A stretch of 64,000 bases of DNA, taken from positions 3,099,225 through 3,163,224 of the forward strand of contig CP054185.1 of the NCBI GenBank assembly GCA_015180985.1. The letters run 5' to 3'. The translations under genes were made by a program, and so were the position numbers. Under the pieces are notes generated by a model. The model was not told the DNA's origin and did no database searches. It saw only the letters and a list, made by a program, of their open reading frames with translations. This DNA comes from Flammeovirgaceae bacterium. GTDB taxonomy: Bacteria > Bacteroidota > Bacteroidia > Cytophagales > Cyclobacteriaceae. Position 1 is the stretch's first letter, and every line of letters starts with the position of its first letter. Of the stretch, positions 1 to 64,000 are shown piece by piece.

Positions 1-2001
1 CACAAAAAAAGTTTACAGTTTCAACAACAGCAAAGCGCCCGCCAGCAAGCAGGACCGTACCAGATTCCGGTTGTTGTCCATGTAATTCACAACGGAGAAC
101 CAATTGGAGTTGGCCGGAATATTCCGGATGCACAGATACTTTCACAAATTAATGTTATCAACAAAGATTTTCAACGACTGAATGCAGATGCCGGCAATAC
201 CCCACCCCTGTTTTCACCGGTGGCCGGCAGCATGGACATTGAGTTTGTGTTGGCACAACGCGATCCGAACGGCTTGCCCACCACCGGTATCGTTCGGGTT
301 AACGGAGGCCAGTCGGCCTGGTCGCTTTCACAGGAAACAACTTTCAAAGCACTAAGTTACTGGCCGGCTGAAGACTACCTGAACATCTGGGTGTTGAACT
401 TCAGTGGTGGATTTATCGGCTACGCGCAATTTCCGGTTTCCACCTTGCCGGGATTGGAGGAATATCTGGACGGCCTGGCCGAAACCGATGGAGTAGTAGT
501 TGACTACCAGGCCTTCGGATCGATTGACGATGGCAGTTTCGACCTGGACCCTAATTTCAACAAAGGCCGTACACTTACGCACGAGTTAGGACACTTCTTC
601 GGATTAAGACACATCTGGGGCGATAATCTTTGTGGTACTGATTATATTGATGATACACCAACTCAACGCAATGAAACTACTGGATGCCCGGTGCATCCAG
701 TAAGCACAGTTTGCGGAACTCCAATCATAACAATGTTTCAAAATTATATGGACTATACGGATGATGCCTGCATGAATCTGTACACACAAGGGCAGGTTAC
801 CCGCATGGAATTAATTCTGGATGATCCTTCCGTTCCGCGAAGGAACAGCCTGCTCTCCTCTCCGGGCCTGCTGCCACCCGACTGCGGTGTACTGGATGCA
901 GCCATTATTGAAAAAATTTCACCCGGCCCGGTTACCTGTGGCGCCAATACACAACTGAAGTTGAAAATTCGTAATTACAGTTGTGATCCAATCACTGCAT
1001 TAAAGTTAAATTATTCCATTAACGGAAGTGCTCCGCTCACTACCATATTTACCGGGCTTAATCTTATCCCAAATGCTGTAGCCGAACTTACACTGGGCAC
1101 TGTGGTGCTTACATCGGGTTTAAATTCGTTAGCAACAACCATTACAGAAGTAAACGGAATACCCGATGGCCGGCCAGACAACAGTACGTTAACTACAAAT
1201 GTACTTGTTGATAATACACACGAACGCATCCCCTTACGCGAAACATTCGACCAACTAACGTGGCCAGTTATTAACCCTACCGAGGGCACATTATGGACAC
1301 TTAACCCCACCAACTTTGAGCAATCAGCATCCTTCCGCGCCTTCGATGCACCTGATGGGCCCAACGAATCGTGGTTGACAACACCCCTATTGGATTTTTC
1401 AACCACAACAACTGCCAGTGTTTTTTTTGATTTATCATACGCCTGGAACGGCAGTCAAAATGATCGACTCCGTATTCTGGTATCGGAGGACTGCGGCAAT
1501 ACCTATCAAAACCTCAGCCCCACTCCGTTTGATAAAAGCGGGTTGCAGTTGGCCAACACTATTTCCACCGAATTCTGGCAACCTATTGTAGAGTCCGACT
1601 GGCAGTTGCGTAAATTTATTAACCTGTCAAACTATGCCGGCCAGGAAGCCATTCGTCTGGCATTTGTTTTCACCAACAAAAACGGTAATAATATTTTTCT
1701 TGATAACATTGAGTTTTTTGTTTCCGAAGATCCCCATCCCGTTGATATTGGTGATGACCTGTACTCGGTGTACTGGCATTCTGATTTTGAAGCCTCGGTT
1801 ACGTTTAATTTGCCTGAACGCAATTCGGTGCGCATTGACGTTATGGACGTTATGGGCAGATTGTATATCAGCACAAGTGCACCCGATATTCTAAATCAGA
1901 CGTTTCCGATTGATATCGGCAATGTAGCTGCAGGCATTTACATTCTGCGCGTTCAGATTGGGTCGAAATTCTACGCTACCAAATTTTTCATGTCGCGTTA
2001 A
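1..2001 (+). CDS. Secreted M43-type zinc metalloprotease with T9SS sorting domain (5' end missing)
   Basis: The reading frame is open from base 1, so the N-terminus and any signal peptide lie outside the window; about 666 residues are visible. The zinc site HELGHFFGLRH begins near visible residue 194 and fits HExxHxxGxxH of metzincins. A Met-turn follows (YMDYTDDAC, nt ~745-775). Both, with the nearby Cys residues, match the pappalysin/cytophagalysin family (M43). The middle is a jelly-roll-like region, and the last ~85 residues look like a type A sorting domain (NLPERNSVRIDVMDVMGR ... GIYILRV) that directs export through type IX secretion. The likely role is extracellular protein degradation. 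The family call is firm; the substrate is unknown. Confidence 0.88.
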   Translation, partial: HKKSLQFQQQQSARQQAGPYQIPVVVHVIHNGEPIGVGRNIPDAQILSQINVINKDFQRLNADAGNTPPLFSPVAGSMDIEFVLAQRDPNGLPTTGIVRVNGGQSAWSLSQETTFKALSYWPAEDYLNIWVLNFSGGFIGYAQFPVSTLPGLEEYLDGLAETDGVVVDYQAFGSIDDGSFDLDPNFNKGRTLTHELGHFFGLRHIWGDNLCGTDYIDDTPTQRNETTGCPVHPVSTVCGTPIITMFQNYMDYTDDACMNLYTQGQVTRMELILDDPSVPRRNSLLSSPGLLPPDCGVLDAAIIEKISPGPVTCGANTQLKLKIRNYSCDPITALKLNYSINGSAPLTTIFTGLNLIPNAVAELTLGTVVLTSGLNSLATTITEVNGIPDGRPDNSTLTTNVLVDNTHERIPLRETFDQLTWPVINPTEGTLWTLNPTNFEQSASFRAFDAPDGPNESWLTTPLLDFSTTTTASVFFDLSYAWNGSQNDRLRILVSEDCGNTYQNLSPTPFDKSGLQLANTISTEFWQPIVESDWQLRKFINLSNYAGQEAIRLAFVFTNKNGNNIFLDNIEFFVSEDPHPVDIGDDLYSVYWHSDFEASVTFNLPERNSVRIDVMDVMGRLYISTSAPDILNQTFPIDIGNVAAGIYILRVQIGSKFYATKFFMSR

Positions 2002-2026
2002 CGGCCGGCTGTTGCTGTGGAATGAT

Positions 2027-2034
2027 TATCTTTG
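2027..2034 (+). promoter_or_regulatory. Putative -7 element of the ddl promoter
   Basis: TATCTTTG matches the Bacteroidota -7 consensus TAnnTTTG and sits 19 nt before the ddl ATG. No TTG is present at the expected 19-20 nt upstream, so the -33 element is weak or absent. Confidence 0.5.
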
Positions 2035-2053
2035 AGTGTAATATGTACTCTGC

Positions 2054-3139
2054 ATGTCGGTAAAAAGGAAAGTAGCCATTCTTTACGGAGGTCGTTCGGT
2101 TGAGCACGCAGTTTCGGTTAATTCAGCCAAAAATATTTATGAGTTTATCGATAAAAGCATATTTGAACCGGTACCCATCGGCATCAGCAGCCAGGGGCAA
2201 TGGTTCCTTACGCAAACCGTAAATAAAGAAATAGAACAGGGCAAGGCCCTTGGATTGATTCTTGACCCAAAAAACGCGGGCTTTATGTTACTTGCCAGTG
2301 GCGACCGGTTTAAGGTAGATATTGTTTTTCCGGCCCTGCACGGCACCGATGGCGAAGACGGAAGCATACAGGGTTTGCTTGCCGCAATGGATATTCCCAT
2401 GGTAGGCACCGGTGTGCTGGGTTCATCAATCTCCATGAATAAAATCGTAGCCAAGCGAATGCTGAAAGAAGCCGGGTTGCCGGTAGGTGATTTCTTATCC
2501 TTTCACTTCAGCGAAAAGAACAAAATCCGCTTTGATGTTATGGAAAAGCGATTCAGCCTGCCCTTTATGGTCAAGTCGGCCAGCCTTGGTTCTTCGGTTG
2601 GTATCACCAAGGTAAGCCGCAAAAGCCAGTTTAAGCAAGCCATTGAGGAGGCCTTTCGATACGACCAGGAAGTAATTATTGAAGAATTTATTAACGGCCG
2701 GGAAATTGAGTGCGCCATTCTCGGCAATGAACCACCGGAGGCTTCTAACCCCGGTGAAATTATTGTGAAAGGTAACTATGAATTTTATACATTCGATGCC
2801 AAGTATGTTGATAAGGAGGCTGTAACGATTCAGGTACCTGCAGCATTGGATAAGAAGACCATAAAACTTATACGCGAAATTTCAATAAAGGCATTTAAAG
2901 CGCTTTATTGTCAGGACTTCGCACGGGTTGATTTATTTCTGACGAAAAAGGGTAAAGCGTATGTAAACGAAATCAATACCATCCCCGGCTTTACCAACTC
3001 AAGCATGTACCCCATGATGTGGAACGAGCGGGGTATCGGCTTTAGTGAATTGATTACCAGGCTCATCAACCTGGCTCAGGATCGTTATGAGGCAAACCAG
3101 CGTATCTCACGCGACTTCACATCGGCTTTGCAGTATTAA
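2054..3139 (+). CDS. ddl: D-alanine--D-alanine ligase
   Basis: This 361-residue ATP-grasp enzyme ligates two D-alanines for the peptidoglycan stem peptide in the cytoplasm. Seen in the sequence: the N-terminal GGRSVEHAVS motif (residues ~10-19), FPALHGTDGEDG (~95-106) in the substrate region, the SLGSSVGI loop (~173), EFINGREIECAI (~215-226), and the metal-binding end NEINTIPGFT (~305-314). Length is typical for Ddl. The start ATG is preceded by a TAnnTTTG box. The PASTA gene begins 27 nt downstream, so the two cell-wall genes are probably co-transcribed. Confidence 0.95.
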   Translation: MSVKRKVAILYGGRSVEHAVSVNSAKNIYEFIDKSIFEPVPIGISSQGQWFLTQTVNKEIEQGKALGLILDPKNAGFMLLASGDRFKVDIVFPALHGTDGEDGSIQGLLAAMDIPMVGTGVLGSSISMNKIVAKRMLKEAGLPVGDFLSFHFSEKNKIRFDVMEKRFSLPFMVKSASLGSSVGITKVSRKSQFKQAIEEAFRYDQEVIIEEFINGREIECAILGNEPPEASNPGEIIVKGNYEFYTFDAKYVDKEAVTIQVPAALDKKTIKLIREISIKAFKALYCQDFARVDLFLTKKGKAYVNEINTIPGFTNSSMYPMMWNERGIGFSELITRLINLAQDRYEANQRISRDFTSALQY

Positions 3140-3166
3140 CTTTAACCTCTACCCGTACCTCTGCCC

Positions 3167-3985
3167 ATGATAAAACGGTTTCAGCAATATACTTCAACGG
3201 TTGGCGGTTTGCTCATCAGCCTGGCTATTACAACAGGTACAGGTCTTATTCTTTTGCTCTTCTACTTTTACCTATACCTGCCGGCTTCAACCAACCATGG
3301 CGAAACGATTACGGTGCCAAATGTAGAAGGAATGAACATTACTGACCTGAATGAATTTTTGGTAAAGCGCAACCTGAGGTTTGAAGTAAACGATAGCTCT
3401 TATTCTGAGGATTATGCACCCCTTACCGTGCTGAAGCAATACCCGCAGGCCGGCTCAAAAGTAAAGGAGAACCGCGTGATATACCTCTCGATTAACCGCG
3501 TGAACCCGCCAAGCGTACCGGTTCCCAACTTAATCGATGGGTCGCTGGTAAATGCGGAGGCCGTACTGCGCGGAAACGAATTAAAGAGAGGGAAGATACA
3601 ACTGGTGCGCGGGCCTTTTCTAAACCTTGTAAAAGAAATGCGGTTTGAAGGCAAAAAAATTGAACCCGGAACCCGAATACCTAAAGGTTCGGTAATTGAT
3701 CTGGTGGTGGAAGATGGCGGCAGTAATGTGGTACCCATGCCTGATGTGATAGGTTATACACTCGAAGATGCCAAGATTCCCATCTTTGGTTCTAACCTCA
3801 ACCTGGGGCAAATTCACCTGGTGGGCGATACCCTTACTGTATCACCGGTTGTTGTGCTCAAGCAAAAGCCTGCACCAAAAGAAAATATTAAAGTGGGGGA
3901 TGTCGTTGAATTATGGGTAGGAAAAAAAGGCACTGTGGTTATTCTGGATGAGGACGAAGACGGCAACAATAACAACCTCCGGTAA
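3167..3985 (+). CDS. Membrane-anchored PASTA domain protein
   Basis: A 272-residue protein with a short cytoplasmic start, one membrane helix (residues ~12-38) and three PASTA-like repeats facing the periplasm (about 46-110, 112-185 and 187-255). Each repeat has the pattern VPN/VPD ... G ... A ... L and ends in a V-Y/D-L strand. PASTA domains bind peptidoglycan or muropeptides in other bacteria. There is no kinase or transpeptidase domain, so this is a stand-alone PASTA protein. The C-terminus is an acidic and Asn-rich tail. It follows ddl at 27 nt, which supports a cell-envelope role. The partner is unknown. Confidence 0.85.
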   Translation: MIKRFQQYTSTVGGLLISLAITTGTGLILLLFYFYLYLPASTNHGETITVPNVEGMNITDLNEFLVKRNLRFEVNDSSYSEDYAPLTVLKQYPQAGSKVKENRVIYLSINRVNPPSVPVPNLIDGSLVNAEAVLRGNELKRGKIQLVRGPFLNLVKEMRFEGKKIEPGTRIPKGSVIDLVVEDGGSNVVPMPDVIGYTLEDAKIPIFGSNLNLGQIHLVGDTLTVSPVVVLKQKPAPKENIKVGDVVELWVGKKGTVVILDEDEDGNNNNLR

Positions 3986-3986
3986 G

Positions 3987-5819
3987 GTGGTGAAACAAAT
4001 AATTTTTATTGTCCTGATGGCCATGCCGATGGTGGCACTAAAGGCTCAGTTTGTAGTAACGCCTGTATCCAAACCAGCAACAATAAACAATGCTTCACGT
4101 AAACAAAGCCTGCCGGCCATGGCCCTACCCTTCTGGGACGACTTTTCCGCCCGCACCAACACCGATACGCTGTGGGAAAGCAATACTACTGTTTGGATTA
4201 ACACTGATACTGGTATCAATCCGCCAACGGTAGAGGTTTGCAGTTTTGATGGATTAAACGAACTTGGATTACCTTACAACCTTACCGACCCGCAAGCCGT
4301 AGGGTACACCGACAGCCTGGTATCAAGAAGAATCAGAATGGCCGATGTGCCGTTAGCCCTTCGAAATACGGTATTTTTCAGTTTTTTTTATCAATGGGGT
4401 GGTTATGGCGAGACACCTGATGGAAATGACTTCTTTCTACTCGAGTTTAAAACCAACACCGGAGTTTGGGAAACAATTGTAACCCTCACCTCGAATGACG
4501 ATGAGCAGCCGGATGTATTCTACGACACACTCATCCGCATAAACCAGGACAGGTTTTTTCATAATGATTTTCAGTTTCGCTTTCGTTCGTTCGGCAGGCA
4601 ATCAGGCCGGTACGATACCTGGCATATTGATTATGTGTATATAAATGTTAACCGAACGGAAACAAACAAATTTTATCCCGATCGGGCTGTATTTAAACAC
4701 ATCAGCAGTCCGCTTGGGCCATTCTATGCCATACCCTATAAGCATTTTACCGACCCGGTAACCAATCCGGCATTTACCAATCCTTCCGTTGGGTTGTATA
4801 ACCTCTCGGCTATAAACCAACCCATGAACTTTGATTCGTTCTTTAAACTACAGGTTTACGAAAATGGTACATCTATTATAACAAATAGCCCGTTGAGTGA
4901 TTCCGTACCTTCTTCGCTGGCCAGTCTTGAACGTAAATTCTTTTCACTTCCCGATCTTCCGCCAAAAACCTTGTTTAATTTATCAGCTGATTCCGCCTTT
5001 TTAAAAGTATACCTCCGTGTTAACACGCGCGATACACTGGTAAAAAAACCCGACTTTCAGCTAAACGATTCCAGTTTTACAGAAACCGTTTTTAAAGATT
5101 ACTATGCCTATGATGACGGAACTGCCGAATATGCCGCAGGCCTTACTCAGGCAGGTAACATGGCTGCCTGCAGGTTTGTGCTTAAAACAGCAGGCCAGGA
5201 TACCCTCAATGGCGGATATATTCACTATCCATATACGGGTTCGGCCAGTCCAAATATTGTAACCTTAATGATATGGGCAAATAGAAACGGTAAACCCGGT
5301 ACACTGCTTACCGAACAAACCATTCCGGTAAGGCGCGAACCCAACAGTAAATTCACATCATTTACGCTAAATCCTGCTGTAATTGTAAAAGACACCGTAT
5401 TTATCGGCTGGGTTCAGGGCAATGCCGGGCTGGTCCGAATCGGGCTTGATACCAGCCACAATACGGGTGATCAGATTTATGTGAATACCAACGGAACCTG
5501 GGTGCAGAATGACCTGGTTATCGGCAGCCTGATGATACGACCACGTTTCGGAACCGGTGAAATTGTTACGAGTTTACCAGAAGAAAAGCAACCCATTGTT
5601 GACCTATACCCCAATCCAAGCTCAGGAGAATTTTACCTTAGGGGCGATGTAAGTGCCATTGAAGTTTTATCGGTAACCGGGCAACGCATTGAAATAGAAA
5701 CTGAACAAGTCAATTCAGAAACATTGATTCGGATACTAACGCCTCAAACAGGTCTTTACCTGGTACGTTACCGGGCGGGAAATTTTATGCAAGCAAAAAA
5801 AGTACTCATTACCCACTAA
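3987..5819 (+). CDS. Secreted protein with T9SS type A sorting domain
   Basis: About 610 residues. An ATG at 3948 would overlap the PASTA gene and put a polar stretch ahead of the signal peptide. A GTG at 3987 or 3990, right after the PASTA stop, gives a clean signal peptide (VKQIIFIVLMAMPMVALKA, cleaved before Q), so I chose it. The body is a beta-rich region with two jelly-roll-like segments and no catalytic motif I recognise. The C-terminus (YPNPSSGEFYLRG ... GLYLVRYRAG) is a type A sorting domain for type IX secretion. Function unknown, probably cell-surface or extracellular. Confidence 0.78.
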   Translation: MVKQIIFIVLMAMPMVALKAQFVVTPVSKPATINNASRKQSLPAMALPFWDDFSARTNTDTLWESNTTVWINTDTGINPPTVEVCSFDGLNELGLPYNLTDPQAVGYTDSLVSRRIRMADVPLALRNTVFFSFFYQWGGYGETPDGNDFFLLEFKTNTGVWETIVTLTSNDDEQPDVFYDTLIRINQDRFFHNDFQFRFRSFGRQSGRYDTWHIDYVYINVNRTETNKFYPDRAVFKHISSPLGPFYAIPYKHFTDPVTNPAFTNPSVGLYNLSAINQPMNFDSFFKLQVYENGTSIITNSPLSDSVPSSLASLERKFFSLPDLPPKTLFNLSADSAFLKVYLRVNTRDTLVKKPDFQLNDSSFTETVFKDYYAYDDGTAEYAAGLTQAGNMAACRFVLKTAGQDTLNGGYIHYPYTGSASPNIVTLMIWANRNGKPGTLLTEQTIPVRREPNSKFTSFTLNPAVIVKDTVFIGWVQGNAGLVRIGLDTSHNTGDQIYVNTNGTWVQNDLVIGSLMIRPRFGTGEIVTSLPEEKQPIVDLYPNPSSGEFYLRGDVSAIEVLSVTGQRIEIETEQVNSETLIRILTPQTGLYLVRYRAGNFMQAKKVLITH

Positions 5820-5822
5820 GTT

Positions 5823-6935
5823 TTACTTCAGTTCTATTGGATTGGGGCTGAAACTGACAATAAAAATAATCAGCGCAATCCAGCCCAGTACCTGCCGGTT
5901 GGCATCAAGCGGTTCTTCAATTTCAGAGGGCGGATGTTGTACGCCAATAAAACGACCCAGCACAAAGCCAAACACCAGCCAGCCCGAATAGCCCTGAATA
6001 GTTGGAAAACTCCAGCTTAGCAGAAACTGCAGTGCAAAAACAACAAGCGCATACATAAGCGTATCGCGCCAGGGCAAGGCCAACCCGGTAAAACACAGAT
6101 AAAGAAATATCACATACGCAGGTACATAAATAATCAGGTCGTTTAAAGGTTGGCCGGGGTGTACCAGGCCCAACCCTGCATAAAACATAAAGGCGATGAA
6201 AAAAGCAGAGGCAATCAACCGGTGCCACCTGTAACCAACCAATCCGTAAAGTACATGGCCGCCATCCAACTGGCCGATGGGTAATAAATTAAGACTTGTA
6301 AAAATCAATGCAAGAAAACCGGCAAAGAGGTACGGGTAGTGCATTATCTCGTGCGGGTTAGGCATGCGTTCAGGATCGGCCACAACCGTTTCGAAAAATG
6401 TAAACAACAGGTTTTTACCGATAACCACATCCAGTATCTGTTCGTTGGGTTCGTAAACATGCTCGGCATAATTCAATCCGTATTGTTCATATTCCGGGTG
6501 AATCTGAAAAATGTATTCGGCAGGCGGCAGATTAGTAAAACCATAGAACAATACAAACAGCGCCATAATAAAACCTGCCAGCGGCCCGGCAATACCAATA
6601 TCGAAGTTGATGCGCATGGAAGGAACTTTACTACGCAAGCGTATGATGGCACCCATGGTGCCAATGGACAATGGAAATGGCGGTATCGGAATATAATATG
6701 GAAGGCTGGAGTCGATACGGTTTATCCGGGCCGTAAAATAATGACCAAATTCATGCACTGTAAGAATTAGCAGAAACGGAACAGAAAAGTGCATGCCGCT
6801 TAAAAAATCCTGCCAGGTAAACTCAACGTAAATGGATTTGCCATACGTCCACTCTGCTCCGGCAATGGTAGTGGTAATAAAAGTAGTCAGGAATAGGAGT
6901 ACCTGGATTAGGCGGATGCGGGTTTCTCTGTTCAT
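5823..6935 (-). CDS. Site-2 protease family (M50) intramembrane metallopeptidase
   Basis: A 370-residue multi-pass membrane protein. The zinc motif HEFGH is at residues 61-65 inside a membrane helix, and the second metal motif LLPIGQLDGGH is near residue 218-228; together they define site-2 proteases. Between them are loops with a PPxPxSIG segment and several hydrophobic helices. There is no PDZ domain, unlike RseP. Such enzymes cut transmembrane regulators or signal-peptide remnants; the substrate here is not evident. It converges on the upstream T9SS cargo gene with only 3 nt between the stops, and its ATG lies just after the tRNA terminator hairpin. Confidence 0.88.
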   Translation of the reverse strand: MNRETRIRLIQVLLFLTTFITTTIAGAEWTYGKSIYVEFTWQDFLSGMHFSVPFLLILTVHEFGHYFTARINRIDSSLPYYIPIPPFPLSIGTMGAIIRLRSKVPSMRINFDIGIAGPLAGFIMALFVLFYGFTNLPPAEYIFQIHPEYEQYGLNYAEHVYEPNEQILDVVIGKNLLFTFFETVVADPERMPNPHEIMHYPYLFAGFLALIFTSLNLLPIGQLDGGHVLYGLVGYRWHRLIASAFFIAFMFYAGLGLVHPGQPLNDLIIYVPAYVIFLYLCFTGLALPWRDTLMYALVVFALQFLLSWSFPTIQGYSGWLVFGFVLGRFIGVQHPPSEIEEPLDANRQVLGWIALIIFIVSFSPNPIELK

Positions 6936-6940
6936 AAAAC

Positions 6941-6965
6941 AAAAGGACTCATTATTCTGAGTCCT
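6941..6965 (-). terminator. Hairpin terminator after the CAU tRNA
   Basis: On the minus strand AGGACTCA pairs with TGAGTCCT (8 bp, 6-nt loop) and is followed by TTTTG. It lies between the tRNA 3' end and the start of the site-2 protease gene, so it likely ends the tRNA transcript. Confidence 0.65.
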
Positions 6966-6974
6966 CGATGGTGG

Positions 6975-7048
6975 TGGGCCCAGCAGGGCACGATCCTGCG
7001 ACCCCCTGATTATGAGTCAGGTGCTCTAACCAGCTGAGCTATGGGCCC
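6975..7048 (-). tRNA. tRNA with CAU anticodon (Met elongator or Ile2)
   Basis: A full cloverleaf is visible: acceptor GGGCCCA/TGGGCCC, anticodon stem CCTGA/TCAGG with loop CTCATAA (anticodon at 7014-7012), and T stem GCAGG/CCTGC. CCA follows directly (6974-6972), so the tail is encoded, unlike the other two tRNAs here. It lacks the three G-C pairs of an initiator anticodon stem, so it is elongator Met or the lysidine-type Ile; sequence reading alone does not separate them. The T loop is ATCGTGC, not the usual TTCRANN. Confidence 0.9.
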
Positions 7049-7150
7049 TGAAACGGGAGTGCAATTTTAGCTATAAGACCAATAAATACCAATCTGAATA
7101 TGTTGATTTCAGCTTCAAGCAATTCCGATCCCGCTTTAAAATCCCGAGAT

Positions 7151-10100
7151 TCACTTAATCACATGTACCCAACTTTTGCAGGTAGCGTAATCACCCACCT
7201 TCACTTCGTAAAAGTAAATGCCGCTGTCTAAATCTTTTGCAGCCCAGGTATTCCGGTAGTCATTCGACTCGTAAACTTTCCTTCCCCATCGATTAAATAC
7301 TTTCAGCCGAACCGGTATATCAAAATCAGCAGGCGATTGAAGGGCCTCGCCATATTGAACAAAAAACGTATCGTTATCTCCAGGGGTATCTTCCGGAGTA
7401 ATTACATTGGGAACTTTTAGTGTAAAGATGGGTACGGTAACAACCTGCTCGTACACACAGGTTTCTTTCACACCTACCAGCTTTACCCCGTAAAAGCCAT
7501 CGAAATCGTAAGCATGATTTGCGGTAGGCTGGTCGGAAGTAAACCCATCGCCAAAATCAAAAAAATAAGTTTCACCGGGTTGTTGATTGGTATTGTTAGT
7601 TAGCCGGATAGCCGGCCTTGAAAAACAGTTGGTAATAAACTCGTATTGCATCTTCAGGTCAATACCGGGAACCACATTAATTTGCACAGTATCCTTTTTT
7701 ACGCAACCCTCGGCATCGGTAATTGTAACGATATACAATGTTGTATCCTCCGGATTAATAAAAGGCCGTTGCAGATTGGATTGGAAAGTACTGTCTTTGC
7801 TAATCCACTGGTATTGAACCCCGCCCGAGGCATCGAGCTGGTAATTGGTGTACTGGCAAATAGTGGTATCGTCCTGGGCAGTGCCATCATTTTTATAGTA
7901 CATAATCAGCTTTTGTACTGAATCAACGGCTGTACAGGTATTTAAATCAATAGCTTTTAATTTTATCAGGTAGGCGCCCTCTTGCTGGTACTGATGCAGA
8001 AATGATTCCTTATCGGTTTTTGTAAGTTTGGTGCCGTCACCTAAATCCCATTCAAAAATTTCTCCCCCCGTGCTGAAGTTTTCAAGCCGCAGTGTATCCG
8101 GGTAACACAGTTCGGCAATACCAGGCATTGAAAAATCAACTTTATTGGTTTGCAGGCGGGCGCGAAGCGAGGCCAAATCAAACTTGAACGCAGCATTATT
8201 GCAACTCAAACTGTTGTTGGTGTTGGACCAGGCGCCAGGTGTAGTCGGGAAGTCATCGAAGCTGCCACCGCAGCCGGCACAAACGGCATGGTAAACAATT
8301 CCGCTCTTATCAAAGCGGCTGGTACCGCCATCCACATGCGTAGCGGTTTGCGGACCGCCTAAAAAAGTAGCGTACAATAATTCCGAAGCATCTTCGGTTA
8401 GCACGATAAAATAAAAATCCGAACCAAATGTGGTTGATTGCAACGCATCAGGCGTTACCGGCATGCCGGTGGTTCGGCTAGTGGCCGGCCAATATCCTCG
8501 CGATATGTTCACGGCTCCTCCCCAGCCTGACATATACAGGTTGTTGCATTCACTAACCAGGAAGGCCGTTGGTGAAATATTTGGGATGCCAATACCGGAA
8601 CCGAATACAGTGGAAAATACCAGCGTGGATAAATCACCTGAAAGTTTTTGCACAAACTGCCCGCTGTTCGGATTTTTATATACACGCGGTGTTACCGGCA
8701 TGGGGCCGGTAGTCTGGCCGTACACATACACATCGCCTGTAGTACCCACATCCAGGAAATAAATCTGATCATATTGATTCGTACCCGTAAATGTTGAGTG
8801 CAGCAAAGTGGTTCCGGTTGCATTAACCAAGGCCATCCAGCCATCGGCATTACCGGCATACGTGGCCTGATAAGCACCCGGTGTAATCGGAAAATTGGCA
8901 CTGGTTGTGCCTCCGCCTGTATAAATATTACCAAGACTATCGAACTTAATTGTATAGGCAGCATCGTGCCCATTGCCCCCGATAAAGGTTGACCACTCAA
9001 TCTGCGTAAGTGCAGAATTAAGTTTTACAAGCACGGCATCGGTACCACCGCCATTGTAAACTGGCGAAAAGCCATTTACAATAGGAAAGTTTGCTGATGA
9101 AGTAACCGAACTGATATACACATTACCCTGGCCATCCGTAATGATATCGCCCCGCATTTCATCGCCATAGTTGCGGGTCAACGGCCCGGATGGCCAGGTA
9201 TTTAGTCCGTCATTTAACGACCCCCCCAAATATGTACATGCTTTTAGCTGATCACCAGCCGGACTGATCCTTGCCACAAACATGTCCGATCCGTTTGGAT
9301 ACTGTTCAATAACATCGGAGAAAACGAAAAATCCGCCATTAAATGACGGGCTCACTACCCCGGCAGTAACAGGAAAATTCAGTGAACTGGTGGTGCCAAA
9401 CATCAGCAAATCGCCATTACTATCCATTACCATGCTGTGTGGCGTTTCATTGCTTGAACCGCCCAGATAACTGGCATACAACAACTGGCTGCCGGTGGAG
9501 TCGTACTTCAGTAGCGCCACATCATAACCACCGGCATAAAAAGTTTGAAATGCGCCCGGTGTGGCCGGAAAGGTTCCGCCTAGAGCCCCCCGCATGATAC
9601 CTGAAGAATAGAGGGTTCCGTTTTCTCCGGGTGTGGCTGTACTTCCCCAATTATCGGCCGTGCTACCCGAAAAGGTAGAGAAGATTAGCAGCGGATCGAT
9701 AACCAGTTCGTAACAGGAGTCATAACCATTTGGAAACTCGAACCAGAGTACGTCTTCGGTAAGGCGGTACCGGCTGGTCACTTCAACTTTTTTATTATTA
9801 ATCAACTGATAGGTATAGGGCTTTTTTTCAATTACGGTACCCACTGAAGTTTTTATAACGAGGTTTCCGCTTTCGAGTGCAAGCGCATCGGCACCGCAAT
9901 ACTGAAGCAAAAGCCGGGATGGGTCGGCTCCGGGTGTAACAATAAAATCATATTTGAGATGCTGGCCAACCGATGAGATTTTCAGATCGATTCCCTCATA
10001 AATGCCCGGATAGAGAACACCGTTATATGCAGCCGCACGCGGAGCCCATGTTGCCTGACTGTTACCGAGAAAAAAATTGTAATACGTCTTTACTGTACCA

Positions 10101-10444
10101 AAGGGCTCCGGCCTCACCGATTCATCGGCACCGATGAAATTAATCTGAACACTATGCCCGTTTACGGGACGGTTTTCTGAAATGTGTTTGCCATTTGATT
10201 CACTTATTGCCGTTGGCTGTTCATCAACATGATGATGAGTAGCCTGTTCCTCAAGCAGGGTTATAGTAAATTGATCAGGTTTTATAAATACGCGCCCTCC
10301 CGGAACGCTGGCAGCAAAATGTACATCGGCAGGCCACTGGTTTTTATTCTCAATAAACCGTAAGCCGGGTTGTGCACCGGCCAGTTGGCTGAAAGAAGCC
10401 AACATGCAGATTAAAATCAGGCAACCTATACCTCGCTTCAACAT
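7151..10444 (-). CDS. Large secreted SBBP-repeat/PKD protein with type B (gliding-motility) C-terminal domain
   Basis: A 1097-residue protein with a signal peptide (residues 1-24, cleaved before QPG). The N-terminal ~230 residues begin FIENKNQWPADVHF and resemble the domain that precedes SBBP repeats in Bacteroidota proteins. Residues ~250-740 hold repeated propeller-like blades with the recurring pattern YLGG...D...I..D..GN.Y..G.T.S.NFP. Two PKD-like domains follow (FEWDLGDGT ~790 and YFFDFGDGF ~955). The last ~85 residues (VFNRWGRKVYES ... GIYFYEVKVG) are a CHU_C type B sorting domain. Probably a surface-attached or released adhesin-like protein; no enzyme motif seen. Confidence 0.87.
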   Translation of the reverse strand: MLKRGIGCLILICMLASFSQLAGAQPGLRFIENKNQWPADVHFAASVPGGRVFIKPDQFTITLLEEQATHHHVDEQPTAISESNGKHISENRPVNGHSVQINFIGADESVRPEPFGTVKTYYNFFLGNSQATWAPRAAAYNGVLYPGIYEGIDLKISSVGQHLKYDFIVTPGADPSRLLLQYCGADALALESGNLVIKTSVGTVIEKKPYTYQLINNKKVEVTSRYRLTEDVLWFEFPNGYDSCYELVIDPLLIFSTFSGSTADNWGSTATPGENGTLYSSGIMRGALGGTFPATPGAFQTFYAGGYDVALLKYDSTGSQLLYASYLGGSSNETPHSMVMDSNGDLLMFGTTSSLNFPVTAGVVSPSFNGGFFVFSDVIEQYPNGSDMFVARISPAGDQLKACTYLGGSLNDGLNTWPSGPLTRNYGDEMRGDIITDGQGNVYISSVTSSANFPIVNGFSPVYNGGGTDAVLVKLNSALTQIEWSTFIGGNGHDAAYTIKFDSLGNIYTGGGTTSANFPITPGAYQATYAGNADGWMALVNATGTTLLHSTFTGTNQYDQIYFLDVGTTGDVYVYGQTTGPMPVTPRVYKNPNSGQFVQKLSGDLSTLVFSTVFGSGIGIPNISPTAFLVSECNNLYMSGWGGAVNISRGYWPATSRTTGMPVTPDALQSTTFGSDFYFIVLTEDASELLYATFLGGPQTATHVDGGTSRFDKSGIVYHAVCAGCGGSFDDFPTTPGAWSNTNNSLSCNNAAFKFDLASLRARLQTNKVDFSMPGIAELCYPDTLRLENFSTGGEIFEWDLGDGTKLTKTDKESFLHQYQQEGAYLIKLKAIDLNTCTAVDSVQKLIMYYKNDGTAQDDTTICQYTNYQLDASGGVQYQWISKDSTFQSNLQRPFINPEDTTLYIVTITDAEGCVKKDTVQINVVPGIDLKMQYEFITNCFSRPAIRLTNNTNQQPGETYFFDFGDGFTSDQPTANHAYDFDGFYGVKLVGVKETCVYEQVVTVPIFTLKVPNVITPEDTPGDNDTFFVQYGEALQSPADFDIPVRLKVFNRWGRKVYESNDYRNTWAAKDLDSGIYFYEVKVGDYATCKSWVHVIK

Positions 10445-10476
10445 CAGTAACCAAGATAATGATTTTCACCGACCGG

Positions 10477-13044
10477 TCAGCCCTCTTTGCGCAGTACCTG
10501 CAACGGGGGTGTGGCAATCACTTCGCGGGAGTTCCACCAGCCGATGAGCATGGTAAGAAATACTACTCCCGCAATGGTTGTAACCAACTCCGGCCAGCTG
10601 AAAGCAAAGGTAATTTTAAAGAAGAAGGTTGTAAGCAGGTACCCACCGCCCAGCGACAGAATCATACCTGTTAAGGCCGAGAATAATCCTACATATCCAT
10701 ATTCTATTAACGTTATCAGGTTTATTTGCCCGGTACGGGCACCCAGCGTGCGCAGTAACACATTTTCTCTTATCCGGATAAACTTGCTGTTAGTGACTGA
10801 TCCGGCCAATACAACCAGTCCGGTAATGATGCTGAACAACGCCATAAAACGAATTACTGCGCCCAGTTTATCAAACAATTCATTGACGGTACTCAAAATC
10901 AACCGAAGATCAATTAGTGATATATTGGGGTACTCATTCACCAACCGCTGCTGAAACTGATTGGCCCGTTGCTGGTCGGTAATGCGTGTGGAGGTAACAA
11001 AAACCTGCGGAGCCTCCTCCAGTACTCCTGCCGGAAAGACAAATATGAAGTTCGGAGGATCTTTAGGCCAGTCAACCTTGCGGATGCCGCTGATGCGCAC
11101 TTTAACCGGCACACCCTGCACATCAAACACCAGCGAATCGCCCACGGCTACTTCGAGGTTCTCGTGCATACCCTCCGAAATAGTTACCCACACCGAGTCA
11201 CGACCGGAAGTTTTGCGCTGCAACTCGCCTTTAATCAATTCTTCGGAATGATGCAGGCTGTCGCGATAGGTTACACGGTACTCACGTGTTAGCGCCCAGT
11301 TGGGTATGCCATCGGTGGTGTCGCGTTGCAACAGATCAATTGGTTTCCCTTTTACCTCGGCCAGGCGGCATGTAACAATCGGCACCACCTGGTTTACCGG
11401 AAGGTCATTGGCTTTTATCAGCGCAATAACACCCTCTTTTTGCGAAGGCTGGATATCAAACAGTATGGTATTCGATTGATTTTCACGACCACTGAATTCA
11501 ACCTGGCTGAGTAAACTCTTTTCAATAATATTGAGTGTAGCCACTAAAAATGCACCGAGACCGATGGTTACCATCAGCACACGACTCTGGTTATTTGGCC
11601 TGAACAGGTTGGCAAGTGCATGCCGCCAAACAAAGGAAGCCCGGACCGGAAAAAACTTTTGCACGGCCCGCAACAAAAGCAATGCTACCAATGCCAGCAT
11701 ACCCAGTGCCACCAGAAAACCAGTAACAAAAAAGAAACCCGTTACCGTTTCACCGGTTTGCCAAACTGCAAACGCAACCGGGAACAATACTACACCGGCA
11801 AGCGCTGCAACTTTTGCTTTTGAAAAAATTTTTCCGGCCTCAAACTCCCCCCGGAGTACCGTAAGCGGAGGCACAAACCGGATCGACAGTAGCGGCAACA
11901 TTGAAAACAACGTGCCCATAAGCGTACCCAGCAACATACCTTTTATAACCGATAGCCACGAAACTGATAAATTAATCTCCACCGGCACCAGGTTACCAAA
12001 GAGGATTGGAAGTAGTTGGTGAATACCAATACCGAGCAATGAACCAACAAAACTGCCAAGTATGCTTAGAAAAAATATCTGAATAAAGAAAATATTAAAG
12101 GCTTGCCAGCCTGAGGAACCAACACAGCGGAGCACAGCTACCTCGGCTCTTTTTTCGCGTGAATACAGGTGCACCGAGCTGGCAATACCAATGCAGCCCA
12201 GAATAAGCGCTATAAATGCCAGTAACGAAAAAAAACGATATACCGATTGAAACGCTTCGCCCAACTCGCGCTTGCGTTCCTCCACATCATCAAATCCATG
12301 GCCGTATTTGCGCGCCAGTGGTTTAAGTTTACCGGCCAATTCAACTGCCTGTGCATCACTGGCGGTTTTTATGTATTTTCGGTAGTTAACCCTACTGCCA
12401 TACTGCACCAGCCGGGTTGAATCCAAATCGGCCCATGCGATATATACCGAGGGGGTGAAGGTTGCTAATATCCCTCCCCCACCCGGAATCTTGGTTACCA
12501 CACCGGCCACCGGAAATCTATAGTTCCCAATCTTAATCGTGTCGCCTGAACTCACTTCATACTGGCTGGCTAAGGTTTCATCAAGCAAAGCATGTCCTCC
12601 GGTCTTCATCTTTTCGTAAGCATCAGCAGGCAGTGTCTCTATCTTTCCGTAAAAAGGAAATGCACCGCGCAGAGCAACCAACCTGATTAATCTTGAGTTT
12701 CCTGAATTGACAAACAGCACCATCGATGCCATATCGGCTTCATCGGCCTGTGGATGAGGAATGGAATCAAACAGGCTTATCAATTCCGGTTCAAATGGCC
12801 TGCTGGCATTTACCAGCATATCCGCACCCAGTAATTCTTTGGCATTGCGGTCGATGTCTTTCTGCAGCCCGTTGTTCAGCGAATCGAGCGCCACCATGGC
12901 CATGATACCGGCCACCAGCGATGCCATGAATAGAGCCAACCGTGAACCATTATGGCGCGCATCGCGCAAGGCCATGCGCCAAACCCAGCCGTCTCCAAAA
13001 ATGTTTTTTGATTTCCGTTTTAACCGGATGGTGTATTCAATCAT
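10477..13044 (-). CDS. ABC transporter permease, FtsX/YbbP type
   Basis: An 855-residue inner-membrane permease with two FtsX-like units, each with a large extracytoplasmic domain: helix near residue 30, periplasmic part to ~260, a bundle of helices (~265-510), a second periplasmic part (~515-720), and three C-terminal helices (~730-845). This is the layout of YbbP-type exporters. Its ATG overlaps the TGA of the ATPase gene by 4 nt, indicating translational coupling. Substrate unknown. The pair faces a TesA-like gene, the same arrangement as tesA/ybbAP in Escherichia coli. Confidence 0.88.
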   Translation of the reverse strand: MIEYTIRLKRKSKNIFGDGWVWRMALRDARHNGSRLALFMASLVAGIMAMVALDSLNNGLQKDIDRNAKELLGADMLVNASRPFEPELISLFDSIPHPQADEADMASMVLFVNSGNSRLIRLVALRGAFPFYGKIETLPADAYEKMKTGGHALLDETLASQYEVSSGDTIKIGNYRFPVAGVVTKIPGGGGILATFTPSVYIAWADLDSTRLVQYGSRVNYRKYIKTASDAQAVELAGKLKPLARKYGHGFDDVEERKRELGEAFQSVYRFFSLLAFIALILGCIGIASSVHLYSREKRAEVAVLRCVGSSGWQAFNIFFIQIFFLSILGSFVGSLLGIGIHQLLPILFGNLVPVEINLSVSWLSVIKGMLLGTLMGTLFSMLPLLSIRFVPPLTVLRGEFEAGKIFSKAKVAALAGVVLFPVAFAVWQTGETVTGFFFVTGFLVALGMLALVALLLLRAVQKFFPVRASFVWRHALANLFRPNNQSRVLMVTIGLGAFLVATLNIIEKSLLSQVEFSGRENQSNTILFDIQPSQKEGVIALIKANDLPVNQVVPIVTCRLAEVKGKPIDLLQRDTTDGIPNWALTREYRVTYRDSLHHSEELIKGELQRKTSGRDSVWVTISEGMHENLEVAVGDSLVFDVQGVPVKVRISGIRKVDWPKDPPNFIFVFPAGVLEEAPQVFVTSTRITDQQRANQFQQRLVNEYPNISLIDLRLILSTVNELFDKLGAVIRFMALFSIITGLVVLAGSVTNSKFIRIRENVLLRTLGARTGQINLITLIEYGYVGLFSALTGMILSLGGGYLLTTFFFKITFAFSWPELVTTIAGVVFLTMLIGWWNSREVIATPPLQVLRKEG

Positions 13045-13742
13045 GATTCTACAATTGAAACAGCGGATGAATCTTCAATCAATTCACCACCGCGCATACG
13101 CAGGATGCGGTTGGTTTTTTGAGCCAGCTCCAGGTTGTGCGTTACCAATACCAGTGTAGTACCTTCCTCCTGGTTTAGTTTAAACAACAACTCGGTAAGA
13201 TGCCTGGCATTTTCATCATCTAAATTACCGGTAGGCTCGTCAGCAAACAGAATTTTAGGGTTTGTGATAAACGCCCGCGCCATGGCTACCCGCTGCTGCT
13301 CACCACCTGATAGTTGTGACGGGTAATGATGGAGCCGATCAGCCAATCCTACGCGTTTCAGTAATTCAACCGCCCTTGCGGCTACATTTTTTTCACCACG
13401 CAATTCCAGCGGAACCATCACATTTTCAAGTGCTGTTAAGGTTTGTAATAGTTGAAAATTCTGAAATACAAAGCCCAGGAACTGATTGCGGATGTAAGCC
13501 CGATCGTCTTCGGTCATGGAATTAAGTTTAAAGCCCATTAGTGTTATCGTACCACTGGTGGGTACATCCAGGCCCGCACACAGCCCAAGCAAGGTGGTTT
13601 TGCCGCTTCCGGATGGGCCGATAATGGCCAGTGTATCACCTTGCCTCACAGCGAAACTTACGTTGTTGAGTACTGTTAGCGGGGCGCTACCTGATAAATA
13701 GGTTTTTGTTAGGTTATCGGCCTGAAGAACGGGTTGTGTCAT
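13041..13742 (-). CDS. ABC transporter ATP-binding protein, YbbA/LolD type
   Basis: A 233-residue ATPase. Walker A is [11 protein letters not shown] (~40-50), the signature [15 protein letters not shown] (~143-157) and Walker [13 protein letters not shown] (~164-175), followed by the H-loop VTHN. The ADEPTGNLD form is typical of the MacB/LolD/YbbA group that works with FtsX-type permeases. It is the first gene of a two-gene operon with the permease (4-nt overlap). The start is 78 nt from the divergent TesA-like gene, so the two promoters share this gap. Confidence 0.93.
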
Positions 13743-13808
13743 GGTTTTTTGCTTGTCGTATTCAGTAATAAAAGTGTAATGTCTTAAAATTGTTTCAATC
13801 TTGGGGCT

Positions 13809-13816
13809 TAAGTTTG
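13809..13816 (+). promoter_or_regulatory. -7 element 4 nt before the tesA-like ATG
   Basis: TAAGTTTG fits TAnnTTTG and is followed by ATTT and then the ATG at 13821. With the box at -12 to -5 the start of transcription would fall on the A of the ATG, predicting a leaderless mRNA. Confidence 0.5.
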
Positions 13817-13820
13817 ATTT

Positions 13821-14429
13821 ATGGTATTAAAATCCGTGTTGTTTATTGTTGGACTGATGCTGTTGCAGGATACAATCCCGAAACGGACCATCCTTTTTTT
13901 TGGCGACAGCCTGACGGCCGGCTATGGGCTTTCGCCCGAAGAGGCGTTTCCGGCCCTGGTAGAGAAGCAACTCAATGCGAAAGGCAAGCCCTGCCGGGTG
14001 ATTAATGCCGGGTTGAGCGGTGAAACTTCGGCAGGCGGGCTTACCCGGATTGACTGGATGCTGCGGCAACCCGTTGACATTTTTATTTTGGAGTTAGGCG
14101 CTAATGACGGCCTTCGCGGCCTGCCGCTTGAGCAAACACGCGCCAACCTGCAGGCTATTATTAACAAAGTGAAAGCAAAATTCCCGAAAACAAAAATTGT
14201 CGTTGCAGGTATGCTGGTTCCACCCAACATGGGGCCTGAATATTCAGCAGGTTTTAAAGCACTGTTTCCGGATTTAGCCAAAAAAAACAATGCGGTGCTT
14301 ATCCCCTTTCTGCTTGAAGGTGTTGCGGGTAACGAAAAACTCAATCTGCCAGACGGCATTCACCCTAATATTGAAGGGCATAAAATTGTAGCCGCCAACC
14401 TGGTAAAAATTATCGAGCCACTGCTCTGA
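13821..14429 (+). CDS. tesA: TesA-like arylesterase/lysophospholipase (SGNH hydrolase)
   Basis: A 202-residue SGNH/GDSL hydrolase. Block I is FFGDSLTAGYGL (~27-38, catalytic Ser), block II has GLSGETSAGG (~63-72), block III is LGANDGLRG (~93-101) and block V is DGIHPN (~184-189, catalytic Asp and His). The N-terminus has a hydrophobic stretch (LKSVLFIVGLMLL) that may act as a signal peptide, so it probably works in the periplasm on acyl esters or lysophospholipids. It is divergent from the YbbAP-type exporter, a neighbourhood shared with E. coli, which suggests related roles in lipid handling. Confidence 0.9.
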   Translation: MVLKSVLFIVGLMLLQDTIPKRTILFFGDSLTAGYGLSPEEAFPALVEKQLNAKGKPCRVINAGLSGETSAGGLTRIDWMLRQPVDIFILELGANDGLRGLPLEQTRANLQAIINKVKAKFPKTKIVVAGMLVPPNMGPEYSAGFKALFPDLAKKNNAVLIPFLLEGVAGNEKLNLPDGIHPNIEGHKIVAANLVKIIEPLL

Positions 14430-14432
14430 AGA

Positions 14433-15335
14433 TCAGCGCAGGCATTCATGGAGGAATACAAGAATATCCTCAGCAACCTTATCATCGTCTTTACCGAGTT
14501 CTTTGTTTATCGATAAGTTACTTTTCTTACTGTAATTCATCACTTTGTTTTTGATGCCGGCTTCGGTTAGTTTTTTGGCGAGTAACACAGCATCCTTTTC
14601 GGTTGGACTTTTTGTACCGGCATAAATAATTAAATGGGGTGGCGCCATGCCACCGGCTTTAACATAGCTCACCGGGCTGGCATCGGCCCAGTTATCGGGC
14701 GAATCGCCAAACGTATCAATACACCACTCGCGTACTTTACTAACAGCATCGGGCATGGTAGATACCATGTCGAACCCAACACCATCTAACAACACCACAC
14801 CTTTAATAAAATTCAACGAACCGCCAGCTTCCTTTAACAGGTGCTCGTTAAGCGAGACCAGTGCCGCCAGGTGGGCGCCTGATGCATAGCCCATTAAAAA
14901 AATCTTTGACGGATCTCCGCTGTAATGAACCAGGTTGTTATAAACCCATACAACTGCATCGGCAACATCCTGCACATGTACCGGAAATTTTGCATCAGGC
15001 GAAAGCCGGTGGTTAATGGAAATAAAAACGTATCCGCGAGAAGTAAAATATTCCGGCTTATTATCCACATCAGTTTTATCACCGAATGTCCATACACCGC
15101 CATGAATCCAGATGATTACGGGAGAATTGCTGCCCTTACGGGGCATATAAATATCAAGGGAATTAAACCGTGCGTCTTTAGCCTTTTGAGAATATCTAAC
15201 GTCTGAAACCTTGAAATAAGACGTTTCGCCTTTTTTTTGCGCCTGTACCTGGTTTAGAAAGATGCCAGAAAAGCAGAATAACGCTAGCAGGAGAGCCTTT
15301 AACCGTGGCATTATACTTAAGAATGCGAACTTCAT
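14433..15335 (-). CDS. Exported alpha/beta-hydrolase-fold protein with degenerate catalytic triad
   Basis: A 300-residue protein with a signal peptide (through QVQAQ; a second ATG at 15311 would also fit). The oxyanion segment VIIWIHGGVWTFGDK and the overall order match HSL/carboxylesterase-type hydrolases. The nucleophile elbow, normally GxSxG, reads GYASGAHL (~149-156): the nucleophile position is Ala and a Ser comes one residue later. Near the C-terminus, where relatives have a His before SINKELG, the sequence reads KSNLSINKELG, so the His appears replaced by Asn. I infer a binding protein or pseudo-enzyme. It converges on the tesA-like gene with 3 nt between the ends. Confidence 0.75.
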   Translation of the reverse strand: MKFAFLSIMPRLKALLLALFCFSGIFLNQVQAQKKGETSYFKVSDVRYSQKAKDARFNSLDIYMPRKGSNSPVIIWIHGGVWTFGDKTDVDNKPEYFTSRGYVFISINHRLSPDAKFPVHVQDVADAVVWVYNNLVHYSGDPSKIFLMGYASGAHLAALVSLNEHLLKEAGGSLNFIKGVVLLDGVGFDMVSTMPDAVSKVREWCIDTFGDSPDNWADASPVSYVKAGGMAPPHLIIYAGTKSPTEKDAVLLAKKLTEAGIKNKVMNYSKKSNLSINKELGKDDDKVAEDILVFLHECLR

Positions 15336-15395
15336 AAACGCTAAATATGCCGTTTTAATACTAAAAACACAATTCAGGCAATTATCAAACCAGCA

Positions 15396-16544
15396 TTAAC
15401 GAGTTGTGACAGAGGCACCATCAGCCAAAGACACCCGGTACGTCATTAAGGTTTTTCCTGTTTCCAGGCGATAAGCGGAGGATGCGCTGTCAATAACGGA
15501 TTGAACCTGATCGGAGTTTATCAGATTGATGGTGCAACCGCCAAAACCTCCGCCCATCATGCGGGCGCCAAGTACTCCGGGCATATTCTTCGTATGCTTA
15601 ACCAGAAAATCCAGTTCCGGGCAACTTACTTCGTAGAGGTTGGATAGACCGCTATGTGTTTGGAACATTTTTTTACCAAACGCCAGTATATCCCTGTTCA
15701 TCAGATCATCACAGGCGGCCAGCAGGCGCTCATTTTCCTCCACCACATACCGGCAACGATTATAGATAACTGAGTTGGTTGGAATACACTCATCAACCAT
15801 TACAGCAGTTGCATCGCGTAAGCTGCTTACCTGTGGGTATTTTTTTGCAATCACCGAAACTCCCTCAGCGCATTCTTGTCTGCGTGTATTATATTCCGAT
15901 GATGCCAGTGCGTGCTTCACTCCCGTGTCCAATAAAACTACTTCTACACCCGTAAATTGAAATGGCAGGTACTGGTGTTCTAACGAACGGCAATCCAATT
16001 TCACCACATGATCTTTTCTGCCAAACAAACTGGCAAACTGGTCCATAATTCCACACATGGTTCCGGCAAATTCGTGTTCGGCACGTTGGGCGATGCGGGC
16101 CAATTGCAGCGTTTCAATTTTCAGATCAAAAAGTTTATTCAATGCATAACCAACAGCACATTCAACAGCAGCCGAAGAAGATAGCCCTGCGCCAATGGGT
16201 ATGTTACTTGTGAGTATCAGGTTAAAGCCACTCAACCGGAAATCGTTTTTCAATAACTGAGCCACAACTCCGGTTACATAATCAGGCCAGTTTTTAACAG
16301 GATGAAGGCTCGGTAAATCTGTTTCGTAAGTTTCATGAAATTCAGCCGAATAGAGCACCACCCGGTTGTCGTTACGCCTGGCTATTGCAACATGGGCCGT
16401 AAAATTAATGGCAGCCGGTAACACAAAGCCTTCATTGTAATCGGTATGTTCGCCAAGCAGGTTTATTCGCCCGGGTGCCCGAACAACAAGAGGTGAAGAA
16501 CTAAATATATCGGCAAACTGCTGATGAAGTCTGGTGGTAATCAA
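15396..16544 (-). CDS. galK: Galactokinase
   Basis: A GHMP kinase that phosphorylates galactose at C1 (Leloir pathway, cytoplasm). Seen: the galactokinase signature GRINLLGEHTDYNEG near the N-terminus, the ATP loop PIGAGLSSSAAVE (~115-127), MDQFASLFG, and the C-terminal GGGFGGCTINLI. An upstream ATG would run back through the tRNA-Ser gene, so I choose the TTG at 16544-16542. It gives 382 residues, the usual galactokinase length. Only 15 nt separate this start from the mature tRNA 3' end, and no terminator fits between, so galK is probably read from the tRNA promoter. No other galactose genes are adjacent. Confidence 0.93.
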   Translation of the reverse strand: MITTRLHQQFADIFSSSPLVVRAPGRINLLGEHTDYNEGFVLPAAINFTAHVAIARRNDNRVVLYSAEFHETYETDLPSLHPVKNWPDYVTGVVAQLLKNDFRLSGFNLILTSNIPIGAGLSSSAAVECAVGYALNKLFDLKIETLQLARIAQRAEHEFAGTMCGIMDQFASLFGRKDHVVKLDCRSLEHQYLPFQFTGVEVVLLDTGVKHALASSEYNTRRQECAEGVSVIAKKYPQVSSLRDATAVMVDECIPTNSVIYNRCRYVVEENERLLAACDDLMNRDILAFGKKMFQTHSGLSNLYEVSCPELDFLVKHTKNMPGVLGARMMGGGFGGCTINLINSDQVQSVIDSASSAYRLETGKTLMTYRVSLADGASVTTR

Positions 16545-16559
16545 ACAGAATACGGTTAG

Positions 16560-16646
16560 CGGAGAGAGAGGGATTCGAACCCTCGGTACAGTTGCCCGTA
16601 CAACGGTTTTCGAGACCGTCCCATTCGACCGCTCTGGCATCTCTCC
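16560..16646 (-). tRNA. tRNA-Ser (CGA)
   Basis: Acceptor GGAGAGA/TCTCTCC with discriminator G, anticodon stem ACGGT/ACCGT with loop CTCGAAA (anticodon CGA), a long variable arm (TGTACGGGCAACTGTACC) as expected for serine, and T loop TTCGAAT. CCA is not encoded. It lies between the terminator of the MacB-type permease gene and galK. Confidence 0.95.
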
Positions 16647-16655
16647 GGGAGCGCA

Positions 16656-16689
16656 AAAATAAAAACTCCTGCCCGAAGACAGGAGTTTT
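16656..16689 (-). terminator. Intrinsic terminator of the MacB-type permease gene
   Basis: On the minus strand AAAACTCCTG pairs with CAGGAGTTTT (10 bp, 8-nt loop), followed by a T-rich tract TTTTTATTTTT. It lies 20 nt after the permease stop and just before tRNA-Ser. Confidence 0.85.
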
Positions 16690-16708
16690 AGTTCAACGAG
16701 TTTTTTGC

Positions 16709-17950
16709 TTATTCAAAGCGAAGCGATTCGATCGGATCGAGCTTGGATGCCTTATGAGCCGGGTAGTATCCGGAAAGCAGGCCGACCACCACGCACACAA
16801 ACAACCCGAAGAAAATCCAGAACCAGGGTATAATGTAATTCTTCATGCCCATAAACTTGGCCCCGGCATTGCCTGCTAAAATGCCCAACAAAATTCCCAG
16901 CAATCCTCCCAGCACGCATACCACAATGGCTTCGATAACAAACTGTTGCCGGATGCGCAGCGGAGTGGCACCCAGCGCCTTGCGTACGCCAATTTCGCGG
17001 GTACGCTCGGTAACCGAAACCAGCATAATATTCATAAGCGCAATGGCCGAACCAAGCAGCGTTACAAACCCCAACCCAAAACCGGCCGTGCGAATGTACC
17101 CGGCTATCTCGGAGGTGCGCTCCAGCAAGGTAATGTTGTTGTCCACCACAAACGAATCTTCCCGGCCCGGCTGGTCGCCCCGGATGCGCCTCATCAGCGC
17201 AGTGGCTTCGCCCATGGCAAAGTCAACCTGCGTGGGGTCTGTAATGGCTACGGTTATCCGGTACCATAAACTGCGACCTTTGGCCATCTGGTTAGCTTTT
17301 TTTAACGGGATGATAATCATGTTATCAAAATTGGAACTCGGATCGCCAAATCCTCCTTTTGGAGCCAGTGCGCCAATTACCCGAAAACGTGATCCCAAAA
17401 TAGTTACTTCAGTTCCTTCTACCGGCTCGTTTTCATCATAAAGCGCTTGCCTGATCTTATCTCCCAAAATGGCTACCTGGGCCCCGTAGTTAAACTCCAA
17501 CTCCGAAATGTTGCGGCCCTGCACAAACTCAAGCCCTTTAATCATGGCATAATCTGCATTAGCGCCCATCACATTAACGTTCGGGTTGGTTTTCTTTGAG
17601 TTGCGGCTTATCTCAGCCACCATCGTTAGCATTGCCGATATACTTACGTTGGCCGGATATTCAAACTCATCGGCAAACATCTGCGCCTGCCGCATGGTTA
17701 TACGCGGGTAACTTTTTTCAAGCACACCCTGCTGGCTTTGCCCCCGGTTGGATTTCGACTCAATGTCGAACGAATTGGCACCAAGCGATGTGAGGCTTTC
17801 AGTAACCGACTTTTCAATACCATCAACAGCCGTTAAGGCGCCCACCAACGCAGTAATACCAATAGCTACGATCAGAGCTGTAATGACCGAGCGAAGCATA
17901 TTGGCCTGCACTGACCGCAACCCTTCTTTTACGTTTTCCAGCAGATTCAT
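16709..17950 (-). CDS. MacB-type ABC transporter permease
   Basis: A 413-residue permease with one N-terminal helix (~20-45), a periplasmic MacB-like domain (~50-275) and three C-terminal helices (~285-400) carrying the FtsX signature (TERTREIGVRKALGA, ~312-326). This is the MacB/YknZ class of mechanotransmission permeases, which move substrates already in the periplasm or act on envelope lipoproteins. No ATPase or adaptor gene lies next to it, so the partner is elsewhere. Transcription ends at a clear hairpin before tRNA-Ser. Confidence 0.9.
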   Translation of the reverse strand: MNLLENVKEGLRSVQANMLRSVITALIVAIGITALVGALTAVDGIEKSVTESLTSLGANSFDIESKSNRGQSQQGVLEKSYPRITMRQAQMFADEFEYPANVSISAMLTMVAEISRNSKKTNPNVNVMGANADYAMIKGLEFVQGRNISELEFNYGAQVAILGDKIRQALYDENEPVEGTEVTILGSRFRVIGALAPKGGFGDPSSNFDNMIIIPLKKANQMAKGRSLWYRITVAITDPTQVDFAMGEATALMRRIRGDQPGREDSFVVDNNITLLERTSEIAGYIRTAGFGLGFVTLLGSAIALMNIMLVSVTERTREIGVRKALGATPLRIRQQFVIEAIVVCVLGGLLGILLGILAGNAGAKFMGMKNYIIPWFWIFFGLFVCVVVGLLSGYYPAHKASKLDPIESLRFE

Positions 17951-18031
17951 GAAACAGATTTAGTGTGCTAATACGTTGAAAAGAACAGCCAAATGTTACA
18001 CTACAGGCCTGTTTTTTGAAGTTATAACCGG

Positions 18032-18039
18032 TAACTTTG
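18032..18039 (+). promoter_or_regulatory. Putative -7 element for the exported amidotransferase-like gene
   Basis: TAACTTTG matches TAnnTTTG and lies 30 nt upstream of the ATG at 18070. It overlaps an in-frame TTG at 18037, which argues against that codon as the start. Confidence 0.5.
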
Positions 18040-18069
18040 GCATTCGGTTTTAAAAGTAAGCAAAATACC

Positions 18070-19326
18070 ATGCGTGCAGCGGTTTTATTCGGGTTGTTGC
18101 TTGTGATAAGGGTGGCAGTAGCCAATTACATCTTTATACCCATGGACGAGCGGCAGGCCAACCACCTGAAGGCCTATGGCATCGCCTACTGGATTTTACG
18201 CTCCGAAACCGAGGTTGACTGGCTGCTGAATTACCGGGGAGGCAGCTTTATGTGCCAGTATCACCCGGCCATCCAGAACGAACTGGTGGTGCGCGGGGTT
18301 AGTTTTGAAATCATCTCTTCTGCCCAGGCCAACCAAATCATCAGCGAGATTGCCAGCCCAGCCCTGAACTACGACATAATGAAACTGGAAAAGTACCCGC
18401 GCATTGCCGTGTACTCGCCAAAAACTGCTCAGCCATGGGATGATGCCGTTACCCTGGTGCTGAACTATGCCGAGATACCGTATGATGTTGTTTATGATGA
18501 TGAAGTACTGGCCGGCATGTTGCCGAAATACGACTGGCTGCACCTGCACCACGAAGATTTTACCGGCCAGTATGGAAAATTTTACAACTCGTTTGGCCAT
18601 ATGCCCTGGTATATTGAGCAGCAAAAGGAAGCCGAAGAGATGGCCCGTAAACACGGGTTTCATAAAGTATCGCAACTGAAACTGGCGGTGGCAAAAAAGA
18701 TAAAAGAGTTTGTGGCCGGTGGCGGTTTTATGTTTGCCATGTGCTCAGCCACCGACAGCTACGATATTGCCCTGGCAGCCGAAGGTATTGACATCTGCGA
18801 GCGTATGTACGATGGCGACCCGGCCGACCCGCGCGCGCAGGAGAAACTTGACTTTGAACGTACGCTGGCCTTTGCCGATTTCAAGCTGGTGCGCGACCCC
18901 TACCAATATGAATTTTCCAATATTGACAACCAACCGCACGAGCGCGGGCTGCGACAGGATAATGACTACTTTACATTGTTTGAATTCTCAGCCAAGTGGG
19001 ACCCGATACCTACCATGCTCACCCAAAATCACTCAAAAGTGATTAAAGGATTTTTCGGACAGACCACCGGCTTTAAAAAGCACCTCATCAAACCCGATGT
19101 AGTGATTATGGCCGAGAACAAAGAAATAAAAGAAGCCAAATACCTGCATGGCGTTTTAGGCAAAGGATTCTGGACGTTTTATGGCGGCCACGACCCGGAA
19201 GATTACCAGCACCAGGTAGGCGAAGAACATACCGACCTGAACCAGCACCCCAATTCTGCCGGATACAGGCTTATTCTGAACAATGTGCTGTTCCCTGCGG
19301 CAAAAAAGAAAAAGCAGAAAACCTGA
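18070..19326 (+). CDS. Exported protein of a conserved Bacteroidota family, possible class I amidotransferase-like fold
   Basis: About 418 residues from the ATG at 18070, which opens a signal peptide (MRAAVLFGLLLVIRVAVA) before NYIFIPMDERQ. I recall that close relatives are often labelled asparagine synthetase B, but I see no synthetase motif. What is visible is IAVYSPK (start of a Rossmann-like strand), LHLHHEDFTGQYG, and GGGFMFAMCSATDSYD (~225-240), which looks like a nucleophile elbow with Cys as in amidotransferase/ThuA/DJ-1 folds. A His-rich end (FYGGHDPEDYQHQVGEEHTD) could bind metal. The location is periplasmic or extracellular. The function is unknown and the common label is probably wrong. 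Confidence 0.7.
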   Translation: MRAAVLFGLLLVIRVAVANYIFIPMDERQANHLKAYGIAYWILRSETEVDWLLNYRGGSFMCQYHPAIQNELVVRGVSFEIISSAQANQIISEIASPALNYDIMKLEKYPRIAVYSPKTAQPWDDAVTLVLNYAEIPYDVVYDDEVLAGMLPKYDWLHLHHEDFTGQYGKFYNSFGHMPWYIEQQKEAEEMARKHGFHKVSQLKLAVAKKIKEFVAGGGFMFAMCSATDSYDIALAAEGIDICERMYDGDPADPRAQEKLDFERTLAFADFKLVRDPYQYEFSNIDNQPHERGLRQDNDYFTLFEFSAKWDPIPTMLTQNHSKVIKGFFGQTTGFKKHLIKPDVVIMAENKEIKEAKYLHGVLGKGFWTFYGGHDPEDYQHQVGEEHTDLNQHPNSAGYRLILNNVLFPAAKKKKQKT

Positions 19327-19341
19327 TTGACTGCCAGTTGT

Positions 19342-19349
19342 TATCTTTG
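19342..19349 (+). promoter_or_regulatory. -7 element 4 nt before the lipoprotein ATG
   Basis: TATCTTTG is followed by ACAG and the ATG at 19354. By the -12 to -5 placement of the box, transcription would begin at the ATG itself. Confidence 0.5.
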
Positions 19350-19353
19350 ACAG

Positions 19354-19731
19354 ATGCCACTACCATTAATTGTACTCATTGGCAGTTTTGCCCTCCTTCA
19401 ATCGTGCCAACCGACAAAGCCGATTAAACAATCTTCTTTTGAAAATTTTATCCAAACCCAATTACCCGGTTCTGTTTTAGTCTATAATGAATCAAAAGAC
19501 ATTGCGTTGTGTATTGCAGAAAATGCGGAACCCGCAACAGGTCGGAAAGACTACCTTGTTGTTGAAGCGGCCTCCCGAAAAATAATAACACGGGGCTCTT
19601 TTTTGCCGGGTTACATCAAATGGCTTAACGATAATGAACTGGAAGTTGTTGACTCTCCGGGTATTATAAAAGATACAGAACCAGAAAACATACACAGGAA
19701 AATCATCAGCGTACAGACAAGAAAACCCTGA
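19354..19731 (+). CDS. Small lipoprotein, function unknown
   Basis: A 125-residue protein with a lipoprotein signal peptide ending in the lipobox LLQSC (Cys18). The mature part has no motif I know; it contains YNESKDIALCIAENAEP and a segment LVVEAASRKIITRGSFLPGYIKW that reads like a beta-rich fold. It ends 5 nt before the large propeller gene, suggesting one transcript. Possibly an accessory of that secreted protein, but this is inferred from position only. Confidence 0.65.
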   Translation: MPLPLIVLIGSFALLQSCQPTKPIKQSSFENFIQTQLPGSVLVYNESKDIALCIAENAEPATGRKDYLVVEAASRKIITRGSFLPGYIKWLNDNELEVVDSPGIIKDTEPENIHRKIISVQTRKP

Positions 19732-19736
19732 ACACG

Positions 19737-22700
19737 ATGTCATTCAATAAAATCATTTTACTAACAACTGCATTTTGTGTTTCCATTCTGGGGGTTATTT
19801 ATTTTAATCCGCTTAACAATGCAGCAGGTGTTTCAGTAAACAACAAAGAAACTGCTGAAGACCATGTGGATGCTCCTGAACAGTTTATACTTTTCCACAG
19901 AGGCATACGCACAAGGGAGAGCCAGGATAAACCCGGCTATCAGCAGGGTTATAAGATAAAAGAGCTACTGAAAGCCAAAACCGAGGCCGCACGCAAAAAA
20001 GCCGGCCGCCAGCAAAGCAATGGTGTATTGGCATGGACCGAACGCGGACCTGCCAACGTGCCGGGCCGTACCCGTGGACTGATAGTTGACCCGATTGACC
20101 CACAGCGCAACACGTGGTATGCCGGCTCGGTGGCCGGAGGCATCTGGAGAACCACCAATGCCGGCCAGAGCTGGACGCTGCTTACTCCGGATTTACCCAA
20201 CCTGGCTACCACCGTTATCGCCATGGCCGAATCAAACAATAACATTATGTACTGCGGTACAGGCGAAGGATTTGGTAATGTAGATGGCGTAAATGGCAAC
20301 GGTATATTTAAATCAACCGATCGGGGTATTACCTGGACTTACCTTCCATCTACCGCTGGCTTCAATGATGTAAATCGGCTAATTATCGATCCGGCCGATG
20401 CCGATGTTGTAATTGTTGCTACCAACAACGGCATTTACCGTACCACCAATGGCGGAACCAGTTGGACGCAGACTTCAACGCTTTCGTTTATTCAGGATTT
20501 AAAGGCCACGCCCGGTAATTTTAACATTCAGTATGCTACCCGTAACGGCTTTGGCGTGCTCAAATCTACCGATGGCGGGCAAACCTGGTCCGCATCAAAC
20601 ACCGGGATGAACATAACCGGCCGCGTGGAGATTGCGGTATCACCGGTAAACCCTAACCGAATATTTGCCAGCACTGAGGGTAGCCTTTCGGGCACCAATT
20701 CTGATTTATACATGTCGGATAATGGCGGAACAAGCTGGTCACTGGTTGATGTAACCTTTAACGGAACCGGTGTTAACTTTTTGGGCGGACAAGGCTGGTA
20801 TGATAACACCATTGCCTGCGATCCGTTTAATGCGAACATTGTTTATTATGGCGGTGTAAATCTTTTTCGCACCCAACTAACGGGGGGCTCAACCAGCGTG
20901 GGCTCCTATTCGCTGCAACAAAATGCCACACAAAGTTTTATGGAACTGGTCACGTTTACCGGGGCTTCCAACGGCAACTTTCAGGTAGGGCCGCAGGCCA
21001 ATTCCATATCAGTGGAACTCCGCTTCGGGCCGGGCAAATCACAGAAAGCACACCGGTTCTTGGTCCCTGAAGGAGCCACTTCAGGTGTGCCCGAAGCAAA
21101 TTATTCTTACACCGATTACGTAGATGTTCCTTTTGAAGTTTGGGATATTACAAACAACCGGCAACTGATGGTTTCTTTCCGCGACCAGGGCCGTGACGGC
21201 CAATTCAACCTGATCAACTTCAATACAGATGGCACAGCCCTTCAGCAAAGCCGCGAGTATGTTTATGTAAATAACGTAACCTATAATGCTTCAGCGCCAA
21301 GCCCCAGCATTGCAGTTAATGGAGGGCAGGTATTCAATATGATGTACAACATCTGGCCTTACCTGGCCGAGGGAAAATCGTGGCCGGGTGATGTAGTTGA
21401 GTCGCAATTGAGGTTTTTGTTTACGTCCGTTCCTAAACTTAATGCCTCCACCATAACCGTTTCGGATGCGTACAACCAGTTCGATGGTAAAAACCGTTTC
21501 CAGACTTTTGGGGTGGATATGCACCCTGATCAACACAATATTGTAATCATCCCCATGTCCGGAAGCACCTACAAAATTTTGGTAGCCAACGATGGCGGAT
21601 TATTCGTTTCGAATACCTCCTCATCGCCAGGCATCGCACAAGGTAACTGGACGATGGCGGGCAACACGTACAACACCAGCCAGTTTTACGGTGCTGACAA
21701 ACGGCCCGGCAAAGACGAATATTTTGGTGGTATGCAGGATAACGGCACGTGGAAATCACCAGCCAACACAGTCGCATCCGCCACTACCAACTACGTGTTT
21801 AACCTGGGCGGTGATGGGTTTGAAGTATTGTGGCACAGCCTGGACGACCAGAAACTGATTGGCGGCTCGCAGTTTAATAATTTCTCCAGGTCGACCAATG
21901 GTGGCAACAGTTGGACGCCCGCAACATCAGGCATTACCGGAACATCGCCCTTTATTTCAAAGCTTGCCAACTCCAAGCTCAACCCCGAAACGATTTTTAC
22001 GGTAACCTCATCAGGAGTTTTCCGGTCAACCAACTTTGGCACCAGTTGGACACTCACCCCGATAACCGAAAAATGGGGCGCCAGTACATTTCTCGATGTA
22101 GAGGTTTCACAGGCCAATGCCAACATTGTATGGGCCGGCAGCGGCATGTCGGCCACACGAAACTTACACGTATCAACCAATGGCGGACTTTCCTTTACCC
22201 TAACAAACAACTTCACGGATGTCACTCTGGGCACCATCAGCAAACTGGCATCGCATCCGTTTGAACCGAACACGGCCTATGCCCTGTTCTCCTTTGCTGA
22301 TGCACCAAAAGTGCTGCGCACGACCGATCTGGGCCAAACCTGGCAGGATATTTCCGGCTTCGGCAACAATGCTGAGAGCAGTACCGGGTTCCCTGATGTT
22401 GCCGTGTATTGCCTGTACGTAAGGCCCGATAATCCGAACATCATCTGGGTAGGTTCTGAAATTGGCATTATTGAGTCCCTGGATAACGGCCAAACGTGGG
22501 CCCTGATTGATGAATTTCCAAAAGTTTCCGTGTGGGATATGAAAGGCCAGGACGACCAGGTAGTAATTGCCACTCACGGCCGCGGCATCTGGACAGCTAC
22601 GATTGATGCCCTGCAAACTCCTTTCAAAAAGCCTGAGGTAGTTGCATCAGGAACTTCGCCCCAAGAGGACCTAAAACTGAAAGTAAAAGTGGAGGAAAAC

Positions 22701-23672
22701 TTCGACAGCGTACAGGTTTTTGCGGGAGCAACAAAAATAGGTAGTCTGCCGGCCACCGTTCCTTCCGAAATAGTCCTTAGCGTTTCTGACCTGACCCCGG
22801 GAAACAAGGACTTAAAACTAATTGGTTTCAAGGGTAACGGCCCGGTACATTCGATAACCTATCCACTGAACCACCTCGATATACTGTCGTTGGAAGACAC
22901 CTATTCAACGTATTTCAAAACTACATCGGATTTAACCGTTACCGGACTTTCGTTGCAAACCACACCGGGTGGCAACAACAACGAACGCAGTAACCTGCAA
23001 ACACAACATAGTTACGTAAATAATTTTGAATATCAGTTAATCATCCGGCACCCGGTAAAAGTAAATGCCGCCTCACCGCTTCTTCACTATCGCGATATCG
23101 CCATTGTTGAGCCGGTTAACGATTATGTGGTAGTTGAAGCAACTACCAACGGATTGGACTGGATTGCCCTGGCTCCAGCCTACGATGCCGCCCATGATCC
23201 GGCCTGGCTTTCGGCATATACGGCCGGCCAGCCGGGAAATAAATCGATGTTTGTTGATCATGTAATTGACCTTACTGAAACATTTAACGATGGTGATGAG
23301 GTGCTCATCCGTTTTCGTATAAAAACCAGTCCAACCACCAATGCATGGGGATGGGCCATTGATTTTGTGAACATACAGATGGCGCCCACCGGCATAGAAA
23401 ATCCTGAAACCGTTGTTCAGCAATTCAGCCTGTACCCGAATCCGGCTAATGATTTTATAACGGCTGCGTTTGAATTGAAACAACGTTCGTATGTAAACCT
23501 GAAAGTTATTGATCCGACCGGCAAATTGTTAACTCAGCAAAACCTGGGGCAAAAGCCTGCCGGAAAACATGAGCAAAGCCTTGAATTGGGTAACCGGCCT
23601 GATGGAGTTTACTTTTTTTTATTACAAACTTCCGGAGGCACCTCAAGCTCTAAATTTGTCATTAAAAAATAA
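19737..23672 (+). CDS. Large secreted sortilin/BNR-propeller protein with T9SS type A sorting domain
   Basis: A 1311-residue protein with an N-terminal signal (hydrophobic residues ~7-25). Residues ~105-330 and ~630-960 carry many BNR/VPS10-type repeats: S.DGG.TW, STNGGNSWT, RTTDLGQTW. These build beta-propellers like those in sortilins and xyloglucanases. A carbohydrate-binding or immunoglobulin-like part follows (~970-1200), then a type A sorting domain (LYPNPANDFITAAFEL ... GVYFFLLQTSGG). No catalytic Asp pair is evident, so the role may be binding. It ends on a TAA that abuts the convergent miaE stop. Confidence 0.87.
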   Translation: MSFNKIILLTTAFCVSILGVIYFNPLNNAAGVSVNNKETAEDHVDAPEQFILFHRGIRTRESQDKPGYQQGYKIKELLKAKTEAARKKAGRQQSNGVLAWTERGPANVPGRTRGLIVDPIDPQRNTWYAGSVAGGIWRTTNAGQSWTLLTPDLPNLATTVIAMAESNNNIMYCGTGEGFGNVDGVNGNGIFKSTDRGITWTYLPSTAGFNDVNRLIIDPADADVVIVATNNGIYRTTNGGTSWTQTSTLSFIQDLKATPGNFNIQYATRNGFGVLKSTDGGQTWSASNTGMNITGRVEIAVSPVNPNRIFASTEGSLSGTNSDLYMSDNGGTSWSLVDVTFNGTGVNFLGGQGWYDNTIACDPFNANIVYYGGVNLFRTQLTGGSTSVGSYSLQQNATQSFMELVTFTGASNGNFQVGPQANSISVELRFGPGKSQKAHRFLVPEGATSGVPEANYSYTDYVDVPFEVWDITNNRQLMVSFRDQGRDGQFNLINFNTDGTALQQSREYVYVNNVTYNASAPSPSIAVNGGQVFNMMYNIWPYLAEGKSWPGDVVESQLRFLFTSVPKLNASTITVSDAYNQFDGKNRFQTFGVDMHPDQHNIVIIPMSGSTYKILVANDGGLFVSNTSSSPGIAQGNWTMAGNTYNTSQFYGADKRPGKDEYFGGMQDNGTWKSPANTVASATTNYVFNLGGDGFEVLWHSLDDQKLIGGSQFNNFSRSTNGGNSWTPATSGITGTSPFISKLANSKLNPETIFTVTSSGVFRSTNFGTSWTLTPITEKWGASTFLDVEVSQANANIVWAGSGMSATRNLHVSTNGGLSFTLTNNFTDVTLGTISKLASHPFEPNTAYALFSFADAPKVLRTTDLGQTWQDISGFGNNAESSTGFPDVAVYCLYVRPDNPNIIWVGSEIGIIESLDNGQTWALIDEFPKVSVWDMKGQDDQVVIATHGRGIWTATIDALQTPFKKPEVVASGTSPQEDLKLKVKVEENFDSVQVFAGATKIGSLPATVPSEIVLSVSDLTPGNKDLKLIGFKGNGPVHSITYPLNHLDILSLEDTYSTYFKTTSDLTVTGLSLQTTPGGNNNERSNLQTQHSYVNNFEYQLIIRHPVKVNAASPLLHYRDIAIVEPVNDYVVVEATTNGLDWIALAPAYDAAHDPAWLSAYTAGQPGNKSMFVDHVIDLTETFNDGDEVLIRFRIKTSPTTNAWGWAIDFVNIQMAPTGIENPETVVQQFSLYPNPANDFITAAFELKQRSYVNLKVIDPTGKLLTQQNLGQKPAGKHEQSLELGNRPDGVYFFLLQTSGGTSSSKFVIKK

Positions 23673-24284
23673 TCAGTGCATCCGGTCGGGGCGGACTTTC
23701 AGGTGGCGGATAATCTCCGCTTCCTGTTCAAGCAATTCGCGCCAGCGCCTGTCTACTTCGGCAGCGGGGCGGTATTGCCTGGCTAATGAAAGAAAGTTTT
23801 TGTAATGACCCGCTTCGGATACCATCAGTTCATAATAAAATTCCGAAAGGGCTTTATCCGGTATGTTTTTCCATAACATTTTAAACCGCTCGCAACTGCG
23901 CGCTTCAATCAGCGCATTCAGCAGCAGTTTTTCAACCAGTTGTTCTTCGCGGCTACCTCCTTTGCGGATAATTTTCTGAAGAGCCTCCACGTATTCGTCC
24001 TTGCGTTGCCTGCCCAGCGGCAGTTTCCGTTTCTTCAATTCATCTACCACCCGTTCAAAGTGATTCCACTCTTCAGCAACCACCGGGGTTAGCACTTCAA
24101 CCAGTTTTTCTTTATCCGGGTATTGAACGATAAGCGAAATGCATGACGATGCCGCCTTCTGTTCGCAGTAGGCATGATCAACAAGTACATCGTGTATATT
24201 CTTACCGGCCATATCGGCCCAGCGTGGATCGGTGGGCAATTCCAACCCAAGTGTGTATTTATCCTTAGCGGTTTTCTTAGTCAT
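23673..24284 (-). CDS. miaE: tRNA 2-methylthio-N6-isopentenyladenosine hydroxylase
   Basis: A ferritin-like diiron enzyme that hydroxylates ms2i6A37 in tRNA. About 203 residues from the ATG at 24284 (MTKKTAKDKY); an upstream start would add nine residues with no support. Iron ligands are visible as EEWNHF (~80), EARSCERF (~134-141) and SEAGHY (~163-168), with EQKAASSCI providing the first Glu. The gene starts inside the end of the putative porin gene (8-nt overlap) and converges with the propeller gene at zero spacing. The LpxK-porin-miaE order suggests one transcript. Confidence 0.9.
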   Translation of the reverse strand: MTKKTAKDKYTLGLELPTDPRWADMAGKNIHDVLVDHAYCEQKAASSCISLIVQYPDKEKLVEVLTPVVAEEWNHFERVVDELKKRKLPLGRQRKDEYVEALQKIIRKGGSREEQLVEKLLLNALIEARSCERFKMLWKNIPDKALSEFYYELMVSEAGHYKNFLSLARQYRPAAEVDRRWRELLEQEAEIIRHLKVRPDRMH

Positions 24285-26184
24285 AAAACGACCAGTCAAA
24301 TCCAAAATCAACTACGTTGCGCACACCCGGATAACCAGGCGTAGGTACCGGGCCTGTGTTGCTGAAAGCCTTAAATAAATTATGGTACCGTAAAAAAATA
24401 CGGCCACGCAGCACCTTGGCATTCAGAAAGACATCAATCACGGGGAAATCGGGTGCTTTAACTTCTTTTTGCTGATAGAACTGCTGAATAACGGGGTCAT
24501 AACCGTATGCATAATATGTAGACTTCCAATGAGCATCCACCCCAACCTGAAAATCGAAATTGCCGCCAAACCAGATATTTGAATAGGCCAACTGGCTGTT
24601 TACAAAAAGACGCGGCACCTGAATCGCATCACCGGCATTCTCAAGCACTTCTGTATAAATACCCGTAACATTAAAGGACAGATTTTTTATTACCGTAGCA
24701 GTTAGCCGCAGTTCCGGATTGATCAGGGTCTGAAATCCTTCGGTTTGAATCGGTAACACGGTCTGATCAATACCGTAATCACCTTTCTTAAAGAAGACCA
24801 GATTCCGAAAGGTGCTTAAGCTGACACCGGGATAGAAACCCAATCGCCTCGACTTAACAATCAGGTTGCCTTTTATCCGGCTGGCTTCAGTATTATTAAA
24901 ATTATTCATCCACACATCATGACTGCCCCGGTAGGCCTGTTGCAAGAAGGAGGGTGAGTAAACTGACCGCTCGATAGAAGTTTCAAACCACCGGGATTGA
25001 ATGGCTGCGTTAATCCGGTAGCGATCGTCAAGCATCCATTCGGCCTGTCCAAAAACCTTTACCCACGATTTCACATCCACTATCATCCGGCCGCCTACAT
25101 AAAACTCGGTGCCTGTGGTTGGCCAATAAAAATAATCTTCGTTGAAGTATTTGTAGTTCATTGCAAAGTTTCTGAATGTAACAAACCCGTTGTAGAAAAT
25201 TTTAAGTACATTTCCTTTAACACCCAGTTCGTTTCGAAGAGTATTAAACTTGACCTGGTCTTTCGTGGTGGCGCTATCCACTACAACGGCATCAAAAAAA
25301 ACAGTTCCGTTTGGCTCGGTACCGTCAAGAAACTGGTTACGCTGACGGTGGCTGTCAAACTGATGATACAGTTGAAACGCGTTACCCAGTTTATACTGAT
25401 GGTACAGGTGATAATTTCTTCGCAAATCGTTGCTCTCGGCATTTTCAAGCCAGGGTTGGGCATTGATCTTGAATAAGTCTTCAACAACATATGTACTATC
25501 CAGCTTTACTCCGCCATATTCAAAAACCCGGTGATACATTCGTCTGAAATTCGCCAGCAGCACATACGAACTGTCTCTGCTGTGATAACTTAAAAAGATA
25601 TCATAATAATTACTTCTTACATTCCTGTCGCCCTTACCTTGTCGCTGTACCTGTTTATCAATAAATAATCCGTTGAAGGAAAAACCAAAATTCAGGCGGG
25701 GATTGATATTGCGGCTGTAGGTTACATGTGTAACCGAGCGGCCTTTACCACCTAATATAACGTGCATGTTGGAGTAAGGTGAACGGGTGTTGAAATACAA
25801 CGGTACCTCAGTATTCCAATACAAATTATAGGAATCAAATCCTGAACGGGCGCCAATTGTTTCAGCGGGCCCGCCATAGATTGGGGTTATGGCTGTACCT
25901 ATATTTCCGAGGTCCTGATACATATTTTCGTACCAATCAACATACCCAAAGCGGTGAAAATTACGGATGACTGTGTCAATCGGGTAGGTTTGCCAACGGT
26001 TGTAAAAAATTTCATCCCTGGTAAAAAACCGTGAAGTTGTCGGTCCGTAAATCTGCCGGGTGGTGTCGTCAATAATGCGGGAGCCAACGCGCGGACGTTC
26101 CTCTTCTTCCTGCGCCAGAACTGCGCAGGGGATGACCATCAGCCCCACTACCATTAAACCAAAAAATTTATTGCGGAGTTGCAC
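24277..26184 (-). CDS. Putative outer-membrane porin of Bacteroidota
   Basis: A 635-residue protein with a signal peptide (cleaved after VLA, before QEEEE). The mature N-terminus (IYGPTTSRFF...) and the following strands match the family often called putative porin in Bacteroidota. Alternating hydrophobic strands, many aromatic residues and a terminal segment ending DFSFYD-like (VDFGFDWSFYD) fit an outer-membrane barrel. Its start overlaps the lpxK end by 17 nt and its end overlaps miaE by 8 nt, so it is in one operon with both. The transported substrate is unknown. Confidence 0.8.
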   Translation of the reverse strand: MQLRNKFFGLMVVGLMVIPCAVLAQEEEERPRVGSRIIDDTTRQIYGPTTSRFFTRDEIFYNRWQTYPIDTVIRNFHRFGYVDWYENMYQDLGNIGTAITPIYGGPAETIGARSGFDSYNLYWNTEVPLYFNTRSPYSNMHVILGGKGRSVTHVTYSRNINPRLNFGFSFNGLFIDKQVQRQGKGDRNVRSNYYDIFLSYHSRDSSYVLLANFRRMYHRVFEYGGVKLDSTYVVEDLFKINAQPWLENAESNDLRRNYHLYHQYKLGNAFQLYHQFDSHRQRNQFLDGTEPNGTVFFDAVVVDSATTKDQVKFNTLRNELGVKGNVLKIFYNGFVTFRNFAMNYKYFNEDYFYWPTTGTEFYVGGRMIVDVKSWVKVFGQAEWMLDDRYRINAAIQSRWFETSIERSVYSPSFLQQAYRGSHDVWMNNFNNTEASRIKGNLIVKSRRLGFYPGVSLSTFRNLVFFKKGDYGIDQTVLPIQTEGFQTLINPELRLTATVIKNLSFNVTGIYTEVLENAGDAIQVPRLFVNSQLAYSNIWFGGNFDFQVGVDAHWKSTYYAYGYDPVIQQFYQQKEVKAPDFPVIDVFLNAKVLRGRIFLRYHNLFKAFSNTGPVPTPGYPGVRNVVDFGFDWSFYD

Positions 26185-27211
26185 GTTTTAAATAGTCCAG
26201 TACCAGCGTATCAAAATCCTTACCATTTCGGATAATCTCCATTTCAATAGGCAGGTAAAAAAGATTAAGCTTACCGGCCCAGAAACGGTTATTATTAGCA
26301 ATCAGTTTAACAACATCCTTCTCGGTAGTAAGTACCGAAACAGGTTTAGTTTGCTTCGAAATAAAGTTTACTATTTTTCTCAACTCTGCTGTTGAATAGT
26401 TGTGGTGATCGCGAAACCGGAAATGATGAAGGAGTGTAAAATTTTTTACAACATAATTTTCCAGCACCATGGGATTGGCTATTCCTGAAACAAGCACAAC
26501 ATCAGGTATAAAAGTACCCGCATCAGCAGCAGGTACCGGCTCGCCATAGCGTATAGTTGAAAAAAATACCGGCCGGTGAGCAACTGTGTGAATGGCATTT
26601 TCCATTATCATCATCTGCTCTTCCGAAATGTCATGCGGGCATTTGGTTACTATAATCACATTGGCACGCAACGCACCTTCCCTGCCCTCGCGCAGGCGTC
26701 CGTACGGCAGCACATGGTCCGCATAAAAAGGACGATGGTAGTCTGTCAATAAAATCATAAATCCTGGCGTTACCCTGCGGTGCTGCAGGGCATCATCCAG
26801 CACAATAACTCCAACCTCCGGATGTTCCTGCAAAATATGCGGAATGGCGAAGGCCCGATCTTCGCACACGGTAACAACAATCTGGTTGCCGTATTTTGAA
26901 AATAGCTGCATGGGTTCATCACCAATGGTAGCAGGTGTATCCTGTTTACCGGCAAAGCGCAGGCCGCTGCTTTTACGTCCATATCCCCTGCTTAAAGTGG
27001 CTACCTTTACCCGGGATGAAAGCAGGCGGATGAGGTGCTCAACCATGGGTGTTTTACCGGTCCCTCCTACGGCCAGGTTACCGATGCCGATTATCGGAAA
27101 ATCAAACCGGGCCGAAGGCTTCAACTGGCGATCGTACAGGCTGTTACGAATACTGGTTACCACATCGTACAACATGGCCAGCGGAAGCAGAAGAAACTTA
27201 AAAACCGACAT
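26168..27211 (-). CDS. lpxK: Tetraacyldisaccharide 4'-kinase
   Basis: Inner-membrane kinase that phosphorylates the 4' position of lipid A disaccharide. About 347 residues from the ATG at 27211 (MSVFKFLLLP), which gives the expected N-terminal membrane helix; a further-upstream start adds 20 residues and seems less likely. The P-loop is NLAVGGTGKTP with the following EHLIRLL, and the conserved LSRGYGRKS and DDALQHR segments follow. First gene of an operon with the putative porin and miaE. Divergent from the NIF3-like gene. Confidence 0.95.
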   Translation of the reverse strand: MSVFKFLLLPLAMLYDVVTSIRNSLYDRQLKPSARFDFPIIGIGNLAVGGTGKTPMVEHLIRLLSSRVKVATLSRGYGRKSSGLRFAGKQDTPATIGDEPMQLFSKYGNQIVVTVCEDRAFAIPHILQEHPEVGVIVLDDALQHRRVTPGFMILLTDYHRPFYADHVLPYGRLREGREGALRANVIIVTKCPHDISEEQMMIMENAIHTVAHRPVFFSTIRYGEPVPAADAGTFIPDVVLVSGIANPMVLENYVVKNFTLLHHFRFRDHHNYSTAELRKIVNFISKQTKPVSVLTTEKDVVKLIANNNRFWAGKLNLFYLPIEMEIIRNGKDFDTLVLDYLKRATPQ

Positions 27212-27249
27212 GAAATGCTTTAACTTGAGGACGCATTTAAACACCCTTG

Positions 27250-27257
27250 CAAAAATA
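27250..27257 (-). promoter_or_regulatory. Putative -7 element of the lpxK promoter
   Basis: On the minus strand TATTTTTG fits TAnnTTTG and lies 38 nt before the chosen lpxK ATG. No clear TTG at the -33 position. Confidence 0.4.
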
Positions 27258-27277
27258 CGATTAACCACCACATAGTT

Positions 27278-28375
27278 ATGAAGGTTAAAGAGGTTACCCG
27301 CTACCTGGAGTCAATAGCTCCACTGGCTTATCAGGAAACGTATGATAACTCCGGCCTGTTAACCGGTTCGCCCGAACAGGACGTAACCGGCATTCTGGTA
27401 ACATTAGATTGTTTAGAGGCGGTTGTTGACGAGGCGATCAAAACCAACTGTAACCTGGTTGTTGCCCACCATCCAATTATCTTTAAAGGGCTGAAAAAGC
27501 TAACCGGAAGCAATTACGTGGAGCGCACCGTCATCAAAGCAGTACAGCATAATATCGCTATCTATTCCATTCACACCAACCTTGATAATGTTCATACAGG
27601 CGTGAACCGGAAAATTGCCGAAAAGATTGGCCTCACAAACCTGCAGATACTCGCTCCGAAATCCGGCACCCTGGTTAAACTGGTAACATTTATTCCACAC
27701 CACCATACCGAAGCCGTACTTACCGCGCTGTATAGCGCAGGTGCCGGTCAGATTGGCAATTACAAAAACTGCAGTTTTCAAACCGAAGGTACAGGAACAT
27801 TCATGCCGAACCAGGAAGCCAATCCGCATATCGGCAAGGTCAATACGCAAGAGGTTGTAAATGAAACAAGAGCTGAAGTGATATTTCCAGCCTATAAAGA
27901 AAGCGAGATAGTAACCGCGCTTAAAAAAAGCCATCCGTATGAAGAAGTAGCCTACTACCTTACCCCGCTAAATAACCTGAACCAGGAGGTCGGCTCCGGA
28001 ATAATCGGTGAGCTGGCTGAAGCCGAAGAGCCTATTGCCTTCCTGAAAAGGCTAAAAAATGCAATGAACCTTCCTATTATCCGTCATACATCAATTATCA
28101 ATAACCCCGTTAAAAAAATTGCTGTTTGCGGGGGCTCCGGGGTTTTTCTTTTACCCCAGGCCATCCGGGCCGGGGCCCAGGTTTTTATTTCGGCCGACTT
28201 TAAGTACCATGAATTTTTTGATGCCGATAACCGGATTATTGTTGCTGATATCGGCCATTACGAAAGCGAGGTATTCACCAAAGAGTTGTTGGTAGCACTT
28301 TTAAGCCAAAAATTTCCTACTTTTGCAGTCAATTTTTCCGGAACTATCACAAATCCAATAAGTTACATTACCTGA
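27278..28375 (+). CDS. NIF3-like dinuclear metal-centre protein
   Basis: A 365-residue member of the NIF3/YqfO (DUF34) family. Metal ligands: VVAHHPIIFKG (~66-76), HTNLDNV (~102-108), and the C-terminal GHYESE (~330-335). Residues ~130-235 form the inserted CutA/PII-like domain of the long YqfO-type members. GGSGVFLLPQAIRAGAQVFI is also a family hallmark. Proposed roles include GTP cyclohydrolase-like or metal-buffering activity, but none is firm. Its TGA is followed at once by the ATG of the coiled-coil gene, a conserved pairing in Bacteroidota. Confidence 0.9.
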   Translation: MKVKEVTRYLESIAPLAYQETYDNSGLLTGSPEQDVTGILVTLDCLEAVVDEAIKTNCNLVVAHHPIIFKGLKKLTGSNYVERTVIKAVQHNIAIYSIHTNLDNVHTGVNRKIAEKIGLTNLQILAPKSGTLVKLVTFIPHHHTEAVLTALYSAGAGQIGNYKNCSFQTEGTGTFMPNQEANPHIGKVNTQEVVNETRAEVIFPAYKESEIVTALKKSHPYEEVAYYLTPLNNLNQEVGSGIIGELAEAEEPIAFLKRLKNAMNLPIIRHTSIINNPVKKIAVCGGSGVFLLPQAIRAGAQVFISADFKYHEFFDADNRIIVADIGHYESEVFTKELLVALLSQKFPTFAVNFSGTITNPISYIT

Positions 28376-29182
28376 ATGGAAACCCAGACCGTAGCACAAA
28401 AACTCGAAGCGCTTGTAAAACTGCAAACCATTGACAGCAAACTTGACGAACTTAAAAAACTGCGGGGCGACCTGCCCGATGAGGTGCAGGACCTGGAAGA
28501 CGAAATCGAGGGGTATAATACCCGCCTGCAGCGCCACCAGGCCGAACTGAAAGAAATCGAGGACAATATCAAAAAAAGCAAGGAAGGCATTAAAGAAGCC
28601 GAAAAGCTCATAAAAAAGTACAACGAACAGCAAAAGAACGTACGCAACAACCGCGAGTTCGATGCCATTACCAAGGAAGTTGAACTGCAGGAATTGGAAA
28701 TCCAGATTTGCGAAAAGAAAGTAAAGGAAGGCAAAGAGTTGACAGCTGCCAAAAAAGAAGAAATAGAGAAAACCGAAGCCTTGATTAAAGAACGCAGCGA
28801 GCACCTGGCCAACAAAAAGCAGGAATTGGACGGCATCCTGCAGGAGAGCGAGGAAGAGGAAAAGAAACTGCTGGCCGAACGTGAAAAAGCTGTTAAAAAA
28901 ATTGAAGACAAAAACCTGCTGAAATATTACGACCGGCTGCGCAGCAGCCTGTCTAACGGGCTGGCCGTAGTTCGCGTGGTGCGCGGTGCTGCCGAAGGGT
29001 GTAATATTGTTATTCCGCCCCAAAAAATCGCAGAAATACGGGAGAAGAAAAAAATCGTGATTGACGAACATTCCGGTCGTATCTTAGCTGATGTGGATAT
29101 GGATTCGCTGGACGACAGCGATAAGCCAAAAAAAGCCGGTGCGCCCGCCACAACAACCCGCAGACGAAAAGCCGTTGGATAA
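28376..29182 (+). CDS. Coiled-coil protein of the C4-type zinc ribbon family with lost cysteines
   Basis: A 268-residue protein. Residues ~1-185 form a long charged coiled coil; the ending (IPPQKIAEIREKK ... DEHSGRIL) matches the family whose C-terminal domain is a zinc ribbon. Relatives have CGGC before IPPQ and CxxCGRIL after it. Here these read EGCN and DEHSGRIL, so three of four metal cysteines are missing. A 30-residue acidic then basic Pro/Ala/Thr tail follows. The gene starts directly at the NIF3-like stop, so both are translated from one message. Role unknown, possibly RNA- or nucleotide-linked in partnership with NIF3. Confidence 0.85.
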   Translation: METQTVAQKLEALVKLQTIDSKLDELKKLRGDLPDEVQDLEDEIEGYNTRLQRHQAELKEIEDNIKKSKEGIKEAEKLIKKYNEQQKNVRNNREFDAITKEVELQELEIQICEKKVKEGKELTAAKKEEIEKTEALIKERSEHLANKKQELDGILQESEEEEKKLLAEREKAVKKIEDKNLLKYYDRLRSSLSNGLAVVRVVRGAAEGCNIVIPPQKIAEIREKKKIVIDEHSGRILADVDMDSLDDSDKPKKAGAPATTTRRRKAVG

Positions 29183-30665
29183 ACTGATTACATTACAACT
29201 ACGAAAGGCAGGCTTAACCGTCTGCCTTTTTTTATTCATCATTAAACTGGCTGCTCAGCCTGAGGGCTGGCTTACAAAACCTGCCGAGCAGGAAGCCTTC
29301 CGCATGGCGCTTAACCTGGAACTGGCCGAAGTGCGCACGGAATTTCAAAACCTCAATAACCCGCAAGCGCTCTACCTGACTTCGTTAACCGAGATACTGG
29401 AATTACTGATAACTGAAGACGAATCGTTATTTGATAAATATGAAAACGCTTATGAAAAAAGACTACAATCTATAAGTAAAATCACGCCAAAAACTCCCGA
29501 AGCGTTGTATATCAGTGCGGAGCTTCGCCTGCAATGGGCTTTTGTTTACCTCAAATTCCAGCACGAATTCGATGCTGCCTGGAACATCCGGCAGAGTTAT
29601 CTCCTTGCACAGGAGTGCCTGAATCGTTTTCCGGTATTTACACCCGCAAAAAAAACGTACGGTTTACTCAACATCATGCTCGGTTCAGTTCCCGACAAAT
29701 ATCAATGGGTGCTCTCGGTGTTGGGTATGCGTGGTTCAGTTGATAAAGGCCTTGAAGATTTACGGTTAATTCAGGCTTCTGATAATCCTACGCTGGCAAC
29801 GGAGGCATCGCTTATTTTATATCTCGCCCAGGGGTTAATCCTTCAGCAACCACAACTTGCCTTGCAGGAACTTTCGGCATGGCCGATGGATCGCCATACC
29901 AGATTAAGCTTGTTCCTGGCCGCTGTGCTTGCCATCAAAAATTCAGAAAGTGAGAAGGCACTTTCATATCTGGACGCTTTGTCGTTACAGCAAGAAGGGA
30001 TCTCAATTAGCTATGCCGATTACCTGAAGGGCGAAGTTTATCTTCACAAGGGAGATTATCCAACGGCAATTGCCTCGTATAAAAATTTTCTGCAAACCTA
30101 TTCCGGTAAAAATTTTGTAAAGGATGCGCTTTACAAAATGGCCATATGCTACTGGCTGCCGGGCGATAAATCCAATGCAGAAGTATATGCCCGTAGGGCA
30201 CGAACCTCAGGACTTGAGTATGCCGAAGCCGATCGCTATGCAGCCAGAAGCCTGGCAGAAAACGAATTACCAAACCCGAAACTTACCAAAATACGATATG
30301 CCACCGATGGCGGTTACTATGAAACAGCCACACGAATTATTGAATCCGTTAAAGACGAAGACCTGCCTGGCTTGAAAGATCGAACAGAATTTACCTACCG
30401 CAAAGCCCGCCTTTACCATAAGCTGGATGACTCAGAGAATAGTAAAAAATTTTATCTGCAAACCATTAATCTGGCAGGAACCAATCCCTGGTACTTTGCT
30501 CCAAATGCCTGCCTTCAGTTAGGATACCTTTACATGGCTGAGGGCGACAGCAAACGGGCCGCATCGTATTTTAGAAAAGCCCTTGAGTATAAAAAGCATG
30601 AATACAAAAACAGTATTGATAGCAAGGCCCGATCAGCATTAGGTCAGCTACAAACTGAAAAGTAA
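29175..30665 (+). CDS. Exported TPR-repeat protein
   Basis: About 496 residues if translation begins at the TTG at 29175, which overlaps the previous gene by 8 nt and gives a signal peptide (LRKAGLTVCLFLFIIKLAA, cleaved before QPEG). An ATG farther upstream, at 29091, would lie deep in the previous gene and is unlikely. From ~75 to the end the protein is helical with TPR-type pairs (e.g. YLKGEVYLHKGDYPTAIASY, ~300-320, and LQLGYLYMAEGDSKRAASYF near the C-terminus). Probably a periplasmic scaffold. A terminator-like hairpin lies within its signal-peptide codons (29204-29233). Start uncertain. Confidence 0.75.
   Translation: MDKLITLQLRKAGLTVCLFLFIIKLAAQPEGWLTKPAEQEAFRMALNLELAEVRTEFQNLNNPQALYLTSLTEILELLITEDESLFDKYENAYEKRLQSISKITPKTPEALYISAELRLQWAFVYLKFQHEFDAAWNIRQSYLLAQECLNRFPVFTPAKKTYGLLNIMLGSVPDKYQWVLSVLGMRGSVDKGLEDLRLIQASDNPTLATEASLILYLAQGLILQQPQLALQELSAWPMDRHTRLSLFLAAVLAIKNSESEKALSYLDALSLQQEGISISYADYLKGEVYLHKGDYPTAIASYKNFLQTYSGKNFVKDALYKMAICYWLPGDKSNAEVYARRARTSGLEYAEADRYAARSLAENELPNPKLTKIRYATDGGYYETATRIIESVKDEDLPGLKDRTEFTYRKARLYHKLDDSENSKKFYLQTINLAGTNPWYFAPNACLQLGYLYMAEGDSKRAASYFRKALEYKKHEYKNSIDSKARSALGQLQTEK
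29204..29233 (+). terminator. Terminator-like hairpin within the 5' end of the TPR gene
   Basis: AAAGGCAG (29204-29211) pairs perfectly with CTGCCTTT (29222-29229) around a 10-nt loop, and a run of seven T follows (29227-29233). It lies 22 nt after the coiled-coil gene stop, as expected for that gene's terminator, but inside the signal-peptide region of the next gene. Confidence 0.7.
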
Positions 30666-31307
30666 TCAGACTTTTACAGCAGGTACAGATAAACTTTCCA
30701 GGTGATGGGTATCATTGTATGTTTCTACCGAAGCCATGGTGCCGGTGTGGTTTAGCACGTATAAACACAGGTTTTCATGCTCGAAGACATCCATGCTTTT
30801 CAACGGGTAGTTAAGCAGGTAACAGAGCAGAATGCGCATGGCCCTTCCATGCATGCAAATCAGGATAGTTCGTTCTTCTATTCGGCTTAGGAAAGTCTTG
30901 ACTGAGGGTACCATTCGCCTGACAACATCTTCAGGACTTTCACCACCTTCAATGCGCAAGCCGGTGTTACCCTTTCGCCATTCATTAAGAACGTAATGGT
31001 AATAGGCATCCTCTTCGGGTGTAATGGGTTGCCCCTCTTTTCTGCCCCACGAAATCTCGTTAAGGCCGGGCAAAATTTCGTGTGGTGTTCCGAAGGCAAT
31101 AAAATCCGAGACTGTTTCAATGCTTCGCTTCAGGGCAGAGGTATATACTTTATCAAACGCTACGTGGCCGTAGGCCTGGTAAAACGCTTTTGCCTGAAGG
31201 CGACCGAAATCGTTCAGGCTGCTGTCAACTCCACTACCCTGCACAATACCTTTCAGGTTAAAATCGGTTTGCCCGTGGCGGATGATGTATATCTTTTTTG
31301 TGCTCAA
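30666..31307 (-). CDS. Histidine phosphatase family protein
   Basis: A 213-residue phosphoglycerate-mutase-like enzyme. The catalytic motif IIRHGQTDFN is at ~8-17, with a second Arg in SALKRSIET (~58-66), a Glu in LNEISWGRKEG (~83-93) and the second His in CMHGRAMRI (~150-158). It acts on phosphate esters in the cytoplasm; a substrate such as a sugar phosphate or cobalamin/nucleotide intermediate cannot be chosen from sequence. Translation starts with TTG at 31307; no in-frame ATG gives the complete RHG domain. It converges on the TPR gene with no gap. Confidence 0.9.
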   Translation of the reverse strand: MSTKKIYIIRHGQTDFNLKGIVQGSGVDSSLNDFGRLQAKAFYQAYGHVAFDKVYTSALKRSIETVSDFIAFGTPHEILPGLNEISWGRKEGQPITPEEDAYYHYVLNEWRKGNTGLRIEGGESPEDVVRRMVPSVKTFLSRIEERTILICMHGRAMRILLCYLLNYPLKSMDVFEHENLCLYVLNHTGTMASVETYNDTHHLESLSVPAVKV

Positions 31308-31387
31308 ATTTTTGCGCTATTTTGCCCCGCTTGCTGCTGGCGGGCGCAAAAATAGGGAAATACCGGTAAGAACAATCATTACGGCAT

Positions 31388-31816
31388 ATGTCACTTTTTC
31401 AACCAGGCATTACGCAGGAATCGCTCAACCGCCTCTCGGCCAATACCTTGGCAGAGCATCTGGGCATTGAGTTTGTAGCAATCGGAAGCGATCAGCTTAC
31501 TGCACGGATGCCGGTTGACAAACGCACTCACCAACCCTATGGCCTGTTGCATGGGGGCGCATCGGTAGCGCTGGCCGAAACGCTGGGAAGTGTAGCTGCG
31601 CATTGTTGCATCGATATTACCAAACAATACTGCGTAGGGCTGGAGATAAATGCAAATCACATCAAAAGTGTGCGTACAGGTTATGTGACCGGCACGGCAA
31701 AACCCATCCATGTTGGAAGGCGAACGCAGGTGTGGGAAATACGCATCGTCAATGATCAGCATGAATTAGTTTGCATTAGCCGCATAACCATGGCGGTATT
31801 GGATAAGCAAGGATGA
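31388..31816 (+). CDS. Hotdog-fold thioesterase, probable DHNA-CoA hydrolase of menaquinone synthesis
   Basis: A 142-residue PaaI/MenI-like hotdog thioesterase. The motif HGGASVALAETLGS (~56-69) carries the catalytic Glu of this class. As first gene of the menaquinone operon it most likely hydrolyses 1,4-dihydroxy-2-naphthoyl-CoA, the step after MenB. Its TGA overlaps the menF ATG by 4 nt (ATGA), so the two are translationally coupled. The family is certain; the substrate is inferred from the neighbours. Confidence 0.87.
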   Translation: MSLFQPGITQESLNRLSANTLAEHLGIEFVAIGSDQLTARMPVDKRTHQPYGLLHGGASVALAETLGSVAAHCCIDITKQYCVGLEINANHIKSVRTGYVTGTAKPIHVGRRTQVWEIRIVNDQHELVCISRITMAVLDKQG

Positions 31817-33006
31817 AATCAACTGAATTCTTTTTTGATACACACACGTTAACCGATGAAGCCATCCATCGGATTACACAGGCCGGCCTGTGCAGCGGAT
31901 ACGCCCTGGCGGCCTGGAAACTTCCCGGTTCAACAATAAAATCTGTTCTGCTGGCCGATGGGGCGCGTACCTTTTCAGCCGGAGATCAACTTGAAAACCT
32001 TGAAGGTGGATTTGTGTTTTGCCCGTTTAATCGGCAGGAGCCTGGTTACTATCTGCAAGCCGATTTGTTATTCAAGCTTAAGGACGAAAAAATCAGCTAT
32101 GAAGAAAACCCGTTAGCGGTTACTTCGGCAGAGTGGCTGAAGAATCAGGCGGAACCGGCAGAACCCGTTTCGTTTTACCGGCCCGCATCAGAGGCGCCCT
32201 TGTTCCGGCAACAACAGCCTGATTTTAAAAAGCTGGTTGCCGAGTGCGTGCAGTACATCGCCACAGGCAGTGTTGAAAAAATTGTTCCTTCCCGGTATAA
32301 AGCTATTCCATTGCCATCGGAGTTTAACCCGATTATGGCTTTTCAAAAACTATGCGCAGCACATCCCCACGCGCTGGTTTCACTGGTAAGCATACCCGAA
32401 GTGGGCACCTGGCTTGGCGCATCGCCCGAAATTCTGGTGCAGGTTGAAGACCATTCGATATTCCGCACGGTGGCGTTAGCCGGAACACAACCCTATACAC
32501 CCGGTGCCAACCTGAAGGAGGTGGCGTGGACACAAAAAGAAATTGAAGAACAGGCCCTGGTAAGCCGGTACATCATTAACTGTTTTAAAAAAATACGGCT
32601 GCGCGAATTTGAAGAACACGGACCCAAAACCGTAGTGGCCGGAAACCTGCTGCACCTGAAAACCGATTTTGCCGTTGACCTGAAGGCAACCAACTTTCCG
32701 CAATTAGCATCCGTTATGCTGAACCTGCTTCACCCCACCTCGGCCATTTGCGGCATGCCGATGGAACCCGCACTTCAGTTTTTAAAAAATCATGAAGGCT
32801 ATACCCGGCAATTTTACGCGGGCTTTCTCGGCCCGGTAAACATTGATAACGCTATACGGGTTTACGTTAATCTACGGTGTATGCAGGTAACCGCCCAAAG
32901 TCTGGTTTGTTATGCCGGCTGCGGTGTAACAATCGACTCAGTACCTCAGAAAGAGTGGGAAGAAACTGAAATGAAACTAAATAGTTTATTAACTGTAGTA
33001 TTATAA
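31813..33006 (+). CDS. menF: Isochorismate synthase
   Basis: A 397-residue chorismate-binding enzyme that converts chorismate to isochorismate, the first committed step to menaquinone. Seen: KIVPSRYKAIPL (~156-167), GTWLGASPEILV (~199-210), FRTVALAGTQPY, LLHPTSAICGMP (~307-318), YAGFLGPV (~338-345) and the last block YAGCGVTIDS followed by EWEETE metal-binding acids. It overlaps the upstream thioesterase by 4 nt and is followed by menD after 5 nt. Confidence 0.95.
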   Translation: MKSTEFFFDTHTLTDEAIHRITQAGLCSGYALAAWKLPGSTIKSVLLADGARTFSAGDQLENLEGGFVFCPFNRQEPGYYLQADLLFKLKDEKISYEENPLAVTSAEWLKNQAEPAEPVSFYRPASEAPLFRQQQPDFKKLVAECVQYIATGSVEKIVPSRYKAIPLPSEFNPIMAFQKLCAAHPHALVSLVSIPEVGTWLGASPEILVQVEDHSIFRTVALAGTQPYTPGANLKEVAWTQKEIEEQALVSRYIINCFKKIRLREFEEHGPKTVVAGNLLHLKTDFAVDLKATNFPQLASVMLNLLHPTSAICGMPMEPALQFLKNHEGYTRQFYAGFLGPVNIDNAIRVYVNLRCMQVTAQSLVCYAGCGVTIDSVPQKEWEETEMKLNSLLTVVL

Positions 33007-33011
33007 AATCG

Positions 33012-34709
33012 GTGAGCAATCAGCCTATTTACGATATAGCCGAAATCTGTGCCCGTAAAGGCATTATACAGGTCGTGCTCTGTCCCGGTTCCCGGTGTGC
33101 ACCGTTAACGCTTGCATTTACACGGCATCCAAAAATTCGATGCCGCACCTTCAGCGATGAGCGGAGTGCAGGGTTTGTTGCGCTGGGTATCGCCCGGCAA
33201 ACAAAACAGGCAGTTGTATTGGTAAGCACCTCAGGTACGGCAGGCTACAACTATGCACCGGCTGTAGCCGAAGCTTTTTTCTCAGAAACTCCGCTGGTCG
33301 TGATCACGGCCGACCGGCCGACCGAATGGATTGCACAGCATGACGGTCAGACCATTTATCAGCACAACCTCTATGGAAAGCATGTAAAAAATTCTTACAC
33401 GCTTCCACAGAATTACGATCACCCGGATGACTGCTGGCACATTAACCGGATAATTAACCAAGCCATTAACCTGGCCAACGCGCAACCAAAAGGCCCCGTA
33501 CATGTAAATGCACCGTTTCGGGAACCGTTTTATCCGGAACACGGGGAAACATTTTCGTACAGTAAAGATATTCGCATTATTGACGAAGACAGCCCGGTTT
33601 TCCTCGCTGAATCGTTAAAAGAAAAACTGACAGCAGCACTTGAAGGGAAGCGTAAAATTCTTGTAGTAGCCGGACAGCACGATGGAAATCCTGCATTAAC
33701 CGATGTGTTACAAACCACAGCAGCAAACCTGCCTGTAATAACCGGTGTTCTTTCAAACCTGCACAACCTTAAAAAAGGTATTCGTTATGCCGATTCATTT
33801 CTGGGTAAAATACCTGCTGAAACAGAAATCAAACTAAAGCCCGACCTGTTGATTAGCTTTGGCAAATCCGTCATCAGCAAAAACCTGAAACTCTTTTTAC
33901 GAAAATTCCCCGATCTTGAACATTGGCATATTCAGCCTTACACCACGGCTACGGATCCGTTTCAAAACCTGAGAAAGACTATTGTTGCTGACCCGACCGA
34001 CTTTTTTGACTTTCTGAACAGCATCAGGCTTACACTATCCATACCGTATGCTGAAGACTGGAAAGCAGAGGAGAATCGGATCGCTCAACTTCATAAACAC
34101 TATTTTTCACAGTTGCGGATAAGTGAACTCGACCTGGTTAGCCGTGTACTTGCAAAACTACCTGCAGGGTGTAACCTCCACCTGGCCAACAGCATGAGCG
34201 TTCGGTATGCCGAATTGATCGGACTTCAACCACACCAACAAGTTACTGTGTACAGCAACCGGGGCACCAGCGGCATTGACGGTTGCACCAGTACCGCAGT
34301 GGGGCATTGCCTTTCATCCGATGCACTGCAAGTGTTAATTACCGGAGACCTGGCTTTCTTTTACGATCGCAATGCCTTCTGGCACAGCTATCCCATGGCT
34401 AACCTGCGGGTTGTGCTGCTGAACAACCATGGCGGTATTATCTTTAAACTCATTGATGGACCTGCCGATCTGCCCGAAGCGGATGAATATTTTGTTACCC
34501 GGCAGCCGCTTACCGCAAAAAACATTTGTGCCGAATTCGGGTTTGACTATTTGCCGGTTAAATCGGCCGAAAGTTTACGAACTTTGCTTGAAGATTTTTT
34601 TATGCCCGATTCAAAAACAAAACTACTTGAACTGGAAAGCCGCATAGATTTAAATAAACAGGTTTTTGAAAATTTCAAACAAATTTTATCACAACGCCAT
34701 GAAACTTAA
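33012..34709 (+). CDS. menD: SEPHCHC synthase, menaquinone pathway
   Basis: A 565-residue thiamine-diphosphate enzyme that joins isochorismate and 2-oxoglutarate. The N-terminal block [16 protein letters not shown] and [12 protein letters not shown] contain the family's substrate Arg and the ThDP-activating Glu; the C-terminal ThDP/Mg motif is [14 protein letters not shown] (~442-455). It starts with GTG at 33012, 5 nt after menF. The last 11 nt overlap menB. Full length for the family. Confidence 0.95.
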
Positions 34710-35523
34710 CTATCCCTGGAAACCAGTAAAAGAATACAAAGAAATTCTGTTTCATAAACTGGATGGCATCGCCCGCATCAGTATAAACCGGCCGGCTGTG
34801 CATAACGCCTTTACTCCGCTTACCGTACTGGAAATGATTGATGCCATGGGTATCTGCCGAGAAGATGCCGACATCCGCGTGGTGATACTTACCGGAGAGG
34901 GCGGCCAGGCCTTTTGCAGCGGTGGCGACCAGAGTGTACGCGGCCATGGCGGTTATGTTGGCCAGGATGCCGTACCCCGGCTCAATGTGCTCGACTTACA
35001 AAAACTTATTCGCTCCATACCCAAACCGGTTATTGCAGCCGTAGCAGGCTGGGCTATTGGCGGAGGACATGTGTTGCATGTGGTGTGCGACTTAACCATT
35101 GCCGCTGAGAACGCCCGCTTCGGACAAACTGGCCCCAAGGTAGGCAGTTTTGATGGTGGTTTTGGCGCGTCTTACCTGGCACGCATCGTAGGACAGAAAA
35201 AAGCACGTGAAATCTGGTACCTCTGCGATCAGTACAATGCACAGGAAGCATTGGAAATGGGCCTTGTCAACAAAGTTGTTCCGCTCGATAAACTGGAAGA
35301 AACCTATATACAGTGGGCAAAAAAAATAATTGCCAAAAGTCCGTTGGCTATACGAATGCTCAAAGCCTCCTTCAATGCCGAATTGGATGGCCAGGCCGGC
35401 ATCCAGGAACTGGCCGGCAATGCTACGTTATTGTATTATTTAAGTGATGAAGCGAAGGAGGGAAAAAATGCCTTTATGGAGAAACGCGATCCAGACTGGT
35501 CGAAATTTCCTAAATTCCCGTAA
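34699..35523 (+). CDS. menB: 1,4-dihydroxy-2-naphthoyl-CoA synthase
   Basis: A 274-residue crotonase-fold enzyme that closes the naphthoquinol ring from o-succinylbenzoyl-CoA. The start at 34699 ([13 protein letters not shown]) matches the family N-terminus better than an ATG 11 codons upstream. Seen: [27 protein letters not shown] (~71-87) and [20 protein letters not shown] (~143-162), the segment that identifies MenB among crotonases. It overlaps the menD end by 11 nt. Confidence 0.96.
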
Positions 35524-35542
35524 TCAAATCCTTAACCGGCTT

Positions 35543-35911
35543 ATGGACATTCAGAAACGGGAGATATTCCGCTCAATTGCCGAAGTTGCTTACGTAATTG
35601 CCAAGGCCGATAAAGGCCTTAGCCCAGCTGAGCGCATGGCGTTTACCAATATCATCAAAGAAGAACTTGAGTACGACTCCTGGGTTGCCCAAAGCCGGTT
35701 CGAATTACTGGATGAAGTAACGAAACCTTCACCGGAAGAAGCATATAAAGATGCAATGAACGATTTTAAGAGATATAAATCTCATCTTACACCGGAACTG
35801 AAAGAAACAGCCAAGCGGGTGGTAAGGCGTGTAGCCGACTCCTGTTGCGGATTTTCCGCTAAAGAAGCCATGATCCTGGGTCGCTTTGAAAACGATCTTG
35901 CCGAACTATAG
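35543..35911 (+). CDS. TerB-like helical protein between menB and menE
   Basis: A 122-residue helical protein starting at the ATG at 35543 (MDIQKREIF); an earlier ATG would overlap menB by about 80 nt. The pattern IAEVAYVIAKADKGLSPAERMAF (~10-32) resembles the first helices of TerB/DjlA-type domains, where acidic residues bind metal. Two adjacent Cys (DSCCGFS) lie near the C-terminus. It sits 19 nt after menB and 12 nt before menE, so it is part of the menaquinone operon, yet it is not a known pathway enzyme. Role unknown. Confidence 0.7.
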   Translation: MDIQKREIFRSIAEVAYVIAKADKGLSPAERMAFTNIIKEELEYDSWVAQSRFELLDEVTKPSPEEAYKDAMNDFKRYKSHLTPELKETAKRVVRRVADSCCGFSAKEAMILGRFENDLAEL

Positions 35912-35923
35912 CGATCCGTTCAC

Positions 35924-37018
35924 TTGAGCTACCTGTTTGATTCCATTCACAGTAACCAAAGCGTAGTAGCCGTTAACGACATCCTTTCCGGAAAAGAAAG
36001 CGGCCGTACCGCGTTTGAATCGGCCGTATTTGATTTTATCAGGCTGTGGTTAAAAGGCACAACTACGTTTACGCAAAGAACCAGCGGATCCACCGGGGCA
36101 CCTAAAGAGATCACAATCACCCGAAATCAAATGATTGCCAGTGCTGGTCGTACGCTGAAAGCGGTAGGAATTGCCGAGGGCGACCCGGCCCTGGTTTGCC
36201 TTCATCCGGATTACATTGCCGGCAAAATGATGCTTGTTCGTGCGCTGGCATTCAATTTAAAAATATACCTGGCAGAACCCTCCTCCGATCCACTCCAAAA
36301 CCTATCCGATGATTTTGAACATGGGTTTGCTGCATTTGTCCCCGTTCAACTTCAAAATATGCTGGCCATTCCGCAACGGATTAATCAACTAAACCGGATG
36401 AAGGCTGTACTGCTCGGTGGTGCTCCGGTAAGCGAAACACTCGCTAAAAAAATAAGCTCGCTGCAATGCCCGGTTTATGCCACTTATGGGATGACGGAAA
36501 CTGTTTCAAACATAGCCCTTCAAAAACTTAACGGACCCGCTGCACAAGAAAAGTTTTTTACCACACTGCCGCAAATTTCAGTGAGTACCGATGAGCGGGG
36601 TTGCCTGGTAATTCATTTGCCTGGTGCTGATGCGCCTGTTAAAACAAACGATGTGGCCGAACTGGTATCGAAAACTTCCTTTCGCATTCGCGGACGGTGG
36701 GACCATGTTATCAACAGTGGAGGCATCAAAATCAATCCCGAAGAACTGGAGCAACAAGCAGAAGCAATTTTACAAGCAAAGGGCATCGATCGCCCCTTTC
36801 TTATCGGCAGCCTGCCCCATGAAAAACTGGGAGAACAGCCCGTACTGATTATGGAGGGCGAGCCGCTTGGGCCGGAAGCCGAAGCCGAACTTATAGAGGA
36901 CTTAAAGCAACAATTAAAGCGGCACGAAGCACCGCGTCAAATCCGATACCTGACTCAGTTTTTTTATACAGCCTCCGGTAAATTAAACAGACCCGAAATT
37001 TTGAAAGGCATACGGTAA
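35924..37018 (+). CDS. menE: o-Succinylbenzoate--CoA ligase
   Basis: A 364-residue acyl-adenylating enzyme that activates o-succinylbenzoate with CoA. The ATP loop RTSGSTGAPKEITIT (~51-65), YGMTETVSNIAL (~187-198), GRWDHVINSGGIKINPEELE (~258-277) and the C-terminal ASGKLNRPEI with catalytic Lys are present. It is shorter than the ~450-residue enzymes of other phyla, lacking most of the N-terminal subdomain ahead of the ATP loop, which I believe is usual for Bacteroidota MenE. The start is a TTG at 35924. menC and menA are not in the window. Confidence 0.9.
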   Translation: MSYLFDSIHSNQSVVAVNDILSGKESGRTAFESAVFDFIRLWLKGTTTFTQRTSGSTGAPKEITITRNQMIASAGRTLKAVGIAEGDPALVCLHPDYIAGKMMLVRALAFNLKIYLAEPSSDPLQNLSDDFEHGFAAFVPVQLQNMLAIPQRINQLNRMKAVLLGGAPVSETLAKKISSLQCPVYATYGMTETVSNIALQKLNGPAAQEKFFTTLPQISVSTDERGCLVIHLPGADAPVKTNDVAELVSKTSFRIRGRWDHVINSGGIKINPEELEQQAEAILQAKGIDRPFLIGSLPHEKLGEQPVLIMEGEPLGPEAEAELIEDLKQQLKRHEAPRQIRYLTQFFYTASGKLNRPEILKGIR

Positions 37019-37026
37019 CCGCAGCC

Positions 37027-37056
37027 TTGCCGGCTGTTGTTTCTCTGCTAATTTTG
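37027..37056 (+). promoter_or_regulatory. Promoter of the YebC-type gene
   Basis: TTG (37027-37029), 19 nt, then TAATTTTG (37049-37056): a full match to the Bacteroidota -33/-7 pattern. The predicted start is near 37061, giving a ~17-nt leader. The overlap with a short GC hairpin (about 37022-37037) may also mark the end of the menaquinone transcript. Confidence 0.7.
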
Positions 37057-37077
37057 CCTTGCTGAATTTTAGTTATC

Positions 37078-37785
37078 ATGGGCCGGATATTTGAAAAACG
37101 AAAGCACAAAATGTTCGCGCGGTTCGACCGCATGGCGAAAGCCTTTACCCGTATTGGCAAAGACATTGCCATAGCGGTAAAACAAGGCGGGCCAAACCCC
37201 GAGTATAATCCAAAACTCAGGATGGCCATTCAAAACGCCAAAGGTGTAAACATGCCCAAGGATAAAGTAGAAGCAGCCATTAAACGGGCCAGTTCAAAAG
37301 AGGAAAAAGATTACCAGGAGATAACCTACGAAGGATATGGTCCGCACGGTGTACCTATTTTGGTGGAGTGTGCAACCGATAACCCAACACGCACTGTTGC
37401 CAACATCAGGCTCCACTTTTCGAAAAACGGTGGCAACATGGGTAACTCCGGGTCAGTAGCTTTTCTGTTTGAACGCAAAGGGGTTTTTAAATTTGATGCC
37501 GGCAAACTTAACCTGGATGAACTGGAATTAGACTTGATTGACGCAGGTGCCGATGACATTGAACGGGCCGAGGAAGAAATTACCATCTATACAAAATTTA
37601 CCGAGTTCGGACAGATGCAGAAATTTCTGGAATCACGGAACCTTGAACCGAAAAGTGCTGAGCTGCAATACATACCAACCACCACCAAAGAATTGCCCGA
37701 AGACCAGGTGGATGACGTATTGAAGTGCGTAGAAGCCCTGGAAGGTGATGACGATGTACAGAAAGTACACCACAATCTGGCATAG
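37078..37785 (+). CDS. YebC/PmpR-family protein
   Basis: A 235-residue protein of the YebC/TACO1 family. Seen: the N-terminal KRKHKMFARFDRMAKAFTRI segment, then NPKLRMAIQNAKGVNMPKDKVEAAIKRA (split across ~45-72), YEGYGPHGVPILVE (~82-95) and RTVANIRLHFSKNGGNMG (~101-118). The family includes DNA-binding regulators and factors that relieve ribosome stalling at proline stretches. Positions 2-7 read GRIFEKR rather than the usual AGHSKWAN start, the form typical of Bacteroidota. It has its own promoter. Confidence 0.93.
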   Translation: MGRIFEKRKHKMFARFDRMAKAFTRIGKDIAIAVKQGGPNPEYNPKLRMAIQNAKGVNMPKDKVEAAIKRASSKEEKDYQEITYEGYGPHGVPILVECATDNPTRTVANIRLHFSKNGGNMGNSGSVAFLFERKGVFKFDAGKLNLDELELDLIDAGADDIERAEEEITIYTKFTEFGQMQKFLESRNLEPKSAELQYIPTTTKELPEDQVDDVLKCVEALEGDDDVQKVHHNLA

Positions 37786-37805
37786 CCCTTGCATAAATAG
37801 CGGAT

Positions 37806-38513
37806 ATGTCAAACCATCTCCTACCCTACCTTTTAATGCTGCTTGGGTTGTCAGCATTGGCACAAGAATCCACCCAGGTATCGCTGCAGGTTAATGCGGG
37901 CATACCCGATAAAGAATTCAAGCGGGCTGTCGATAATTCCATTGGCGGTACCGCAGTGGGTTTTGGAGCAAACGTTCTTCTTAACCCGAAAGGCAAAAAG
38001 GGCTACTCGCCCCTTTTCCTGGGCGCTGATTTTTCATACATGACCTTCGGCCGCGACAAGATTGAAGCCACTAATGATGCGCCACCGTTTAAAACCACCT
38101 TTAATTACTACGCCATCAATGGGATAACACGGTTATTTCTATCAACAAAACAATCAGGCTTTGTACCGTTTATTGACGGCACCCTGGGTTTAAAAATTTT
38201 TAACACACGCACAAAAGTAGATAAGAATGTAAGCCATATCATCCTTGATGATAACCAACCGGTTGTAATCAACACCACCAATGATAATGGCTTGGGCCAT
38301 GGAGTAGGCCTGGGCTTTTACAACCGCCAACCGATGGAAAGTGAAGACAAAACACGTGCTTCATTTACCCTTCGGGTTATGTACCTCTGGGGCGATCCTA
38401 CTTCCTATGTTAAGCGCGGTTCGGTTAGGGTAGAAAATGGTTTTGTAACCTTCGAAGAAGGTACCACAAAAACCAACATGATTATGGTACAGTTGGGTAT
38501 ACTGATATTTTAA
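37806..38513 (+). CDS. Outer-membrane beta-barrel protein
   Basis: A 235-residue protein with a signal peptide (MSNHLLPYLLMLLGLSALAQ). The rest shows alternating strands, aromatic girdle residues and glycine turns (GVGLGFYNRQ, LRVMYLWGDP), ending in a hydrophobic strand VQLGILIF as expected for assembly by the Bam machinery. It resembles small eight- to ten-strand barrel proteins. It follows the YebC gene by 20 nt. Function unknown. Confidence 0.75.
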   Translation: MSNHLLPYLLMLLGLSALAQESTQVSLQVNAGIPDKEFKRAVDNSIGGTAVGFGANVLLNPKGKKGYSPLFLGADFSYMTFGRDKIEATNDAPPFKTTFNYYAINGITRLFLSTKQSGFVPFIDGTLGLKIFNTRTKVDKNVSHIILDDNQPVVINTTNDNGLGHGVGLGFYNRQPMESEDKTRASFTLRVMYLWGDPTSYVKRGSVRVENGFVTFEEGTTKTNMIMVQLGILIF

Positions 38514-38518
38514 GATTA

Positions 38519-40459
38519 CTATTGGACTGTTAACCGGTTATCCACCATCCTGTTCTTATATTGCTGAATTATCCCTTTAAGTTTTACCTCCATCTGCGAA
38601 ACGATTAAGGGTTGTTGTTCCTTCAAATCGGCCGACAACATTTTATCGGCTTTGAAATCATACAATGCCGTAGTTTTCTCACCATCGAAACAGAGCAGGT
38701 AATTTTCTGAAAAAAGATTGTACGTATCACGATAAACGAAAGCAAAAGGTTCTGATTGTGAAAATACATCCCTACCAAATGCTACATACGGCTTTTCATA
38801 ACCCAGGTACCCCAATACCGTTGGCATTATATCAATGTGTTGCACCAGGCTGTTTTCAACCCCGGTAAGTGAATTATCCGGCCTAAAGAAAATTACCGGT
38901 ACACTGTGCAATCCCCAAATAGTACGCGATTCCGGAAAAATAATATCCGATGAACAGTGGTCGGCCGTAATTACAAACAGGGTATTTTCATACCAGGGCA
39001 TCCTTCTTACCGTTTGGAAAAAATTACGCAGGGCATAATCGGTATATTGAATACATTTTAAAATGGGTTGTGCACCGCCTTTAAATTCTCCTTCAAACTC
39101 AACAGGTATTTTAAACGGATGATGCGAACTGACCGAAAAAAATGTTGAAATAAAAGGCTGGGGAAAAGAATTAAGTTTTTCAGCATAGAACGGCATAAAC
39201 CGATGATCCCAAATACCCCACATGCTGTCAAAATCAGCATCGTTGCCGTATTCGCTCATTCCGTAATAGTGATCAAAGCCGGCCAGGTTCATAAATGAAT
39301 TAAAGCCCATTGAGCCATTAGGGGCGCCATGAAAAAACGAAGTATGGTACCCCTTTTCTTTAAGCAAGGTGCCCAAGGCACGAATTTTATTATTTGAAAA
39401 GGGAGTGAGCACATAAGGAATATCCACAGATGGTATTCCGGCTATAATGGAGGGCAGTCCGTCAATAGACTTCCGGCCATTAGCAAAGGAATACGCAAAT
39501 GTTCTGCTGTGTTGCAGCAACGAGTCAAGAAATGGAGTATAACCCGTATAACCGGGTTTTTCAGCATTTAGCGAACCAATAAATTCCTTAGAGAAGCTTT
39601 CCAGTATAATTATTACCACATTGAACGATTTAAATTTGGTGGTATCAGCCGGCCTATGCACCGGGCTGTATATTGCCTCCACTTCCTGCTCATCGAAATA
39701 GTTAACCTTTCGAATCTTGGTTTTACCCAGGGTACGAAAAATCGCGAAAGGGGTATTAAGCACAATACTCACCTCATTGGCCTGCTGAACAAACTCACCG
39801 GCATTGCTCAGGGTTATCGGTCGCGTGCTGTGCCGGAAGCCACCCCGAACACCACCAATAAAAAGGTAAATTATAATTGGCAGGCTCAGCACACCAAAGC
39901 CATAATATGCCAGCCGGTTTTTTATCATGGGCCCGGTAACCCGTGTGCGTTGGTAAAAAGCTACCATCAGCCACACCAAGGCTATCCAAAAGAGTACCGC
40001 ATACCAGTAATCAAACAAAAAACGTATGCTCAGTGCACCCAGATTTTGTTCATTCTCAAACTGACTGAAAATATCAGCAGTGGTTCTTCGCAGCGTGAAT
40101 CGATAATAAATAAAGTCGGCTACATTGGTTGCGATAGCGATACCATTAAAAAAGAAAAAAATGACTTTCACCACCCGCTGATAACCCGTGGTAAACCGCA
40201 GGTCAATGGGTAAAATCATCAACACAATAAACAAGGCATTTACATACAGCACCGCAGTTAAATCGAACATCAGGCCTCCGTATAAGATCTTTAAAAAACC
40301 GGTTAGTGTAATGTCAGGGAAATACGCGTAGTTAAATAAGTAAAATCCTATGCGGCATATCGTATAGAGCAGCATAGCAAGGAGTAAGCGTTGCACCAGT
40401 ACCAGGTAAATGTTACCCCGCAGGGTCATGCCCTTCCAAAAAGTAATCCGGCTTATCAT
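38519..40459 (-). CDS. LTA-synthase-family membrane sulfatase/phosphotransferase
   Basis: About 646 residues from the ATG at 40459; a GTG 12 codons upstream and an ATG at 40429 are alternatives. Five membrane helices (to ~residue 215) precede an alkaline-phosphatase-like domain. Metal and nucleophile motifs: VVIIILESFSKE (~275), GRKSIDGLPSI with the probable Ser nucleophile (~330), SHHPFKIP (~438) and TADHCSSD (~488). Gram-negative members transfer phosphoglycerol or phosphoethanolamine onto envelope glycans or lipids. The acceptor here is unknown. It converges on the barrel gene with a 5-nt gap. Confidence 0.88.
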   Translation of the reverse strand: MISRITFWKGMTLRGNIYLVLVQRLLLAMLLYTICRIGFYLFNYAYFPDITLTGFLKILYGGLMFDLTAVLYVNALFIVLMILPIDLRFTTGYQRVVKVIFFFFNGIAIATNVADFIYYRFTLRRTTADIFSQFENEQNLGALSIRFLFDYWYAVLFWIALVWLMVAFYQRTRVTGPMIKNRLAYYGFGVLSLPIIIYLFIGGVRGGFRHSTRPITLSNAGEFVQQANEVSIVLNTPFAIFRTLGKTKIRKVNYFDEQEVEAIYSPVHRPADTTKFKSFNVVIIILESFSKEFIGSLNAEKPGYTGYTPFLDSLLQHSRTFAYSFANGRKSIDGLPSIIAGIPSVDIPYVLTPFSNNKIRALGTLLKEKGYHTSFFHGAPNGSMGFNSFMNLAGFDHYYGMSEYGNDADFDSMWGIWDHRFMPFYAEKLNSFPQPFISTFFSVSSHHPFKIPVEFEGEFKGGAQPILKCIQYTDYALRNFFQTVRRMPWYENTLFVITADHCSSDIIFPESRTIWGLHSVPVIFFRPDNSLTGVENSLVQHIDIMPTVLGYLGYEKPYVAFGRDVFSQSEPFAFVYRDTYNLFSENYLLCFDGEKTTALYDFKADKMLSADLKEQQPLIVSQMEVKLKGIIQQYKNRMVDNRLTVQ

Positions 40460-40567
40460 GGCGCAGCGAATTACGGAAAAATTAAAGAATTTCACTCACT
40501 AGGTTAACGCCTTAATAATCAGTTGATTATAGGGGTTAAATATTAATTATTATTTTGCTATTTAAAG

Positions 40568-40575
40568 TATCTTTT
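40568..40575 (+). promoter_or_regulatory. Imperfect -7 element 4 nt before an ATG
   Basis: TATCTTTT (consensus TAnnTTTG, last base differs) is followed by TTTA and the ATG at 40580, the same 4-nt spacing seen before three other genes in this window. Confidence 0.3.
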
Positions 40576-40579
40576 TTTA

Positions 40580-41494
40580 ATGACCCTTAAACCCAAACCT
40601 GTTGTTCTGCTTACGTTAGCCCTGATTTGTTTCAGAGCAGAATACATGCATGCACAGGAGGTCCATTCTATTGGTTTTTTTACCGGTTTAACTGTACCCT
40701 ATACATGGGATGAAGGCCTTCAAAAAGATCCGCGTTACCGCGAAAAATACAGAGTGCGCTTTGCTCCCTTTGGCTTCCATTACGGCATCGATTACCAGGG
40801 CTATGGATTTACGTTTGACCCGGCCGTTTTTAATACAGGGCAGTACTTCAACGTAGTAAATGTAGCCGGTGGAGAAGTGGGCGAGCGAAAAATAGATCTT
40901 ACCTACATACACGCTCCATTCGGTTTTAAATTGCATATGATTGACCTGGGCTTTTTTAAAGTGAGTTTTGTTGCTTCTGTTAGTGCAGCCTTTATGCTAC
41001 GCGGACAGGAAACAATAACGCATTCAGGTGCAGTTTTGAAATTTCAACCCTCGGTTATTCCAAACCTGCCACCGGATTACATACCTACATTTCCCGGATC
41101 CACAGAAATTATCAGCCCGGTAATAAGCAATCAACAATTACTTCAGGTATCTGATTACAACCGCTTTCAGGCCTACGGAGCCATTGGCTTTCGTACCGAC
41201 TGGGATGTTACCGAAACCCTGCGCTTGTCGATGGATCTGCGGGGAAGTTACGGTATACTGGAACCGCGTAACTCAGTTTACCTTGGCAGGGTAAATAATT
41301 ATGAAGCTATTTATGATTTACCCGGTTCACGAAGAGACTTACTGGTTTTGTTTACCATTGGCGCTTCGCGCATAAATGAAATCGATCCGAAAGAAAAGCG
41401 AGCCATTGTTAACAAAAGAAAAGAGCGCAAACCCAGACGAACAACCAAGTACCCCTGGCCGGGCCCGCGTAACTCCAAACTGCCTAAGAATTAG
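40580..41494 (+). CDS. Outer-membrane beta-barrel protein with basic tail
   Basis: A 304-residue protein with a signal peptide ending at MHAQ. The barrel-like part (~25-265) has repeated aromatic strands such as GFHYGIDYQGYGFTFD. The final ~40 residues are strongly basic (KRKERKPRRTTKYPWPGPR), unusual for an outer-membrane protein and possibly binding peptidoglycan or LPS. Not clearly a PorT-type protein, although similar in shape. The SDR gene begins 2 nt after its stop. Confidence 0.68.
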   Translation: MTLKPKPVVLLTLALICFRAEYMHAQEVHSIGFFTGLTVPYTWDEGLQKDPRYREKYRVRFAPFGFHYGIDYQGYGFTFDPAVFNTGQYFNVVNVAGGEVGERKIDLTYIHAPFGFKLHMIDLGFFKVSFVASVSAAFMLRGQETITHSGAVLKFQPSVIPNLPPDYIPTFPGSTEIISPVISNQQLLQVSDYNRFQAYGAIGFRTDWDVTETLRLSMDLRGSYGILEPRNSVYLGRVNNYEAIYDLPGSRRDLLVLFTIGASRINEIDPKEKRAIVNKRKERKPRRTTKYPWPGPRNSKLPKN

Positions 41495-41496
41495 TA

Positions 41497-42177
41497 ATGA
41501 CAAAGAAAACTGTATTAATAACCGGTGCCGGAGGCAATCTGGGTAAGGCTACCGTAACTTACTTTTTGAATAAGGGCTGGCGGGTAATTGCTACTGTTTC
41601 GCCTGGTAAATCGATGCCCGGTCTTGTTCACAACGATTTATATGTATATGCCATCGACCTAACGGACGAAGAGGCAGTTGCCGATTGGATACGGGTTATC
41701 CTTTCTGAATTCCGGCAAATTCATGCAGCCTTGTTGCTTGCTGGCGGTTACAAAGGAAATACTTTAGCCGATACCACAGTTGCCGACCTGAGACACATGT
41801 TTACCCTGAATGTTGAAACTGCCTGGAATGTTGCTCGTCCTGTTTTTCTTCACATGAAAAGGGGCAACTCCGGCCGGATAATTTTAATCGGAGCAAAACC
41901 TGCTATCGAGATGGATGCGGCCGGTTATTCAGTCGCTTACGCATTATCAAAAGCTCAACTAATTAAGCTAACTGAATTGATATCTGCAGAAGGAAAAAAT
42001 TCTGGTGTTGCCGGGTATTGCCTGGTTCCCTCGATTATTGATACCCCCGATAACCGGCAGGCCATGCCACATGCTGATTATAGCCTGTGGATTAAACCGG
42101 AAAAAATGGCTGAAGTAATGCTCAGGCTGTGTGATGAGCAAGTAATGGTAACAGATACCATTATTAAACTCTACTAA
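41497..42177 (+). CDS. Short-chain dehydrogenase/reductase
   Basis: A 226-residue SDR enzyme. The nucleotide-binding loop is ITGAGGNLGKAT (~7-18) and the active-site pair is YALSKAQ (Tyr ~150, Lys ~154). Ser of the catalytic triad would be expected near IILIGAKPA, where Ala/Lys replace the usual Ser-Ser, so the triad looks incomplete. Short members of this kind include atypical SDRs and dihydropteridine-reductase-like proteins. The substrate is unknown. It follows the barrel gene directly and converges on the OmpA gene. Confidence 0.82.
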   Translation: MTKKTVLITGAGGNLGKATVTYFLNKGWRVIATVSPGKSMPGLVHNDLYVYAIDLTDEEAVADWIRVILSEFRQIHAALLLAGGYKGNTLADTTVADLRHMFTLNVETAWNVARPVFLHMKRGNSGRIILIGAKPAIEMDAAGYSVAYALSKAQLIKLTELISAEGKNSGVAGYCLVPSIIDTPDNRQAMPHADYSLWIKPEKMAEVMLRLCDEQVMVTDTIIKLY

Positions 42178-42185
42178 TCACTTCT

Positions 42186-42998
42186 TTAAAAGACTTTAAA
42201 ATCAACCCTCCGGTGCTTTTGATTATCCTCCTTGGCGGTGGTGCCGGAGGCCTGTTCTTCGCCATAACCCACTACAGAAATCTGTTCATCCGGAACGCCC
42301 ATATCGTGCATCAACTTCCTGATTTTCTGAACGCGCTTTATAGACAACTGAACATTATAGGAATCAGCTCCCTGACTATCGGTATGTCCCTCAATAAGAA
42401 TATGCCTGCCCTGCAAAGCGTACTCAACGGCATACAAAAAAGGCTCCGTGTCTACCATCGAGAGTTCATCCTGGTTAAAATTGAAATACAACGGTTTCAA
42501 CTCAATGGCTTCACCCTCCTTTTTGTTTTTCAAATTCTCCATAACGTTTTTTCGTATCTCAGCATGTTTTGAAGAGGTAGGTACGGGTAACTGGTTTTCG
42601 GCTAAAACACGATCTTCAGTATTTTCCTGTTCCAACTGGGTAAGCAAATCAGTATCCTGTTGAACCTCCACGCTCTTGGTCTTTACTTCTGATTTGTTAT
42701 AAGTACGTGCGTATCCCGGTGGGTCAATTTCAGCCATTGGCTTATGCTTTACGGGCTGTCGGCTTGCCTGTACCGGCTGATTTTTCGGTTTTGCATAGCG
42801 CTTCTTTTCCAAAATATCACAGGCATCGGCATAATAATTTACTTGCGCCCGGTAACGCTCTTTATAGTATCGGGCCTTATTTCGATGAAATGCATGCTGG
42901 CCATTTGTCTCAACAAAACAAACGCTGCCGAGTATCAATATTACCACGGAAAGAAAATGACTAACCTGCCCGATTGGAACAAAATAAACTGCTTTCAT
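42186..42998 (-). CDS. OmpA-family protein
   Basis: A 270-residue protein with a signal-like hydrophobic segment (~12-32), a basic Lys/Gln-rich linker (~40-150) and a C-terminal OmpA domain (~165-270). The peptidoglycan-binding motif GHTDSQGADSYNVQLSIKR is at ~205-223, followed by the typical GYGEEQ. The linker contains KPMAEIDPPGY (~90), nearly repeated in the small protein encoded just upstream (KPMAEMDAPAAY). Both genes carry the same 22-nt upstream element. Probably an envelope anchor; no barrel domain is present. Confidence 0.85.
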   Translation of the reverse strand: MKAVYFVPIGQVSHFLSVVILILGSVCFVETNGQHAFHRNKARYYKERYRAQVNYYADACDILEKKRYAKPKNQPVQASRQPVKHKPMAEIDPPGYARTYNKSEVKTKSVEVQQDTDLLTQLEQENTEDRVLAENQLPVPTSSKHAEIRKNVMENLKNKKEGEAIELKPLYFNFNQDELSMVDTEPFLYAVEYALQGRHILIEGHTDSQGADSYNVQLSIKRVQKIRKLMHDMGVPDEQISVVGYGEEQASGTTAKEDNQKHRRVDFKVF

Positions 42999-43057
42999 AA
43001 GGATCTTTGCTTTTCATGGCAAGGTGGTGCAATGAAATGGATCTGACTTTTGATCTT

Positions 43058-43079
43058 TGCGTCAAATCCTACATCTGTA
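43058..43079 (-). promoter_or_regulatory. Shared upstream element, OmpA gene copy
   Basis: On the minus strand this begins TACAGATGTAGG, an inverted repeat TACA/TGTA around GA, and continues in similarity to the copy at 43544-43565 (19 of 22 identical). It ends 71 nt before the OmpA ATG. Candidate operator or alternative-promoter element. Confidence 0.5.
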
Positions 43080-43104
43080 AAAAGTGTGGCGTGTTTAAAT
43101 TAAC

Positions 43105-43146
43105 CGCAAATAAAAACGGCCATCCTAATGTTCAGGACAGCCGTTT
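43105..43146 (-). terminator. Terminator of the small OmpA-linker paralogue
   Basis: On the minus strand AAACGGC pairs with GCCGTTT, extended inward by TGTCCT/AGGATG (with G-T pairs) around loop GAACATT, then TTTTTATTTG. It lies 20 nt after the small gene's stop. Confidence 0.75.
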
Positions 43147-43166
43147 ATCAAACAACCCAAAAAATA

Positions 43167-43484
43167 TTAACGCTTTAATGACTTTTCATCCTTTTCCTTA
43201 CGCGCTGACATCCGGTACGCAGCAGGTGCATCCATTTCGGCCATCGGCTTGTACTTTACTTTTTTTACCGACACCCTGATGTTGTCCGTTTCATTTCGCT
43301 TTCGTGCAAGTTGCTGGCAACCGGTTTTCGACTTGATAACTTTATGCTTTGGCTCCTGTGCATTGGCCACACTCGACAGCATAATACCCAGCAAAATAAC
43401 AATGACCAGAATGACCACCTGCTTGATACGGGTTGAAATTCGGGCGTTGGCTATTTCCTTAAATTCCACATTCATCATCTCCAT
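43167..43484 (-). CDS. Small exported protein, paralogue of the OmpA linker
   Basis: A 105-residue basic protein with one hydrophobic segment (~22-42, IKQVVILVIVILLGIML) ending in VANAQ, which may be a signal peptide with a long N-region. The mature part has a Cys (KTGCQQL) and the motif KYKPMAEMDAPAAY, closely similar to HKPMAEIDPPGY in the downstream OmpA protein, with matching spacing from an upstream Cys. It lacks the OmpA domain. It has its own terminator and the shared 22-nt upstream element, so it is probably a real gene. Function unknown. Confidence 0.68.
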   Translation of the reverse strand: MEMMNVEFKEIANARISTRIKQVVILVIVILLGIMLSSVANAQEPKHKVIKSKTGCQQLARKRNETDNIRVSVKKVKYKPMAEMDAPAAYRMSARKEKDEKSLKR

Positions 43485-43794
43485 ACGGGTAAAGGAATAC
43501 AGTACAAAAGTGGGGTATTGATCTGCAACCTATCCGTCTAAACTGCCTTAAACCCTACATCTGTAGTTAATTGATGCAAGTCCCCTGCGTACTCAATTCA
43601 CCGGTAAAATCAGCCGGTTTCAGTTGATTTATTCAGTTGGAGGCACACCCAAATTCGGCTGTTTTGGTATAAAATCACATATTACTGAGCCAAAGTATCT
43701 CAGAATCAGGGTTGTTGATTCACTTCGGGTTTACCTTCTGAAAATCACAGAAATGTGTTACAGATGCGCCTGAAACTTACATGGCAAAGAGCCC
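43485..43794. other. 310-nt intergenic gap
   Basis: No credible coding frame. It holds the upstream element of the small paralogue (43544-43565) and, on the plus strand near 43758-43766, a partial copy TTACAGATG. The rest shows no tRNA or clear hairpin. Confidence 0.6.
43544..43565 (-). promoter_or_regulatory. Shared upstream element, small paralogue copy
   Basis: Second copy of the 22-nt element; it begins TACAGATGTAGG on the minus strand and ends 71 nt before the ATG at 43484, exactly as in the OmpA copy at 43058-43079. Confidence 0.5.
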
Positions 43795-44229
43795 TTATAA
43801 GTTATGAACCTTAAGGAATTCGAGCACTTCCTCACGCACATTCCAGGGCTTGTTGGTATCACTGGCCACCGTGGCAATTGACTTGAATAATTCACTTACC
43901 ACGGCAGGTTTAAAGCCAAGTTTGTCGGCATAAATGGTAGCCACTTCAAGTTCAATGTCTTCAACTACCTTATCGAGGTAAATCATGTACACCAAATGGT
44001 AAATTGCTTCAAGCCGGGTTACTTTATCATTGGGTAATGAAAAACGAATGTTGGACAAGTCAGTATTTTTTGACAGATCAACAGGCCCAACCTGTAACTG
44101 AAAACCCCATTTAAGCAGGCACCGCAGGTAGCGGCTTTCGATCAGCGGTTTATCCAGAAACAACGCCAGGATGTTGAGGTATGTATTTTTCAACGAACTT
44201 AATTGATCGGCTGTGAGTGCGGGTAACAT
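43795..44229 (-). CDS. TerB-like helical protein next to a J-domain gene
   Basis: About 144 residues from the ATG at 44229 (MLPALTADQL); an upstream start at 44292 would overlap the J-domain gene. It is all-helical. The stretch YLDKVVEDIELEVATIYADK (~90-109) with its acidic residues resembles TerB/DjlA-like domains, though weakly. It follows the J-domain/TPR gene by 34 nt in the same direction. DjlA proteins carry a TerB-like and a J domain in one chain, so this pair may be a split counterpart. No firm function. Confidence 0.6.
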   Translation of the reverse strand: MLPALTADQLSSLKNTYLNILALFLDKPLIESRYLRCLLKWGFQLQVGPVDLSKNTDLSNIRFSLPNDKVTRLEAIYHLVYMIYLDKVVEDIELEVATIYADKLGFKPAVVSELFKSIATVASDTNKPWNVREEVLEFLKVHNL

Positions 44230-44263
44230 GGTGGCTTTTGTGTCGAATTTCGGAAAAAATAGA

Positions 44264-45448
44264 TTAGCGGCAATATTGCCGCTGTAGTTCATTAATGCCC
44301 TGGGCGCCCAACTTTCTGGCTACTTGTAAATCACTACAAAGGGTGCGATACTGGCCGGCTCCGGCTTTTGAAAGTGCCCGTAATTTGTACCCTTCAGCTT
44401 TCTTTGGGCGCAGGAATACAGCCCAGTTACAATCAGTAATAGCCTCTTCGTAATTGGCCAGTATCAGGTTGGCCTTAGCCCGCGCTTCGAATAAATCATA
44501 GTAACTATCCGGAGCATCGGCCGGATTCATTACTATTTCAAATGCCTGCCCGTATTTTCTTGAAAGGCTTTCCTTAAACATTCGTTTACCCAATGTAAAA
44601 TAATCAAGGGCTTCGGCTGCATTGTTTGTATTAACCAGGTTAATGAGACCGATTTGATAAACCAGTTCGAAATTCCAGGGTTGTACATGATGCAGTTCTT
44701 TTAACGTAAGCAGGGCGCTGTCGTACTGCGCCAGGTTGTATTGGCAAATGGCAATTCTGCGTAATGTTTCAAACCGGGTAGGCATTTCATATTTCTTGAT
44801 AACCTTCAAGTGATTTAATGAAGTGCCCAGGTTACTCTCATCAAATTCTTTATCAGCTTTTTTCCGTAACTCATCCAGCAAACTATCATAGGCAATAACA
44901 AAACGATATTCAAAGGGATATTGCTTCATCAAGGTGCTAACCATTGAAAAGGCATCGTCTTCACGGCCGGAAGTGAATAAAGCATTTACCTGGTTAACCA
45001 GCAGGGTGTTTTGCCGGGCCTCTTCCTGTTGCTTCAGTGCATAGAAGTAATTTACGGTATGAATGAGGCCATAACAGAACCCAGCAATAATCAGAAATGT
45101 AAGAAAAGCAAGGCCCTGAATTTTAAAATACTCTTTGTCAAAGGTGTACCGCTTTTCGTGCGCCTGCCTCCATCGCTGGTATTGCTGATGACGGTAAGCG
45201 CGCCATTGTGTTTCGGAATAATCAGTATAGCCCTGGTATGAATTGAGGCGGGCATCATACCTTGACTTTTTAATCGGATCGGATAGGGTATGATAGGCCT
45301 CGTTTATTTGTTTAAAAAGTTCTTCGGCACGGGCATTTCCCGGATTCAAATCAGGGTGATAGTGGAATGCTAATCGCTTATAGGCCGCCCGTATTTGCGT
45401 AGAGTCGGCATTTCGCGGAATCTCTAAAAGTGTGTAGAAATCGGCCAT
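44264..45448 (-). CDS. J-domain protein with membrane helix and TPR repeats
   Basis: About 394 residues. The J domain is at ~1-66 (DFYTLLEIPR ... HYHPDLNP) with the HPD motif that stimulates DnaK ATPase. A helix-rich linker precedes a membrane segment (~103-125, GLAFLTFLIIAGFCYGLI), placing the J domain in the cytoplasm and the TPR region (~150-390) in the periplasm, or the reverse if re-entrant. There is no Gly/Phe or zinc domain, so it is not a general DnaJ. The ATG at 45448 is preferred over one three codons upstream. Likely recruits DnaK to a membrane task. Confidence 0.88.
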   Translation of the reverse strand: MADFYTLLEIPRNADSTQIRAAYKRLAFHYHPDLNPGNARAEELFKQINEAYHTLSDPIKKSRYDARLNSYQGYTDYSETQWRAYRHQQYQRWRQAHEKRYTFDKEYFKIQGLAFLTFLIIAGFCYGLIHTVNYFYALKQQEEARQNTLLVNQVNALFTSGREDDAFSMVSTLMKQYPFEYRFVIAYDSLLDELRKKADKEFDESNLGTSLNHLKVIKKYEMPTRFETLRRIAICQYNLAQYDSALLTLKELHHVQPWNFELVYQIGLINLVNTNNAAEALDYFTLGKRMFKESLSRKYGQAFEIVMNPADAPDSYYDLFEARAKANLILANYEEAITDCNWAVFLRPKKAEGYKLRALSKAGAGQYRTLCSDLQVARKLGAQGINELQRQYCR

Positions 45449-45511
45449 AAGCAGCAACCCAGTTATATAACGAAGATACAGCGATTTTTGCGCCTTATCG
45501 ACACCGGTTTT

Positions 45512-45548
45512 TTTAAATAAAAATAGGGGCGCTAGCCCCTATTTTTTT
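45512..45548 (-). terminator. Strong, probably bidirectional terminator after gapA
   Basis: AAATAGGGGC (45521-45530) pairs with GCCCCTATTT (45535-45544), loop GCTA, with T-rich tracts on both strands. It lies 23 nt after the gapA stop. Confidence 0.88.
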
Positions 45549-45567
45549 AAAAATCTGAGGTGGTGAA

Positions 45568-46581
<1,014 letters not shown>

Positions 46582-46601
46582 TTAATTGTACTTGAAGCAG
46601 G

Positions 46602-46631
46602 CAAAATTAAAGAATGACATCTGAAAACCAA
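46602..46631 (-). promoter_or_regulatory. gapA promoter
   Basis: On the minus strand TTG (46631-46629), 19 nt, then TAATTTTG (46609-46602). Identical spacing and -7 box to the YebC-gene promoter. Predicted start near 46597, leader about 31 nt. Confidence 0.72.
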
Positions 46632-46690
46632 CAGTTGGGCATCTTTAAAAATGCTTGTAATCAATAACCACCGTACTTTCATTCAGCAAC

Positions 46691-46718
46691 AAAAAAGGGC
46701 AGGCGTAGCTGCCTGCCC
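46691..46718 (-). terminator. Terminator of the rhodanese operon
   Basis: On the minus strand GGGCAGGC pairs with GCCTGCCC (8 bp, 6-nt loop), followed by TTTTTT. It lies 23 nt after the small rhodanese stop. Confidence 0.88.
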
Positions 46719-46741
46719 AACACCTAAAAGCACTTAAAAGA

Positions 46742-47068
46742 TTAGCGCGGCCAATCAGCAATTCCTCCGGCCAGGTTATAGACCTTGTATCCTTCTTTCG
46801 AAAGAATGGCGCACGCCTGGCCGCTGCGGCTGCCGCTGCGGCAAAACAAGAAATACTCCTTTTCCTTATTGAGTTTTAAAAATTGGCTTTTAAATGATGA
46901 CGACAAAAAGTCTATGTTTTTGGCACCTTTAATTGTACCGGCATTAAACTCACCGGCAGTCCGGACATCTATCAGCTCAGCTCCGGCTGTAGCCTGATAT
47001 CGTTCCTTAAACTCCTTACCCGATAAGTCTTCGTACGTTTTTGAACCTATTGAAAACAGATTGAACAT
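46742..47068 (-). CDS. Single-domain rhodanese (sulfurtransferase)
   Basis: A 108-residue cytoplasmic rhodanese. The catalytic loop CRSGSRSGQ (Cys ~75) is intact, preceded by a standard LIDVRTAGEFNAGTIKGA segment. It moves sulfane sulfur between thiosulfate, persulfides and acceptors. It lies 28 nt downstream of the persulfide dioxygenase-rhodanese gene and is the last gene of that operon before the terminator. Confidence 0.93.
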   Translation of the reverse strand: MFNLFSIGSKTYEDLSGKEFKERYQATAGAELIDVRTAGEFNAGTIKGAKNIDFLSSSFKSQFLKLNKEKEYFLFCRSGSRSGQACAILSKEGYKVYNLAGGIADWPR

Positions 47069-47096
47069 ATGTTGATTGGTTTAAAATTTTACTTTT

Positions 47097-48500
47097 TTAT
47101 CCGGTTACAACCGGATTTCCTTCATTTATCCATTCACTAATTCCGCCCGCATAATTTTTTACGTTCGTGTAGCCGTGCTTTGCCAGAAGGGAATACCCGA
47201 TGGAGGAGCGATCACCGGACTGACAATGGATAACTACCTGCTGATCCCTTTTTATTTTACTTAGATTTTTCTCAAGTGTGCCAATGAATACATTGTCGGT
47301 TCCTTTAATGTGACCCGATTTGTATTCGCTGGCTCCGCGCAGGTCAACTACCTGGGTGTGGTTGGTCTTTACTATCTCTTTGAATTCATCTAATGAAATA
47401 ACCTTTGCTTTTTCAAGTACATTTCCATTGCCGGCCCAGGTTGAAACATCGGGGATGTATCCATAGATGTTATCCATGCCTATCCGCATTAACTTACGAA
47501 CGAGGTCATCGTGCTTGCTCTCATCAGCAACCAGGATAAACGGCTCTTCGTACGATAAAAACCAGCCCATCCAGGTAGCGAAGGCGTTATTTCCCTGAAT
47601 GTTTATCGAACCCGGAATAAACCCTGCTGCAAATTCCTGCTTCAGGCGGGTATCTATTACTTTAATACCTTTTGCCATTGCCGCCAGAAGTTCATCTTTC
47701 GATAGTTTCTTAAGTTTTGGAACTTCTGTAAGGAGCGGGCGATTCACCTTGTTCAATTTCTTCATCATGGCGAAGTACTTAGGCGGCTCAGGCTGGTCTT
47801 CCAGTAAATACTTAACAAATCCCTGCTCATCATTTTTGTACTGAAGAGCCCAGTTACGCACTTTCTCATAACCTACTGTTGTGCTGGGTACCGCGCCCAA
47901 CGCTTTACCACAGGCAGAGCCTGCGCCATGGCCGGGCCACACCTGAATGTAATCTGCCAACTCGCGGAAACGTTCAACCGATTTATACATTTGTTTAGCG
48001 CCAACATCTTTGGTTCCTACCAAACCGGCAGCCTCTTCAAGCAAATCAGGCCGGCCAATATCGCCTACAAACACAAAGTCACCGGTAAATAACATCACAG
48101 GCTTGTCGCTGGCCGGTGTATCGGTCAGTAAAAAACTGATGCTTTCAGGAGTATGACCCGGTGTGTGCAGCACTTCTATTTTCAGGTTGCCTACCATTAT
48201 CACATCACCATCCTTTAATCCTTCGTGGGGAAACTCATACTGCCAGCCGTCACCGCCTTCGTCCGACAGGTACATTTTCGCTCCGGTAAGGGCAGCCAAT
48301 TCTCGCGAACCTGACAGAAAATCAGCATGAATGTGCGTTTCGGCTATGTGCGTAATTTTCATATTGTTCTGCCTGGCAATTTCCAGGTACGTATCCACAT
48401 CCCGCTTGGGATCGATAACCATGGCTACACCGGCCTTCTGACAACCGATAAAGTAGCTTGCCTGTGCAAGTGATTTGTCGTAAACGTGTTGGAAATACAT
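47097..48500 (-). CDS. Persulfide dioxygenase-like MBL-fold protein fused to two rhodanese domains
   Basis: A 467-residue fusion. The metallo-beta-lactamase part (~1-250) has ETHIHADFLSG (~54-64), HTPGHTPES (~111-119), TGDFVFVGDIGRPDL (~137-151) and WPGHGAGS, matching ETHE1/PDO enzymes that oxidise glutathione persulfide to sulfite with Fe(II). The first rhodanese-like domain (~270-360) has no active-site Cys (LVADESKHDD); the second (~375-465) has an intact loop CQSGDRSS. First gene of a two-gene operon with a Crp/Fnr-like site upstream. Confidence 0.92.
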   Translation of the reverse strand: MYFQHVYDKSLAQASYFIGCQKAGVAMVIDPKRDVDTYLEIARQNNMKITHIAETHIHADFLSGSRELAALTGAKMYLSDEGGDGWQYEFPHEGLKDGDVIMVGNLKIEVLHTPGHTPESISFLLTDTPASDKPVMLFTGDFVFVGDIGRPDLLEEAAGLVGTKDVGAKQMYKSVERFRELADYIQVWPGHGAGSACGKALGAVPSTTVGYEKVRNWALQYKNDEQGFVKYLLEDQPEPPKYFAMMKKLNKVNRPLLTEVPKLKKLSKDELLAAMAKGIKVIDTRLKQEFAAGFIPGSINIQGNNAFATWMGWFLSYEEPFILVADESKHDDLVRKLMRIGMDNIYGYIPDVSTWAGNGNVLEKAKVISLDEFKEIVKTNHTQVVDLRGASEYKSGHIKGTDNVFIGTLEKNLSKIKRDQQVVIHCQSGDRSSIGYSLLAKHGYTNVKNYAGGISEWINEGNPVVTG

Positions 48501-48526
48501 AGTTGTTATTTTTGGTTATGAAGTTA

Positions 48527-48570
48527 CAAAGTTAGATAAGCTGCAGAAAAAGTTACGTGATTCCAGTCAC
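48527..48570 (-). promoter_or_regulatory. Class II Crp/Fnr-type promoter of the persulfide dioxygenase operon
   Basis: On the minus strand GTGA-CTGGAA-TCAC (48570-48557), 22 nt, then TAACTTTG (48534-48527). With the -7 box at -12 to -5 the start is 48522 and the palindrome is centred at -41.5. No good TTG at -33, consistent with activator dependence. The same layout precedes two other units of this island. Confidence 0.72.
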
Positions 48571-48767
48571 CAAGAACCACGGATTTATACCCGCAACATC
48601 CGCTATTTTGGTTTTTGTTCACTAAAAATCTGTAAGCGTACCAAAATAACGGGTATCTATCTAAGGCAATTGTTTAAATACTTTTAACATGAGAACGGCA
48701 AACAACAACGGTATGCTTAAGGACTTATTTCACCTTTATTAATCCGTTTCTTGAAAATAAAATTAAT

Positions 48768-50579
48768 TTACCTGAACTCATACCCAAAGCCCATGAGTTG
48801 AGTAAGCAATGTATTAGGTGCATCGGTAGCTGTTGCCCGGCCTTCTAATTTCGGTTCGATGGGCGAGTGCTTGGCCAGGTATTCCTGGATAACACTGTGA
48901 AGTGTAACACCTAATCGCTTTGGTTCCGCTACATTGTCTACACGGCATATTGTGGTATCAGGGTCGCCCTCGCGTTCGCAGGCAACAAAACTATACACAC
49001 GGTCCAACTCCAAGGGTTTGCCTTTTACTTTTATCCAGTTTACACGCTTACCGGCATCGTTGGCAATGGTAAAGTTTACTTCCATGCCTTTGAAGCGTAC
49101 CACCCACCCGCCAAAACGTTTGGCCGGATCTTTGGCAAACGCATTTTGAAGTTCTTTTTCCATCCAGTCCCACAGTTGTTTGCCGGTAATGTTTCCTCGC
49201 TTGGCTTCGCTGTCAACCGGCAGCATGCTCCACAGGTAGTCCATGGTAATATCGGCAACACCTGTTTTAGAATCAGGTACTAATGGCGGGCAAAACCGGA
49301 AGCCATTGCTGAGCGCTATATCGGGTTTAAATTTCCACATAATGGCATCGGTAATAAAATTATCCATCGGTGTTTCAATTACGTAGTAACGAACCAACGG
49401 AGTCTTGGTCTTACCGATTACCCTATCCAACTCTTTTTTGTAGGGCTCACGCGCTTTCTCTACAAGCAACTTCATTTCTTCATCTTCTTTGTATCGATCC
49501 GGATCGACATCGAGTAACTGATACGACTGGTCTTTAATCTGCCCGTCTTCCACCACAAAATCAAGCTTGGCTACAAACGACCCGAAAGCACCCGGCTCGG
49601 TTACTTTTGCGTGCACTGCATGAATAGGTTCGCGAACCCGTTCATGAGTATCGGCACCCAGAATGTAATCAACCCCTTTCACAAAGGGCATGTTAGCCAA
49701 ACCAATTTGCTGGGCAAGGCCCATGTGTGTGAGGAGTATTACAATGTGGCAACCTTCGTACTCGCGAAGCAGCTTGATGTATTTCGCCACATTTTTCTCA
49801 GGGTTTGTAAACTGGATGCCTTCGCTGTAGGCAGGCGATTGCCTCTTGGGCGTGAGTGGGTCGTTGTAGCCGATAAAGCCAATTTTAATCTCGCCAAATC
49901 GTTTTACGTAGTAAGGTGGAAAGATCAGGTCGCCATTCAGGCTGTCGTTGGTTTGATGAAACATGTTGGCACATACTTTCGGGCAATTGTACCCGAACAT
50001 ATCTTTCATCATCATCTCCTTGCCATACACTACTTCCCAGTTGCCCGGCAGCATCAGGTCGTACCCGATGTTGTTCATGAGTGGGATAATCGCTCTGCCT
50101 TCGCTCAATGCTGCTACGCCTCCGCCCTGAAAGCAATCGCCCCCGTCAATCAACAAGGTATTTTTTGGATTCTCTGCCCGCAGTGAATTAACCATCGACT
50201 TTAACGTGGCAAAGCCTCCACGCTTTTTATAAACCACCTTATCATGCTCAATAAAAAATTCATCGTGGGTTAAAAGCTGCGCATGTATATCAGCTGTATG
50301 AAGCAGCGTTATACGTTGGGCTTTGCCCTGCATAACCGCTTTGTTAGAAGCCATCTCTTTACTTCTACGGCTGGCGTCACTTTCATAAAGTGCTGATGCA
50401 GAAACAGGTGTAACCAAACCGCCACCCACGCCAAGGGCCAATCCTAAACTACCTGCTTTGCGCAAAAATTCTCTGCGGCTGTTTTCTGAAAGTTCAATAT
50501 TGTACTTTATTTCATTGTCAGTAACAAGGTTTTGCTGGCAATTATGGCACAAGCAGGCAGATGTGTTGGTGTGCTCCAT
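48768..50579 (-). CDS. SoxB-like thiosulfohydrolase/5'-nucleotidase-family protein with Tat signal
   Basis: A 603-residue dimetal phosphoesterase-fold protein. Motifs: LLHTADIHAQL (~91-101), LLIDGGDCFQGG (~140-151), LPGNWEVVYG (~180-189), ILLTHMG (~275) and LGADTHERV (~304-312). The Trp in GNWE, where nucleotidases have GNHE, resembles SoxB (GHWEFTYG), which cleaves sulfate off thiosulfate bound to SoxY. A Tat motif SRREFLRK (~34-41) precedes a hydrophobic segment. The ~33 residues before it hold an unusual CLCHNC cluster. No earlier or alternative start removes that part. Last gene of the yeeE-soxB operon. SoxYZ is absent, so the substrate carrier is uncertain. Confidence 0.8.
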   Translation of the reverse strand: MEHTNTSACLCHNCQQNLVTDNEIKYNIELSENSRREFLRKAGSLGLALGVGGGLVTPVSASALYESDASRRSKEMASNKAVMQGKAQRITLLHTADIHAQLLTHDEFFIEHDKVVYKKRGGFATLKSMVNSLRAENPKNTLLIDGGDCFQGGGVAALSEGRAIIPLMNNIGYDLMLPGNWEVVYGKEMMMKDMFGYNCPKVCANMFHQTNDSLNGDLIFPPYYVKRFGEIKIGFIGYNDPLTPKRQSPAYSEGIQFTNPEKNVAKYIKLLREYEGCHIVILLTHMGLAQQIGLANMPFVKGVDYILGADTHERVREPIHAVHAKVTEPGAFGSFVAKLDFVVEDGQIKDQSYQLLDVDPDRYKEDEEMKLLVEKAREPYKKELDRVIGKTKTPLVRYYVIETPMDNFITDAIMWKFKPDIALSNGFRFCPPLVPDSKTGVADITMDYLWSMLPVDSEAKRGNITGKQLWDWMEKELQNAFAKDPAKRFGGWVVRFKGMEVNFTIANDAGKRVNWIKVKGKPLELDRVYSFVACEREGDPDTTICRVDNVAEPKRLGVTLHSVIQEYLAKHSPIEPKLEGRATATDAPNTLLTQLMGFGYEFR

Positions 50580-50656
50580 AGTATTTACTTTGAGATAATT
50601 TGTTTATTACCGAATGATTTCGCCAGCTGCCAACTTGTAGTTGCCAGAAAAACCCA

Positions 50657-51064
50657 TTAAAAGCCTGTTTTAATGTAAAGCCAGCCGGCCTGTTGCAACT
50701 TTACAATTTCAACCAACCCATACGGTACCGTAGTGGCATACGGCACCAATTGTTCGGGTTTTATTTGTCGTTGCTTCATGGTAAACTCACAGCCTATAAA
50801 AGCTACTTCTCTAAGCCGTGCATGGTGAATTCTTTCCGCATATTCTGATTGACTTTTTAACAGAAAACCCATTCCCGGACCATGGCATACTATTTTTACT
50901 GCAGCCTGTGGAATTTCTTTTTTAAGGTTTACAATCTGATTAACAAGTGCTTTGTAAACCAGGGTGTCACCGGTTTGCAGGTGTAACAACACCTGTGGAT
51001 TTGCTTGACCTGAAGCAGCACCTGATAAACCGGTTAACACAAGTAACAATGCCAGGTATTTCAT
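50657..51064 (-). CDS. Exported DsrE-like sulfur-carrier protein
   Basis: A 135-residue protein with a signal peptide (MKYLALLLVLTGLSGAASG, before QANP). The fold and motif FIGCEFTMKQRQI (~90-102) match DsrE-like proteins, in which this Cys carries sulfur; a second Cys lies at VCHGPG (~59-64). Most DsrE proteins are cytoplasmic; this one is exported, so it may hand sulfur to the SoxB-like or cytochrome partners. Between the porin-like gene (17 nt) and the SoxB-like gene (77 nt). Confidence 0.85.
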   Translation of the reverse strand: MKYLALLLVLTGLSGAASGQANPQVLLHLQTGDTLVYKALVNQIVNLKKEIPQAAVKIVCHGPGMGFLLKSQSEYAERIHHARLREVAFIGCEFTMKQRQIKPEQLVPYATTVPYGLVEIVKLQQAGWLYIKTGF

Positions 51065-51081
51065 AATGTTATTTTTTAACT

Positions 51082-52512
51082 TTAAAAATAATAATCCAGC
51101 ACAACAGAAAGCAGGTGGGCATCAACTTTGTTATGATAAGTAGCCGGGCTTACTTCTACATTTCGATCCAGATTACCTTTGTACGAATACATGATATCAC
51201 CCTGTAAGCCGTGCATAAACCCCTTAAATTTGTACCGCGCCCTCACATTGATGTGATAAAAACCTGGCATTGTGTATTTGTTCAAAACTGCGTTTGATAC
51301 CGAGGGCATCCAATACACGCCACCCTGCGTTTGCAGCGAAAGGTTTTTTCCTTTACCAAGTGGGCGTTGATTCTGCAGCATAATAGCATGCACATCGCCA
51401 GCACCCTCTACCCGTTCACGAAACATAAAGGTATAAAAGGGTTCAACTCCCCACTCGCGCGGGAAGAGAAAGCGGCCATGAGCCGTAATGCGTGTGTAGT
51501 TCAAATCCCAACTATCGCCACGTGTTACTTGGGTAGTGCCTACCCGGGCACTTAACGCATGCGCTTTTTCATCGGCTGGTGTGTATTGCTTTTCAAGTGC
51601 CACTGTATCGGAATACAGCGAGTGCTGCGTAAGGTATTGCATACCCACAAACCACTGCTTGTTGTTTTTCCTTGTTTTGTATTCAGCCTTTAACAGAGAG
51701 GTATTGAATACGTTTGTTACCCGGTAGTTCCAGGCTTGAACTTCCAGTCCTTTTACAGGCAGAAGTGTAACATTGGCGATGGCAATACCATCGGATTTTA
51801 CATTACCGGCATAGGCAGACTTTAATCCGTTGGTAGCTCTTCCGCCCGGATATACGCCCAACGATTCGCCAATGTCAAACCACCGTATTGTACTACGCGG
51901 TGATGTTCTCCACAACCAGCCTCCGCTTAGTTTTATCTTTTTAAACTCATTCCATTCACCCCATATTCCTTGCTGAAGATTAGGCCGCATGCGGCCATCT
52001 TGCAGGTTGATGAGCGGGGTTTTTAAATGAAATTTCCCTACCTGAAAATACGAGTGATTCTCTTGCGAGATGTAATACCTCAGGTAAAGGTCTTCCAGCC
52101 GATCCAAATCATCGTGGTTATCCGGATTGTTGATATCAAATAAGCCCAGTTCATATCGGTTAGTATATGGTGGTTGTGGCCCCAGGTGAGAAGATGCCAT
52201 ATTGTAGATAATAAACCCCGACATGCCCACCTGAAAGTTTTTTATAACCGGAGAGAAGTAAGCCAGTCCCCCACCCATCGCCAAGGCATAATAATCAGGA
52301 TAGTCCTCATGGTTAACTGTACCCATAAAGAAAGTACGCAGGTGGCCTTCGAATGTACCCATTTTATGAAGCACATTGCATAAACTGTCAGCCTGTATGC
52401 ATTGCTGATTAATAATAGCACGCCTAACTGACCAACTTGGATCCTGGTGTTGGGCTTTTATACTGCCCACTATGGCTGTAACTGAAAACCAATAAATTAA
52501 AATCCTCTTCAT
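51082..52512 (-). CDS. Outer-membrane porin-like barrel of the sulfur island
   Basis: A 476-residue protein with a signal peptide (MKRILIYWFSVTAIVGSIKA, before QHQD). It has the long barrel pattern of OprD-type porins: FFMGTVNHED, YLRYYISQENHSYFQVGKF, then many alternating strands, ending in a strand SVVLDYYF with terminal Phe. It overlaps the end of the TsdA-like gene by 4 nt (ATGA), so both are translated together. The likely role is uptake of thiosulfate or a related anion; the cargo is inferred only from the neighbours. Confidence 0.75.
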   Translation of the reverse strand: MKRILIYWFSVTAIVGSIKAQHQDPSWSVRRAIINQQCIQADSLCNVLHKMGTFEGHLRTFFMGTVNHEDYPDYYALAMGGGLAYFSPVIKNFQVGMSGFIIYNMASSHLGPQPPYTNRYELGLFDINNPDNHDDLDRLEDLYLRYYISQENHSYFQVGKFHLKTPLINLQDGRMRPNLQQGIWGEWNEFKKIKLSGGWLWRTSPRSTIRWFDIGESLGVYPGGRATNGLKSAYAGNVKSDGIAIANVTLLPVKGLEVQAWNYRVTNVFNTSLLKAEYKTRKNNKQWFVGMQYLTQHSLYSDTVALEKQYTPADEKAHALSARVGTTQVTRGDSWDLNYTRITAHGRFLFPREWGVEPFYTFMFRERVEGAGDVHAIMLQNQRPLGKGKNLSLQTQGGVYWMPSVSNAVLNKYTMPGFYHINVRARYKFKGFMHGLQGDIMYSYKGNLDRNVEVSPATYHNKVDAHLLSVVLDYYF

Positions 52513-53558
52513 TTTGCCTTTCCCTTACTCTGTTCTTTTCTTTTCTCCATTATCGGTTTAAAGGGGCCGAATTTGTGTTGCTGTTCATTAAATCCATCCG
52601 CGAAAGGCCCGAATGGGTGGTCAACGGGTTTCGTTGATATATCGGGCCAGTCGTGAGTGATATCTTTTTTAGGCCGGGGCATGGAGTTTACATATGCCGC
52701 AATATGCCACGCCTCTTCATCGGTTAGTTGTGGTTCTTCATAAGTTGCCCCCAGCGGCATATTTGCTTTTATGTAACCGGCAAATCGCGATAGCCGGTAC
52801 AAACCGGCCCCATTGTTGTAACTATGCTCGCCCCACAGCGGAGGATACGTCCACGACTTGGCCTCCGTGTTCCTTATACCCCCACCATTTTTTCCATGAC
52901 ACACTGTACACTTTTCATCGTAAAGAATTTTTCCTTTAACAGGATCGGCCGGGGTTTCCAAAAATGATAACTCAACCAAGCCTGAGCCCTTCGGACTTTC
53001 TCCTTTTGGTACATCTTTACCCAGCCATTTGATGTAGGCAACAATTGCCTGCATTTCGCGTGAATCATCAGCCAGTGGTTGACCATTCAAACTACGTTCG
53101 AAGCAATCATTTACGCGCTTCTCAATGGTTTCTTCAGTGCCCGAACGCGCCCGGAATTTCGGATAGGTGGAAGCCACCGCACTGTAGTTATTGCCAAAAG
53201 GCCTGGTGCCGGCATCTAAATGGCAATTCTGGCAATTCATGCCATTGCTTACAGCCATTACTGAACCGTTGGGACCGAGATATTCGGCCGTACGGCTTAT
53301 CAGTTCTCGACCATACTTTATTTTTTCACCTGCTTCACCCGCTGGTATGGTATTCTCTGCCGGTGGCATCCACACACCCGCAACCGGTTCAACCACGGTT
53401 TCAGTCATTTTGGAGGGCGCCAGAAATGCCATCAATTTGGTGGGACCAATCACTATTACACCGATTATACCGGTTATTGCAGCCACCAGTAATACCACCA
53501 ATGCAACAAGGGCTTGTACTATTTTTAAAAAGCGATGATGGATAAGCTCTTCTTCCAT
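52509..53558 (-). CDS. tsdA: TsdA-like dihaem c thiosulfate dehydrogenase
   Basis: A 349-residue membrane-anchored cytochrome: helix ~14-38, then two c-type haem domains. Haem 1 site C109-Q-N-C112-H113, haem 2 site C217-T-V-C220-H221. C152 in NDCFERSLNG falls where TsdA enzymes have the unusual Cys axial ligand of haem 1, and the context LDAGTRPFGNNYSAVASTYP also matches. TsdA joins two thiosulfates to tetrathionate or the reverse. A Lys-rich tail ends the protein. Located between the YeeE/YedE pair and the porin-like gene. Confidence 0.87.
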   Translation of the reverse strand: MEEELIHHRFLKIVQALVALVVLLVAAITGIIGVIVIGPTKLMAFLAPSKMTETVVEPVAGVWMPPAENTIPAGEAGEKIKYGRELISRTAEYLGPNGSVMAVSNGMNCQNCHLDAGTRPFGNNYSAVASTYPKFRARSGTEETIEKRVNDCFERSLNGQPLADDSREMQAIVAYIKWLGKDVPKGESPKGSGLVELSFLETPADPVKGKILYDEKCTVCHGKNGGGIRNTEAKSWTYPPLWGEHSYNNGAGLYRLSRFAGYIKANMPLGATYEEPQLTDEEAWHIAAYVNSMPRPKKDITHDWPDISTKPVDHPFGPFADGFNEQQHKFGPFKPIMEKRKEQSKGKAK

Positions 53559-53602
53559 ACATAGAAAAAGGTTAGTGCTGCGCGTGCCGCAGAAACCTAC
53601 TT

Positions 53603-54115
53603 TTAATGAGGCAGTCTTTCACGGAGCAAACCGTACACCCACGTACCGGCAATGGCACTGATAAGTGTTACCACAACAACCAGAAAGCCGCTGCCGATTT
53701 GCGCAAACAAAGGGCCGGGACACGCCCCGGTAATAGCCCAGCCTAACCCGAACATACCCGCACCAATTACATTACCCCAGTGAAACTGCTTGTCATGAAA
53801 CACAACGGTTTCCTTTTGCATGGTTTTTATCTTAAATTTTTTTATTGCCCACACTGAAATCATGCCCACCACAACAGCCGTACCGATAACACCGTACATG
53901 TGGAATGAGTGCAAGCGGAACATCTCCTGAATGCGGTACCATGAGATAATCTCAGCTTTGACGAACACGATGCCAAACAACACACCCACCACTGCATATT
54001 TGATGTTGGAACCTATGAGCGATTCCTTTGCCACCTGATCATTGGGAGCTTCACACTCTACCGGATGTTCTACCACTAGGGGTGTTGATTTTAAATCTTG
54101 ATTTGATGCTTGCAT
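53603..54115 (-). CDS. YeeE/YedE-family half-transporter (C-terminal half)
   Basis: A 170-residue membrane protein with four helices. The motif GLGWAITGACPGPLFAQIG (~115-133) carries one conserved Cys of the YeeE/YedE family; the TsuA-type members import thiosulfate using such cysteines. It corresponds to one half of the long single-chain transporters and starts 15 nt after its partner half. The pair likely imports thiosulfate or a related sulfur species. The N-terminal ~35 residues are a polar cytoplasmic segment. Confidence 0.87.
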   Translation of the reverse strand: MQASNQDLKSTPLVVEHPVECEAPNDQVAKESLIGSNIKYAVVGVLFGIVFVKAEIISWYRIQEMFRLHSFHMYGVIGTAVVVGMISVWAIKKFKIKTMQKETVVFHDKQFHWGNVIGAGMFGLGWAITGACPGPLFAQIGSGFLVVVVTLISAIAGTWVYGLLRERLPH

Positions 54116-54130
54116 AACAATTCTGATTTT

Positions 54131-54697
54131 TTAAAGTACGCGTAACAACCAGGGGAAAACCAAATGAACCATAGCAAAACCTCCTGCCATAAAACAGCAG
54201 GTTGCCACTAACGAAGGCCATTGTAAGGTTGACAGGCCCATGATGGCATGGCCGGAAGTGCAACCTCCGGCATAACGTGTACCGAAGCCAACCAAAAAGC
54301 CACCCACAACAAAAAATACCAACCCCTTTAAACTAAAAAGTGATTCAAAGCTGAAGAGTGAAGCAGGCATCAATTCATTATCGGTAGCGATGTTGAGCGC
54401 TTGCAATTCTTGTATAGTTTGTTCAGCCACCACAATCGGTTCAGGATTACTTAGAAACTGCATGGCTACAAAGCCCCCCAGCAATACTCCTCCAACAAAA
54501 AAGAGGTTCCAGACTTCCTTTTTCCAATCGTATTGGAAGAATGGAATTTTGGCAGGTACACAAGCCGCACAGATATGCCGGAGTGATGACGAAATGCCAA
54601 AATGCTTGTTGCCCAGGAGCAGCAAAGCCGGCACTGTTAAACCAATTAGGGCCCCGGCAACATACCAGGGCCATGGCTTTTGTATGATTTCAATCAT
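54131..54697 (-). CDS. YeeE/YedE-family half-transporter (N-terminal half)
   Basis: A 188-residue membrane protein with about five helices. [16 protein letters not shown] (~150-165) is the second family signature, with its Cys. Two more Cys in ICAACVPAK (~39-47) lie in a loop after the second helix. Together with the following gene it makes a full YeeE/YedE-like transporter. It is the first gene of the six-gene operon running to the SoxB-like gene and is preceded by a Crp/Fnr-type promoter. Confidence 0.88.
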
Positions 54698-54729
54698 AGG
54701 ATAGCAAGTTGTTTTTTAGTATAGGTTTA

Positions 54730-54773
54730 CAAAACTAATATCATGATTTTCGTCAGTTCGTAACATTTGTCAC
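54730..54773 (-). promoter_or_regulatory. Class II Crp/Fnr-type promoter of the yeeE-soxB operon
   Basis: On the minus strand GTGA-CAAATG-TTAC (54773-54760), 22 nt, then TAGTTTTG (54737-54730). Predicted start 54725; the palindrome is centred at -41.5, as in the other two island promoters. One base differs from a perfect palindrome. Confidence 0.7.
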
Positions 54774-54902
54774 ATAGCTTATTCATGTAAATAAGTATAC
54801 AGGATCACGCACTTTACAGGGGATAAAATCAGAAATGAGGAACTCCACTTAAAGAGTTACTCCGTAATCCGGAAGGCCAACGCCAGCACGCAAAGCCTTC
54901 CT

Positions 54903-55697
54903 TCAGGCAAGCAATTCCTTGGCAAGAATGTATACGCCCATTACCAGAACAAACCAGCCAAAACCGGGTTTCAGTTTCTCGTTAGGGATAAAGCGCTGGA
55001 GGTAACTGCCCAGCAGAATGCCCGCAATAGCAAATCCGGAGAATAACAACATAAAGCCGTAATCAATCGGCTGACCGGACTCCAAATCGCCCGTAAAACC
55101 AATAAGTGATTTTAGTGCGATAATTAACAATGAGGTTCCTACAGCTTGCTTCATAGGCAGACCGGCAAGCAACACAAGGGCTGGAATAATTAAAAAGCCT
55201 CCACCTGCGCCTACCAGGCCGGTTACACCACCCACCAATATTCCTTCAGCAAAAATTAATGGGAAATTATACTTTTGCTCACCTTCCTTCCTTTTAAGCC
55301 CTGCGGATTTTCGAATCATTGAAACGGATGCCAGAAGCATGAGCACAGCAAATAACACCATTAAAAAAAGTGGCTTAGTCATGGTAAATGAACCCATCGT
55401 AAAAAGCGTATCGGGTATAACGGGTACTATAAACTTCCGGGTAGCATATACCGCCACAATAGAAGGCACACCAAAAACCAAGGCTGTTTTTAAATCAACA
55501 TTTCCGCTTTTAAAATGACTGAACGAACCAACCAGGCTGGTAAGACCAACCACAAAAAGTGAATACGCAGTGGCTAAAACCGGATCAACCCCAAATAAAT
55601 ATACCAGGATAGGTACGGTAAGAATGGAACCCCCTCCGCCAATCAATCCTAACGATAATCCCATAACAATAGAAGCTGCAAATCCAATTATTTCCAT
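54903..55697 (-). CDS. TauE/SafE-family (TSUP) anion exporter
   Basis: A 264-residue protein with eight or so helices. GLIGGGGSILTVPILVYLFG (~18-37) and the related GLVGAGGGFLIIPALVLLAG (~160-179) are the two inverted-repeat signatures of TauE/SafE transporters. In a sulfur-oxidation context the probable role is export of sulfite or sulfate made by the persulfide dioxygenase. It has its own Crp/Fnr-type promoter and is not fused to the yeeE operon; 205 nt separate them. Confidence 0.9.
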   Translation of the reverse strand: MEIIGFAASIVMGLSLGLIGGGGSILTVPILVYLFGVDPVLATAYSLFVVGLTSLVGSFSHFKSGNVDLKTALVFGVPSIVAVYATRKFIVPVIPDTLFTMGSFTMTKPLFLMVLFAVLMLLASVSMIRKSAGLKRKEGEQKYNFPLIFAEGILVGGVTGLVGAGGGFLIIPALVLLAGLPMKQAVGTSLLIIALKSLIGFTGDLESGQPIDYGFMLLFSGFAIAGILLGSYLQRFIPNEKLKPGFGWFVLVMGVYILAKELLA

Positions 55698-55765
55698 AAT
55701 GACTTAGTAAATAGTGTAGAGGAGGTTTAATCCAGGTTGTAAAACGAAGCGGCTAAAAATTCAAG

Positions 55766-55783
55766 TTGCAATTTTTATTGCAA
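55766..55783 (-). promoter_or_regulatory. Double TTGCAA palindrome at the tauE start point
   Basis: TTGCAA-N6-TTGCAA; each half is itself palindromic. It overlaps the last bases of the -7 box and the predicted start (55776). Possible repressor operator added to the activator site. Confidence 0.4.
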
Positions 55784-55824
55784 AACTATCCTTCGAAAAC
55801 GCTGCCATCCGTAACCTGTGTCAC
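55781..55824 (-). promoter_or_regulatory. Class II Crp/Fnr-type promoter of tauE
   Basis: On the minus strand GTGA-CACAGG-TTAC (55824-55811), 22 nt, then TAGTTTTG (55788-55781). Predicted start 55776; palindrome centre -41.5. Identical geometry to the sites at 48527-48570 and 54730-54773. Confidence 0.7.
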
Positions 55825-55919
55825 ACTATAAAAGAAATTCACGGAAGCAACTGATGCCCGGATAGAAACATGTACCACCACAAGCACTTTGCCCCCGTAA
55901 AACACAACCTGACAGGCAC

Positions 55920-55944
55920 AAAAAAAGGCGCTGGATGCGCCTTT
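55920..55944 (-). terminator. Terminator of tRNA-Glu
   Basis: On the minus strand AAAGGCGC pairs with GCGCCTTT (8 bp, 5-nt loop) followed by a T run (seven T from 55926 to 55920). It lies 9 nt after the tRNA 3' end. Confidence 0.85.
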
Positions 55945-55952
55945 CTGTACTG

Positions 55953-56024
55953 TAGCCCGTAGGGGAATCGAACCCCTGTTACCAGAATGAAAATCTGATG
56001 TCCTAACCCCTAGACGAACGGGCC
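55953..56024 (-). tRNA. tRNA-Glu (UUC)
   Basis: Acceptor GGCCCGT/ACGGGCT (G-T at the first pair), anticodon loop TTTTCAT with anticodon TTC, T stem-loop CAGGGGTTCGATTCCCCT. Discriminator A; CCA is not encoded. Confidence 0.95.
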
Positions 56025-56187
56025 CCTGAAAAAGAGTTGCAAAGATAGACTGGCACATATTATTTACAAATACTGCCCGCAAAAAATGGGTAAAAACCCC
56101 ATACCATCCGGTTTTAAACCCAAATGCCTTAACCACGACAATTTATCATAAACCAAAACCACTTTTTTGTGCTAAATCCAAAAAACA

Positions 56188-56625
56188 ATGAAATACCTTC
56201 TTTTAGTTTTAGTTGTACTATTGCCGGGCTATAGAGCCTACGCACAAAGCAAAATTTTTACCACCAATGGCGTAGCCATTGGCGGCTACGACCCAGTTGC
56301 CTATTTTTTAAATGCTGCACCCGTTAAAGGCAACCCAGCGTTTAGCTGGGTTTGGAGCGAGGCCACCTGGCACTTTCAATCGGCCGAAAACCGGGAGTTG
56401 TTTATGAAAAACCCTGGGCAGTATACCCCGCAATTCGGAGGTTTCTGTGCGTACGGGGTTTCCAGAAATTACAAAGTTAAGTCCGAACCGGACGCATGGA
56501 GCATTGTGGACGATAAACTCTATCTCAATTACAATACCGAGGTTCAGAAAAAATGGCTTGCCGACAAAGAAACCTATATCAAGCGGGCCGGTGCGAACTG
56601 GACTACCTTGGAGAATACCCGGTAG
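56188..56625 (+). CDS. Exported YHS-domain protein
   Basis: A 145-residue protein with a signal peptide (MKYLLLVLVVLLPGYRAYAQ). The mature part is one YHS domain (~25-125): GVAIGGYDPVAYF, then FSWVWSEATWHFQSAENRELFMKNP (split), and FGGFCAYGVSRNYKV with a single Cys. YHS proteins of this kind are thought to bind metals such as copper. It has no partner nearby; the island genes are on the other strand beyond the tRNA. Confidence 0.88.
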   Translation: MKYLLLVLVVLLPGYRAYAQSKIFTTNGVAIGGYDPVAYFLNAAPVKGNPAFSWVWSEATWHFQSAENRELFMKNPGQYTPQFGGFCAYGVSRNYKVKSEPDAWSIVDDKLYLNYNTEVQKKWLADKETYIKRAGANWTTLENTR

Positions 56626-56698
56626 GTATTTCAAAAAAACTTAGCGGAAAAAGAAAACCTTTGCACAGGTATTCCGTTGAAACTTACCTGGTTTTTTA

Positions 56699-58270
56699 AT
56701 GTACCCGATGTCTGAAATAACCCGCCCCCGAAAGGTGATTATCAGTAGCAGGCAGCAGGATGGTGTTAAGGAGGTGATGGAACCCGATGTATTGCAAGAT
56801 ATTTTTACCAGCATTATTGAAGATGCTGAAGCCAACATTCTGCTGGTTGATGAGCAATTTAAAATCTTAACCCTAAACCCCGGGTTTTACTGGATTTTTT
56901 ATGAATCCTATGGAATTGACCTGCGGCCGGGAGTTTCCATGATTGATTCCATGGAACTGGTAAACCCCAGACTTGCTCAGGTGTGGCGAGAAAGGTGCGT
57001 GAATGCTACAACAGGTGTACCTTACAAAATTGAAGAAACCTATGAACTGGACGGCAAGCAATTTCAGTGGGAGATTTACTATAAACGAATCAATTATCAG
57101 AATCGATTTCTAATCTCCGTTTTCAGCCGGGACATTACACTACGCAAAAATTACTACAAAAGAATACTGGAAAACGAAGCTAACCTTCGATCTATTTTCA
57201 ACACCCTTGAAAACAGCATATGGTTAATTAATACAAACTTTGAGCTGATTGACTTTAATCGACAGTTTTACCGCTATTTTAAACAGGTTAAAGGTGTGCG
57301 GCCCGTAAAGGGTAAAAACGTAATTGACCTAATACCCGAACGCCTGGCATCCCGGAAAGCCGTCTGGCGAGAACGTTATGCAGCCGGTTTACAAGGTAAG
57401 CCCGGCAAATATTTCGATACCTGCACGCTGGCCGATGAATTAAAAACATTCGAAATCAAAACCTATCCGATTAAAGACGAAAACAACGTGTGCGGGCTTA
57501 CTGTTTACATGCGCGATATTACCCAGCAAAAGAAAACAGAAGATATACTGAAAACTCAAAACGAAGAACTCCACCGGATTAACAGTGAACTTGACCGGTT
57601 TGTGTACAGCGCCTCGCACGACTTACGCGCACCACTGATGTCGGTTAAGGGATTGGTAAATGTTTTACGACTTGACAACGACCCCGAGAGCACCCAAAAA
57701 TATCTCGACCTGATTGAACAAAGTGTAAACCGGTTGGATAACTTCATCTCCGACATTATTCACCATTCGCGCAACTCCCGCATGGACATCCTGGTGAAAG
57801 AAATCAACTTCGATGAACTGCTGTCGGAATCCATCGCCTCTTTAAAATATATGGAGGGCGCAGACCGGGTAGCCAGTTTCCGCGACATCCGGATAACCGC
57901 ACCCTTCTACTCTGATCCAAGCCGGTTACTCATCATCTTTAACAACATTATTGCCAATGCCGTGCGTTACCGCGATGCACGAAAAAGCCACTCATACATT
58001 AAAATTCAAATTCAGGCATCGGCCGAAAACGCCATCATACGCTTTTCTGATAATGGTATAGGCATTGCCAAAGAATATCAGGGCAACCTGTTTAAAATGT
58101 TCTTTCGGGCATCGGCCGACAGCAAAGGTTCCGGTCTCGGATTGTACATTGTAAAATCGGTGGTTGAAAAACTGGGCGGCAGCATCCATGTGCACTCAGA
58201 ATTGGGCCACGGCACCACCTTTGAAGTTTTACTTCCTAACAAAATCAACACAACGGTTAATCTGAACTGA
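56699..58270 (+). CDS. PAS-domain sensor histidine kinase
   Basis: A 523-residue cytoplasmic kinase with no membrane helix. Two PAS-type domains (~35-155 and ~160-285) precede the dimerisation helix with the phosphorylated His in ASHDLRAPLM (~303-312) and the ATP-binding domain: N box IIFNNIIANAVRYRD, G1 FSDNGIGI, G2 GSGLGLYIVKSV. A second ATG at 56708 is possible. No receiver domain or response-regulator gene is adjacent, so it is an orphan kinase, likely sensing a cytosolic ligand or redox cue through its PAS domains. Confidence 0.9.
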   Translation: MYPMSEITRPRKVIISSRQQDGVKEVMEPDVLQDIFTSIIEDAEANILLVDEQFKILTLNPGFYWIFYESYGIDLRPGVSMIDSMELVNPRLAQVWRERCVNATTGVPYKIEETYELDGKQFQWEIYYKRINYQNRFLISVFSRDITLRKNYYKRILENEANLRSIFNTLENSIWLINTNFELIDFNRQFYRYFKQVKGVRPVKGKNVIDLIPERLASRKAVWRERYAAGLQGKPGKYFDTCTLADELKTFEIKTYPIKDENNVCGLTVYMRDITQQKKTEDILKTQNEELHRINSELDRFVYSASHDLRAPLMSVKGLVNVLRLDNDPESTQKYLDLIEQSVNRLDNFISDIIHHSRNSRMDILVKEINFDELLSESIASLKYMEGADRVASFRDIRITAPFYSDPSRLLIIFNNIIANAVRYRDARKSHSYIKIQIQASAENAIIRFSDNGIGIAKEYQGNLFKMFFRASADSKGSGLGLYIVKSVVEKLGGSIHVHSELGHGTTFEVLLPNKINTTVNLN

Positions 58271-58272
58271 TT

Positions 58273-58302
58273 TTTGGTGATGGGATGGAATTTATAGTTT
58301 TG
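58273..58302 (+). promoter_or_regulatory. Aminotransferase promoter with -7 element 4 nt before the ATG
   Basis: TTTG (58273-58276), 18 nt, TAGTTTTG (58295-58302), then ACTA and ATG at 58307. By the box convention transcription would begin on the A of the ATG. Confidence 0.58.
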
Positions 58303-58306
58303 ACTA

Positions 58307-59491
58307 ATGGATTTCAGTCCTGAAACCTTTCTGAACCAACTGGCCCAGACCACCGAATCGCCCTACCTGATCTCGGTTGAACGTGCCGAAGGAGTTTACC
58401 TCTATGCTCCGGATGGTAAACGATACACCGACCTGATTTCGGGTATCGGGGTAACTAACATAGGCCACCGTCATCCAAAAGTTGTTGACGCCATTAAACA
58501 GCAACTGGATAAACACCTTCACGTAATGGTGTTTGGCGAATACATTCAGGACGCACCAAATAAACTGGCTAAGAAATTAACCAGCCTGTTACCGCCAACC
58601 CTCAATTGCTGCTATTTTGTCAATTCAGGTACCGAAGCCAACGAGGGCGCCCTGAAACTGGCGAAGCGCTTTACCGGAAGAACCGAAATTATTTCGTGCT
58701 ACAAATCGTATCACGGCAGCACGCACGGCTCACTGAGTGTTTCGGGCAATGAGCAGAAAAAATACGCGTTCAGACCCCTGTTGCCCGATATACGGTTTAT
58801 CCGCTTCAACGAAACGGATGATCTGAACATGATAACAGAACGAACCGCCTGTGTGATTATTGAAACCATTCAGGGCGATGCCGGAGTACGTATTCCATCG
58901 AAAACCTATTTGAAAGCCCTGCGTGAAAAATGCTCGGGCACCGGCACGCTGCTTATCATGGACGAGATCCAATGCGGTATGGGCCGCACGGGTACGCTGT
59001 TTGCCTTTGAACAATTTGGTGTGACACCGGATATACTCACCATTGGTAAAGCGTTCGGTGGCGGATTGCCCATCGGTGCATTTATTTCCGATAAAAGAAT
59101 AATGCATACACTCACCCACAACCCGCCCCTGGGGCACATCACCACGTTTGGCGGCAACCCGGTGTGCTGCGCCTCGGCCCTGGCTACCCTTGAGGTTATC
59201 GAAGAAGAGAATCTGCTGGCCGGTGTGGAACGGAAAGGAAAACTTTTTGAAGAACTGCTGGTACACCCTTCGATTAAAGAAATCAGGCGGATTGGACTGA
59301 TGTTTGCCATTGATTTTGACTCTCCCGAACGAGTCAACCGAATCGTACACCTGGCAAAAGAAAAAGGAATCATTTGTTATTGGTTCCTGTCGCACCCGCA
59401 TAGTTTCCGCATCGCTCCACCGCTAACCATTACCGAAGAACAAATACGTGAATCATGTACCATACTTCTCGAATGCATAGAGCAAGCCTGA
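58307..59491 (+). CDS. Class III PLP-dependent aminotransferase
   Basis: A 394-residue fold-type I enzyme. PLP motifs: FVNSGTEANEGALKLAKRFT (~101-120), MDEIQCGMGRTG (~218-229) and the Schiff-base Lys in TIGKAFGGGLP (~246-256), followed by HITTFGGNPVCCA. This class covers acetylornithine, ornithine, lysine and 4-aminobutyrate aminotransferases, and the sequence alone does not select one. Followed after 2 nt by the serine hydrolase, so both are in one operon. Confidence 0.9.
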   Translation: MDFSPETFLNQLAQTTESPYLISVERAEGVYLYAPDGKRYTDLISGIGVTNIGHRHPKVVDAIKQQLDKHLHVMVFGEYIQDAPNKLAKKLTSLLPPTLNCCYFVNSGTEANEGALKLAKRFTGRTEIISCYKSYHGSTHGSLSVSGNEQKKYAFRPLLPDIRFIRFNETDDLNMITERTACVIIETIQGDAGVRIPSKTYLKALREKCSGTGTLLIMDEIQCGMGRTGTLFAFEQFGVTPDILTIGKAFGGGLPIGAFISDKRIMHTLTHNPPLGHITTFGGNPVCCASALATLEVIEEENLLAGVERKGKLFEELLVHPSIKEIRRIGLMFAIDFDSPERVNRIVHLAKEKGIICYWFLSHPHSFRIAPPLTITEEQIRESCTILLECIEQA

Positions 59492-59493
59492 CG

Positions 59494-60825
59494 ATGAAAA
59501 CCACAATCCTTATGCTGACCCTACTTACCTGTCTTTCGGTAAGTGCACAACCAATCGAAGAAAAAATCAAACAGCGTGTTGATTATCAGGAAACCCCCGG
59601 TATTGTGGTTGGAATTTTTGAAAATGAAAAAGTTACTTATTATGCTTTCGGTGTCGCTAACCTTGAAACCGGAGTTCCTGTAACATCAAAAACAATTTTC
59701 GAAATCGGCTCAATTACAAAAACATTTACCACTGGATTGGCCGCGTTGCTTTCGCTTCAGGGAAAGCTGAAGTTCTCCGATAAAGCTCAAAGCTACCTTC
59801 CGGCCACGATGGTGCTGCCCGAAAAAAACGGCAAGGCCGTCACCCTGGAACACCTGGCCACGGCCCATTCCGGCTTACCCCGCATGCCCATGAATTTCAG
59901 CCCGGACGATCCGGCCAATCCGTACATTGACTACCGCGAGAACGATCTGACTGGTTTTATCAACCACATGGAACTGGCGCGCGAACCCGGCAGCCAATAC
60001 GAGTACTCCAACCTGGGCATGGGGTTGCTTGGTTATATTTTAACACGAATAGAAAATAAACCGTATGGCCGGCTGGTCCATGAACTTATTCTGCAACCAC
60101 TTACCATGACGAGCACCTGGGTTAGCGGGCAACACTCTGAACAACCTGTTGCTACCGGTTATTCCGGCATTCAGCCGGTAAAGGCCTGGACGTGGGACGA
60201 CCAAAGTGTGCTGACAGGCGCAGGTGGGTTGGTTTCCACCGCTGAAGACATGATGAAATTTCTCGTAGCCAACCTGCGCGCTTCTAACAAAAAATCCATT
60301 CTTGATAATGCCTTTGCACTTACCCACCAGCCCAGGGGCGAGGCCGGTAAAATGCAGATCGGATACGGTTGGCACATTCGCGATGGAGAAATTGTTTGGC
60401 ACAATGGCGGCACGGGTGGCTTTCGCTCGTTTGCCGGATTTTCCAAAGCAAAGAACAAAGCCGTTGTGGTGCTCACCAATTCAAACACCGGGGCCGATGA
60501 CCTGGGCTTTCATCTGCTGGATAGTAAGTATGAACTGAAAGAACTTAAAAAACCGTTCGTGGTAGCCGAAGAAGTTTTAAAATCGTATGTCGGCCGTTAT
60601 GAGCTGGCTCCGAATTTTGTGATTACAGTTACCTACGAAGCCGGCCAGCTTGCCATTCAGGCAACCAATCAACCGAAGGCAACAGTTTACGCTGAATCAG
60701 AAACAAAGTTTTATCTGAAAGTAGTTAATGCCCAGATTGAATTTGTGCGCGATGAAAACCAACAGATTTCAAAACTTATTTTATACCAGAACGGTGCAGT
60801 AATGCCGGGTAAACGGATTAACTAA
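59494..60825 (+). CDS. Exported serine hydrolase, beta-lactamase/DD-peptidase fold
   Basis: About 443 residues from the ATG at 59494, which gives a signal peptide (MKTTILMLTLLTCLSVSA, before QPIEEK). The SxxK site is SITKTFT (~62-68), the second motif YSN is in YEYSNLGMG (~165-173), and HNGGTGGF (~300-307) replaces the KTG box, as in class C/esterase-type members. The C-terminal ~110 residues form a beta-barrel add-on typical of this family. Substrate unknown: D-amino-acid peptides or esters. Its stop overlaps the convergent hslV stop by 2 nt. Confidence 0.9.
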   Translation: MKTTILMLTLLTCLSVSAQPIEEKIKQRVDYQETPGIVVGIFENEKVTYYAFGVANLETGVPVTSKTIFEIGSITKTFTTGLAALLSLQGKLKFSDKAQSYLPATMVLPEKNGKAVTLEHLATAHSGLPRMPMNFSPDDPANPYIDYRENDLTGFINHMELAREPGSQYEYSNLGMGLLGYILTRIENKPYGRLVHELILQPLTMTSTWVSGQHSEQPVATGYSGIQPVKAWTWDDQSVLTGAGGLVSTAEDMMKFLVANLRASNKKSILDNAFALTHQPRGEAGKMQIGYGWHIRDGEIVWHNGGTGGFRSFAGFSKAKNKAVVVLTNSNTGADDLGFHLLDSKYELKELKKPFVVAEEVLKSYVGRYELAPNFVITVTYEAGQLAIQATNQPKATVYAESETKFYLKVVNAQIEFVRDENQQISKLILYQNGAVMPGKRIN

Positions 60826-61361
60826 GAAAGCTTTTCTACAACCACATTGTGGTTTGTGTAAATGCAGATGTCGGCAGCAATATTCAGGCTTTCCCGTACA
60901 ATCTCCTCTGCAGTTAACGATGGGGCATGCTTTTTAAGAGCAAGGGCAGCCGATTGGGCATACATGGCACCCGAACCGATAGCCGCTACTTCGTTATCCG
61001 GTTCAAGTACATCGCCCGTGCCAGACAAAATCAGCACCTCCTCTTTACTGATGGTAATCAGCATTGCCTCCAGCCTGCGCAGGTACCTATCCATGCGCCA
61101 GTCTTTGGCCAGCTCAATGGCTGCACGCTTCATGTTGCCGCCATAGCTGTTCAGTTTTTCTTCAAATCGCTCAAGCAAAGTAAACGCATCGGCTGTTGAA
61201 CCGGCAAAACCGGCTATCACGTTGCCATCCATCAGTTTACGGATTTTCTTCACATTGCTTTTGGCTACATAGTTATTCATGGTAGCCTGGCCGTCAGCGC
61301 CAATGGCTACCTGGCCGTTGTGCTTTACGGCTATAACGGTGGTTGAGTGGATCTTCTTCAT
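60822..61361 (-). CDS. hslV: ATP-dependent protease proteolytic subunit HslV
   Basis: A 179-residue peptidase of the HslUV complex. The mature N-terminal Thr lies in HSTTVIAV (Thr7 after removal of a six-residue propeptide), followed by GADGQATMNN and NVKKIRKLMDG, as in other HslV. The complex degrades regulators and damaged proteins in the cytoplasm together with the ATPase HslU, whose gene is not here. Its ATG shares one base with the stop of the upstream E2 gene (TGATG). Confidence 0.95.
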   Translation of the reverse strand: MKKIHSTTVIAVKHNGQVAIGADGQATMNNYVAKSNVKKIRKLMDGNVIAGFAGSTADAFTLLERFEEKLNSYGGNMKRAAIELAKDWRMDRYLRRLEAMLITISKEEVLILSGTGDVLEPDNEVAAIGSGAMYAQSAALALKKHAPSLTAEEIVRESLNIAADICIYTNHNVVVEKLS

Positions 61362-62977
61362 CAGATTAAAATCCTAACCGGATCTTCAAGCAGTCCTTTC
61401 AGTGTTTTAAGGAATGCCGCACCAACTGCTCCATCCACCGCCCGGTGATCACACGACAGGGTAACCTTCATTACATTGCCCGGAACAAGTTGTCCGTTCT
61501 TTACAACGGCTGTTTCCTTAATACCTCCAACAGCAAGGATACATGCATCAGGCGGATTGATGATGGCTGTAAATTCTTCAATGCCAAACATGCCCAGGTT
61601 GGAGATGGTAAACGTACTTCCTTCCCAATCGCTGGGCTGTAATTTTTTGTCGTGGGCTTTTTGCGCCATGTCTTTAACTTCTGTGGCTATATGCGATAGC
61701 GACTTGTTATCAGCAAAACGAATTACAGGCACTACCAGCCCGTCTTTCACCGCCACAGCCACACCAATGTGGATGTGGTGGTTTTTTCTGATTTTATCGC
61801 CCAGCCACGAAACATTTACATCGGGGTGTTGCCGCAACGCGGCCGCCACAGCTTTCAGCACCATGTCATTGAACGAAATTTTCACCGGGCTAACCTCATT
61901 GATGCTCTTTCTTGCCTCAACGGCCTTGTCCATGTTAATCTCCATGGTGAGGTAAAAATGCGGGGCAGTAAACTTGCTTTCGGATAACCTGCGGGCAATG
62001 GTTTTACGCATCTGCGATACAGGCACTTCCTCAAAACGCTCCTGCCCGACAACCGGTGGCAATGCTACCGATGCCGCAACCTTACCAGTACCTTCGGCAG
62101 CCGGTTTGTAATTTTCTACATCGCGTTTGGTAATACGACCCTGGTCGCCTGAACCCGGAATTTTGCCGATATCATATCCTCTCTCTTTTGCTAGTCGCTT
62201 GGCTAAGGGCGAAGCTTTTACCCTACCATTCGACTGCCCGCTTGTAACGGGCTGTGGCTGCGTGTGGCTGGACGCTGATGTAACTGTGGCCCCGGATGAA
62301 ACTGCTGCAGTGGTTGGTTTTACCGGTGCACTGCCTGAACTTTTTGCCTGATGAGCTTTTAACAGCGTTTGCCAATCGGCCCCTTTTTCGCCAATGATAG
62401 CCAGCACACCATTAACCGGAACGGATTTTCCGGCATCGGCACCGATGTATAATAAAATACCGGTGTTGTACGATTCATATTCCATGGTGGCCTTATCGGT
62501 TTCTATTTCGGCCAGCAGCTCGCCCGATTTTACAGGGTCGCCTACTTTTTTATGCCAGGCCGCTATCACCCCCTCACTCATGGTGTCACTCATTTTAGGC
62601 ATCAGCACAATCTCTGCCTTTATTGATGCCGTATCCATAGAAGGTTGAACAGCAGCCTCTGTTTTCGGAGGTTCAGGTTTACTTCCTCCGCTGTCGGCCG
62701 ATTGTTTAGCACCCTCCAGCAAGGCTTTATAGTCCTCACCTTTTTTGCCGATAATGGCCAGCACATCGTTTACTTTAACAGCCTGCCCTTCGTTGGCACC
62801 GATGTACAGGATAGTTCCTTCATTAAAGGACTCATAATCCATCGTGGCCTTGTCGGTTTCAATTTCAGCCATGAGTTCGCCCGACTTCACCTGGTCGCCT
62901 ACTTTTTTATGCCATTTGGCGATAACCCCTTCAGTCATCGTGTCGCTCATCTTGGGCATGCGTACAATCTCCGCCAT
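61361..62977 (-). CDS. aceF: Dihydrolipoamide acetyltransferase (E2) of pyruvate dehydrogenase
   Basis: A 538-residue E2 with two N-terminal lipoyl domains (~1-80 and ~120-205), each with ETDKATM.YES and its lipoyl Lys. A Ala/Thr/Ser-rich linker leads to the E3-binding domain (SPLAKRLAKERGYDIGKIPG, ~255-274) and the catalytic core ending in SCDHRAVDGAVGA. The two lipoyl domains are near copies, also at DNA level, from a domain duplication. hslV follows with a 1-nt overlap; E1 and E3 are elsewhere. Confidence 0.95.
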   Translation of the reverse strand: MAEIVRMPKMSDTMTEGVIAKWHKKVGDQVKSGELMAEIETDKATMDYESFNEGTILYIGANEGQAVKVNDVLAIIGKKGEDYKALLEGAKQSADSGGSKPEPPKTEAAVQPSMDTASIKAEIVLMPKMSDTMSEGVIAAWHKKVGDPVKSGELLAEIETDKATMEYESYNTGILLYIGADAGKSVPVNGVLAIIGEKGADWQTLLKAHQAKSSGSAPVKPTTAAVSSGATVTSASSHTQPQPVTSGQSNGRVKASPLAKRLAKERGYDIGKIPGSGDQGRITKRDVENYKPAAEGTGKVAASVALPPVVGQERFEEVPVSQMRKTIARRLSESKFTAPHFYLTMEINMDKAVEARKSINEVSPVKISFNDMVLKAVAAALRQHPDVNVSWLGDKIRKNHHIHIGVAVAVKDGLVVPVIRFADNKSLSHIATEVKDMAQKAHDKKLQPSDWEGSTFTISNLGMFGIEEFTAIINPPDACILAVGGIKETAVVKNGQLVPGNVMKVTLSCDHRAVDGAVGAAFLKTLKGLLEDPVRILI

Positions 62978-63003
62978 CCGAATAAAATGTTTTTAACGAA
63001 GGT

Positions 63004-63035
63004 CAAAAATAGGGTTTAATACCCCTATTATCAAA
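63004..63035 (-). promoter_or_regulatory. aceF promoter
   Basis: On the minus strand TTTG (63035-63032), 20 nt, TATTTTTG (63011-63004). Predicted start near 62999, leader about 22 nt. It overlaps the terminator hairpin of the upstream gene. Confidence 0.6.
63005..63029 (-). terminator. Terminator-like hairpin after the truncated outer-membrane gene
   Basis: On the minus strand AATAGGG pairs with CCCTATT (7 bp, 8-nt loop) followed by TTT. It lies inside the spacer of the aceF promoter. Confidence 0.55.
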
Positions 63036-63047
63036 CCGGATGAAACC

Positions 63048-64000
63048 TTAAAAGTTAATAGTGCCCAGAAGGAACTCAACGGTTGTAACCGGATTGGGAA
63101 GGATGCCCACCGAGTAACGCACACCAATATCGAACTGTGGTAAAAACCGGAGGATGTTGATATCCAGTTTTATTTCAAGTCCGGTTGAAAGGTAGGTGGT
63201 TGAGCGTGGCGGATTTTGGCCAAACTGGCTGGTGCCGAAGCCGTAATCTGCAAATCCGTTCATGCGCAGCCGCTGGATGTTGAGCAGCGGCCCGAAGGCG
63301 GCATCGGGGTACCAGACAGGCAACGTATAGTTTGCCGACATGGAATAGAATTTTTCAGCGCGAAAAACGGCTAAACCACGTGGCAACGGAATCTGATTTG
63401 GGAAGATGTATGAATTATTGTCGGCATAAGGTTGTGATGACGATGAACGGGAAAGCAACTCAAGCTTTGTTTGCTGATAGCCCCAGTAGCCCCACAGCGA
63501 ATGATGCCGGAATAAACCAGGAAAGTAAAGTACTGAGTAGAAGGAAAATTGATTGCCTGTATAATCTGAATTAAACGGTGTTCCATAACCGTGAAGTTCA
63601 ACTGCCTGGCCCCACTTGCTGTTGATATCGCGCCTGTTGCGCTTGAGCAGCCGGTAGGCCGACATGGAGAAATGATTGTACAACAACGTTCCGTTACCAG
63701 GGCTGGTGCGCAACCAATACTGCGGCAACTCCGGTGTAATCAGTCGGCCTGTACCGGTAATGGAGTTGGCGAAATCAGTTACCTGCGTATAACCTACATA
63801 ATTGCTCACTGTAAAATTTCCAAAAAAACGTGAGCTGGTGGTGATTAGCGGAATACGCAATCCGGCTTCCAGTGTTTTTTCATACCAACTATACGTAAGA
63901 TTACCGGATGTAAGAACAGTATCTGAACCGACAATATCATAATAGCTAATGGTACCTTCATTTAATTTGCGCGGCCCGAACAACACGTTGACATCAATAA
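63048..64000 (-). CDS. C-terminal part of an outer-membrane beta-barrel protein (5' end missing)
   Basis: The frame stays open to the window end, so at least 317 residues are present and the true start lies outside. Repeated amphipathic strands, aromatic residues and Tyr/Asn-rich turns, ending in a strand VEFLLGTINF with terminal Phe, mark an outer-membrane barrel. The segment LNIQRLRMNGFADYGFG near the end recalls C-terminal barrels of large TolB-propeller-containing surface proteins of Bacteroidota, but this is uncertain. No enzyme motif. Confidence 0.6.
   Translation of the reverse strand, partial: IDVNVLFGPRKLNEGTISYYDIVGSDTVLTSGNLTYSWYEKTLEAGLRIPLITTSSRFFGNFTVSNYVGYTQVTDFANSITGTGRLITPELPQYWLRTSPGNGTLLYNHFSMSAYRLLKRNRRDINSKWGQAVELHGYGTPFNSDYTGNQFSFYSVLYFPGLFRHHSLWGYWGYQQTKLELLSRSSSSQPYADNNSYIFPNQIPLPRGLAVFRAEKFYSMSANYTLPVWYPDAAFGPLLNIQRLRMNGFADYGFGTSQFGQNPPRSTTYLSTGLEIKLDINILRFLPQFDIGVRYSVGILPNPVTTVEFLLGTINF

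Follow-up and report, generated by a model that had tools for sequence, protein, structure and literature searches.

Three putative class II Crp/Fnr-type promoter layouts in a Flammeovirgaceae sulfur island point to a possible sulfane-sulfur-responsive regulon in Bacteroidota

Results

The sulfur island and its promoter layouts

The window, that is, the whole 64,000-nt stretch of Flammeovirgaceae bacterium contig CP054185.1 that was analyzed (3,099,225-3,163,224, forward strand), harbors a sulfur island whose genes, described here, lie on the minus strand. A persulfide dioxygenase-like protein of the metallo-beta-lactamase fold, matched by Pfam Lactamase_B and with two stretches matching the Pfam Rhodanese domain, is encoded at 47097..48500; its name is putative and lacks a curated match, no NCBIfam model having scored above cut-off. 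The adjacent rhodanese gene (46742..47068, Pfam Rhodanese) is probably in the same operon, given the gap of only 28 nt. The presumed yeeE operon begins with the two parts of a YeeE-like sulfur transporter (part 1, 54131..54697, Pfam Sulf_transp; part 2, 53603..54115, Pfam Sulf_transp and DUF6691), followed by a SoxA/TsdA-like cytochrome c (52509..53558, Pfam SoxA-TsdA_cyt-c), an OprD-like porin (51082..52512, Pfam OprD), a DsrE-like sulfur carrier (50657..51064, Pfam DsrE) and, as its final gene, a SoxB-like thiosulfohydrolase (48768..50579, Pfam Metallophos and 5_nucleotid_C), which reached 275 bits against NCBIfam SoxB, under the cut-off of 550. A member of the TauE/SafE sulfite exporter family is encoded at 54903..55697 (Pfam TauE).

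An earlier note on this DNA had described one 44-nt layout, a Crp/Fnr-type palindrome followed after exactly 22 nt by a -7 element, before the dioxygenase gene, the yeeE operon and tauE, and all three exact copies were confirmed on the minus strand (48527-48570, 54730-54773 and 55781-55824). Before the dioxygenase gene, palindrome GTGACTGGAATCAC (48557..48570) carries GTGA in both halves and the -7 element TAACTTTG (48527..48534) is separated from the ATG by 26 nt. The palindromes before the yeeE operon (GTGACAAATGTTAC, 54760..54773) and tauE (GTGACACAGGTTAC, 55811..55824) carry GTGA in one half each and share the -7 element TAGTTTTG (54730..54737 and 55781..55788), with the yeeE ATG 32 nt and the first tauE ATG 83 nt further. 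Allowing up to two mismatches, the window holds only these three layouts, as compared with a mean of 0.22 and a maximum of 2 in 100 dinucleotide shuffles, and a search with free spacing (7-37) and box TANNTTTG again returned only three matches with 0.05 expected. The palindrome on its own is not very rare in the window (7 versus 2.8 expected) and box TANNTTTG by itself is not enriched there (54 versus 63 expected); what stands out is the palindrome and the box at fixed spacing, not either element alone.

Promoter geometry

In E. coli, the class II position of CRP sites is centered at -41.5. A study on Flavobacterium johnsoniae defines the promoter box by T-12, A-11 and T-8 to G-5 and places transcription initiation 4-5 nt beyond it (PMC6847099). 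When the -7 element is placed accordingly, with TAnnTTTG at -12 to -5 as had been proposed for this island, the palindrome ends 22 nt upstream of T-12 and its center therefore falls at -41.5, the start positions being deduced from the sequence. The same study reports that G at -10 is virtually absent from the F. johnsoniae promoter set (PMC6847099), unlike in two of the three window boxes, which counts against the model. Across 129 distinct sites, the spacer positions are nearly free of information (0.03-0.16 bits), with the sole exception of the third base (A in 63%, 0.63 bits), in agreement with the earlier claim that the spacing is conserved and the spacer DNA is not. No enrichment of a -33 element was detected at the spacer start in these sites (TTG in 12 of 129, about 14 expected).

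Distribution in the genome and in relatives

The whole genome contains five exact layouts at 22-nt spacing, every one located before a sulfur or thiol gene (persulfide dioxygenase, yeeE operon, tauE, thioredoxin and a YgaP-like membrane protein), and no spread of exact copies before unrelated genes was found. With free spacing, nine matches were obtained genome-wide against two for the reversed control pattern, and five of the nine have a spacing of exactly 22 (binomial chance 4e-6, assuming 31 equally likely spacings). At up to two mismatches, the 35 matches are fewer than the 51 of the reversed control, so the weak matches are mostly noise and this list was rejected as evidence. Plausible regulon members that were left uncounted comprise a thioredoxin (L016) and a DUF6132 gene (L020) at one mismatch each and a rhodanese lipoprotein (L022) at two; a usp-like gene, assigned by eye, stands behind a spacing-23 site. 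The proposal of a shared class II Crp/Fnr layout is supported as the best reading, and the predicted regulon extends beyond the island, to thioredoxin and the YgaP-like membrane protein here and to rhodaneses and SulP permeases in relatives.

Among 80 dioxygenase loci of relatives, taken from titled records, spacing 22 accounts for 62 exact layouts, spacing 23 for 15 and the remaining 29 spacings together for 11, revealing a peak at 22-23 (77 of 88 exact matches). The layout is present at up to one mismatch in 71 of these 80 loci and was not found in nine, such that relatives retaining the dioxygenase mostly retain the site as well. Across 60 family genomes, 34 of the 150 matches listed have spacing 22 as compared with a mean of 3.9 per other spacing, and 12 of those 34 have a dioxygenase gene, or a regulator gene of the Crp/Fnr subfamily described below, no further than 600 nt away, versus 1 of the 116 listed at other spacings. 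The 34 listed spacing-22 sites are mostly intergenic (30, versus 6 of 20 control sites) and 26 of them have an ATG within 80 nt (versus 4 of 20). In some cases, spacing-22 sites are found upstream of genes for CcmE, an outer-membrane efflux protein or an M28 peptidase, or of genes without assigned function, which indicates that the geometry may extend to other Crp/Fnr proteins. The gene classes commonest behind the sites serve the handling of persulfide, thiosulfate, sulfite or thiols.

A candidate regulator with a single invariant cysteine

As the earlier note had stated, no Crp/Fnr gene was found within the window; the candidates are two paralogs of one Crp/Fnr subfamily encoded elsewhere in the genome (L002:858-1487 and L014:~1021-1638). 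The L002 paralog lies directly before a layout, and the L014 paralog before a second persulfide dioxygenase. The L002 protein has the N-terminal cNMP-binding-type and C-terminal helix-turn-helix domains of the Crp/Fnr superfamily (Pfam cNMP_binding, 32.7 bits, cut-off 27.5; HTH_Crp_2, 41, cut-off 27), and its predicted structure (pLDDT 93) yields CRP-type structural matches. The search for a Crp/Fnr gene conserved with the sulfur genes was likewise positive: of 80 loci picked by the presence of a subfamily Crp gene, a sulfur-set gene lies no more than 6 kb away in 62, and it is accompanied by an exact site in 38. No exact site was seen in 38 loci and no sulfur-set gene in 18, which counts against the model, as do the two same-genus loci L303 and L304, which have neither. 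Within 3 kb of the subfamily gene, a sulfur-set gene occurs in 54 of 80 loci versus 0 of 23 control regions.

Every one of the 101 subfamily members compared (100 of them distinct) keeps a single cysteine next to what was the cAMP pocket; it is the one invariant Cys column among 50 members, and the L002 protein has one cysteine in total. FNR with its [4Fe-4S] cluster has four cluster cysteines, and the cAMP-pocket signature of E. coli CRP is GEL...RSA. An FNR-type [4Fe-4S] protein was hence rejected, as one cysteine is too few for a cluster of four, and so was a cAMP-responsive CRP, in view of the ESCVMSF-type pocket segment with an insert and an NCBIfam CRP score of 35.7 against a cut-off of 266. 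Identity with HcpR by sequence closeness was discarded (37 bits for PDB 9day versus 121 bits for PDB 3dv8), as was a SqrR/CstR-type sensor (ArsR or CsoR, with a cysteine pair), given the Crp/Fnr domains and the one invariant cysteine.

Between the sites and their linked regulators, one base of the palindrome and one residue of the recognition helix vary together. When sites were located without reference to palindrome bases 3 and 12, a GTGA half-site was found in 39 of 39 loci linked to Glu-type regulators, one locus being counted twice (L201 = L342, same place in G033), and in 2 of 18 linked to Val-type regulators; L285 and L308, in which both helix types are present, were left out. The per-locus Fisher values are not final because the loci are related. 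In the tree-based test (56 rows bearing both traits), the sign test on two to three phylogenetically independent pairs was not significant, with nearly all pairings in agreement and none opposing. We regard it as about evenly balanced whether this subfamily, in which an invariant cysteine has taken the place of the cAMP pocket, serves Bacteroidota as a widespread sulfane-sulfur-sensing activator, with the helix residue corresponding to CRP Glu181 (Glu or Val) and half-site base 3 (GTGA or GTAA) having switched in concert more than once, so that whole regulons were rewired and the promoter geometry stayed unchanged.

Discussion

Proposed mechanism and alternative explanations

The sequences themselves document the sites, how these are spaced, which genes the regulon contains, how the genes are linked and the helix/site covariation; we infer that the subfamily protein is a sulfane-sulfur-responsive class II activator. 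Altogether, we consider it highly probable that the three layouts mark class II promoters belonging to a single Crp/Fnr-subfamily regulon, with sulfane sulfur as the presumed signal. A dimer of the subfamily protein, either or both paralogs, would bind GTRAY-N4-RTYAC centered at -41.5, substitute for the weak -33 element and bring the primary Bacteroidota RNA polymerase to TAnnTTTG. Persulfide dioxygenase, rhodanese, the YeeE/TsdA-like/SoxB-like operon, TauE, thioredoxin and the YgaP-like membrane protein would thereby be switched on jointly, with persulfide or polysulfide as the presumed signal, perceived through the one invariant cysteine. This suggests an undescribed sulfur-sensing circuit, the likely regulator being a little-known protein of the Crp/Fnr type.

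Crp/Fnr proteins commonly sense oxygen, the general redox state, NO or small ligands, and a cue of this kind rather than sulfane sulfur might drive the same regulator at these class II promoters. The CcmE and efflux genes behind spacing-22 sites and the usp-like gene behind its spacing-23 site would fit such a signal, but the commonest genes behind the sites handle sulfur compounds or thiols and the L002 candidate has too few cysteines for an FNR-type cluster; we hold this alternative to be possible, if on the unlikely side. That another Crp/Fnr protein of the genome binds the sites appears improbable: three further proteins of this type (L010, L011 and L013) score above the Pfam cut-off, but they show ASESVIR, SRQTVTT and RVETVIR at the aligned helix positions and have no such cysteine, whereas physical linkage to the sites, and covariation of a helix residue with a site base, are found for the L002/L014 subfamily.

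The palindromes could also be repressor operators, as with the ArsR-type SqrR/BigR/SoxR, and the literature excerpts indeed describe several repressors among the sulfur-responsive proteins controlling such genes in other phyla. The fixed distance to the -7 box with a center at -41.5, the pattern of a class II activator, and the Crp/Fnr nature of the linked regulator make this even less credible than a different Crp/Fnr binder. Chance resemblance might be invoked since each element alone is common and two-mismatch matches do not exceed the control, but it is contradicted by the counts in the window, the genome and the relatives, by the spacing and by the gene linkage, and is refuted by the sequence statistics to the point of being practically negligible. 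For the sulfane-sulfur regulon that we favor, a candidate protein, a site, a regulon and a key residue are named, making Bacteroidota persulfide sensing directly testable. It would also exemplify the co-evolution of activator and site at a fixed promoter geometry, which helps to predict Crp/Fnr targets across the phylum.

Comparison with known systems

Among the literature matches listed, which draw little on subscription journals, none concerns a Crp/Fnr regulator of Bacteroidota sulfane-sulfur genes, which is weak evidence of absence. No member of the Crp/Fnr family is among the sulfane-sulfur regulators named in the excerpts (FisR, SqrR, CstR, CsoR, OxyR, LasR, OhrR, other MarR-family members and BigR), and the main text of the review examined contains no word beginning with "bacteroid". 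Work on FNR and FnrP mentioning cysteine persulfide or persulfidation reportedly concerns persulfide-ligated iron-sulfur clusters.

The candidate shares with E. coli CRP the fold, the domain order, an aligned R-E-x-x-x-R recognition helix, GTGA half-sites and the predicted -41.5 center. It differs in that the GDF-IGELG segment of CRP is replaced by a GESCVMSF-type segment with a two-residue insert and the cysteine, and in the Bacteroidota -7 box and the sulfur regulon. The closest solved sequence is EUBREC_1222 of Eubacterium rectale, which belongs to another phylum (PDB 3dv8, E 3e-34, 121 bits); the cysteine and the REV helix are aligned, and the entry is titled a putative transcriptional regulator. 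HcpR of Porphyromonas gingivalis (PDB 9day) also has the Crp/Fnr fold and comes from Bacteroidota, but its sequence match is far weaker (E 1.6e-8), and the excerpts assign to it heme, a response to nitrosative stress and hcp as target.

SqrR, BigR and SoxR are of the ArsR type and CstR of the CsoR type, and E. coli YgaV sits with the YgaP membrane/rhodanese gene. According to the excerpts, which derive from PMC11211675 and, without assignment of single facts to papers, from PMC9774590, PMC13370916, PMC11582611 and PMC12345210, SqrR/BigR/SoxR, CstR and FisR also control sulfide-, persulfide- or thiosulfate-oxidation genes, but the first four are repressors, FisR is an activator and all lie outside the Crp/Fnr family. 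In SqrR and CstR, cysteines become joined to one another (PMC11211675), whereas the present subfamily has one invariant cysteine, which counts against the model. YgaV is likewise a sulfide-responsive regulator, but a homologue of SqrR/BigR rather than a Crp/Fnr protein.

Copies of the Layout in the Window and the Genome

The window harbors three copies of the layout on its minus strand, before the persulfide dioxygenase gene, the yeeE operon and tauE, each consisting of a Crp/Fnr-type palindrome (GTGA-N6-TYAC), 22 nt and a -7 box (TARYTTTG). All three were exact, as described in the earlier note, with no further window match at up to two mismatches and none beyond them when the spacing was left free. 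Across the whole genome (a single contig of 3.38 Mb, which contains the window at G000:C1:3099225-3163224), the free-spacing pattern matched nine times, with exactly 22 nt in five of the nine and spacings of 23, 29, 12 and 11 in the remaining four. Besides the window copies, the five comprise one at locus L002, flanked on one side by a Crp/Fnr gene and on the other by a 27-aa ORF that is followed by a YgaP-like membrane gene, and one at L003, where a thioredoxin gene starts 11 nt downstream. Judging from these positions, each of the five exact copies precedes a sulfur or thiol gene; a genome-wide motif scan was among the checks proposed in the earlier note.

In the sulfur island, Pfam detected rhodanese, SoxB-like, DsrE, OprD-like porin, SoxA/TsdA-like cytochrome and TauE proteins, two YeeE parts, and the persulfide dioxygenase as a metallo-beta-lactamase protein with rhodanese domains. 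SoxB is a loose label here, as the protein scores 275 bits where the cut-off is 550. Intergenic gaps from YeeE1 through the SoxB-like gene are below 80 nt, so these genes were treated as a putative single operon. A tRNA-Glu-like gene, recognized by eye, lies just upstream of the tauE site (window 55960-56025, minus strand). Elsewhere in the genome, a spacing-23 copy at L001 (G000:C1:18141-18185; GTGATGCCCGTCAC then TATATTTG) stands 23 nt upstream of a universal-stress-protein-like gene, after which comes a metal-ATPase-like gene (both named by eye); it perhaps serves another Crp/Fnr regulator with the same geometry.

Promoter Geometry

According to PMC6847099, the Bacteroidota -7 element, TAnnTTTG, occupies -12 to -5 and starts lie 4-5 nt beyond it, whereas the -33 element is described as much less evident. 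TTG at the -33 place showed no enrichment among our sites, and the -7 box was relaxed at its first position, with T in 66% of the 129 distinct sites (up to one mismatch allowed). With the start placed from the -7 element, a 14-bp palindrome separated from T-12 by 22 nt would span -48 to -35 and be centered at -41.5, which is the class II position of activators.

Conservation in Relatives

The layout was followed in the best 80 of 285 confirmed dioxygenase relatives (1.51 Mb of loci in all), among which the top matches were Cytophagales and Cyclobacteriaceae MAGs. The refined motif, GTRAY-N4-RTYAC plus TANNTTTG, whose palindrome was refined after the own-genome sites had been seen, occurred exactly 62 times at spacing 22 and 15 times at spacing 23, the other 29 tested spacings together giving 11. 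Retention of the sites in relatives, a point on which the earlier note had staked its reading, was widespread: with one mismatch allowed and a spacing of 22 or 23, 71 of the 80 loci conserve at least one layout and nine none (L045, L049, L050, L076, L077, L088, L089, L092 and L103), L049 and L092 being contigs shorter than 10 kb. The nearest assigned downstream genes (tblastn, queried with proteins of the window and of our genome) were dioxygenase homologs (61), TauE (36), YeeE1 (13), thioredoxin (11) and OprD (9); 34 of 181 had no assignment. In four Saprospirales and Chitinophagales loci (L064, L067, L068 and L069), every listed site has spacing 23, not 22.

A scan independent of gene choice, using the plain pattern in 60 family genomes including our own, gave at least 150 matches, none of those listed coming from our genome. 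Among the 150 listed, 34 had spacing 22 against a mean of 3.9 at each other spacing, and 12 of these 34 had a dioxygenase or subfamily Crp gene no more than 600 nt away vs. one of the 116 others. The stretches around these 34, and around 20 of the 116 others as controls, were then analyzed, and all 34 sites were recovered. Among these listed matches, spacing-22 sites were intergenic in 30 of 34 cases vs. 6 of 20 controls (simple ORF caller), and an ATG followed within 80 nt in 26 of 34 vs. 4 of 20. The genes behind them include rhodaneses, thioredoxins, TauE, YgaP-like membrane proteins, SulP permeases and dioxygenases, one or two per class being confirmed by Pfam, NCBIfam or dioxygenase search and the rest named by resemblance. 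Counting against the sulfur reading, CcmE, an outer-membrane efflux protein, an M28 peptidase and unknown proteins also lie downstream of such sites. The cytochrome c maturation gene of CcmE type follows a spacing-22 layout in two family genomes (L183:1462-1505, by eye; L191:1471-1514, by Pfam). SulP family genes stand behind the layout at L195, L197, L199, L294, L308, L334, L336 and L339; given this recurrence in several relatives, the regulon may include a sulfur-oxyanion transporter.

A Candidate Regulator Linked to Sulfur Genes

The earlier note had seen no such regulator in the window, and within the window no HTH_Crp_2 protein exceeded the Pfam cut-off; genome-wide there are five, two of which (at L002 and L014) fall into one subfamily. 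The L002 regulator has 209 aa, and the layout begins 13 nt past its gene end. The L014 gene is closely followed by a second dioxygenase-rhodanese gene (L014:1638-1880), whose upstream site is weak (GTGACAAATGTCAT, spacing 23, CAATTTTG box, two mismatches). A tRNA-Leu-like gene, seen by eye, directly precedes the L014 regulator gene (L014:914-995).

The subfamily spreads through 56 of 60 family genomes at E 1e-20 and 97 of 296 phylum genomes at E 1e-55, and a member occurs inside 14 of the 80 dioxygenase loci. Conservation of such a gene with sulfur genes, which the earlier note had suggested searching for, was assessed in 80 hand-picked regulator loci (60 from the phylum list and 20 from the family list, part of the listed places): a sulfur-set gene lies within 6 kb in 62, an exact site occurs in 42, and 38 combine the two. 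A sulfur-set gene falls in the central 3 kb of 54 of the 80 vs. none of 23 control regions (the 20 controls from the pattern scan plus three loci with other Crp/Fnr genes), which are not random and thus give a rough background estimate.

Recognition Helix and Palindrome

At the third position of the aligned helix segment, where CRP has the Glu of SRETVGR, 62 of 101 members carry Glu and 39 Val; Glu181 of CRP reads the corresponding palindrome base pair. With a site finder blind to palindrome bases 3 and 12, a GTGA half was found in 39 of 39 Glu-type loci (38 of 38 distinct, L201 and L342 being one place entered twice) and 2 of 18 Val-type loci (Fisher, 2.6e-12), or 64 of 66 and 3 of 31 sites, respectively. 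Shared ancestry weighs on this covariation. The tree requires at least five Glu/Val changes, four of them forced by well-supported branches, and at least six when built without the helix columns; only two supported independent pairs carry both traits, three in all, and although nearly every pairing runs in the predicted direction and never the opposite, a sign test on two to three pairs cannot reach significance. A same-genus contrast agrees in part with the code. In the relative G244, a single subfamily member reaches the E 1e-55 level and is of Val type, and at L048, taken as its island, the left halves read GTTAC before tauE, GTCAC before yeeE and GTAAC before a thioredoxin-dioxygenase pair, vs. 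GTGAC before tauE, yeeE and the dioxygenase in the window; the right half before that pair is still GTGA. Counting against the contrast, the regulator loci of G244 and G108 (L303 and L304) hold no site and no sulfur-set gene.

Together, sites, spacing, gene linkage and base–residue covariation make it very likely that the window layouts represent a class II regulon of this Crp/Fnr subfamily, whose members would act as activators; the L002 paralog, the L014 paralog or both may act on the window.

Conserved Cysteine, Signal, and Known Structures

A single Cys is invariant in all 101 members (100 distinct) and corresponds to a gap in three other own-genome Crp/Fnr-type proteins. An AlphaFold model of L002, built on a 50-row alignment (mean pLDDT 93), puts this Cys at residue 78, immediately ahead of helix 79-87, in a region that aligns to the cAMP-binding segment of CRP. 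This lone Cys and the target genes favor sulfane sulfur as the signal, a proposal to which we would give roughly even odds. No NCBIfam model exceeded its cut-off for the four subfamily members scanned. The nearest solved sequence is 3dv8, a Crp/Fnr protein of Eubacterium rectale deposited as a putative regulator, in which the Cys and an REV helix align with the subfamily; given its source, the subfamily may reach beyond Bacteroidota.
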